This document shows, in pieces, positions 1 to 29,951 of a stretch of DNA of 29,951 bases. A model generated the notes under the pieces. That model did not search any database, was not told the DNA's origin, and saw nothing but the letters and a program-made list of their open reading frames with translations. The stretch spans positions 1 through 29,951 of the IMG/VR virus record IMGVR_UViG_3300013212_000027; one strand, 5' to 3'. The position numbers were made by a program, and so were the translations under genes. This DNA is from a virus. Each line of letters opens with the position of its first letter. The first letter of the stretch is position 1.

Positions 1-18
1 ATAAAAATATAAATACTA
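1..18. repeat. Terminal direct repeat, left copy
   Basis: The first 18 bases (ATAAAAATATAAATACTA) are identical to the last 18 bases at 29934-29951. The simplest reading is that the sequence closes into a circle and this is an assembly overlap. A genuine short terminal redundancy cannot be excluded. Confidence 0.85.
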
Positions 19-32
19 TTTTTTAAAAATTG

Positions 33-130
33 GTTTAAAAGTTTAAAAAACCTTGTTAGATACTATAAAATAAGGAAAGTTTAGTTTAAAAATAGTTTAA
101 AAAAGTTTAAAATTTTAAACCTAGTTTAAA
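33..130. other. Origin-like iteron array, left arm
   Basis: Copies of GTTTAAA begin at 33, 41, 84, 95, 105 and 124, with one inverted copy (TTTAAAC) at 114-120. From 84 on the spacing is 9-11 bp, so the copies fall on one face of the helix. Together with the inverted array at the other end of the window and the very AT-rich stretch between them, this looks like a replication origin or a curved regulatory region. The primase-helicase gene lies just beyond the other arm. No initiator protein is identified; origin function is inferred. Confidence 0.5.
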
Positions 131-132
131 AT

Positions 133-160
133 AAAAAAACCACCCTTTTAAGAGTGGTTT
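133..160 (-). terminator. Intrinsic terminator after the ssb-like gene
   Basis: On the minus strand AAACCAC pairs with GTGGTTT (plus 137-143 with 154-160), followed by seven T residues. It lies just past the stop codon at 184 and would end the leftward ssb transcript before the origin-like region. Confidence 0.75.
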
Positions 161-183
161 TATAGTTGTGTTGTAAGTTGTAG

Positions 184-861
184 TTAGAAATCCAAATCGT
201 CGCTTAAATCGTCTTTTAAATCAATTTCTTCAATAACTGGCTCGGCTTTTACCAAATAAGCTTTTAGATAAGTTTCTAAAGTGTTGAAAGCAATATCAGC
301 TAAATTACATTCTTTGTCTGTTAAAGACTTTGCAAAAGAGAATAAAGGTGTTGTAAACTTAACCGCTCCCTTTTTGCCCTCTTCAACATTTGCAACTTTC
401 ACCCATTCATCAGCAAATCTGCTTTTAGTCTTTTGTGAGAAGTCGCCCCACTTTTGCACTGCTGATCCTTTTAATTGAATATTGGCAAGTGTGCCATCTT
501 CAAGCATGATGTAGATGCTTTTAGTGTAGTGAGCACCCGCAGCAACAATTTTCTCTTTAATATCTTTATAGATACCTTTTGCAATTTCGTTGCCTTTAAA
601 CGGTTTTACAGTAATCACTTCTTTTGAGATAAATTTAACCTCGTTAGAATAGATTGAGCTCGATGTTGCATCGTTCCAACCTTTAATGGTGTGAAGTTCA
701 TCTAATACTAAAAATCTAAATGGTAAAGGAATTAAAACGTTTTTCGCTTCTTCTTTGTCGTAATAGCTGAAACATTTTTCGTTTGATTTCCAGTCAATGA
801 ATTTTGTTGCTGGATTCGATTGTGGTGCAGAAAATGCTTGTCTGCGGTTTGAAGTAATCAT
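184..861 (-). CDS. Probable phage single-stranded DNA-binding protein
   Basis: This 225-aa protein probably coats ssDNA during phage replication. The C-terminus is strongly acidic and ends in phenylalanine (DDLSDDLDF), the form of the tail by which bacterial and phage SSBs recruit partners. The body is soluble, mixed alpha/beta, with no membrane segment, and resembles a family I associate with Bacteroidota phages (a 'VLDELHTIKGW' then 'IYSNEV' stretch near residues 52-74). The gene has its own promoter (928-935), a pseudoknot leader and a terminator. The preceding gene (937-1374) probably works with it. An OB-fold is expected but not demonstrated; it could be another replication accessory protein. 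Confidence 0.6.
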   Translation of the reverse strand: MITSNRRQAFSAPQSNPATKFIDWKSNEKCFSYYDKEEAKNVLIPLPFRFLVLDELHTIKGWNDATSSSIYSNEVKFISKEVITVKPFKGNEIAKGIYKDIKEKIVAAGAHYTKSIYIMLEDGTLANIQLKGSAVQKWGDFSQKTKSRFADEWVKVANVEEGKKGAVKFTTPLFSFAKSLTDKECNLADIAFNTLETYLKAYLVKAEPVIEEIDLKDDLSDDLDF

Positions 862-879
862 AATATTTATTTTATTTAT

Positions 880-911
880 GGTTAGAAATTAAGATGCTCT
901 AACCTTGCATC
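880..911 (-). promoter_or_regulatory. H-type RNA pseudoknot in the ssb-like leader
   Basis: In the leftward transcript GATGC (911-907) pairs with GCATC (897-893). The loop it encloses holds GGTTAGA (904-898), which pairs with downstream TCTAACC (886-880). This gives stem 1 of 5 bp, loop 1 of 2 nt, stem 2 of 7 bp, no nucleotide between the stems, and loop 3 of 6 nt. An unstructured run of UAAA-type repeats follows up to the AUG at 861. The layout recalls the T4 gene 32 translational operator, which is bound by the T4 ssDNA-binding protein. Confidence 0.7.
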
Positions 912-927
912 GATTATTATGTTGGTG

Positions 928-935
928 CAAATATA
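928..935 (-). promoter_or_regulatory. Host-type promoter box for the ssb-like gene
   Basis: TATATTTG on the minus strand matches the Bacteroidota -7 box TAnnTTTG. It lies just past the stop of the upstream gene and about 65 bp before the ssb-like start. I see no good -33 TTG box. Confidence 0.6.
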
Positions 936-936
936 G

Positions 937-1374
937 TTAAAAACTAATTGCTAAACTACTTTTTCTCGGAGTTGTTGAAACTTTTGGGACTTGATTTCCG
1001 TAAGCGTCAAAAGTATCTTGCTTTTGTGCAAGTTTTAATTGCTCGGTCCTGGCGTCTAAATCCTTTTTAATGGTGCTGTAAATCTCATCTTCTGCATAGT
1101 TAATTGTATCACCACCGCTTCTAAATGTGCCTTTTAATCCAAACGCTTCAAAATTCTCTTGTGGCAATACTTTTAGCAGTTCCGTGTTAATTATCTCCAA
1201 CGCTTCGCCCATTCTTTTGGCTTGTGCTAGTAATTCATATTTATCAGTTTCTCCAGCTTCTAAAATATTTGTTATAAAAGTCTTTGCACTAAATTGAATT
1301 TCTTTTTTGTTTGGTAAAAAGTTTGATGTTTGAATTTCTTGTTCACGCATCAACATGAATAGGTCTTTTGACAT
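937..1374 (-). CDS. Hypothetical early protein upstream of the ssb-like gene
   Basis: A soluble 145-aa protein of unknown function. The central part (about residues 65-120) is predicted helical and charged, and contains 'TFRSGGDTINYAEDEIY' followed by a lysine-rich helix. The C-terminus ends in a hydrophobic 'LAISF', not an acidic tail. It starts 4 bp after the pentapeptide-repeat gene and ends just before the ssb promoter, so it sits in the early operon that begins at 2417. Its place suggests a replication or recombination accessory role, but no catalytic motif is visible. Confidence 0.75.
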   Translation of the reverse strand: MSKDLFMLMREQEIQTSNFLPNKKEIQFSAKTFITNILEAGETDKYELLAQAKRMGEALEIINTELLKVLPQENFEAFGLKGTFRSGGDTINYAEDEIYSTIKKDLDARTEQLKLAQKQDTFDAYGNQVPKVSTTPRKSSLAISF

Positions 1375-1378
1375 AATT

Positions 1379-1888
1379 TTAATTTTTTAAATGTGTTAAA
1401 TACGCTTTATAAGCTAAATAAACTGCCTGAATTTGCTTAAAATCTTCTGTATCCCTTTTTGTTTCATAAATTTCTTCAGATTCAAAAAATAAATCCCATT
1501 CTTCAATATTTTTAGTTTTACATCCAATTTTTATTTTATTTCCTAAAATTGAAAACGACCATCTACAAAACAGTGGTAAAAAAGCATTTTCTTTATTTTT
1601 AGCCGAACTCAAATCAGCCGAACTCAAATCAGCCAAACTCAAATCAGCCAAACGCAAATTAGCCGAACGCAAATTAGCCCAACTCAAATCAGCCAAACGC
1701 AAATCAGCCGAACTCAAATCAGCCCAACTCAAATCAGCCAAACGCAAATTAGCCGAACGCAAATCAGCCAAACGCAAAGAAACGTTCTCACACACTGCTT
1801 TTTCAACTGTTTTTTTAATTGTATTGTTTTCGCATTCATATTCAAAAATTAACCCTCCAAATATTGATTTTATTTCTATTTTACTCAT
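1379..1888 (-). CDS. Pentapeptide-repeat protein
   Basis: A 169-aa protein with eleven clear pentapeptide repeats of the form (R/S)xA(D/N)L at residues 39-93. These should fold as a short right-handed quadrilateral beta-helix. Residues 1-38 form a separate beta-rich cap. The C-terminal ~65 residues ('[13 protein letters not shown]...') resemble a tail seen in other phage pentapeptide proteins. Some family members mimic DNA (MfpA, Qnr), but nothing here ties this protein to gyrase. Its ATG overlaps the end of the 59-aa gene at 1881-2060 by 8 bp. Cargo or anti-host function is possible and not shown. Confidence 0.85.
1610..1774 (-). repeat. 15-bp tandem repeat array encoding the pentapeptides
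   Basis: Eleven tandem 15-bp units, each one pentapeptide, vary mosaically between forms such as AACTCAAATCAGCCG and AACGCAAATTAGCCG (plus-strand reading). Near-identical nucleotide units suggest recent expansion, or copy-number change by slippage or recombination. Confidence 0.85.
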
Positions 1889-2060
1889 CTAAATGTTTTA
1901 TTTTAATTACTGTATCGTATTTTTGCTTGATTTCTTCAGCGGTTAATCCAGTTCTGTATAATTGGAATCTGTAAACTTGTCGCCCTGTTTTTTTATTGAA
2001 GTAATTAAATCCTTGAAGGTGTCTTTGAAATTCAAAATAAGTAGGTCTTGGTGCTTTCAT
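1881..2060 (-). CDS. Small conserved-looking protein (59 aa)
   Basis: This 59-aa frame reads [15 protein letters not shown]... and contains '[22 protein letters not shown]'. Its start overlaps the stop of the upstream gene as ATGA (2060-2057), and its stop overlaps the next ATG by 8 bp. Such coupling on both sides argues strongly that it is real. It is basic, with a possible C-terminal helix. Function unknown. Confidence 0.75.
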
Positions 2061-2308
2061 TTTACCATGTTTTTAAAATTAGACAATGCTTTGTTATATT
2101 TTGCTAAAAATTCATCTTTTGTGCATGGCTCGTAATCGATAACGAATACTAATCCAGCGTGTTTAATTGAAATTTCGTTGTCATAAACACAAAGACAATT
2201 TTCTTCGCTGTAAATTTTGTAATGGGAAAAACCGCTTTTGCTTTTGTAGTAAGCTGGTAATGTAATTTCGACTTGTTCCTCAATTGTTTTTTTTGTTGTA
2301 ATTTTCAT
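2057..2308 (-). CDS. Hypothetical early protein (83 aa), first gene behind a structured leader
   Basis: A soluble 83-aa protein, with a beta-rich N-terminus ('TIEEQVEITLPAYYKS') and a helical C-terminus. It is the first gene after the promoter at 2417 and the kissing-loop leader at 2326-2405, so its expression is likely controlled by that RNA. The gene order then runs 59-aa protein, pentapeptide protein, 145-aa protein. No function is recognised. Confidence 0.75.
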   Translation of the reverse strand: MKITTKKTIEEQVEITLPAYYKSKSGFSHYKIYSEENCLCVYDNEISIKHAGLVFVIDYEPCTKDEFLAKYNKALSNFKNMVK

Positions 2309-2325
2309 TTTGTTTTAAATAAAAA

Positions 2326-2405
2326 CCTCTTTTAAAAATCTTTACTGGCAAGAGCAAAGCATTAAAAGAGGCGTTATAATTTTGTGAAAGTACCTTGCCG
2401 TACTT
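2326..2405 (-). promoter_or_regulatory. Kissing-loop leader RNA B
   Basis: In the leftward transcript hairpin 1 is AAGTAC[GGCAAG]GTACTT (2405-2388). Hairpin 2 is CCTCTTTTAA paired with TTAAAAGAGG (2371-2362 with 2335-2326). Inside it, CTTTGCT pairs with AGTAAAG (one G-U) and closes an apical loop CTTGCC (2352-2347). The two hexaloops are perfect complements. Five U residues follow hairpin 2, and the AUG lies 17 nt after it. The unrelated sequence at 29678-29764 has the same architecture. Confidence 0.75.
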
Positions 2406-2416
2406 GTTTTACTTTG

Positions 2417-2424
2417 CAAATATA
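2417..2424 (-). promoter_or_regulatory. Host-type promoter box for the 2308-937 operon
   Basis: TATATTTG on the minus strand matches TAnnTTTG. It lies 11 bp upstream of hairpin 1 of leader B. A TTTAG sequence upstream may serve as a weak -33 element. Confidence 0.6.
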
Positions 2425-2464
2425 AGTAAAGATTTTAATCTAAATGTTAAAATTTTAATAATTT

Positions 2465-2599
2465 TCATAAATTAGGTAAAATTATTGGCTCGTTAACTTC
2501 TACTTGTTTAGCGAGTTCTAAAATCTGTTTGCGTAACATCGCTAATTCTCTTTCTAATGCTTCAATTCTTTGCGCTTGGTAATCTATTAATTCACTCAT
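2465..2599 (-). CDS. Small coiled-coil protein (44 aa)
   Basis: A 44-aa frame, MSELIDYQAQRIEALERELA... with clear heptads (I/L/L/I/L) through residues 5-35, so it is predicted to be a single coiled-coil helix. It lies 11 bp after the 2611-2904 gene and is the last gene before the promoter at 2417. An A-rich stretch precedes the ATG. Function unknown; an oligomerising partner for a neighbouring small protein is possible. Confidence 0.6.
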   Translation of the reverse strand: MSELIDYQAQRIEALERELAMLRKQILELAKQVEVNEPIILPNL

Positions 2600-2610
2600 T
2601 TTATTTTTGT

Positions 2611-2904
2611 TTAAAGGTTGTTATAATACTCATCTAATTTATTAAACATTATTTCTTCTTGAAAATCCATTAAAATTAATTCGTTCCAGTTGCCATTGCT
2701 TTTGATTAAAAACTGCTCAACTATGTTTTTGCCGTTTTCATCTTTATAGAAATTTATACAAATGTTTTCTGTTTCGTACTCAAAAGCAAATGATCCATCA
2801 AACAAATCTACAAATTTTGATTCCTCAATAATTTTATTAAAATATTTCCTATCGTAAATTTTCTGCTCTATACTTCTGCGCTTAATCAAAGATTTCAGTT
2901 TCAT
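2611..2904 (-). CDS. Hypothetical early protein (97 aa)
   Basis: A 97-aa protein with a basic N-terminal helix and an acidic, beta-rich C-terminal half. It overlaps the end of the HTH gene by 23 bp. No family is recognised. A shorter start cannot be excluded, as the first ~15 residues are all basic and helical. Confidence 0.65.
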   Translation of the reverse strand: MKLKSLIKRRSIEQKIYDRKYFNKIIEESKFVDLFDGSFAFEYETENICINFYKDENGKNIVEQFLIKSNGNWNELILMDFQEEIMFNKLDEYYNNL

Positions 2905-3079
2905 GTAATTTTGTGTGTTTGGTTATTGATTCTATTGTAGATTTTTTACTCAAATTATCGTGACCGTGTTTAATCCAGTTGACTACGGTTTGAAGTGTTC
3001 GGTTGCAGTCTAAAGCGATTTTCATTTGAACGCTGGTGCATTTAAGTTCCTGTTGCGCTTTGTGAGTTAATTTTAACAT
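2882..3079 (-). CDS. Small HTH (Cro/XRE-like) DNA-binding protein
   Basis: This 65-aa protein is essentially one helix-turn-helix domain. Residues 15-40 ('SVQMKIALDCNRTLQTVVNWIKHG') fit a recognition fold, and the end 'TKLHETEIFD' matches the usual close of Cro-like phage regulators. It probably binds DNA as a dimer and regulates early genes. Candidate targets are the inverted sites near 23096 or the host-type promoters. It overlaps the next gene upstream by 7 bp in the early operon starting at 4315. Confidence 0.7.
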   Translation of the reverse strand: MLKLTHKAQQELKCTSVQMKIALDCNRTLQTVVNWIKHGHDNLSKKSTIESITKHTKLHETEIFD

Positions 3080-3267
3080 AGTTGTTGTTTTGTTAGTTTT
3101 TTTGTTATGTAGTGGTCAAAACAGAAATTAATCAATCTTTGTTCGTATTCTTGTAAATGCGTTTGATGGCGCATTTTTTGAAGTTCGCATTCGTGGACCA
3201 GTAATAAACGATGTGATTTTTTCAGCATCGTTACAATTTTATCTCTAAAGGTTAATTCTTTATTCAT
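3073..3267 (-). CDS. Hypothetical small helical protein (64 aa)
   Basis: I choose the start MNKELTFRD at 3267 because its ATG overlaps the stop of the preceding gene by 8 bp (ATGAATAA). An upstream ATG at 3297 would overlap by 38 bp. The protein is helical, with many His, Gln and Arg residues. Function unknown. Confidence 0.65.
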   Translation of the reverse strand: MNKELTFRDKIVTMLKKSHRLLLVHECELQKMRHQTHLQEYEQRLINFCFDHYITKKLTKQQLC

Positions 3268-3466
3268 TTTTATAAATTTCATTATACCATTTCTCAAAAC
3301 TCATTCCGATGTAAATGCTACTAAATTCTTTTTGCTGTTCAATTTGTGCAAAGTTGTAACATTCTCTTAATTGTTTTTTTTCAATTTCTTTAATCTTTTC
3401 ATAAAGTAATGAATCTTTATCTATATTGAGATATTCTAGTAAAAATTCTACTGCTGATTTTTTCAT
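3260..3466 (-). CDS. Hypothetical small phage protein (68 aa)
   Basis: This 68-aa acidic helical protein ends 'GMSFEKWYNEIYKNE'. The pattern (N-terminal 'AVEFLLEYL', central Glu/Lys helix, then F.KWY) is common among small early proteins of Bacteroidota phages. It has no known activity. It lies in the operon read from 4315. Confidence 0.7.
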   Translation of the reverse strand: MKKSAVEFLLEYLNIDKDSLLYEKIKEIEKKQLRECYNFAQIEQQKEFSSIYIGMSFEKWYNEIYKNE

Positions 3467-3533
3467 AATTATAATTTTTTAAATTGTTTGTCCCACTTAA
3501 AAATAAAATGCCATGATAACCAATAAATTGATT

Positions 3534-3884
3534 TTATTGATTTTGTCCAAGTTGTTGAGGTGTTATTTGTTTGTCTAACAAAAATGACTTGTACCTATTT
3601 TTTAAAATTCTATATTCATTTTCATTTGTCGTTAATGCTTCAAGATTTTCAATTTCTAAATTAATTTTTTCAGCAAGTGTAAAAGTCTCTTTGTAAGTCT
3701 GCATTCTTTGGTCAAAAAAAGTATTTTTATTTTGCTCCCAATTCTTTGAAGTTATTATACTATCATTATTATAGTGCGAGAAGTTTTTAATAATTTTACC
3801 TTCAAATTCAAAATCTGCTATTACTTCAATTTTAAAATAATAAAAAGCTTCAAGTGTTTTGTTATTTCTGTTTTCTGTTGTCAT
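3534..3884 (-). CDS. Hypothetical early protein (116 aa)
   Basis: A soluble 116-aa protein. Residues 12-40 look like beta strands and residues 55-100 like long helices with coiled-coil character. The C-terminus is Gln-rich. Gaps of about 60-70 bp on each side hold no gene. No family is recognised. Confidence 0.65.
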   Translation of the reverse strand: MTTENRNNKTLEAFYYFKIEVIADFEFEGKIIKNFSHYNNDSIITSKNWEQNKNTFFDQRMQTYKETFTLAEKINLEIENLEALTTNENEYRILKNRYKSFLLDKQITPQQLGQNQ

Positions 3885-3942
3885 TTTTTTTAAAAATAAG
3901 TAGTTAAATCTAAATTCATAATTTTAATGTAAAATGTGTGCG

Positions 3943-4020
3943 TTAAAAACAATTAGTTAATTCCATTGCTAAATCGATTAATACTGTTGTGATCCAAATT
4001 CTAAATTCTTTAGCTGTCAT
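3943..4020 (-). CDS. Possible 25-aa peptide just after the attenuator
   Basis: A 25-codon frame starting MTAKEFRIWITTVL lies directly after the U-run of the 4039 terminator hairpin, with an A-rich upstream stretch. It is amphipathic, with one possible short helix. There is no overlap coupling, so support is weak. It may be a regulatory or small toxic peptide, or chance. Confidence 0.35.
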   Translation of the reverse strand: MTAKEFRIWITTVLIDLAMELTNCF

Positions 4021-4038
4021 AATTTTTATTTTAAGTTT

Positions 4039-4195
4039 AAAAAAAATAGCTGTCTTTCCAGCTTGTCAATCTTATTGTAATTTCAGTATATGAGCTGGCA
4101 ATATTCTCGTATTGCTGGGTAGCTACTGTTTAACCTTTGGCATTACAACGACCTACATTACCGATAAGTAAGGATTTGCTTATGCTACCCCTATT
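4039..4195 (-). promoter_or_regulatory. Structured leader with antiterminator/terminator pairing
   Basis: In the leftward transcript GGGTAGC pairs with GCTACCC around a ~70-nt domain that includes ATAAG/CTTAT. GCAATA[CGAGAA]TATTGC follows, then CCAGCT paired with AGCTGG. The same AGCTG can instead pair with the next CAGCT (plus 4048-4052 with 4059-4063), a hairpin followed by A and eight U residues. The two pairings exclude each other. In addition TTGTAAT in the first domain complements ATTACAA in the loop of the CCAGCT stem. This looks like an attenuator or riboswitch for the genes at 3884-2465; the ligand is unknown. Confidence 0.6.
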
Positions 4196-4200
4196 GTATT

Positions 4201-4275
4201 TTAAAGAAGTCTTAATAGTTGCAGAAAAAAATAAGTAATAAAGCACACTATAAATATTTTGTTAAATTTTTTCAT
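4201..4275 (-). CDS. Possible 24-aa hydrophobic leader peptide
   Basis: This frame reads MKKFNKIFIVCFITYFFLQLLRLL. Two to three Lys precede one membrane-spanning stretch, and five of the last eight residues are Leu. It starts about 38 nt after the promoter box at 4315 and ends directly before the attenuator. It could be a membrane peptide or a leader peptide whose translation sets the downstream RNA fold. No homology is known to me. Confidence 0.45.
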   Translation of the reverse strand: MKKFNKIFIVCFITYFFLQLLRLL

Positions 4276-4314
4276 TTTATTATTTGTTAAAGGTTGTTAG
4301 CATTTTTGCCTTGA

Positions 4315-4322
4315 CAAAACTA
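4315..4322 (-). promoter_or_regulatory. Host-type promoter box for the small-gene operon
   Basis: TAGTTTTG on the minus strand fits TAnnTTTG. It lies between the terminator at 4380 and the 24-aa frame, where a new transcript is expected. No clear -33 box is seen. Confidence 0.5.
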
Positions 4323-4379
4323 ATCAAATAATGTAATATAAGAACTTTTAATAATAACTTTAGCTTTTATTTAACATAT

Positions 4380-4407
4380 AAAAAAAGCATTAATTTCTTA
4401 ATGCTTT
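4380..4407 (-). terminator. Intrinsic terminator of the late operon
   Basis: AAAGCATTAA (4384-4393) pairs with TTAATGCTTT (4398-4407) around a 4-nt loop. On the minus strand seven T residues follow. It lies 12 bp past the stop of the last lysis-region gene. Confidence 0.8.
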
Positions 4408-4418
4408 AATTTTTAGTA

Positions 4419-4553
4419 TTATAAATCTTTCAACACTTCATCAAATTTTTGTTCGTTGGGTGTTCCTTTAACTCCTTTTTGGTTTTTAACAATTAAACCA
4501 AGTCCGAAAATAATGGCTCTTTCTAATAACCTTTTCCAAAATCTTTTTTTCAT
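4419..4553 (-). CDS. Small basic membrane-associated protein (44 aa), lysis region
   Basis: MKKRFWKRLLERAIIFGLGLIV... gives a basic amphipathic N-terminus, a short hydrophobic segment (residues 13-22) and a polar tail. It follows the holin gene by 8 bp and is the last gene before the terminator at 4380. A lysis-accessory role is inferred from position only. Confidence 0.6.
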   Translation of the reverse strand: MKKRFWKRLLERAIIFGLGLIVKNQKGVKGTPNEQKFDEVLKDL

Positions 4554-4561
4554 AATTCAAT

Positions 4562-4762
4562 TTATTTTAATTGAGTTGCGATTATCTCATCTTTTTTTGC
4601 GGTGCTTCTTGAACTTCCAAAATAATAACCAACAACGCTAGACATCAATCCAACTACTGCAATTTTTACATCGTTTGTAGCGTTATTAAATGCTAAAATG
4701 TATAAACCGCCAGTTATTATAATTAACGCAACTATACCTTGAATATTTAATTTATTAATCAT
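4562..4762 (-). CDS. Putative holin
   Basis: A 66-aa protein with two membrane segments (about residues 8-25 and 32-48), then 'GYYFGSSRSTAKKDE' and a charged tail. This layout is typical of small phage holins that permeabilise the inner membrane and release endolysin. It sits in the order endolysin, coiled-coil membrane protein, holin. Its start overlaps the upstream stop by 4 bp (ATGA), indicating translational coupling. Confidence 0.75.
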   Translation of the reverse strand: MINKLNIQGIVALIIITGGLYILAFNNATNDVKIAVVGLMSSVVGYYFGSSRSTAKKDEIIATQLK

Positions 4763-5067
4763 TTTTTAAATATTAAGTTGAACATAAATCCGATTATGAT
4801 AGTCGATATTATACCAACAATAAATTTAAGCTGGTTAATATAGACGCTGTTTTTGTGGTCCTTTTCAATTAGATTTTCAACTTTGTCGCTTATGCTTTTA
4901 ACGCGGTGAACAAGTCCAGTTTCTTGATTAAACTCATCACCTATTAAAGCTGTTTTAATCATTCTATTATCATCTGCAACGTGTTCTAATTGAACTCGTA
5001 TCTTTGCTAAATGGTCATTAAAACGTTTAAAGTTTTCGTTATTTGGGTTAAATTCTGTTACTGCCAT
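4759..5067 (-). CDS. Coiled-coil membrane-anchored lysis accessory protein (XhlA-like layout)
   Basis: This 102-aa protein has a soluble coiled-coil region (residues 10-75, with 'LIGDEFNQETGLVHRV') and one C-terminal membrane segment (about residues 80-99). The layout resembles XhlA-type or holin-accessory proteins. It lies between the endolysin, which it overlaps by 10 bp, and the holin. It could also serve as a spanin-like component, though no lipobox is present. Confidence 0.65.
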   Translation of the reverse strand: MAVTEFNPNNENFKRFNDHLAKIRVQLEHVADDNRMIKTALIGDEFNQETGLVHRVKSISDKVENLIEKDHKNSVYINQLKFIVGIISTIIIGFMFNLIFKK

Positions 5068-5516
5068 TTTGAATAAACCGTTTTGCCGTTTATTTTCTCA
5101 GCTCTTAATACTTGCTTTCTTTGTTTTCCGCTTGATTCATAAGAAACGTGTACCCATTCTGGATTGTCTTTCGTTCCAAATTCCCAAATTAATTGGTCAA
5201 AATCTAAATTGTCCTTAATATAATCAAAAACTTCTTTATTTGTCGGCTTTACGTTATCAATATCCATCGCTTCACCCGTACAGTGTTGACTTGTTATTGA
5301 CCCTTTTACCGTGTTATTTAATTCTTGACCTCTATACATTGATGTTACCTTGATTGGTACTTTAAAATGCGCTCTAACTGGCTCAAAAACCTTTTCAGCT
5401 AGTAACTTCATGTTTTTAATAATGTTCAAACTAGGGTTATTATTTACAATTCCTAATTTATCAGCGGTTGCACTATGTACCGCTTCGGCTAAACTTAAAT
5501 TTTTACTTATTTGCAT
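5058..5516 (-). CDS. Endolysin, peptidase M15 family
   Basis: A zinc peptidase that cleaves peptidoglycan cross-links at lysis. The M15 signature SxHxxGxAxD is present (Ser76, His78, Gly81, Asp85), with the third zinc ligand in 'WVHVS' (His123) and a likely catalytic Glu112 in 'WEFG'. At 152 aa it is the usual length for a single-domain phage M15 enzyme. There is no signal peptide, so export should depend on the holin downstream. Its start overlaps the 34-aa gene upstream by 14 bp. Confidence 0.9.
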   Translation of the reverse strand: MQISKNLSLAEAVHSATADKLGIVNNNPSLNIIKNMKLLAEKVFEPVRAHFKVPIKVTSMYRGQELNNTVKGSITSQHCTGEAMDIDNVKPTNKEVFDYIKDNLDFDQLIWEFGTKDNPEWVHVSYESSGKQRKQVLRAEKINGKTVYSKWQ

Positions 5517-5607
5517 CTTTGGGTTTATTAGTTTTTAATAAATATTCATTCATTTTTTTTATATTTTCCGTTTTGACTTTATAAGTCTTTGCTAATTCAG
5601 TTTTCAT
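5503..5607 (-). CDS. Small coupled protein (34 aa) before the endolysin
   Basis: MKTELAKTYKVKTENIKKMNE... is a 34-aa Lys-rich helical peptide. Its ATG overlaps the stop of the adaptor gene as ATGA (5607-5604), and its stop lies 14 bp inside the endolysin gene. Coupling on both sides supports it. Function unknown. Confidence 0.65.
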   Translation of the reverse strand: MKTELAKTYKVKTENIKKMNEYLLKTNKPKDANK

Positions 5608-6107
5608 AATAAAAAAGAGCAAGGGTTCGGGTTGGTATCAGGAAACATATTATCGTTTCTATTTTCAAAATACTCAGGGAACAAACTACTGGCAAAAATC
5701 CCCATGTAATCAACAAAACGCTTGGCGTAAAAATCTGCAAAGCTACGGTGTTTTTGTGTTAAAATATCAAGTTCATCTTTTGTGGTGCTTTCGCTGTTTT
5801 CGCTACGGTGTTTAAAAACTCCACCGTTTCTAATTTGATAATTAGCAAAGGGCAAATAGTCAACCATTGCAAAATGAATTAACATCGGTTGCACGTAATC
5901 AGTAACCAAATTTAAATAGTCGCCCGTTAAGGTTGAGGTTTGAATTTTAGTTGTAATTGTGTTATAAAGTTGTGTGCCTAAATAGTTTTGAACGTGCATC
6001 TGTTGAGCTATTTTCACAAACTGAATAAACATATCAGTATCAACATTACCATTCAAAATAGTATTGTTTTTTAAATCTTTCGGTGTAATAAATAAAACTG
6101 TTGCCAT
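5604..6107 (-). CDS. Head-tail adaptor-like protein (DUF6712-like)
   Basis: A 167-aa, largely helical protein. It resembles a Bacteroidota phage family I know as DUF6712, with 'LGTQLYNTI', 'YVQPMLIHFAMVDYLPF', 'NGGVFKHRSENSE' and 'FYAKRFVDYM' in order. Its position directly after the portal gene and its helical make-up fit a connector ring protein (HK97 gp6-like) attached to the portal. It starts 2 bp after the portal stop. The domain name is from memory; the role is inferred. Confidence 0.65.
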   Translation of the reverse strand: MATVLFITPKDLKNNTILNGNVDTDMFIQFVKIAQQMHVQNYLGTQLYNTITTKIQTSTLTGDYLNLVTDYVQPMLIHFAMVDYLPFANYQIRNGGVFKHRSENSESTTKDELDILTQKHRSFADFYAKRFVDYMGIFASSLFPEYFENRNDNMFPDTNPNPCSFLL

Positions 6108-6109
6108 AA

Positions 6110-7936
6110 TTATTTCATATCGTGAGGCGCAATATACGCTCGTTGGTCGTTAACTGTTGGTATAAATCCGTTTTCTGAAATTGATTTGCTAGGGCTTACT
6201 ATTTCAGCATTTGGTGAATAAACATCTACTTTAGTTTTTCGGTCTTTTGCAGCGTATGTTTCACGAATCCAGAAATGTTTACAAGTTCCTGCTGGGAAAT
6301 TATCCGATAATTTACCACCGCCTTTCCATAAAAATATATCATACGGTTGCATTGGATCGGGATTCATTCCAAAACCCGGATTTACAGTAGTTTCACTCAT
6401 ACGGTTTATATCCTCTTTTCTGTAAATCTTATTAGCTGACATCATTTGTTTGCAAAATTTACGTTCAGGATTTTCATTACCTCCATATCTATAACGCACT
6501 TTGTAAATTCGCGAATCCTCGTCACTCTTTGCGTTTGGTCTTGCTGTTCCCGTGCTTAAGTTTACACTTAACATATTATCTAACTCATCTTCTTTTCCGT
6601 AGTCAACTGCTCGGCTGTCTATAAGTTCGTAATCGCTTAAATCTTCATCAATACTAAATTGACTTAAATCTATATCGCTGTTTAATGTTTGCGGTTGTAA
6701 CGTTGGATTTAAACCTATTAAAGAGCGTATTTCGTCGCTTGTTAAACTGTCGATTGCCTTTTGTGTTAATTGTTCTGGTAACTCTTTTATTTTAGTTACA
6801 ATTTCATTCTCTTCTTGCGCGCTTGTTAATTCATTTTCATTTGTTAACGGTTGCAAAGTTTTAAATATTAAATCCAAAGTAAGTTGATTAAAAGCTAAAA
6901 CCTTATTTAAACTTTTAATTATAAGATTTTGAAACGGTCTTATAACGGTGTTCTCCATTAAAATCGTGGCGGTCTTTAATTCGTCTGCGTTATTACCTAG
7001 TCCAGTATTGTCTTTAATACCTAACAACATTGGCGATATAATGCGATGACCTACCATAATTTTTCGCATACATTCATTTGACAAAAACTCATACTGTAAA
7101 TGCGCATCAGATAATTGAACTGGTGTAATGGTTGCGCTATTTTGCGAACTATCCGCAAAGTTTAAAATAACTCTTCCAGCGTTTGAAGTTCCCCCGAATT
7201 TATTATTAAATTTATTCTCGATTTCTCTTTGTTGGTCCTCCGTTGGTACGCCATTATTAAAAGATACTAACATTGATGGCGCTAAACCATTTTTAATATT
7301 ATTTAAATGAAAATTGCTTATTTCCTCCTCGGTCTCACAGTATTGCAAACAGCCCTGAAAATCAACAGGTGAGTAGTAATAAAATCCTGTTTTGTAAGGC
7401 TTTATGTATAATATTTCTTCTTGTGAGTTGCTTGTTTCAAAAGCTGGAATAGCTAAAGGCGGTTTTGAACGTGTTACCTTACTCCAGTCATCAGCATAAT
7501 AGTAAAATTCAATTTCTCCATCATCATTACATTTGCCACTTCTTAACTTTTCAACTGGAAAATGATTTGCTTCTAAAATTCTAGTTCTATCAATAGAATA
7601 AACAATTTGCAAAGCGCACTGCCCCATCGCTTTTAAATCATAACAAAGTCTTTCAACGGTGTTGTTATCAAACAATAATACGGCTTGCGCATAATCTGTT
7701 GGGTTTTCTTCTTTGTTAGTTGCATCAATTCCTTTGCCAAAAATCATCTGGCTAATTCCATTAACGATTGCGTTGTTGGTTGGTGAGCCGTTTATACGGT
7801 CTTGCAAATATCCGAAGTAGTTATTATCATCGCCATAGCTAACCCATTCTTGGTTTCTAACTTCGACAACTTTTGGCGAGGTGTACGTTGATAAATTAAC
7901 AACTCCTATTGCACCCTTTTTTTTCTTTTCTATCAT
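6110..7936 (-). CDS. Portal protein with an extra C-terminal domain
   Basis: A 608-aa protein. Residues 1 to ~400 look like a Bacteroidota phage portal: 'NNAIVNGISQMIFGKG', a helical stem, and 'SPMLLGI.DNTGLGNNADELKTA' near the clip and crown region. It forms the dodecameric ring for DNA entry and tail attachment. Residues ~480-608 form a separate domain ('YKVRYRYGG', 'RKFCKQMM', 'DIFLWKGGG', 'TCKHFWIRETY'), a segment also found in or beside capsid-maturation genes of related phages. The start overlaps the upstream stop by 4 bp. The C-terminal domain has no assigned activity. Confidence 0.8.
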   Translation of the reverse strand: MIEKKKKGAIGVVNLSTYTSPKVVEVRNQEWVSYGDDNNYFGYLQDRINGSPTNNAIVNGISQMIFGKGIDATNKEENPTDYAQAVLLFDNNTVERLCYDLKAMGQCALQIVYSIDRTRILEANHFPVEKLRSGKCNDDGEIEFYYYADDWSKVTRSKPPLAIPAFETSNSQEEILYIKPYKTGFYYYSPVDFQGCLQYCETEEEISNFHLNNIKNGLAPSMLVSFNNGVPTEDQQREIENKFNNKFGGTSNAGRVILNFADSSQNSATITPVQLSDAHLQYEFLSNECMRKIMVGHRIISPMLLGIKDNTGLGNNADELKTATILMENTVIRPFQNLIIKSLNKVLAFNQLTLDLIFKTLQPLTNENELTSAQEENEIVTKIKELPEQLTQKAIDSLTSDEIRSLIGLNPTLQPQTLNSDIDLSQFSIDEDLSDYELIDSRAVDYGKEDELDNMLSVNLSTGTARPNAKSDEDSRIYKVRYRYGGNENPERKFCKQMMSANKIYRKEDINRMSETTVNPGFGMNPDPMQPYDIFLWKGGGKLSDNFPAGTCKHFWIRETYAAKDRKTKVDVYSPNAEIVSPSKSISENGFIPTVNDQRAYIAPHDMK

Positions 7937-8250
7937 ATTGTAATATAATTGTTATTGTCGATTGTAGGCAGTGTATAAAGGTTTTCAGCTCCTGTTGTGC
8001 AATATATTCTATCTTTATAAATAATATCTCCAGCCATTAAAAGTTTATAGGTAAAAAATGTATTATTGACTAAAAAATTTAAAGTTAAATTAATTGATAA
8101 AATATCCTCGCTGTAACTGTATGAATTTACTGCAACTGTATAGCTTGTTTTGGTGGTTTCATTCTGCACCACTATTGATAAACTTCCGCTTACATCTTTA
8201 TTTGGAATAGTTCTAAAAACTTGCGAAGTATTTGTATTTATAACTGTCAT
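7933..8250 (-). CDS. Hypothetical structural-region protein (105 aa)
   Basis: I place the start at 8250 (MTVINTNTSQVF), 3 nt after the late promoter-like element. The frame is open upstream to 8283, but those extra residues would be translated promoter sequence. The protein is beta-rich, with many Thr, Ser and Asn, as in small head or tail structural proteins. It overlaps the portal gene by 4 bp. No family is recognised. Confidence 0.7.
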   Translation of the reverse strand: MTVINTNTSQVFRTIPNKDVSGSLSIVVQNETTKTSYTVAVNSYSYSEDILSINLTLNFLVNNTFFTYKLLMAGDIIYKDRIYCTTGAENLYTLPTIDNNNYITI

Positions 8251-8253
8251 ACT

Positions 8254-8281
8254 ATTATAACGCAAAAAAAAATAATTTTGC
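8254..8281 (-). promoter_or_regulatory. Late promoter-like element i
   Basis: On the minus strand GCAAAA (8281-8276), 16 bp, then TATAAT (8259-8254) with GCGT just upstream. The ATG at 8250 follows after 3 nt. It begins a new unit directly after the terminator at 8284-8318. It matches element ii at all but about two positions over some 30 bp. Confidence 0.65.
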
Positions 8282-8283
8282 AT

Positions 8284-8318
8284 AAAAAAAAGAGCAATAA
8301 ATAAATATTGCTCTTTTT
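8284..8318. terminator. Strong intrinsic terminator between the tail-tube candidate and the 8250 gene
   Basis: AAAAAGAGCAATA (8287-8299) pairs perfectly over 13 bp with TATTGCTCTTTTT (8306-8318) around a 6-nt loop. In the leftward direction eight T residues close it. The rightward direction also ends in T5, so it may act both ways. Confidence 0.9.
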
Positions 8319-8342
8319 ACATTCTCCTACCAGATTATATTG

Positions 8343-8885
8343 TTACGCACTTGGATTAATTTGCGTAGGACTTCCAGCACTTGCTTTAATGTTTCCAGTC
8401 ACTAAAGTATCTAACACGAACTGCGACATCATTGGCTCGTCTGCTGTAATGGTTAAACTATAACCGTTCATATCTCCTAAAGCTACTCCTGTGCTAATTG
8501 TTCCGTTTACTTCACAACCTCTTGTTAAACCTACTGACAAATAATTGCCGTTATTATCTAAAATAAAAGCTGTTGGTCTAGTCTTAATTAATTTATCCAG
8601 TAACTCATTTGTTAAAGGGTCTAATTTAGTTAAAACTAAAGTTAATGTTTGCGTGAAAAAAGTCGTTCCGTTATCGGTACTGGTTGTGATTGTCTGCTCT
8701 AAACCACTTGCGCTTTTTACATCAAATTGATATAAGTCAAAAGTTGATGGCGTAAAAGCTGAAATTTTACCAGCCGTAATTGTCGCTTTTCCTACTGCGC
8801 CTTGATTTGAAAAGAATACTTTTGTAATTCCTCCCACTACTTCCTTACATGGTAAGGCTCTTCCTGTTGCGATGATACATGGCAT
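8343..8885 (-). CDS. Probable major tail (tube) protein
   Basis: A beta-rich 180-aa protein, 'MPCIIATGRALPCKEVVGG...', with 'DLYQFDVKSASGLEQTITTSTDNGTTFF' and 'SLTITADEPMMSQFV' near the end. Length, composition and its place next to the capsid gene fit a siphovirus tail-tube subunit, and similar proteins are frequent in flavobacterial phages. It is bounded by a hairpin upstream and the strong terminator downstream, so it can be expressed at a level different from its neighbours. Another structural role is possible. Confidence 0.6.
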   Translation of the reverse strand: MPCIIATGRALPCKEVVGGITKVFFSNQGAVGKATITAGKISAFTPSTFDLYQFDVKSASGLEQTITTSTDNGTTFFTQTLTLVLTKLDPLTNELLDKLIKTRPTAFILDNNGNYLSVGLTRGCEVNGTISTGVALGDMNGYSLTITADEPMMSQFVLDTLVTGNIKASAGSPTQINPSA

Positions 8886-8911
8886 TTGCTATATTTTTTT
8901 AAGTTAATAAT

Positions 8912-8937
8912 TAACCGCCTAATTTCTTAAGCGGTTA
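8912..8937 (-). terminator. Hairpin after the capsid gene
   Basis: TAACCGC (8912-8918) pairs with GCGGTTA (8931-8937) around 12 nt, directly after the capsid stop. No U-run follows, so it may stabilise or process the capsid message, or be a weak terminator. Confidence 0.45.
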
Positions 8938-8943
8938 TTAAAT

Positions 8944-9855
8944 TTATGCGATACCGTAAGTAACTGCATCTGCTCCAATTCCTACTTGTAAACCTCTAGT
9001 AAATCTTGCAACAAAACGAACGTTTTTAGATCCGTCGATTGGCGCCATATCGATTGTTTGAACAAGTGATTGGTCATCAGCTAAACCAAAACCTACGAAT
9101 AAGTTTGAGATTTGCGCTGCTACCATTGTGTTAGCTGGCATACCGTTACAAACAAATATTTTAACTCCATCAAAAGTCAATTCTCCACCGTTGTACCATT
9201 GTGTACCTAAAGCACCAACTCCACTGTTTGAAGTTGCAGCAACACTAAATCCACCAAGTGCAGCAACGTATGCTTTTGCAACATTTTGAGATACAAATAT
9301 TCTTAAATCTTCTGTTCCGTAAAGTGCTGCAGGAATAACATCAACAACTCTTCTCATTTCAGCAATTACGTTAGCCGCTGTAATTGTTAAAGGTGTTCCG
9401 ATAACTGTTGCGCCATCTGTTCTTAGCAATTTACCAAGTCCGTTTGTGGCATTCCATAAAAAGTTTTCAGTATCTAAAGCCATATCTTTTAAAATTTTAC
9501 CGATTAAGAAATCAGAAAATTGAGTTGGCAAGTTGTCGAATGCTGAATAACCCATTGAAATTGCCTCCCAATCTTGCTGAAATGGGGTCTTGCAAAGGCT
9601 CAAATTTATTTGCATTTCTGAGACTTGTAAAACTTTGTCAGAAAGAGTAACAACTCCAGTATCAGCGAAATCACATGATGCTGGTTGAATTAAGCCTGTT
9701 ACGACCGCACGTTTCAAAGTCGTCTTAAATTTGACATTAGGAATTACGGTAACTCCATTGTTTGCGATTGTGTTCGCGCTTAAAACTGCTGCTGCAATAT
9801 ATTTATTTGCAAATTCTCCAGCGTAGTTTGTTGTAATAGTTGGTTGATTCGGCAT
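8944..9855 (-). CDS. Major capsid protein
   Basis: A 303-aa protein, the head shell subunit. It has a short N-terminal arm, a long central region rich in Ala, Val and Thr, 'PFQQDWEAISMG' and a C-terminus 'VRFVARFTRGLQVGIGADAVTYG', a form I recognise from HK97-fold capsids of Bacteroidota phages. The scaffold-like gene lies directly upstream (12 bp gap) and the portal downstream. Codon choice is more regular than in its neighbours, as expected for a highly expressed gene. Confidence 0.85.
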   Translation of the reverse strand: MPNQPTITTNYAGEFANKYIAAAVLSANTIANNGVTVIPNVKFKTTLKRAVVTGLIQPASCDFADTGVVTLSDKVLQVSEMQINLSLCKTPFQQDWEAISMGYSAFDNLPTQFSDFLIGKILKDMALDTENFLWNATNGLGKLLRTDGATVIGTPLTITAANVIAEMRRVVDVIPAALYGTEDLRIFVSQNVAKAYVAALGGFSVAATSNSGVGALGTQWYNGGELTFDGVKIFVCNGMPANTMVAAQISNLFVGFGLADDQSLVQTIDMAPIDGSKNVRFVARFTRGLQVGIGADAVTYGIA

Positions 9856-9867
9856 CTTTTTTTTATT

Positions 9868-10398
9868 TTAATTGTTAGATAACATAGCCATAATTCTGGC
9901 TTCGGTTGATGATAAATTTTCTTTGTTGTTTACGGCAGAAAAGTTAACTTTTTTACCTTCCGTTGGTGCTACTACCGTTTTCGGTGCGCTTACTTTTGAA
10001 AGCGTAGCTTTCAATTCAGTGTTTACTTTTGAAAGATTTTCAATCTTTTCATTTAAAGCATCAAATGTTGGCTTGAAAGATTCAGCGATTTTCATAATTA
10101 ACGCTTCTTCTTTTTGACTTTCCATTGCTACTTTTTCTTCTTCTGTCGCTTCAACTTCAACTTCTTGAATTTTACCGACAATACCAATTTCTGTAACCTC
10201 TAAAGTTGTTCCATCTTCTAAAATGTAACTTCCTACTTCTAACGGTGTTTTGTTTTCGCCATCAATAGCGTAAACCTCTGCACCAACTGTAAAGTTATCC
10301 GCTTCAATTACAGTTCCGTTATCAAGTTTCATTTGTGCTAATTTTACTGGCGCACTTAACAAAGCATTGATTCTGTTTAAAATTGTTTGTTTATTCAT
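9868..10398 (-). CDS. Probable capsid scaffolding protein
   Basis: A 176-aa acidic protein. Residues ~15-75 form a beta-rich module ('MKLDNGTVIEADNFTVGAEVYAIDG', 'EDGTTLEVTEIG'). An acidic, coiled-coil stretch (residues 80-135) and a basic tail that could bind capsid subunits follow. Position directly before the capsid gene and this make-up fit an internal scaffold removed by the XkdF-like protease. The late promoter-like element iv lies about 25 bp upstream. Role inferred, not proven. Confidence 0.65.
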   Translation of the reverse strand: MNKQTILNRINALLSAPVKLAQMKLDNGTVIEADNFTVGAEVYAIDGENKTPLEVGSYILEDGTTLEVTEIGIVGKIQEVEVEATEEEKVAMESQKEEALIMKIAESFKPTFDALNEKIENLSKVNTELKATLSKVSAPKTVVAPTEGKKVNFSAVNNKENLSSTEARIMAMLSNN

Positions 10399-10422
10399 TT
10401 GTTTAAATTTTTAATTATTTAT

Positions 10423-10451
10423 AGTATAACGCATTGTTAAAATTATTTTGC
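10423..10451 (-). promoter_or_regulatory. Late promoter-like element iv (scaffold and capsid)
   Basis: On the minus strand GCAAAA (10451-10446), 17 bp, then TATACT (10428-10423) preceded by GCGT. Here the ATG lies 24 nt further on at 10398, so this copy would give a normal A/T-rich leader. Confidence 0.6.
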
Positions 10452-10459
10452 ATTTTCAG

Positions 10460-10600
10460 TTAAAAAAAATTTTCAATTTCAAAATCGTAAAAGTCACCCG
10501 TTGCGATTGCATCAACTATTATTTCATTTTCTGCAAGTGTTGTTTCTTCAAAAAAACAATACTTAACTTGTCCCGTTAATTCATTAACTACTGTTTTCAT
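10460..10600 (-). CDS. Small protein coupled to the fibre gene (46 aa)
   Basis: MKTVVNELTGQVKYCFFEET... is a 46-aa acidic protein. Its ATG overlaps the stop of the fibre gene by one base (TAATG). Similar short acidic proteins often follow tail-fibre genes in Bacteroidota phages. A fibre chaperone or assembly role is a guess from position. Confidence 0.7.
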   Translation of the reverse strand: MKTVVNELTGQVKYCFFEETTLAENEIIVDAIATGDFYDFEIENFF

Positions 10601-11874
10601 TAGTTTGTCATTAAAAAATTAGATTGAAATACTGACTCCGTTCCAAGTGATAATTGTAAAGAAGTGAAAATATAATTATCTACTGCTGGATTAAAAGATA
10701 TTGTTGAAATTGCTAAAGAAGTGGCAGTAGCATCGGTTTGTCTTGATGATCCGCCATTTATAAATCTTAAAAGCCCACCTCTTACCGTAATTCCTGAACG
10801 CAACATTATACAAAATAATTCAGTTACTCCCGTTGTGTACATTGCTATTGATGAAGCACTTGAAAAAACGTTTGTACTTCCTATTTTTACGCGCATTGTA
10901 ACCGTTCCAACCGTTCCCGTTTTTTCAACTAAAAAAGTAGGTATTCTCATTACATCATTTGCAGAATAAGTATTTGCTGGTATTAAATAAGTATTAACTA
11001 AAGTTTCTGCCGTTGTCCCTGTTACTGCTGAACTTGCAACTGCATCTTTTACAACTGTTTTAATCGCAGTTGATGCATTTTGCTTTAAATTTAAAGCCGT
11101 TTGAGTTGCTGTACTAATTGGCTTGTTTGCATCGGTTGTATTATCAACATTTGAAAGTCCTACAAAAGTCTTATCAACTGTTTTATTTTTCCATAAATCG
11201 GTTGAACTTTCATAAATTAACGCTTGGTTATTTGTTGGTGTTGTTAATAATACATCATGTATTTCTTCTAACTTATAACCGTTTTGTATTCCAACTTCTA
11301 TTTGTCCTAGCGTTGGGTGTGAGCGCGTTACTTTACCAACATACACTAAATGTATAGGTGCTGTTGGTTTTACGTTTGTAAATGCTCCAGCCGTTGCACC
11401 CGATAAATATAATTGGTCACCCTCTGTAAATGAAGATGTGTTAAATCCCGTTAAGTCACCAATAACAACGCAATATCCTAAGCCGTTATTTAAAATATCA
11501 GATTGTAAAAGTCCAAATGTTCTACTACTTAACAAGTCGGTTGTTGCGAGTGCTTTTGATACTACAGGCTTATTGCCATTTGCACCACTAATATAAACCA
11601 CCGTGCCTTTTGTTAAAGTTGCACCATTCATATTTTTAACCTCACGTACTAAAGTACCAGCTTGCCCAGCTGTTGGTATATCTAAAGCTGTTATAAATGG
11701 ATTTACGCCATTTGCACCGTTGTTAGTTAATTGGCTTGTTTGCGTTGGTACGGCTACTTGTGCTTTTAATAATGCAACCGTTACCTTTTTAGTTTCTGCT
11801 CCGTTAACTATTGGTAATACATCAGCATCTGTTAATACTGTTGCTGAATTTAATGCTGAAATTTTACTATCCAT
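10600..11874 (-). CDS. Tail fibre / receptor-binding protein
   Basis: A 424-aa protein with a fibre-like layout. The N-terminus is 'MDSKISALNSATVLTDADVLPIVNG', and the middle (residues ~70-210) is beta-rich. A trimeric stalk-like segment follows near residues 235-270 ('VDKTFVGLSNVDNTTDANKPISTATQTALNLKQ' in type, typical of fibre shafts), then a C-terminal receptor-binding-like domain rich in Ser and Thr. It probably recognises the host surface. It overlaps the small Cys-rich protein upstream by 8 bp. It lies between the protease and scaffold genes, an unusual place for a fibre. Confidence 0.7.
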   Translation of the reverse strand: MDSKISALNSATVLTDADVLPIVNGAETKKVTVALLKAQVAVPTQTSQLTNNGANGVNPFITALDIPTAGQAGTLVREVKNMNGATLTKGTVVYISGANGNKPVVSKALATTDLLSSRTFGLLQSDILNNGLGYCVVIGDLTGFNTSSFTEGDQLYLSGATAGAFTNVKPTAPIHLVYVGKVTRSHPTLGQIEVGIQNGYKLEEIHDVLLTTPTNNQALIYESSTDLWKNKTVDKTFVGLSNVDNTTDANKPISTATQTALNLKQNASTAIKTVVKDAVASSAVTGTTAETLVNTYLIPANTYSANDVMRIPTFLVEKTGTVGTVTMRVKIGSTNVFSSASSIAMYTTGVTELFCIMLRSGITVRGGLLRFINGGSSRQTDATATSLAISTISFNPAVDNYIFTSLQLSLGTESVFQSNFLMTN

Positions 11875-12091
11875 TTTCTGTCAATATTTTGTCGTTATTT
11901 TCTTGTAATAAATTTGATGAATTTTCGAGTAATAAATAAAAAGTTTCCGTTCTTCTTATTCCTGTTATATTTCCGATTCCTTGCGCTTGTATAGAGCCAT
12001 CACAACACTTAACATTGTAGGTGTTATCTTTACAAAGGCAACCACGTGAGCCACCTCTAGGGCTTGTTAAGCTGTTATAACTATCGTACAT
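11867..12091 (-). CDS. Small Cys-rich tail-region protein (74 aa)
   Basis: A 74-aa protein with Cys18, Cys20, Cys29 and Cys30 in 'GCLCKDNTYNVKCCDGSIQAQGIGNIT', a motif I associate with small proteins beside Bacteroidota phage fibres. It may bind metal or form disulfides. It overlaps both the protease gene (11 bp) and the fibre gene (8 bp), so all three are probably co-translated. Confidence 0.65.
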   Translation of the reverse strand: MYDSYNSLTSPRGGSRGCLCKDNTYNVKCCDGSIQAQGIGNITGIRRTETFYLLLENSSNLLQENNDKILTENG

Positions 12092-13022
12092 TTCTAATCT
12101 GTTTTAATTTTCTTTGCGCCCATTCAACTCCAGCATCACCTCCCCATGCTTGCCACATTAAACGACCGCAACCATCTCCAAGCGGTTTATCGCTGTTTTG
12201 TCTTTGTCTTTCAAAACTTGCCATTCTTGAAATAGTATCTTCGCTTATCGGTTCTCTATTTGCTAATTGATTGGCTCGCGCTTTTCCTACTGGCGTTCCA
12301 CAACTCCCCCAACCATTCTTTTCTGCATAGTCTAAAGCAATTTTTGCGTTTTTACTAGCTTGTTCTGGGTAGTCATTGTATGATTTTAAATTAACTTTTT
12401 TTTTTAAATCAGAATCTAATAATTGTTTAATTTCTAACAATGTTAAACCAGCTTCAATTTCTGCATCAATTTCTGTATCGTTTTCAATTTTTGAAAGTGG
12501 TAACTTTGCACGGTCTGCAAAATAGCCTTCAATCGAAAAGCCTTTTACTTTTCCAGTCTTTACAAAGTCATTCCAAATAACATCGTTATTAACTTTGATA
12601 GTTCCGCACCAAGTGCCAATTGGAACACTTAAATTATAAAGATTAGATTTGTCTTTTTCCATATCCTCAACAATCCAGCTTTCAATCATAGTCAAGCCCG
12701 TAATATCCTCCAAGTGTTCAAACGTTGTATTGTTTTGATTTCCATTTTTAAAAAATAATTCCATACATTGTCGGATTGTATCTTTTGAAAAGAAAATATT
12801 ATATTCTCCGTTTTGGTCGTCTTTTCTGTAAATTGGTTTATCAGGAATAAGAAGCGCACCCATTAAAATACGTTTGTCTTTGTTCACTTCGGCAAAGTGA
12901 TATTCTTTTTGAGAATTTAAAGCAACAAAATTCTCTTCTATTGCTGGGTTTTCTACGATTGAAACGGCATCAATTCCGCTCAACTCCATAGACTCGTCGA
13001 TTATAAGTTCGATTAATTTCAT
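12081..13022 (-). CDS. XkdF-like prohead protease with an extra C-terminal domain
   Basis: A 313-aa protein. Residues 1-~185 resemble the XkdF-type serine protease: His103 in 'TTFEHLEDITGL', then 'MIESWIVED', and Ser163 in 'KVKGFSIEGYF', which I take as the catalytic pair. It would mature the prohead and remove the scaffold. Residues ~215-313 are a distinct domain ('YPEQASKNAKIALDYAEKNG', 'GTPVGKARANQLANRE', 'GCGRLMWQAWGGDAGVEWA') that occurs in other phage proteins but has no function known to me. The ATG lies 3 nt after late element iii. Confidence 0.8.
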   Translation of the reverse strand: MKLIELIIDESMELSGIDAVSIVENPAIEENFVALNSQKEYHFAEVNKDKRILMGALLIPDKPIYRKDDQNGEYNIFFSKDTIRQCMELFFKNGNQNNTTFEHLEDITGLTMIESWIVEDMEKDKSNLYNLSVPIGTWCGTIKVNNDVIWNDFVKTGKVKGFSIEGYFADRAKLPLSKIENDTEIDAEIEAGLTLLEIKQLLDSDLKKKVNLKSYNDYPEQASKNAKIALDYAEKNGWGSCGTPVGKARANQLANREPISEDTISRMASFERQRQNSDKPLGDGCGRLMWQAWGGDAGVEWAQRKLKQIRNVR

Positions 13023-13025
13023 AAT

Positions 13026-13054
13026 GTTATAACGTATAAATTTTTAATTTTTGC
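13026..13054 (-). promoter_or_regulatory. Late promoter-like element iii (protease operon)
   Basis: On the minus strand GCAAAA (13054-13049), 17 bp, then TATAAC (13031-13026) preceded by ACGT. The ATG follows after 3 nt at 13022. It lies in the 35-bp gap after the tape-measure gene. Confidence 0.6.
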
Positions 13055-13057
13055 ATT

Positions 13058-15142
13058 TTATCCTAAAGTTGCTGTATTAACAATATTCCTGTCGAGTGCT
13101 TGTTGTGTGCTTACATCTTTACCTACTACATACGCTTTAATAGGTGCTTGACCTCCTAAAGTTGATGCGAGTTGATTAATTCCACTCGATTGTAATACGT
13201 TTGCGCTTGGTGTTAATGATTGCGGTGTTTCTATTGCGCTTGGTGTTGCTGTTGGAGCTGCGCTTGGCATTGCAGGTGCTGCAGCGGTTGGTGCTCCACC
13301 GCCCCCACCCGATCCGCCACTTGAAAGTATTTGTTTAGCTTTAGCCATATTTCCAGCAATCATTGCGGCTGAACTTACATAAGATGTTATTATTGCAATT
13401 TGTTGAGCTACTGGTCCGAGTGCTGCGGCTTTTTCTCCAGCTTTAATTGCTGATGGCACGGCGCTTGAAAATGCTGTTGCTGTATCAATTCCAATTTGAG
13501 TAAGTGCTAAAGCTTTTTGTACTGCAATACCAGCTTTTGATTGACCTAGCAATACATTTGCTAAACTACTTAAAGCATCAACTGTATCTTTTGCAAGTTT
13601 TATTTTAGCTTCTTTCTTTGCTTTTTCAAGTGCAATTTGTTTTTCTGCATCAGTTTTACCAGCGACTAATAATCTATCAGCATGGTCTTTATTTAGCTTT
13701 TCAATTAATGCTGCTTTCTCGTCTTCGTGACCTTTTATCTTTTCAATTTCAGCTAGTCGCTTTTGATAGTCTAAATCTTCCTTTTCTACTTCCGTATCTG
13801 CATCTTTTTGCGCTTGTTCGTCTTTGTAACGTTGCTTTAAATCTTTTATAGCTTGGTTATCCGCTTCAACTGCAGCCGCTTTATTTATGGTGTGTTCTGC
13901 TTCTAATTTTAAAAGCAATTCATTCTTTTCAGTTTCAGTTTTTGCAAGTGCTTCAATTTCTTTTTTCGCATTCGTGTAAAGTAACTCCTCTTTTTTTACT
14001 GCGGTATCAGCTTCCCGATTTAATTTAATATCATCGTACTTTTTGTTTAAATCTGCTATTGCTTTGTTGTGTTCTTCAATAGATTTTCTTTCGTCATCAT
14101 TAATATCTTTATTAAACTTTTTACGGTCTTCTTTCGAAATTAAATGGTCATCTGCAACTAATTTTCTTCTTTGTTCAAACGTTAACAATTCATTACTTAA
14201 TGCTTCTTCAAGTGCTTTTTTATCTTCCTCAATTAATTTTCTACGCTTTTCCGCTGCATCTTTTAAATTCTTTTCTCGTAATTCCTTTTCCTTTTCTGCC
14301 TTTTCTTTTTGCTTTTCTAACGCTTCCTTTTCTGCTGCGGTTAATTCTTTTGACCCCTCACTAAATCGCTTCATCGAACTGGTATAACTATCAGCGGTTT
14401 TTGCAAAACTACCCGTTACAGAGTCTAAACCGCTTGATATTTTGTCGGTATCCATTGTAAAAATACCCTCCAATATTTGCATCGCACCCGTTCCAACTTC
14501 TTTAATCAATGTAAAAAAAGCCATTAACGAACTATAAACCATTCCTATCCCTTGCGTAACATAAGGCAAAGCATCGGTTGCTAAATCAACGAAAATATCA
14601 AAGATTGGTTCAACTGCCCTGAATATTCCCTGAAATGCTTTTCGCATTCCTTCCATTATTGGCTCTAGTTTCTTCATTGCGCTTTCATTTTCAGAAAATG
14701 CTGCAACTAACCCACCAACTAAAGCAACTATTAAACCTATTCCCGTAGCTTTTAAAGCACCACCAAATGATTGTGTGGCTACTTTAACGCTGTTAATTCC
14801 TTGACCTAGTAAACCAATAGGACCGCCAGCGTTCGCAAGCGTATCAATCATATCAGCACTTGTATTTTTTGCTGACTTTAATTTGTCTTCAAGGTCATCT
14901 ATTTGATTGTAAAGTTTCTTAAATTCTTCCGTACCTACTGCCGTATTCTTTAACTCACGTTTTAAGGCACGCAAGCCAGCAAGTGACTGCTCAACTTCTA
15001 CGCCTTTGCCAGCTTTATTAAAAACCTCTTGCGCGTGTTGTGCCTCTTGTGCGGTGTTCTCAAACGCATTGCCTAACTTGTCAACGTTGGTTACTGCGCT
15101 GTTTGTATCAACCTTAATCTTTACATCTATTTCTTGAGCCAT
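13058..15142 (-). CDS. Tail tape measure protein
   Basis: A 694-aa protein that sets tail length and is expelled at infection. The N-terminal ~115 residues are helical ('GLRALKRELKNTAVGTEEFKKLYNQI', the usual start of this family). A hydrophobic Gly/Ala/Val section lies near residues 120-165. Long charged coiled coils rich in Lys, Glu and Ala fill residues ~260-520, followed by a second hydrophobic part and a Gly/Pro/Ala-rich C-terminus. If about 1.5 angstrom per residue holds, the tail would be near 100 nm, so a siphovirus. Confidence 0.88.
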   Translation of the reverse strand: MAQEIDVKIKVDTNSAVTNVDKLGNAFENTAQEAQHAQEVFNKAGKGVEVEQSLAGLRALKRELKNTAVGTEEFKKLYNQIDDLEDKLKSAKNTSADMIDTLANAGGPIGLLGQGINSVKVATQSFGGALKATGIGLIVALVGGLVAAFSENESAMKKLEPIMEGMRKAFQGIFRAVEPIFDIFVDLATDALPYVTQGIGMVYSSLMAFFTLIKEVGTGAMQILEGIFTMDTDKISSGLDSVTGSFAKTADSYTSSMKRFSEGSKELTAAEKEALEKQKEKAEKEKELREKNLKDAAEKRRKLIEEDKKALEEALSNELLTFEQRRKLVADDHLISKEDRKKFNKDINDDERKSIEEHNKAIADLNKKYDDIKLNREADTAVKKEELLYTNAKKEIEALAKTETEKNELLLKLEAEHTINKAAAVEADNQAIKDLKQRYKDEQAQKDADTEVEKEDLDYQKRLAEIEKIKGHEDEKAALIEKLNKDHADRLLVAGKTDAEKQIALEKAKKEAKIKLAKDTVDALSSLANVLLGQSKAGIAVQKALALTQIGIDTATAFSSAVPSAIKAGEKAAALGPVAQQIAIITSYVSSAAMIAGNMAKAKQILSSGGSGGGGGAPTAAAPAMPSAAPTATPSAIETPQSLTPSANVLQSSGINQLASTLGGQAPIKAYVVGKDVSTQQALDRNIVNTATLG

Positions 15143-15255
15143 TGTACTAATTCTTTAAAGGTTGAGGGTAGTTTATATTTTCCTTTTGCTATTTCAATAT
15201 TTTCGCTTGTGCTTGGTAGTTCCAATTTAAGGCACTCTAATATTAATGTTATCAT
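15127..15255 (-). CDS. Small coupled protein (42 aa) before the tape measure
   Basis: MITLILECLKLELPSTSENIEIAKGK... is 42 aa. Its ATG overlaps the stop of the tail-tip gene as ATGA (15255-15252), and its stop lies 16 bp inside the tape-measure gene. Coupling on both sides supports it. Hydrophobic first turn, then a mixed region ending 'ELVQWLKK'. Function unknown. Confidence 0.7.
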   Translation of the reverse strand: MITLILECLKLELPSTSENIEIAKGKYKLPSTFKELVQWLKK

Positions 15256-17240
15256 ATTGTTCTAAAATCAGATAGTAAATCTAGGTTGACGATTCCAGTT
15301 GTTAAGTCGGTTGTAAATTGGTTAATTAAATATGCTTTTTGAAATAAAATTATTCTGTCATTTAATCGTAAATTTAAAATTAGTGAAGGTGTTAATTTAG
15401 CTTTTACTTTTAAATTTCTACTTTTAGGATTGTAAACATTAGCAAGATATTCTTGGTAGTAATCAAAATACAAACCATTTTCAATTGGAATATCTAACAA
15501 AGTAGAATTTTCAAAACCAAAATTCATAGAGTGGTTTAAAGTATCTGTTCCGACAACATCTTGACCGAAGGCAACATAAGTATCTAAATCTATTATTGCA
15601 TTTGTATCTACTTTTTTTAATTTTAAATAAGGTGTTGTATAAACTTGTTGATCATTATAGCGATACAATAAAACAGGCTTAGGCACTAACTTTGTAATAT
15701 AATCAGTTTTTAAATAATAACCAACTTGTAATTTTGCTTTAAGTTTGTTGAATAATATATTTTCAAAGGGTAACGTAACATCGTATTGACCGCCATCACT
15801 ATTAAAAGTCGCTTGTAATTCTCCGTATTCAATCCCATTATTTTGAAAAAATAAAGAGTTCATAAAATTCTCCGACTTTTGATATTTGAATACTACTTTG
15901 CTAAATGATTTTATACGTTCTAAATCGTTTTTGTCTTCAACAAACGCTGTTAAATCTCTGCTTGTTCCATTGTCATAATAATCATTCAATGGCTCAACCG
16001 TGTAAATATTATCAACTTCATTATAAATAGCAAGGTTAAACATTTTCAATATGCCAGTCATAAAATCAATTACTTTCATATCGGGTGCATAAGATTGTAA
16101 ATCAATATTGCCCCTAAACTCTGTATCTAGTGTTAGATTTGATGTTAAAAATTCATCGCTACTTGTAGCCATTCCACCACCTACACGAGTTGAAAATTGC
16201 TTTGTGCTTATTGCTTTAAAAATATAAAATCCAGCATTGTCAAAACTAGGTCCATCTTCTATAAATGCAAAGTGACTATTATCTCCAGTGCCAGTAAAGA
16301 CTAAATATAAAGAAGCATTTTTATAAACTTCAATTCGATATGTGCCAGTTGTAAAAATCTGAATGTATAGACTGCCAAATATACCAGCAGTTAAACTACC
16401 ATCAACATAAACTGTATTCGTTATTCTATTGACTAAAAAATAACCATTGTCATAAATGTTTGGATCCAATGGTGTTGGACTTGTTCCACCACTAATAAAA
16501 TTCATAAAATCAACATTCACTAATTGCGCTAAAAATACAAATGTTTCTTTATTTTTAAAATGCAAAAATAACTCCGTAAATTGTAATGTATCGAAAAAAT
16601 CACTTTGAAAAATAACATTGTACTTTGTAGCAATAGCATCAAATATAGCTTTTACTCTAACTGCTGGAAACAAATCAGTTGTTAATATTGCACCTTCATC
16701 GGTAGTAATATCATTAACTGCTGCGCCTTGATTATATTGCCAATAACGGTCACTTGAAATTAAAGGAAATAATATATCGTCGTTGCCACTTTTTATCCTA
16801 TTACAAACTTCACTAGGCGTATAATAAAAAGTAGGTAACGTTTGTAAATCTTTTAACTTGTCTTCCTTGATTAAATCTTTTAAATTTACCAGCTTCCCAA
16901 AAAAAGTAAGGTTATAATTTTTTGGTTTGCCGTCTTCAACTTGCACTTTGTTAAGTTGTACAGTTCCCTCCCGAAATACTTTAGTATCTATTAATAAAAT
17001 TGCATCTATACGATTGTTCGCATTTATAGAATTATCTAAAAAGTTTTCGTACCAGTGTTTAAAAATCTTATTGTTAATATTGTCGCAAGGCACAGTAAAC
17101 GACTGCGAAAAATCAGTAGAGGTTTTTGAAATATCTATTATATTTTGAAGCTGAGAAGTAACAGAAATAGTTTCGTCTTTGAACATTGTAACCTCTTCAA
17201 ACTCTATCCCCGACTTAACTAATAATTGAACACTTATCAT
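15252..17240 (-). CDS. Tail tip / distal tail structural protein (662 aa)
   Basis: A 662-aa beta-rich protein with no membrane segment. It opens 'MISVQLLVKSGIEFEEVTMFKDETISVTSQLQNI' in style, with 'STDFSQSFTVPCDNINNKIFKHWYE', typical of large tail-tip proteins next to the tape measure in Bacteroidota phages. The C-terminal part ('PSLILNLRLNDRIILFQKAYLINQF') resembles an oligomerisation barrel. It probably forms the tail hub. It overlaps the 364-aa protein by 4 bp. Family assignment rests on position and general resemblance. Confidence 0.6.
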   Translation of the reverse strand: MISVQLLVKSGIEFEEVTMFKDETISVTSQLQNIIDISKTSTDFSQSFTVPCDNINNKIFKHWYENFLDNSINANNRIDAILLIDTKVFREGTVQLNKVQVEDGKPKNYNLTFFGKLVNLKDLIKEDKLKDLQTLPTFYYTPSEVCNRIKSGNDDILFPLISSDRYWQYNQGAAVNDITTDEGAILTTDLFPAVRVKAIFDAIATKYNVIFQSDFFDTLQFTELFLHFKNKETFVFLAQLVNVDFMNFISGGTSPTPLDPNIYDNGYFLVNRITNTVYVDGSLTAGIFGSLYIQIFTTGTYRIEVYKNASLYLVFTGTGDNSHFAFIEDGPSFDNAGFYIFKAISTKQFSTRVGGGMATSSDEFLTSNLTLDTEFRGNIDLQSYAPDMKVIDFMTGILKMFNLAIYNEVDNIYTVEPLNDYYDNGTSRDLTAFVEDKNDLERIKSFSKVVFKYQKSENFMNSLFFQNNGIEYGELQATFNSDGGQYDVTLPFENILFNKLKAKLQVGYYLKTDYITKLVPKPVLLYRYNDQQVYTTPYLKLKKVDTNAIIDLDTYVAFGQDVVGTDTLNHSMNFGFENSTLLDIPIENGLYFDYYQEYLANVYNPKSRNLKVKAKLTPSLILNLRLNDRIILFQKAYLINQFTTDLTTGIVNLDLLSDFRTI

Positions 17241-18331
17241 ATGAAGTCATTTATTAGATTAAAATTATAATCAAATTCAAAAGTGTAATTGATATTCTTT
17301 TCTTTAATCGCTTGCTTTAAAACTGTTGCTTTTCCTTTCAATAATACTGGCAACCCATCGAGTGTAACCGTTTCACTTAAATATAATTGCTCTACTAAAG
17401 TGTTTGTAGTTTCTTCAACAAATCCCGTGTTAACTTTAATTGATTTCTTACCGTTCAAGTTGTAAGTTTGTCGCTGTCCTATATTGGCATCAAATGTAAA
17501 ATAGTTTTGATTGCTTTTAAATTCTAAGTCTTTGACCTCAATACTTTCCTCTTTTGCTTTGAAACAATAAATGTGTTCCCAACCTCCTAATTTCCCAATA
17601 AAAGATAAAAGCATCGGTGTATATTTAACCTCGCAAATTAGATTGATTGTTTTCTGTACTATTTTATCGCCACCGTTGAAAACTCTTAAAACATAAGAAT
17701 TAGCTAACGCTGTTCCAACTGTTAAAACTGGAATTCTATACATATCAATACCCGTTTCTATTGTTAAGTTGTAGTTTTCAATCGCTTCTCCATTCGTTAC
17801 TAATAAATTACCGCTTAATAAATCTTTATCAACTAGTAAATCAATGAATGGATATTTATAATTAGCATCGTAAGTTCCTAAAGGTAAATTTTGCTCTATT
17901 GAAACCTCGTTGCATAAATAATACCCAACATCATCAGTAACTGTATTTGTATTTTGAAGTCCATCTTGATAACTTCTGTAAGCATTTACAGCTACATAAT
18001 CATAAGAAGTATCTTCTGCCCAAACTCCTGCCGTTGTCATTTTATAAAATGTATCAACTCTAACATTGCACCACATAGATGACGAATCTAATTGGTTAAT
18101 TGTTCCGTTTGTTGTTGGCATTATAGCTGTCAAAAACTCCTGGATTTCATTCGCTAAATTATAAACGCCAATAGGATTTGCCACGCTAACAATCTTTGAA
18201 GAAAATGTATAGTTTGGTGTTGCAGGAATGCTATCGGGTTTGTTCCATAAAAACAATTCTACTTTTGTTTCAACTTGCCCCGCCACATTTATAATAGCTG
18301 AAAATGGCGAACGTGCTTTTATTACTTTCAT
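17237..18331 (-). CDS. Tail structural protein (364 aa)
   Basis: A 364-aa beta-rich protein. It begins 'MKVIKARSPFSAIINVAGQVETKVELFLWN', has a central 'YKYPFIDLLVDKDLLSGNLLV' section and ends with repeated amphipathic strands. It lies between the tail-completion gene and the tail-tip gene, with 4-bp ATGA-type overlaps on both sides, so it is made with them. A distal tail (Dit-like) or minor tail role is likely but not shown. Confidence 0.55.
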   Translation of the reverse strand: MKVIKARSPFSAIINVAGQVETKVELFLWNKPDSIPATPNYTFSSKIVSVANPIGVYNLANEIQEFLTAIMPTTNGTINQLDSSSMWCNVRVDTFYKMTTAGVWAEDTSYDYVAVNAYRSYQDGLQNTNTVTDDVGYYLCNEVSIEQNLPLGTYDANYKYPFIDLLVDKDLLSGNLLVTNGEAIENYNLTIETGIDMYRIPVLTVGTALANSYVLRVFNGGDKIVQKTINLICEVKYTPMLLSFIGKLGGWEHIYCFKAKEESIEVKDLEFKSNQNYFTFDANIGQRQTYNLNGKKSIKVNTGFVEETTNTLVEQLYLSETVTLDGLPVLLKGKATVLKQAIKEKNINYTFEFDYNFNLINDFI

Positions 18332-18876
18332 TTCTTATTGAAATTTGATTTTATTATTGTGTTTAAAGTGTTTTGAACATCAAGCCCAAACGCTTCAATT
18401 ATCTTTGCATTTAGAAACGGTAAATTTTTATTAACTGCCTTTTCTAAAAATCTGTTCGGCTCGATACCTTGATGATAAACCGATTCACGGACCGCATAAG
18501 GTGATAACCCTCTTTTGTTACTCCAGTCAATAAAATGCTTAACGCTTGGCTTTATACCTTCTTTGAAACTGTAAGGACTATTTCCACCTTTTTGTTTCCA
18601 TAACTTACCTTTATTATTTGTTCGCTTAAATGCGCTTGTTTGTTTTCTTACGCCACCAACTCCCCGAACTCCCTTATCTACAAAAGCACCATAAGGCAAA
18701 AGTCTTATTCTTAATTCAACACTATTCTTTGATATTTTTGTGCCGTCATTCTTAACGCTATTCTTTAATTTACCAGTGTCAACTTTACCCGAACTTTCAA
18801 GATTGCTTATTGCATCTGCAACAATTTGATTACTAAAGGCATCAAGCGATTCTTTTAAGTTGTCTAATTTTAACAC
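18328..18876 (-). CDS. Tail completion / neck protein (HK97 gp10-like)
   Basis: A 182-aa basic protein. The segment 'GKVDTGKLKNSVKNDG' (residues ~29-45), followed by 'YGAFVDKGVRGVGG' (residues ~75-90), matches HK97 gp10-like neck proteins that join tail and head. A basic C-terminus follows. It lies 3' of the tail terminator candidate with a 7-bp overlap. Confidence 0.75.
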   Translation of the reverse strand: MLKLDNLKESLDAFSNQIVADAISNLESSGKVDTGKLKNSVKNDGTKISKNSVELRIRLLPYGAFVDKGVRGVGGVRKQTSAFKRTNNKGKLWKQKGGNSPYSFKEGIKPSVKHFIDWSNKRGLSPYAVRESVYHQGIEPNRFLEKAVNKNLPFLNAKIIEAFGLDVQNTLNTIIKSNFNKK

Positions 18877-19343
18877 GTGCTAATATCGTTTGGTACTGTA
18901 ATATTTAAAGTGGTTTGACAACCAGCCAGCATATTCTCAAATTCTTTATTTATAAATTCAGATTGTGGATCGTTTAATATCTCCCACGTTTCATAAATAT
19001 TACTCGCTTTAATTCTACTCACTAATTTATTAATCACAAATAATTGATTGCTCCAAATATAAATCAGGTTATCATTATTGTAAATTAAATTTTCTGGCTC
19101 GTCTTTTGAAATCTCAACTATATCCACGTTTGTAATTGTAACATCAAAAGTTAAACTATTGGTGTTATGTGTTACAGAATTTACCGTAATATTTGCGAGT
19201 GGAAAAACTGTTTGTTTCTGTAAATCCAACTCTGTTAATTCTCCAACGGTTACAGAATTACAAAAGTCATTGTTTATTAATTCGGTTTTAAGTGAATCAA
19301 TAACCCGATATAAACTTTGGACTCCTCTTAAATTATCTGCCAT
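18870..19343 (-). CDS. Tail terminator-like protein
   Basis: A 157-aa protein, helical at the N-terminus ('GVQSLYRVIDSLKTELINNDFCNSVTVGE'), then beta-rich ('PLANITVNSVTHNTNSLTFDVTITNVDIVE'). It matches in layout the tail-terminator or tail-completion proteins beside gp10-like genes. It starts 11 bp before the end of the chaperone T frame. Assignment by order and fold impression. Confidence 0.55.
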   Translation of the reverse strand: MADNLRGVQSLYRVIDSLKTELINNDFCNSVTVGELTELDLQKQTVFPLANITVNSVTHNTNSLTFDVTITNVDIVEISKDEPENLIYNNDNLIYIWSNQLFVINKLVSRIKASNIYETWEILNDPQSEFINKEFENMLAGCQTTLNITVPNDISTC

Positions 19344-20069
19344 TTCTTTGTCTTATTTTTTTTAATTCGTCTGCATCTTTTCTAGCTTTCTCTATTTTAT
19401 AACAAAGATTATTTAAGCAAGTGTGCATATTTAAATCCGTTATAGTTTCAAACTTTGTGACATCTCCTCCAGCGAGCGCATCAACTGTTCCATACCAATT
19501 CCATTTTTGGCTAAATGCTGTCGATTCTCCTCCGTCGCCGTTAAAGACTGCGCTGTATATTTCAGCAAGTCCATTCCTAAATTCCAAAAAAAAACCAGCG
19601 CACCTATTACCGCACTCATTGGCATTTCTTTTATAAAGTCATGGTATTTTGCACCCTCGTACTTTTCAATATTGTAAAGTCCCGCTGCTTCTTTTTTAAT
19701 TGGTCTGTATAAAACGGACATCGCAATATGCATAGATTCCCAATCTGAAATGGTGCTGTTAAGGTCTAACAATTCGCCATAACTCATATCGTCAAGTTTA
19801 GGCAACCACCCAAACTTAATATTTGCAACTGTGAAAAATCTAATGTGTGAGGGTTTTGTGTCAAGTATTGCGTCTAATAAACTTGACAATCTTTGAACTT
19901 CTGAATATTGAAACAATAGGATTTGCTCACGTGTTAAGTTGCAAAGGATTTCTATTTTCTTAATTGCTAAATCGTCATCTTTTAATTTATCAATGTAGCT
20001 AAAATACTTTTGATATTGCCCAAGTGTAATATCATTTAATGTTTCTGGAATACTAATTTTAACTTTCAT
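19333..20069 (-). CDS. Tail assembly chaperone, frameshifted long form (gpGT-like)
   Basis: A -1 frameshift on the nine-T run at 19594-19586 would join the first 161 codons of the short chaperone to an 84-codon downstream frame ('LEFRNGLAEIYSAVFNGDGG...KIRQRNGR'), giving about 245 aa. The second frame has no ATG near its beginning, is open exactly from the slippery run, and continues past the short form's stop for about 100 bp. This is the G/GT arrangement of lambda and many siphoviruses, where the long form binds the tape measure and recruits tail-tube subunits. Confidence 0.75.
19440..20069 (-). CDS. Tail assembly chaperone, short form (gpG-like)
   Basis: A 209-aa helical protein starting MKVKISIPETLNDITLGQYQKYFSYI. 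I choose the ATG at 20069, 3 nt after late element ii; the frame is open to a TTG at 20084 that lies inside the promoter. The run 'FGWLPKLDDMSYGELLDLNSTISDWESMHIAMSVLYRPI' is typical of Bacteroidota tail assembly chaperones. It keeps the tape measure soluble during tail assembly. It is unusual in lying four genes away from the tape measure. Confidence 0.7.
   Translation of the reverse strand: MKVKISIPETLNDITLGQYQKYFSYIDKLKDDDLAIKKIEILCNLTREQILLFQYSEVQRLSSLLDAILDTKPSHIRFFTVANIKFGWLPKLDDMSYGELLDLNSTISDWESMHIAMSVLYRPIKKEAAGLYNIEKYEGAKYHDFIKEMPMSAVIGALVFFWNLGMDLLKYTAQSLTATEENRQHLAKNGIGMEQLMRSLEEMSQSLKL
19586..19594 (-). promoter_or_regulatory. Programmed -1 frameshift site
   Basis: The coding strand reads GTT TTT TTT TGG in frame 0. 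It contains T TTT TTT as an in-frame slippery heptamer, here nine T residues (GTTTTTTTTTGG). A small hairpin GCTG-CAGC lies about 15-20 nt downstream. The -1 frame is open from this point. Confidence 0.75.
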
Positions 20070-20072
20070 ATT

Positions 20073-20100
20073 AGTATAACGCAAAAAAAAATAATTTAAC
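20073..20100 (-). promoter_or_regulatory. Late promoter-like element ii (tail operon)
   Basis: On the minus strand GTTAAA (20100-20095, weaker than GCAAAA), 16 bp, then TATACT (20078-20073) with GCGT upstream. The ATG at 20069 follows after 3 nt. It fills the gap after the terminase stop and includes the same nine-T spacer as element i. Confidence 0.65.
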
Positions 20101-21305
20101 TAACGAACTGCATATTTTCCGAAGTTTGGTTTGCCAATATAATTCCAAACAGCATAACCTAACGCATCGAGTAAGTGGTTATAATCGTCGATAGGTGTTT
20201 CAGATTTCTTATCGTGCCAAACATAATTGTTTAATTCTTTGATTAAGTTGGTGCTGGTTGGATCAACTATAATTTCATAATCTTGGACCAGTGCAATCCT
20301 ATCAATAATTTTCGGCTTTTCAATTCCTTTAATATTTAAACCTCGATTTTTCAACTCCGATATTAAACGTGGTTCTGCAGAATCCGCCACTATCAAATTA
20401 TTTAAACCGCAAACTTTTAAATTCTCGTTGTATATTTCGGTAGTTGACAATCCAGCTTTATAAAGAAATTCTTTTGCGTAAATTCGTTTATTATTTTTAT
20501 CGATTGAAACTTGCACCAATGTAGTGGGGTCAATACTAAATCCAAAATCTTGACCGAAAATTGAGCCGTTAACTTCGTTGAAATTATCTATCCGCCAATT
20601 AGAAAATATAACGCCCTCCGCCCTATTTAACCAACCGCCTAAAATTTGATGGTTATATTTATTCGGGTTGTTAATTTTTAGCTTTAATATTTCATTTATA
20701 AATGATTGGTCCAGATTTTCAATGTTATCCTCGTAAGTAGTATGGATGTAGGTAACATCGTCTTTAATTCCGTTAAATCCCTCTCGCACTCCCTCGCTTT
20801 CAAAGAAGCGTTTATAAATCCAATGCTCTTTTGTAGTCGGGTTAAGAATTAATATTACACGGTTTTGTTTTCCCTTTTGTCTTATTGAAAGATTTATTTT
20901 GTCAAAAGTATTTTCGTCTGTTAACTCTTCCGCTTCATCTAATATCCACGTTGTAACGCCTTGTAATGATTTAAGATTTGCGGTCTGGTCACCGCTTGAG
21001 GTTTTAATTCCTTTGAATATTATCTCGGTGTTTGACTGTTTGTTTTTAATTTCAGATTTATTGACTTCAAAGAATGGATTGAGTTCCATTAAATCAATCT
21101 TTTCTTGGAATTCTGGAATGATTGACAAATGCGCGCTAGTCATTGTTTGTCTAGTGAATAGTATTTTATGATTACTTTCAAAAGACAACAAGCTTGCAAA
21201 TGTACCAACTCCAAAAGATTTACTACTACCTCTTCCACCAGTTACGATAAAGTATCTAGTATCGTTTTCAAATAGTGGTTTGTATTTATTGTTGAGAGTT
21301 ATCAC
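20100..21305 (-). CDS. terL: Terminase large subunit
   Basis: The 401-aa packaging motor ATPase and nuclease. Walker A is 'GGRGSSKS' (residues 23-30) and Walker B with the catalytic Glu is 'ILDEAEE' (121-127). The C-terminal RNase H-like nuclease shows acidic residues in 'GQDFGFSIDPT' (~250), 'VADSAEP' (~310) and 'DDYNHLLDALGYAVW' (~375-390). It cuts DNA concatemers and drives DNA into proheads through the portal. It starts 4 bp inside the small subunit gene. Length is normal for the family. Confidence 0.95.
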   Translation of the reverse strand: MITLNNKYKPLFENDTRYFIVTGGRGSSKSFGVGTFASLLSFESNHKILFTRQTMTSAHLSIIPEFQEKIDLMELNPFFEVNKSEIKNKQSNTEIIFKGIKTSSGDQTANLKSLQGVTTWILDEAEELTDENTFDKINLSIRQKGKQNRVILILNPTTKEHWIYKRFFESEGVREGFNGIKDDVTYIHTTYEDNIENLDQSFINEILKLKINNPNKYNHQILGGWLNRAEGVIFSNWRIDNFNEVNGSIFGQDFGFSIDPTTLVQVSIDKNNKRIYAKEFLYKAGLSTTEIYNENLKVCGLNNLIVADSAEPRLISELKNRGLNIKGIEKPKIIDRIALVQDYEIIVDPTSTNLIKELNNYVWHDKKSETPIDDYNHLLDALGYAVWNYIGKPNFGKYAVR

Positions 21306-21586
21306 TCTTTAAATTTTAGTACATCTTTTAAATTAAAACTATCAACAGAAACGTTATTGTTAATTATCTGTTCTGGCTTACCAAATAGGTGTTCAGCTAT
21401 AAACATTTTACCACGTTCAAAAGTTAATAATTCTTTTGCAAATTCTTTTCTTGCGTCTAAATCATTATCGACGTTTTTAGCCTCTTTTATTGCGGTTAGG
21501 AATATCTCATTACTTTTCTCTACTTCTGCCTTTCTTGGTGCTCCAGCACCCACTCTTGCGCCTCCTCTTTGTTTCTTTTGTTCCAT
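21302..21586 (-). CDS. terS: Terminase small subunit
   Basis: A 94-aa protein. The N-terminal 'RGGARVGAGAPRKAE' is the basic Gly/Ala patch seen at the start of many small terminases. The rest is helical ('RKEFAKELLTFERGKMFIAEHLFGKPEQI'). It would bind the packaging site and hand DNA to TerL. It overlaps TerL by 4 bp. Shorter than many TerS, but usual for this phage group. Confidence 0.8.
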   Translation of the reverse strand: MEQKKQRGGARVGAGAPRKAEVEKSNEIFLTAIKEAKNVDNDLDARKEFAKELLTFERGKMFIAEHLFGKPEQIINNNVSVDSFNLKDVLKFKE

Positions 21587-21594
21587 TTTTGAAA

Positions 21595-21810
21595 TTAGTT
21601 AGAATGTTTCAAAATTAATTTTTCATACTCTACATTGATTTCGTCAATCTTAACTTGAAATTGCCCACCGCATCCTTTGCAAAAATATTCTAGTTTTCTA
21701 TTAAAAGTTCTGGCGTAAATCTCGCACACTTTTAAATACTCATCGTGTACTAGATAGTGTTTTGTTGAATCTCTAAAGTTAGTCCAATATTCAAAATCCT
21801 CTTTATTCAT
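21595..21810 (-). CDS. Small protein with a CxxC motif (71 aa)
   Basis: A 71-aa protein with 'YFCKGCGGQF' (Cys44, Cys47) after 'HDEYLKVCEIYARTFNRKLE' (His22, Cys29). It looks like a minimal zinc-binding or half zinc-ribbon protein. The type is frequent just before terminase genes of Bacteroidota phages. It may act in packaging or transcription. Its ATG overlaps the 44-aa gene upstream as ATGA. Confidence 0.65.
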   Translation of the reverse strand: MNKEDFEYWTNFRDSTKHYLVHDEYLKVCEIYARTFNRKLEYFCKGCGGQFQVKIDEINVEYEKLILKHSN

Positions 21811-21941
21811 TTTCTTTTAAATTCAAAATCGTTTAAAAATTCTTTTCGTTTATTGCAGTTGCAGTTTGGATTGATTTTTTTAACCAGCCAATAAATACCA
21901 GTTATTTTAAATAACCACTCTAATTTATCCCCTAGCTTCAT
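21807..21941 (-). CDS. Small basic protein with Cys pair (44 aa)
   Basis: MKLGDKLEWLFKITGIYWLVKKI... then 'NPNCNCNKRKEFLN'. The first half is amphipathic to membrane-like (residues 9-22) and the second is basic with two Cys. It overlaps the sigma gene by 17 bp and the next gene by 4 bp (ATGA), which supports it. Function unknown. Confidence 0.7.
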   Translation of the reverse strand: MKLGDKLEWLFKITGIYWLVKKINPNCNCNKRKEFLNDFEFKRK

Positions 21942-22461
21942 TTCTTATTTGATCTTTAATTATTAAAACTGTGTTTCGTAAACTCCAATATGTAATACCA
22001 ACTTCTCTACTCAACTCACTTACACTTATGCCGTCTATAAATACCTTGTCAAATATGAATTTAATATAGATTAACGAAGCCTTTTCTCTATTGTAAGTAC
22101 TTATATTATTAATTTCATTTTCGAGTCTTAAAAGCCACGTTTTAATACTTTCTAAATATTCGTCATCATTACATTGAATCGGCTCGTCTTCTTCTTCTTT
22201 GTAATTATCTGTTAACTCTACTTTTATTTTATTCTTTGCTTTTCGTATGTCATCGGTGTACATATTTTTTAAAACAACATAAATAAAGTATCTATTAATT
22301 TCATTGTTATTGAACATTAATGTATTCCCGTGCTTTTCAATATGGTGGTGCATTTTAATATACATCTCTTGAACGTAATCCTCTGCAACATCATCAGGAC
22401 AACCAAAAGATTTAACATAATTAACCCACTGAATGTGCTTTTTGAAAAGTTCGGTTAACAT
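21925..22461 (-). CDS. Phage sigma-70-like transcription factor
   Basis: A 178-aa protein with the two-domain layout of ECF sigma factors. Region 2 lies near residues 20-85 ('DVAEDYVQEMYIKMHHH', close to the usual AEDLVQEVFIKL, with core RNA polymerase contacts and -10 binding). A variable acidic linker follows at ~95-115. Region 4 lies at ~145-175 ('VSELSREVGITYWSLRNTVLIIKDQIRN', a helix-turn-helix). It is the second gene of the 22815 operon, ahead of the packaging genes. I infer that it reads the late element GCAAAA-N16/17-TATAMY. Confidence 0.75.
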   Translation of the reverse strand: MLTELFKKHIQWVNYVKSFGCPDDVAEDYVQEMYIKMHHHIEKHGNTLMFNNNEINRYFIYVVLKNMYTDDIRKAKNKIKVELTDNYKEEEDEPIQCNDDEYLESIKTWLLRLENEINNISTYNREKASLIYIKFIFDKVFIDGISVSELSREVGITYWSLRNTVLIIKDQIRNEARG

Positions 22462-22633
22462 AGTTCAATTTTGAGGGTAAAATTAAACAATTATTTTGAT
22501 ATGTGATGTCATAACAGATTAAAACATTTATAATCTCTTCGCGTGTGTATTTAAAGTGGCGTAATTTATCTTTAATTTTACCAACTGTTAACTTGCTTTC
22601 GTACATTTTTATTATTTCTTCTCGGTGTTTCAT
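22421..22633 (-). CDS. Small helical, possible DNA-binding protein (70 aa)
   Basis: A 70-aa basic protein, first gene before the sigma factor. Residues 1-45 ('EEIIKMYESKLTVGKIKDKLRHFKYTREEIINVL') look like a three-helix, winged-helix-like unit. The tail is less ordered. The 41-bp overlap with the sigma gene indicates coupled expression. It may regulate the sigma factor or its promoter. No family is certain. Confidence 0.65.
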   Translation of the reverse strand: MKHREEIIKMYESKLTVGKIKDKLRHFKYTREEIINVLICYDITYQNNCLILPSKLNYVNRTFQKAHSVG

Positions 22634-22645
22634 GGTGTTATTTTT

Positions 22646-22762
22646 TTATAAATAAAAAACTATACTCTTGTTGGCAAATTTGATTATTGAGGATGCCTTA
22701 TTGTTCTTGCGAAATGGATTGCTTCTATTTAGATGAAATGTTGTACGGATATTTATAGGCAT
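22646..22762 (-). CDS. Possible 38-aa basic peptide in the sigma-operon leader
   Basis: A 38-codon frame, MPINIRTTFHLNRSNPFRKN..., is Arg/Lys/Asn-rich. It lies between promoter 22815 and the first clear gene, within a leader that can fold back on itself (22687-22697 with 22758-22768). No overlap coupling. It may be a leader peptide or chance. Confidence 0.3.
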   Translation of the reverse strand: MPINIRTTFHLNRSNPFRKNNKASSIIKFANKSIVFYL

Positions 22763-22768
22763 CTTCAA
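22687..22768 (-). promoter_or_regulatory. Long-range stem in the sigma-operon leader
   Basis: TTGAAGATGCC (22768-22758) faces GGCATCCTCAA (22697-22687) with one mismatch, closing a ~60-nt loop. The start codon of the 38-aa frame lies within the 5' arm, so the stem would hide it. Folding is plausible but less clear than in leaders A and B. Confidence 0.4.
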
Positions 22769-22814
22769 TAAACAATGCAAATACTTTACCGCTTTTTGTT
22801 TTTTTATATAAAAC

Positions 22815-22822
22815 CAAATATA
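22815..22822 (-). promoter_or_regulatory. Host-type promoter box for the sigma and packaging operon
   Basis: TATATTTG on the minus strand fits TAnnTTTG. A TTG lies 25 bp upstream, longer than usual. It diverges from the plus-strand promoter at 23127-23157. Confidence 0.55.
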
Positions 22823-23126
22823 CAATTATTAACGCTTATAAAAAAAACAATGTGCTGTTTATGCGTTGGGAAAGCCAAAACCCTGTGAGCGTTTGCAGAG
22901 CGTTGGCTTGGGTGGGTGAAAATACTTCAGCGATAGCGTTCCTATTTTTTTTAATAAGGTAATTTCATCAGTAGTAATTTAGACTTTATGCTTCGTTTTA
23001 TTTTATCCTATACTTAGTAAACATTTTTATTAATATAAAGCAATAGCAATAACAAAGCAACTTAAATTGAAAAGCAATACTTAATAAAAAAAAGATTGTA
23101 TTGATACATTTTTTTAAAAAAAACCC
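22823..23126. other. Divergent intergenic region with a GC-rich block
   Basis: No gene is convincing here. 22861-22945 is markedly richer in G+C than its surroundings and holds four copies of GCGTT (two as GCGTTGG). It can fold: AAGCCAA pairs with TTGGCTT, and ACCC in that loop can meet GGGTGGG just downstream. A T8 run follows on the plus strand. The remainder is A/T-rich and ends in putative operators. It may be part of the segment that brought in the plus-strand genes. Confidence 0.5.
23096..23109. promoter_or_regulatory. Putative operator, upstream copy
   Basis: TGTATTGATACA (23096-23107) is an inverted repeat with 5-bp arms. It overlaps TGATACAT (23102-23109), which recurs at 23167-23174 on the other side of the promoter. 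Candidate binding site for the HTH domain of the adjacent gene. Confidence 0.4.
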
Positions 23127-23157
23127 TTGTTTTATATAGATATGTTTCTTATTTTTG
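23127..23157 (+). promoter_or_regulatory. Host-type promoter of the HTH-ImmA gene
   Basis: TTG at 23127-23129, a 20-bp spacer, then TATTTTTG at 23150-23157. This is the best full match to the Bacteroidota consensus in the window and the only clear one on the plus strand. The ATG at 23178 follows 20 nt later. Confidence 0.75.
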
Positions 23158-23166
23158 TGCAAACAC

Positions 23167-23174
23167 TGATACAT
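23167..23174. promoter_or_regulatory. Putative operator, downstream copy
   Basis: TGATACAT repeats the site at 23102-23109 exactly, 65 bp away (about six helical turns), between the promoter and the start codon. The pair suggests looping autoregulation. Confidence 0.35.
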
Positions 23175-23177
23175 CTT

Positions 23178-24398
23178 ATGGAACACAACAGTCACGAGAG
23201 CGACGAAATATTAAAAAGACTTTTCGATCCCAAACCAGTAAAGGTTAAGGAATCATTAAGTGAGCTTTTTATTAACAGATTAGAAAGCCTTGAAATACCT
23301 AAAACAACAGCCTTAAACATTATGGGTATGTCTGCTAGAAGTTTAGATGGTATTATCACCGGAGAACAGAAGATGATTGATTATACACAACTTGTTAAAT
23401 TGGCTAATTTTCTTGGTATGCAATTAGATGAAGTTGTCAACTTATACGTAGAAAAAATACAAGATGTACATGCAGTTGGGTTAAATGATATAGTTTCTGG
23501 TGATTTAGTAAAGTTTATTAATGAAAAGTTTGATTTAGCAGAATTACGAAAAGTTGGTCTTATAAAAACGTTAACTGATTACACCGAGATTAATAATTCA
23601 ATTTGTAATTACTTTGGCTTAAGGTCGATTTTTGAATACAAAGAACCTAATATAAGTATAGCTTTCAGTGCCGGAAAGCGTGCTAAAAGTAATTGCAGTT
23701 TAAATAATTGGATATATTTAGCTGAGCAGAAATGTATAGAACTTAGAAACCCAAATATTTACAATAGAGAAAATTTGATTGAATATTTTCCTAGTATAAG
23801 ATGGCAATCAATGGATGTTGAAAATGGTTTAGTTAAGGTAATAAAACAACTTTTTAATATTGGAATTACGGTTGTTATTGTACCTTCTTTCCCATCAGTC
23901 CATGTTAGAGGTGCTACTTTTACAATTAATGATAAACCATGTATTGCTTTAACTGATTATGTTGGTTTCTATCCAACTTTATGGTTTGGTTTAATTCATG
24001 AACTTTATCATGTACTTTTTGATTGGGAAGATATAAAAATTTCTGACCCACATATTTCAGAAGAATTAGGATTAGATAGTATATCGCCATTAGAGAAAGC
24101 TGCGGATGACTTTGCACGTGAATATTTGTTTTCTAAATCTAAAACTATTGAATCTTCATTATTTATTAATAATGATAATCTAGTCAGAAGTTACGCTTTA
24201 AATAATAATATAGATCCAAGTTTTGTATATGTTTTTAATGCCTATGATGCTCCTAAAACAGATAAATACGCATGGGGAAGAGCAAAAAAACACAATCCAG
24301 ACATTAAGAAATTAAAGTCTAAGTTACAGCATGACTTTGAAAATGGCACATCATTTTCAGACCATATAAAAAAAATTAGAAATACAATTTACAGTTAA
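23178..24398 (+). CDS. XRE HTH + ImmA/IrrE-type metallopeptidase fusion
   Basis: A 406-aa protein. The N-terminal HTH spans residues ~25-95 ('LSELFINRLESLEIPKTTALNIMGMS...LVKLANFLGMQLDEVV'). The C-terminal zinc peptidase has 'HELYH' (274-278) and a third ligand Glu306 in 'EKAADDFA', all key residues kept. ImmA-type enzymes cut repressors, and Xre-COG2856 proteins have also been predicted as antitoxins. I start at 23178 because it follows a good promoter; the frame is open upstream to 23127. It runs against all other genes and adjoins a broken methyltransferase gene, so it is probably acquired. Confidence 0.85.
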   Translation: MEHNSHESDEILKRLFDPKPVKVKESLSELFINRLESLEIPKTTALNIMGMSARSLDGIITGEQKMIDYTQLVKLANFLGMQLDEVVNLYVEKIQDVHAVGLNDIVSGDLVKFINEKFDLAELRKVGLIKTLTDYTEINNSICNYFGLRSIFEYKEPNISIAFSAGKRAKSNCSLNNWIYLAEQKCIELRNPNIYNRENLIEYFPSIRWQSMDVENGLVKVIKQLFNIGITVVIVPSFPSVHVRGATFTINDKPCIALTDYVGFYPTLWFGLIHELYHVLFDWEDIKISDPHISEELGLDSISPLEKAADDFAREYLFSKSKTIESSLFINNDNLVRSYALNNNIDPSFVYVFNAYDAPKTDKYAWGRAKKHNPDIKKLKSKLQHDFENGTSFSDHIKKIRNTIYS

Positions 24399-24402
24399 TA
24401 AG

Positions 24403-24627
24403 ATGAAGAAAACAATTATTTCAGAAGATGAATTGCTTAAGCTAAAGCAATTACAGGAAACTAAAAACAATGAATCGTTAAAAAGATTTATACTTGAACA
24501 GACAGAATCTTTAGTTAAAGATAGGTTCTCTGATAAAGAGCTTGATGCAGAAAATGTAAAAAGAAGTATTTCTCTACTTTTATACCTACGTTTTCAAGTG
24601 CTTGACGCCCTGTATTCATTCCGTTAA
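24403..24627 (+). CDS. Truncated small partner of the HTH-ImmA gene (chimeric C-terminus)
   Basis: A 74-codon frame 4 bp after the HTH-ImmA gene. Residues 1-53 are charged and helical ('ISEDELLKLKQLQETKNNESLKRFI...'). From about 24563 the DNA is antisense to the 5' end of a cytosine methyltransferase gene, so the last ~20 residues ('SISLLLYLRFQVLDALYSFR') are probably read-through and not native. The original gene was likely longer. It may be the partner of the peptidase in a two-gene immunity or toxin-antitoxin unit; this is inference. Confidence 0.55.
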   Translation: MKKTIISEDELLKLKQLQETKNNESLKRFILEQTESLVKDRFSDKELDAENVKRSISLLLYLRFQVLDALYSFR

Positions 24628-24646
24628 ATAAACTTAATACTTTCAT
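24515..24646 (-). pseudogene. 5' remnant of a DNA cytosine-5 methyltransferase gene
   Basis: A 43-codon frame starts MKVLSLFNGMNTGRQALENV and continues GIKVEKYF, then turns into unrelated sequence and stops. The first 28 residues match methyltransferase motif I of the phage and DNMT3-like C5 enzymes (VLSLF[ND]GxxTGxxxL...GIKV..Y), where SEI[DK] should follow. The ATG overlaps the stop of the upstream gene as ATGA, as for a functional gene. The rest (hundreds of codons including the catalytic Pro-Cys) is absent. The break is near 24563. Confidence 0.8.
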
Positions 24647-24846
24647 ACTATTGTCTTTACAAATTCATTTTTATAGTTAAACTCAAACTTTACAAAATCG
24701 TGTGTTCCTACATATCGGAAGAAGTAGATAGTGTATTTACCATCTGTTTCAAAACCCGCATTTCTTATATTTCTGCCTTGCGGTGTTTGCTGTATCTCGT
24801 TGTTAATCTTTAATTCAAATCCTTTAATATTCAAAATCGCTTCCAT
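24643..24846 (-). CDS. Hypothetical protein (67 aa) in the replication operon
   Basis: I choose the start MEAILNIKGFEL at 24846; another ATG at 24867 lies deeper in the upstream gene. The protein is beta-rich with 'GKYTIYFFRYVGTHDFVKFEFNY'. Its stop overlaps the ATG of the methyltransferase remnant (ATGA). Function unknown. Confidence 0.65.
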   Translation of the reverse strand: MEAILNIKGFELKINNEIQQTPQGRNIRNAGFETDGKYTIYFFRYVGTHDFVKFEFNYKNEFVKTIV

Positions 24847-25081
24847 AATCTTGCCATACTTTAACATTAATATTCTTTTCTCTTAATTCTTTAATTCTTA
24901 CTTTTTGCAATTCCGATAGTTTGCCATCTGGTCGTTTGACTTCTATAAACATAGTGTTATCTTCTTTGACTGCTAATAAATCAGGAATGCCGTTTTTGTT
25001 GCATTTAATCAACTTTAAAACAAAATAGCCATCTTGCTCTAACTTCTTAATTATCTTGCTTTGTATTTGCTGTTCTGTCAT
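24824..25081 (-). CDS. VRR-NUC domain nuclease
   Basis: An 85-aa single-domain nuclease of the PD-(D/E)xK class. 'GIPDLLAV' provides the Asp, and 'FIEVKRPDGKLSELQ' the Glu-x-Lys and the conserved Gln. This is the standard form of phage VRR-NUC proteins, which cut branched or unpaired DNA. I start at 25081 (MTEQQIQSKII); the frame is open to 25165 but the extra residues are atypical. It overlaps the helicase gene by 35 bp, a frequent pairing for phage replication and recombination. Confidence 0.88.
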   Translation of the reverse strand: MTEQQIQSKIIKKLEQDGYFVLKLIKCNKNGIPDLLAVKEDNTMFIEVKRPDGKLSELQKVRIKELREKNINVKVWQDYGSDFEY

Positions 25082-26309
25082 AATCTTTACGAAAATTATT
25101 AAGTGTATAATTCTTTTTATTTTGCACTTGTTTATAAATCTTTTCTTCAATTCCATTCTTTGCAAATATCCAATAAATATCGTTAGATTTTCTGCTCATT
25201 GTAGTCAATCTGTCTTTAGCTTGAAAATAACTAACTGCGCTAAATTGTAAATTAAAGAATACTAAATAATCGGCAGCTGCTAAACTTATTCCTTCTCTTC
25301 CAGAAACAATCTGCAAAGCTATATTTTTACTGCTATAGTTAAACTCGTTTAAATCGGTTGTGATGTTATCGCCATAAGTTTGTTTTAACATCTCTAATTC
25401 AGCTATAAAATTGTAAAAAATAGCTATCTTTTTATTTTTAAACTTTTCTTGAATAAATAACGCTTTGGAATTATCTATAATTTGAAAAGAGCCATCTTCA
25501 AATTTTATTGAACCTGAAAAAAGCTGGTGTAACTTCTGCTGTAACTTTGCACCGGTGTCGGCTATAATTGTTTTGCCAGTTGTTGAAGATGTTACAACTA
25601 AATCTTTGACTAGCTTTTTAGTTATTGCGTAGGTTATCGGCTTCATTTCAACAAATAGAATATTCTCTTTTACATTGGTTTCAAATCCAGCTTCAGCTTG
25701 TGTAAAAGTCAAAATGTAGTATCTAATTAAATGCCAGAAATCTTTTTTTCTTGCGTTTGAATAATCTTTAACTTGTGAATATCCTAAATGTTTAATCTTA
25801 ATATCAACGTACTCGTTTGCCCATTGGTAGAAGTTTTTAAAATCTTTGAACGGGTTGTTATTTGACAAAGTAAACAAGTGAAAATATTGTGAGTAGCTTT
25901 CTGGGGTTGGTGTTCCTGACAACATTATCATAGGTATATTCCCAAATCTTGATTTAATATCTTTGTGAAATTTTGATGGCTTTGGAAAAGAAGTGTAACC
26001 GTGTACCTCGTCAATTATAACCACATCAAAATTATTCGTTTCAATCTTATGTAAACTCTCCCGATTGATTATAACTAAATCAAAACTTTGAGTATAACTA
26101 AAGTTCCAGTAATCATTTTCGATTGAAGAAAACGCCTTAATTTTAGTTATAAATAAAACTCTTTTAGCGTTAAAGTTCTTGCACGTTTCAAGAGCCATTA
26201 TTGTTTTGCCTGTTCTTACTTCGGCAAACAAACATACTATTTTCTTACGTTCTAAAATCTGCGCTGCCTCTTTGCCTATTCTTGTTTGATAATCTCTTAA
26301 TTTTAACAT
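25047..26309 (-). CDS. SNF2/DEAD-type helicase
   Basis: A 420-aa superfamily 2 helicase. Q-like 'LRDYQ', Walker A 'AEVRTGKT' (29-36), Walker B 'DEVH' (100-103), motif III 'SGTP' (131-134), motif V 'GREGISLAAAD' and motif VI 'QAKDRLTTMSRK' are all present, so the ATPase should be active. Both RecA-like lobes are complete. It probably acts on replication or recombination intermediates with the VRR-NUC nuclease. It overlaps the CoiA-like gene by 7 bp. Confidence 0.9.
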   Translation of the reverse strand: MLKLRDYQTRIGKEAAQILERKKIVCLFAEVRTGKTIMALETCKNFNAKRVLFITKIKAFSSIENDYWNFSYTQSFDLVIINRESLHKIETNNFDVVIIDEVHGYTSFPKPSKFHKDIKSRFGNIPMIMLSGTPTPESYSQYFHLFTLSNNNPFKDFKNFYQWANEYVDIKIKHLGYSQVKDYSNARKKDFWHLIRYYILTFTQAEAGFETNVKENILFVEMKPITYAITKKLVKDLVVTSSTTGKTIIADTGAKLQQKLHQLFSGSIKFEDGSFQIIDNSKALFIQEKFKNKKIAIFYNFIAELEMLKQTYGDNITTDLNEFNYSSKNIALQIVSGREGISLAAADYLVFFNLQFSAVSYFQAKDRLTTMSRKSNDIYWIFAKNGIEEKIYKQVQNKKNYTLNNFRKDYDRTANTKQDN

Positions 26310-27385
26310 AGCCAGTATTTTATTTCTTGAATTAAATTTTGCGGTTTGTATGTCATCCAGTTATTTCTAAACCATTCAATTTTGCTTTTTGAAGCAATTT
26401 CATTAAAAGATTTTCTTCTTTCTGTAATTGATAATTCAATTCTGGCAACTTCTTTTTCAAGTTTTCCGATTCCGTAGTCAATCTTTTCGTTATTAAGTTT
26501 TGACTTTGTAATTCTATTTTTAACTTCTTTAATTGATTCTGCAACATTTGATTCTGTTGTAATTCTGCCAAGTCTTTTTTGTAGCCAGTCAGCAATTTCT
26601 TCAAGGTTAAAATTGCTTCTGTTCTGTTTTGACAATTTAGCTTTAAAAAATCCTCGTTGTTTTGTAATATCTTCTCTACTTCTTTTTTGTAACCAATCAG
26701 CAATAGTGCTAATTTTTGTTTTAATGTATGTTTCTGTTTCTCCTTCAAACTTTGCAATTTCAAAACTAACTCTTGAATATTCTGTTCCAGCTTCTGTGGA
26801 AAATCCTCTATAAGTTTTTTCAAGGCTAAATTTTTCTTGTTCAATAAGATTAAATTTTCCTCTGTTAAATTCGAGTAATTCTGTAAGTACAATATGTTTA
26901 CATCTGTTGTCATTTTTTACGTCTATTTCAATTATTGGAACTTTTAATTTTTTTAACTTTTCAATATCTATTTCAGTTTTTGCATTGCTCCAGCATATTT
27001 CAATACAACAAACTAAATTGTTTTTACTATCGTAACATGATAAATCTGGTCGCTTTTTAATATCATGGTAAAATTCAGCAACTACATTATCAAATTCAAT
27101 CCATTGGTTAAAAATTGTATCAAAATATTTTTGCTCATCAACTATTTTCATTTTTGCGTTATAATGCTCTGGGCTTTCTCCATAAATTCCGCTTTGCTTT
27201 ACTCCAATAAAAGCGAAATCGTTATTAGATTCAATCTTTTTTGCAAAGTATTCTCTTTCTTCTCCTTGCTTATAAATATAATCTAGTGGCTCGTTTGGGT
27301 ATAATCTATATTCATTTAGTCTAATTGCTTTAGAATTATGAACTAAATTATTATCAATGTCAAATAAATATTCATACTTTGTCAT
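26303..27385 (-). CDS. CoiA-like putative nuclease
   Basis: A 360-aa protein. Residues ~80-165 carry 'HYNAKMKIV' and 'KKRPDLSCYDSKNNLVCCIEICWSN', then 'LKKLKVPIIEIDV', a layout like the CoiA competence family with a PD-(D/E)xK nuclease core (Asp, then Glu in IEI). CoiA acts in DNA uptake and recombination. The C-terminal half is helical with two copies of IADWLQKR about 36 residues apart and a Trp-rich end. It starts on the primase stop (TAATG). The family link is moderate. Confidence 0.6.
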   Translation of the reverse strand: MTKYEYLFDIDNNLVHNSKAIRLNEYRLYPNEPLDYIYKQGEEREYFAKKIESNNDFAFIGVKQSGIYGESPEHYNAKMKIVDEQKYFDTIFNQWIEFDNVVAEFYHDIKKRPDLSCYDSKNNLVCCIEICWSNAKTEIDIEKLKKLKVPIIEIDVKNDNRCKHIVLTELLEFNRGKFNLIEQEKFSLEKTYRGFSTEAGTEYSRVSFEIAKFEGETETYIKTKISTIADWLQKRSREDITKQRGFFKAKLSKQNRSNFNLEEIADWLQKRLGRITTESNVAESIKEVKNRITKSKLNNEKIDYGIGKLEKEVARIELSITERRKSFNEIASKSKIEWFRNNWMTYKPQNLIQEIKYWLC

Positions 27386-29658
27386 TATTCTAATTCTTTA
27401 ATATATTTATAAATCATTTGCAAAGAAACTCCCAGCTGTTCCGAAACTTCTTTTTTATTTAAATCTTTATTTGATTTATACAAGGCAGAAAATTTATCTT
27501 TATTAGTTTTACCATCGTTTGTCTTCAATACTTTTCTAATTTCTGAAACTTCAATGCTATCAACTTTTACTTTTTTAGCCATCGCAATAAAATATTTAGA
27601 TAGCTTTTCTGCTTTTAAAATTGAATCTTTTGAAATCTCATCTAAATTATAATTTGTTTGTCCTATTGCTCCAAAAGTGTGAATTAATAAAGCAAATCTT
27701 GGAATATAAGATTTTTGCTTTGGCAACATTGATTTCATGTATTCATTTTCTGATTCACTGTTTTGAATTTCTGTAATATCGTTAAATATTCTCATCCATT
27801 CTTTTTTAGATTCAGAATTGAATTTAACGATTTTAGGTGTAATTGCTCCCTCTTGGTCTCTTTGTATTATTTTATTTCTAATCGTATCATAAAAAGCAAT
27901 AATTGTATCGCTATACCATTGAATAGTATTGTAGTCCATTTCGTTATCGTTGTAGCTTTCAATATTTAAATCTGGAAACGATAACAACATTCTATCCATA
28001 AAACCGTTATCTTTATTGTCATCAGTATAAAATGAATTAAAGATGCTCGGTTGTATTCCACCCAATACAGGAATTAAAGGTTTTGCAACAAATGATCCAG
28101 CACGAGTTAGCCTATTTAAATTCACAGATTTTCCGCTCCATGTCGATAACCAAAATTCTAAATCAGAACCTGGTTTATATTTATTCATATCTTTAAACCA
28201 TCCAGCTAACTCATCCTTAAAAACTCCTACTGCATTATCACTCTGCTGGTGCAAATCAACTAACGCTTCAATAGTAATATCATTTGCGATAAATTGCTTT
28301 TTAATTGGTTTGCTTACCTCCATACATTCCTCTTGGTCTTTTTTTGACAAACTAGAATAATACTCATACTTTTCGTATTCTTTTATGTAGTGTGAAATTT
28401 CTTTATTGTTTATCTTTTCTAAAGGAAAAATTATATTTGATATTGATGGCGTTTTACCAATACCAGCTTTACCAACTATTGCAACCCATATTGTTGCATT
28501 TTCAGTCCAACCTCTCTTAACTTCAATTTGCATTGAATTACCAATACTTAAAGAAGTAAGCCAAAGCAAAGAGCAACTCATGTAATCAACTGAACTGTCT
28601 AAAGTCTGGTTACATTCTAAAATATAAGATTGAATTGATTTAGGGAATATGTCAATAGGAAATTCTAAATCTGTTTTGTTAATTACAATCTTTTCTTTTG
28701 GCTCTAATTCTTGCTTTACTTTTCTACTTCCATAACCATCAATGTAAATTTGCTTAGCCGAAGCACTATAATCTCCATTAAATTTCTGCCAAGTGTAAGC
28801 CGTATAAGGTGATATTGGTTTTTCGTGAGGGTAAATTGTTGCAGTAGAAAAAAGAAACATTATGTTATCATTCTTGTAAATGTAACCGCTATGTGGGGAA
28901 GTTCCTCCGTGCCTTTTTATTATGTACTTATCCTTATGGTTTCCTACTATTGTAAAATCAGAACTAACAATATCATAAATATTATTTTTATCATTAAAGT
29001 CATCCCAAGGTAATATTTCGCCCTCTACATATTCGCTTTTTATTTTCTTTGTTTCAGCTACTTCTTTAACTACATCTTTATAATCGTACATTCGAGAAAA
29101 GCTAATTATAATTTCTCTGTCGTCATCGCTTATAAAATCAATATCATGATAGCTTTTTTTGTAAACTTTGTTATCAGGATATGTAAAAATATAACCGCCT
29201 ATTCCTCGTGTTTCAATTACTGCTTCTTTATGTCCTTTTAACTTTGCTAATTTAAGATTTCCCTCTACTCTTTTAGATTTATAAAGCAAATGATAACCAG
29301 CGTTTCTTGTTTTATAAATAATTACTTTATCCTCAAAATCTAAAATATTATCTTTTAAATAATTTATAAATTCATCCCAAAAAGCAATCTGCTCTTTTGC
29401 CGTTGAAAAAACTTTTAAATCTACATCAATACATTCTAAATATTCAAATCCAGTAACAATACCAAAGTTGTCTGTTGCTGGTATTTCTGAACCATCTTTT
29501 CTAATAATTCCACCTTTGTAATTAAAGTTTTTATAAAAGTCATTCCAGCTTCGCTTTTCAGTCTGTGATTTCTTCCAGCTAAAGTTTGGAACTTTATTTT
29601 CCGATACTGTTATCAAAGAAAAATTTTCATAGAACTTTTTTAATTTTACTTCTTCCAT
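27385..29658 (-). CDS. Primase-helicase (PrimPol-like N-terminus, DUF3987-like ATPase)
   Basis: The 757-aa replication protein. Residues ~40-190 resemble a primase-polymerase fold with metal-binding acids in 'ECIDVD' (75-80) and 'GYHLLYKSK'. Residues ~330-700 are a DUF3987-type helicase: Walker A 'GKAGIGKT' (396-403), Walker B 'VFKDELAGWF' (Asp482-Glu483), 'PVLGGIQPS'. A C-terminal helix-turn-helix ends 'KKEVSEQLGVSLQMIYKYIKELE'. It would open the origin and prime host polymerase. First gene of the replication operon, behind kissing-loop leader A. No phage DNA polymerase is present. Confidence 0.85.
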   Translation of the reverse strand: MEEVKLKKFYENFSLITVSENKVPNFSWKKSQTEKRSWNDFYKNFNYKGGIIRKDGSEIPATDNFGIVTGFEYLECIDVDLKVFSTAKEQIAFWDEFINYLKDNILDFEDKVIIYKTRNAGYHLLYKSKRVEGNLKLAKLKGHKEAVIETRGIGGYIFTYPDNKVYKKSYHDIDFISDDDREIIISFSRMYDYKDVVKEVAETKKIKSEYVEGEILPWDDFNDKNNIYDIVSSDFTIVGNHKDKYIIKRHGGTSPHSGYIYKNDNIMFLFSTATIYPHEKPISPYTAYTWQKFNGDYSASAKQIYIDGYGSRKVKQELEPKEKIVINKTDLEFPIDIFPKSIQSYILECNQTLDSSVDYMSCSLLWLTSLSIGNSMQIEVKRGWTENATIWVAIVGKAGIGKTPSISNIIFPLEKINNKEISHYIKEYEKYEYYSSLSKKDQEECMEVSKPIKKQFIANDITIEALVDLHQQSDNAVGVFKDELAGWFKDMNKYKPGSDLEFWLSTWSGKSVNLNRLTRAGSFVAKPLIPVLGGIQPSIFNSFYTDDNKDNGFMDRMLLSFPDLNIESYNDNEMDYNTIQWYSDTIIAFYDTIRNKIIQRDQEGAITPKIVKFNSESKKEWMRIFNDITEIQNSESENEYMKSMLPKQKSYIPRFALLIHTFGAIGQTNYNLDEISKDSILKAEKLSKYFIAMAKKVKVDSIEVSEIRKVLKTNDGKTNKDKFSALYKSNKDLNKKEVSEQLGVSLQMIYKYIKELE

Positions 29659-29677
29659 AAATGGTTTAAATATAAAA

Positions 29678-29764
29678 ATCCTTTAGGTTTCGTTGTGGTG
29701 GCAACTACTCCCTAAAGGATAATTTAATAATTCTTTAGATGTAATGAACCCACCAGAACATTAC
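29678..29764 (-). promoter_or_regulatory. Kissing-loop leader RNA A (primase-helicase)
   Basis: In the leftward transcript hairpin 1 is GTAATG ... CATTAC (29764-29759 with 29746-29741), presenting UGGUGG (29755-29750) closed by C-G. Hairpin 2 is ATCCTTTAGG paired with CCTAAAGGAT (29720-29711 with 29687-29678). Its tip GTTG[CCACCA]CAAC shows the complementary hexaloop (29701-29696). Five U residues follow and the AUG is 19 nt after the stem. CTAAAG in the spacer could also pair with CTTTAG of hairpin 2, giving an alternative fold. Confidence 0.75.
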
Positions 29765-29769
29765 AAGGG

Positions 29770-29777
29770 CAAATATA
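29770..29777 (-). promoter_or_regulatory. Host-type promoter box for the replication operon
   Basis: TATATTTG on the minus strand matches TAnnTTTG and lies 5 bp before hairpin 1 of leader A, so the structured leader would begin at the 5' end of the transcript. Confidence 0.6.
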
Positions 29778-29802
29778 AACCTTTTTTCAATATAAAAAAC
29801 AT

Positions 29803-29901
29803 TTTAAACCAAATATTTTTTTTTAAACTTTTTTAAACTTTTTTTAAACCTAGTTTTTCAATGATAGCAAAGGTTAACAGCGTTTTTAAACCAAGTTTAA
29901 A
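29803..29901. other. Origin-like iteron array, right arm
   Basis: TTTAAAC occurs at 29803, 29822, 29832, 29843 and 29885, with GTTTAAA at 29895. The middle three are spaced 10-11 bp. The orientation mirrors the GTTTAAA copies at 33-130. AAACCTAGTTT appears in both arms (near 29846 and 117). About 80 bp of nearly pure A/T separates the arms across the junction, as expected for a DNA-unwinding element. Confidence 0.5.
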
Positions 29902-29933
29902 ACTTTTTAGGTAAAAAATATTTTTTTTAAAAA

Positions 29934-29951
29934 ATAAAAATATAAATACTA
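29934..29951. repeat. Terminal direct repeat, right copy
   Basis: Identical to bases 1-18. It supports circular closure of the sequence within the origin-like region. Confidence 0.85.

Follow-up and report, generated by a model that had tools for sequence, protein, structure and literature searches.

Kissing-loop leader RNAs before early genes in phages of Flavobacteria: a phage-specific family of candidate transcription attenuators

Intrinsic (Rho-independent) terminators and leader attenuators place a hairpin and a U-tract between a promoter and its gene. ColE1 RNAI/RNAII and other plasmid antisense systems rely on loop-loop kissing over 6-8 bp, and the put RNA of HK022 is conserved in sequence and modifies polymerase. 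The leader of T4 gene 32 combines a pseudoknot with an A/U-rich unstructured region. The c4-type immunity RNA of phage P1 is grouped with the CI RNA of phage P4 as the same kind of leader RNA. P4 silences its own replication genes through RNA-directed premature termination (PMC4825925).

The locus compared with these systems here, designated leader B, lies in IMG/VR virus record IMGVR_UViG_3300013212_000027, of which a stretch of 29,951 nucleotides, referred to as the window, was analyzed. Sequence evidence makes it probable, at roughly 0.62, that leader B belongs to a phage-specific, cis-acting family of kissing-loop transcription attenuators. As in attenuators, a hairpin and a U-tract stand ahead of the gene, but the terminator loop bears an inner hairpin that kisses a 5' hairpin, and neither a leader peptide nor a T-box-like conserved sequence was seen. 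The likeness to ColE1-type systems consists in a kiss of 6-8 bp, a specificity diverse in sequence, and a replication gene; both loops, however, reside on one RNA, and TAnnTTTG boxes are not enriched on the opposite strand (15 inside leaders, with ~11 expected, and 9 downstream, with ~18 expected). HK022 put and other processive antitermination RNAs are likewise two-hairpin leaders of phage early genes, but the present family is not conserved in sequence. Leader RNA with internal complementary segments, putative premature termination before replication genes, and a replication primase 3' are shared with the P4 CI and P1 c4-type RNAs (PMC4825925 for P4), from which the family differs by its loop-to-loop pairing, by its apparently lytic phages, by the presence of several leaders with different kissing sequences in one phage, and by having no Rfam match. 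Membership in the P4 CI/C4 family was rejected on the one feature tested, a match to the described RNA family. Rfam searches at the gathering threshold found no family in the window or in the cultured phages mumin9-1 and tooticki6-1, and permissive searches (E<=5) returned nothing convincing. A literature search of openly accessible journal papers found no described flavobacterial phage leader of the kissing-loop terminator kind.

Direct reading of the minus strand confirmed that the promoter box, the 5' hairpin P1, the spacer, the terminator-like stem P2, the inner hairpin P3, the run of five U residues and the ATG each stand where a preliminary description of this DNA had placed them (Table 1), and a free-energy RNA fold recovered all three stems unprompted (z = -2.77). 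Leader A, in front of a primase-helicase gene, repeats the order of elements, as had been claimed, although its hexamer TGGTGG is part of a 12-nt loop, so that the match is one of layout and not of a strict hexaloop. The 83-aa ORF directly after leader B matched nothing in Pfam or PHROG, and two relatives of it were found in IMG/VR. Farther along the same gene run, the ORF at 1888-1379 (minus) encodes a pentapeptide-repeat protein (Pfam PF00805), and a different repeat protein is encoded immediately 3' of the leader on contig L001.

Table 1. Leaders A, B and C and the adjoining genes in the window. Loop sequences are in brackets; X and X' are the kissing sequences of P1 and P3.
Feature	Position	Strand	Sequence or remark
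Leader B, whole	2424-2309	minus	read directly
Leader B, -7 promoter box	2424-2417	minus	TATATTTG; read directly
Leader B, hairpin P1	2405-2388 (arms 2405-2400 / 2393-2388)	minus	AAGTAC[GGCAAG]GTACTT; fold and direct reading
Leader B, P1 loop X	2399-2394	minus	GGCAAG
Leader B, spacer	2387-2372	minus	TCACAAAATTATAACG; 16 nt; contains the recurrent A-rich and ATTA motif
Leader B, terminator-like stem P2	2371-2362 / 2335-2326	minus	CCTCTTTTAA/TTAAAAGAGG; 10 bp; encloses P3
Leader B, inner hairpin P3	arms 2359-2353 / 2346-2340	minus	CTTTGCT[CTTGCC]AGTAAAG; 7 bp, one G-U
Leader B, P3 loop X'	2352-2347	minus	CTTGCC; complementary to X
Leader B, U5 of U-tract	2325-2321	minus	P2 stem end to ATG 17 nt; ATG 2308
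83-aa ORF directly after leader B	2308-2057	minus	heads run with ORFs 2060-1881, 1888-1379, 1374-937
Leader C	935-862	minus	box 935-928, then H-type pseudoknot
Leader C, S1	911-907 / 897-893	minus	GATGC / GCATC
Leader C, S2	904-899 / 885-880	minus	GGTTAG / CTAACC
phrog_6706 ORF after leader C	861-184	minus	
Leader A, whole	29777-29659	minus	layout as leader B
Leader A, -7 box	29777-29770	minus	TATATTTG
Leader A, P1	29765-29740	minus	TGTAATG TTC[TGGTGG]GTT CATTACA; X 29755-29750
Leader A, P2	29720-29678	minus	ATCCTTTAGG/CCTAAAGGAT; internal loop GAGTA/GAAA
Leader A, P3	X' 29701-29696	minus	GTTG[CCACCA]CAAC; inside P2
Leader A, U-tract	29677-29674	minus	
Primase-helicase gene, 3' of leader A	29658-27385	minus	Prim-Pol + DUF3987

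Chance pairing in AT-rich DNA draws some support from the window itself: when the whole window was shuffled by dinucleotides, 27 of 1088 boxes (2.5%) were followed by a loosely defined form of the motif, so a single copy is only moderately surprising and two are only suggestive. With the relatives taken in, the observation is correct and stands far above chance. Upstream regions of primase homologues in IMG/VR provided 25 non-redundant leaders, leader B among them, each with a suitable box. Of these, 20 have the architecture, whereas shuffling the same leaders predicts 0.39, a comparison that is decisive on the question of chance. A scan of 1.92 Mb of phage loci that required the kiss, and in which leaders directly before an ORF were counted, returned 155 unique leaders with 74 different kissing sequences, compared with one in reversed sequence. 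Because the scan itself demands the kiss, that count is no independent evidence for it, and leaders were therefore selected separately, blind to any kiss, by four features alone: a promoter box, a 5' hairpin, a stem with a U tail and an ORF. Among the 94 leaders so chosen, 56 had loops complementary over at least 6 nt, where swapping loops among leaders gave a mean of 3.3; the 38 lacking a 6-nt loop match may in part reflect a crude automatic choice of hairpins. Under the kiss-blind criteria reversed genomes yielded zero candidates; a host-type genome yielded two in 800 kb, neither with a kiss. The scan found two leader matches with an ORF in 800 kb of host-type DNA. The family is supported as phage-specific. 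Chance is contradicted by each of the three comparisons above and by the covariation of orthologs described below; its probability is negligible, and a chance origin is already refuted for the leader family.

In an alignment of 16 orthologs of leader B, 93.3% of cells pair, as against 71.9% in shuffled sequences and 29-53% with slid partners, and changes on both sides occur at 23 of 30 pairs. P1 is paired in 96.9% of cells, with both sides changed at four of six pairs in A2, and P2 has both sides changed at all 11 of its aligned pairs in A2. The kiss helix is paired in 100% of the 16 orthologs, with double changes at two of six pairs; two complementary, covarying hairpin loops, the mark of a kissing-loop RNA, were thus found in the family. 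The preliminary term "fully covaried" describes these orthologs well but does not hold strictly between leaders A and B, which cannot be aligned. At L001:4393, on a contig with a neighboring gene 98% identical to that of the window, the internal loop and tail are those of leader B, yet P1, X, P2 and P3 all differ. Cultured phages give a comparable picture: at a site where mumin9-1, snusmum6-1 and mymlan6-1 carry the kiss pair GTGGAACG/CGTTCCAC, compensated pairs are found in tooticki6-1, lillamy9-1 and others (GTGAGACG/CGTCTCAC) and in morran9-1 (GTGAGAAG/CTTCTCAC). Most of these phages have a second leader before an HNH endonuclease gene. Polaribacter phage Freya_2 and Cellulophaga phage phi13:2 are further members; no convincing leader was found in Nonlabens phage P12024L (9 kb) or F. 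psychrophilum phage Fpv8 (27 kb). A shape kept while sequence changes almost completely between phages suggests that these leaders form a new family of RNA switches in phages.

The carriers are phages of marine and freshwater Flavobacteria, in which the leader separates promoter from start codon at many early genes, among them primase-helicase (Prim-Pol/DUF3987), RecT-like, ERF-like, SSB, HNH and helicase genes (family names at unannotated loci are our own reading). P1 begins 3-6 nt 3' of the box in most leaders and, given where the -7 box usually lies in Bacteroidota, would fall near the transcription start, at about +1. The commonest trinucleotide 22 nt upstream of the box is TTG (26 of 114 leaders). 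The X loop has 55% GC within DNA of 31% GC. The spacer, mostly 12-18 nt long, is A-rich and contains an ATTA motif (EM score 5.09, versus 3.3-3.7 in shuffled spacers); a conserved AAARAHATTA-like motif between P1 and P2 occurs in the spacers of about 100 leaders, across structural types. No coupling of spacer length to stem length was found with a scan that sometimes over-extended P1. Internal loops of P2/P3 fall into several recurring types (GAGTA/GAAA, TGAAAC/GTGGAT, TG(C)/ATTT), the first of which we take to resemble the loop E motif.

The region after P2 was profiled from its last G-C pair in 124 leaders chosen without a T filter. U makes up 56-91% at positions +2 to +11, the sequence is A-rich from +12, and the ATG follows at about 18 nt (mostly 8-25 nt). 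The leaders thus show a stable stem with G-C pairs and a U-tract directly after it, as intrinsic terminators do; some U-tracts are broken, and P2 stems are AT-rich. In F. johnsoniae genes, adenines usually occupy -14 to -11, and the stretch from -20 to +20 pairs little (PMC6847099). Because start regions there are A-rich and poorly paired, the stem and U-tract are no ordinary start signals; and because a conserved U-tract ends the second stem just where Flavobacteria have an A-rich, unpaired start region, a role as an intrinsic terminator close to the promoter is the likeliest.

Read along the sequence, the elements come in the order promoter box, P1, spacer, P2/P3 with the kiss, U-tract and start codon, and an attenuator so built might work as follows. 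An RNA starting a few nucleotides after the -7 box would have P1 at its 5' end. P1 and P3 would each fold on leaving the polymerase and would kiss before the 3' arm of P2 has been made, and the closed pseudoknot would then set the outcome: either P2 would form and stop transcription intrinsically at the U-tract, or polymerase would read through into the early gene. Since X, X' and the arms of P2 occupy separate positions and can be present together, we prefer a kiss that would steady P2 and favor termination, although this direction is a guess, as is the suggestion that relief may come from a factor of phage or host origin or from how fast transcription proceeds. Once formed, P2 would also occupy the ribosome-loading region.

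The leader moves as a cassette, because near-identical genes carry unrelated leaders. The primase genes of contigs L008 and L009 are 96.6% identical as DNA and their leaders 37%; L008 and L003 have a leader in common (89%) before genes 85% identical. BLAST finds homologous DNA on either side of the L008/L009 break, and similar leader scaffolds are found before unrelated genes. The phrase "modular phage riboregulator" is therefore apt as to structure and cassette, there being many leaders per phage group, phage-specific and swapped between near-identical genes, while its regulatory half is read from the terminator-like U-tract. Kissing sequences were shared over at least 5 nt by 0 of 30 leader pairs within a locus and by 5.8% between loci, a suggestive difference that is not significant. 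As leaders of one locus share no kissing sequence, a single common antisense RNA is unlikely, and the idea that the leaders control early operons together is not supported; a structure-specific protein common to several leaders is possible.

Lying so close to the AUG, P2 could instead affect translation or the stability of the RNA. The hairpin and pseudoknot might guard the mRNA end, or invite an RNase III cut, or P2 might block ribosome loading, with a U-tract that is no working terminator. The position of P1 at about +1 would suit such a role, as would that of the last G-C pair of P2, mostly within the distance from the AUG at which structure lowers initiation, but the conserved U-tract after the stem would then be needless, and it replaces the A-rich start motif; we consider this reading unlikely. 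Kissing loops joined to an expression platform also recall the layout of purine-type riboswitches, and the recurrence of internal loops such as GAGTA/GAAA might suggest a pseudoknot that controls termination by binding a small molecule. The internal-loop types are unrelated to one another, however, X is hypervariable, no aptamer core or binding pocket conserved across the family was found, and Rfam gave no match, so that a riboswitch is highly improbable.

Hypervariable X might instead define compatibility groups of co-infecting phages, as with the CI RNA of phage P4: a terminated leader of about 90 nt would accumulate and kiss nascent leaders of its own type in trans, causing them to terminate. 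Such self-antisense exclusion would fit the presence of both partners on one short RNA, the variability of X, the exchange of the leader as a unit between near-identical phages, the contrast in X sharing within and between loci, and the parallel with P4, strengthened by the position of leader A 5' of a primase-helicase. Against it, a kiss in cis should beat pairing in trans, some X (such as GGTCAG and GTGGTAG) are kept across many phages, and the within-locus difference, as said, is not significant. There is also no lysogen to protect, because the mumin phages are strictly lytic, without lysogeny genes (PMC7077304), and the primase occurs in just three MAG contigs of the genome collection; on these two grounds the leader-carrying phages look lytic, and a link to prophages or lysogeny was rejected on the second. 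We regard exclusion as improbable, and as still more doubtful the extended proposal that each early operon has its own RNA lock-and-key, which works across phages and not just inside one, terminated leaders silencing the early genes of any co-infecting relative whose kissing sequence is the same. If true, with cassettes swapped and diversified under selection, lytic phages would have an exclusion system made of RNA alone.

Leader C, in which the string GATGC-AA-GGTTAG-A-GCATC-TTAATTT-CTAACC leads into an A/U-rich stretch and an ATG, was rejected as a third family member, being an H-type pseudoknot without a terminator stem. In 20 orthologs 95.4% of its cells are paired, and both sides have changed at 10 of 12 pairs. 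The phrog_6706 protein encoded after it has an acidic tail, and the best structural matches of its low-confidence model include RB69 gp32 (Z 5.5) and many OB-fold SSBs; the ORF is a probable SSB gene, and the pair suggests autoregulation like that of T4 gene 32. The likeness to the T4 leader is confined to leader C (H-type pseudoknot, A/U-rich region, likely SSB gene) and does not extend to leader B, a kissing pair with a terminator stem.

Elsewhere in the window, a structured leader at 4200-4030 (minus) was rejected, its fold being no better than shuffles (z = -0.57). The window ends, 1-18 and 29934-29951, have ATAAAAATATAAATACTA in common; the 30-kb contig is therefore likely to be a whole phage genome, circular or permuted, in which case leaders B, C and A would each open one of three successive leftward units. 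Many GTTTAAAA repeats, which could be origin iterons or operator sites, lie at 1-130 and 29780-29900, upstream of leader A, and likewise upstream of related primases. At 22830-22660 (minus), TATATTTG at 22822 and an inverted repeat after it, TATTGARGATGCCT, precede two ORFs, at 22633 and 22461, the second of which resembles sigma-70 region 2; this is possibly another leader, of different design. A lone plus-strand gene, at 23127-24398, encodes an HTH and an ImmA/IrrE-like metallopeptidase by our reading of its sequence, precedes a 74-aa ORF, and is a possible repressor or defense unit.

Leader B thus represents an RNA family, apparently undescribed and widespread among Bacteroidota phages, attenuator-like in build, which sequence-based RNA searches would miss because shape and not sequence is conserved. 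Its presence in cultured Muminvirus, Lillamyvirus, Freyavirus and Baltivirus makes a role in the timing of early genes directly testable, and the family offers dozens of natural, mutually different kissing-loop terminators for studies of co-transcriptional folding and as orthogonal RNA parts.
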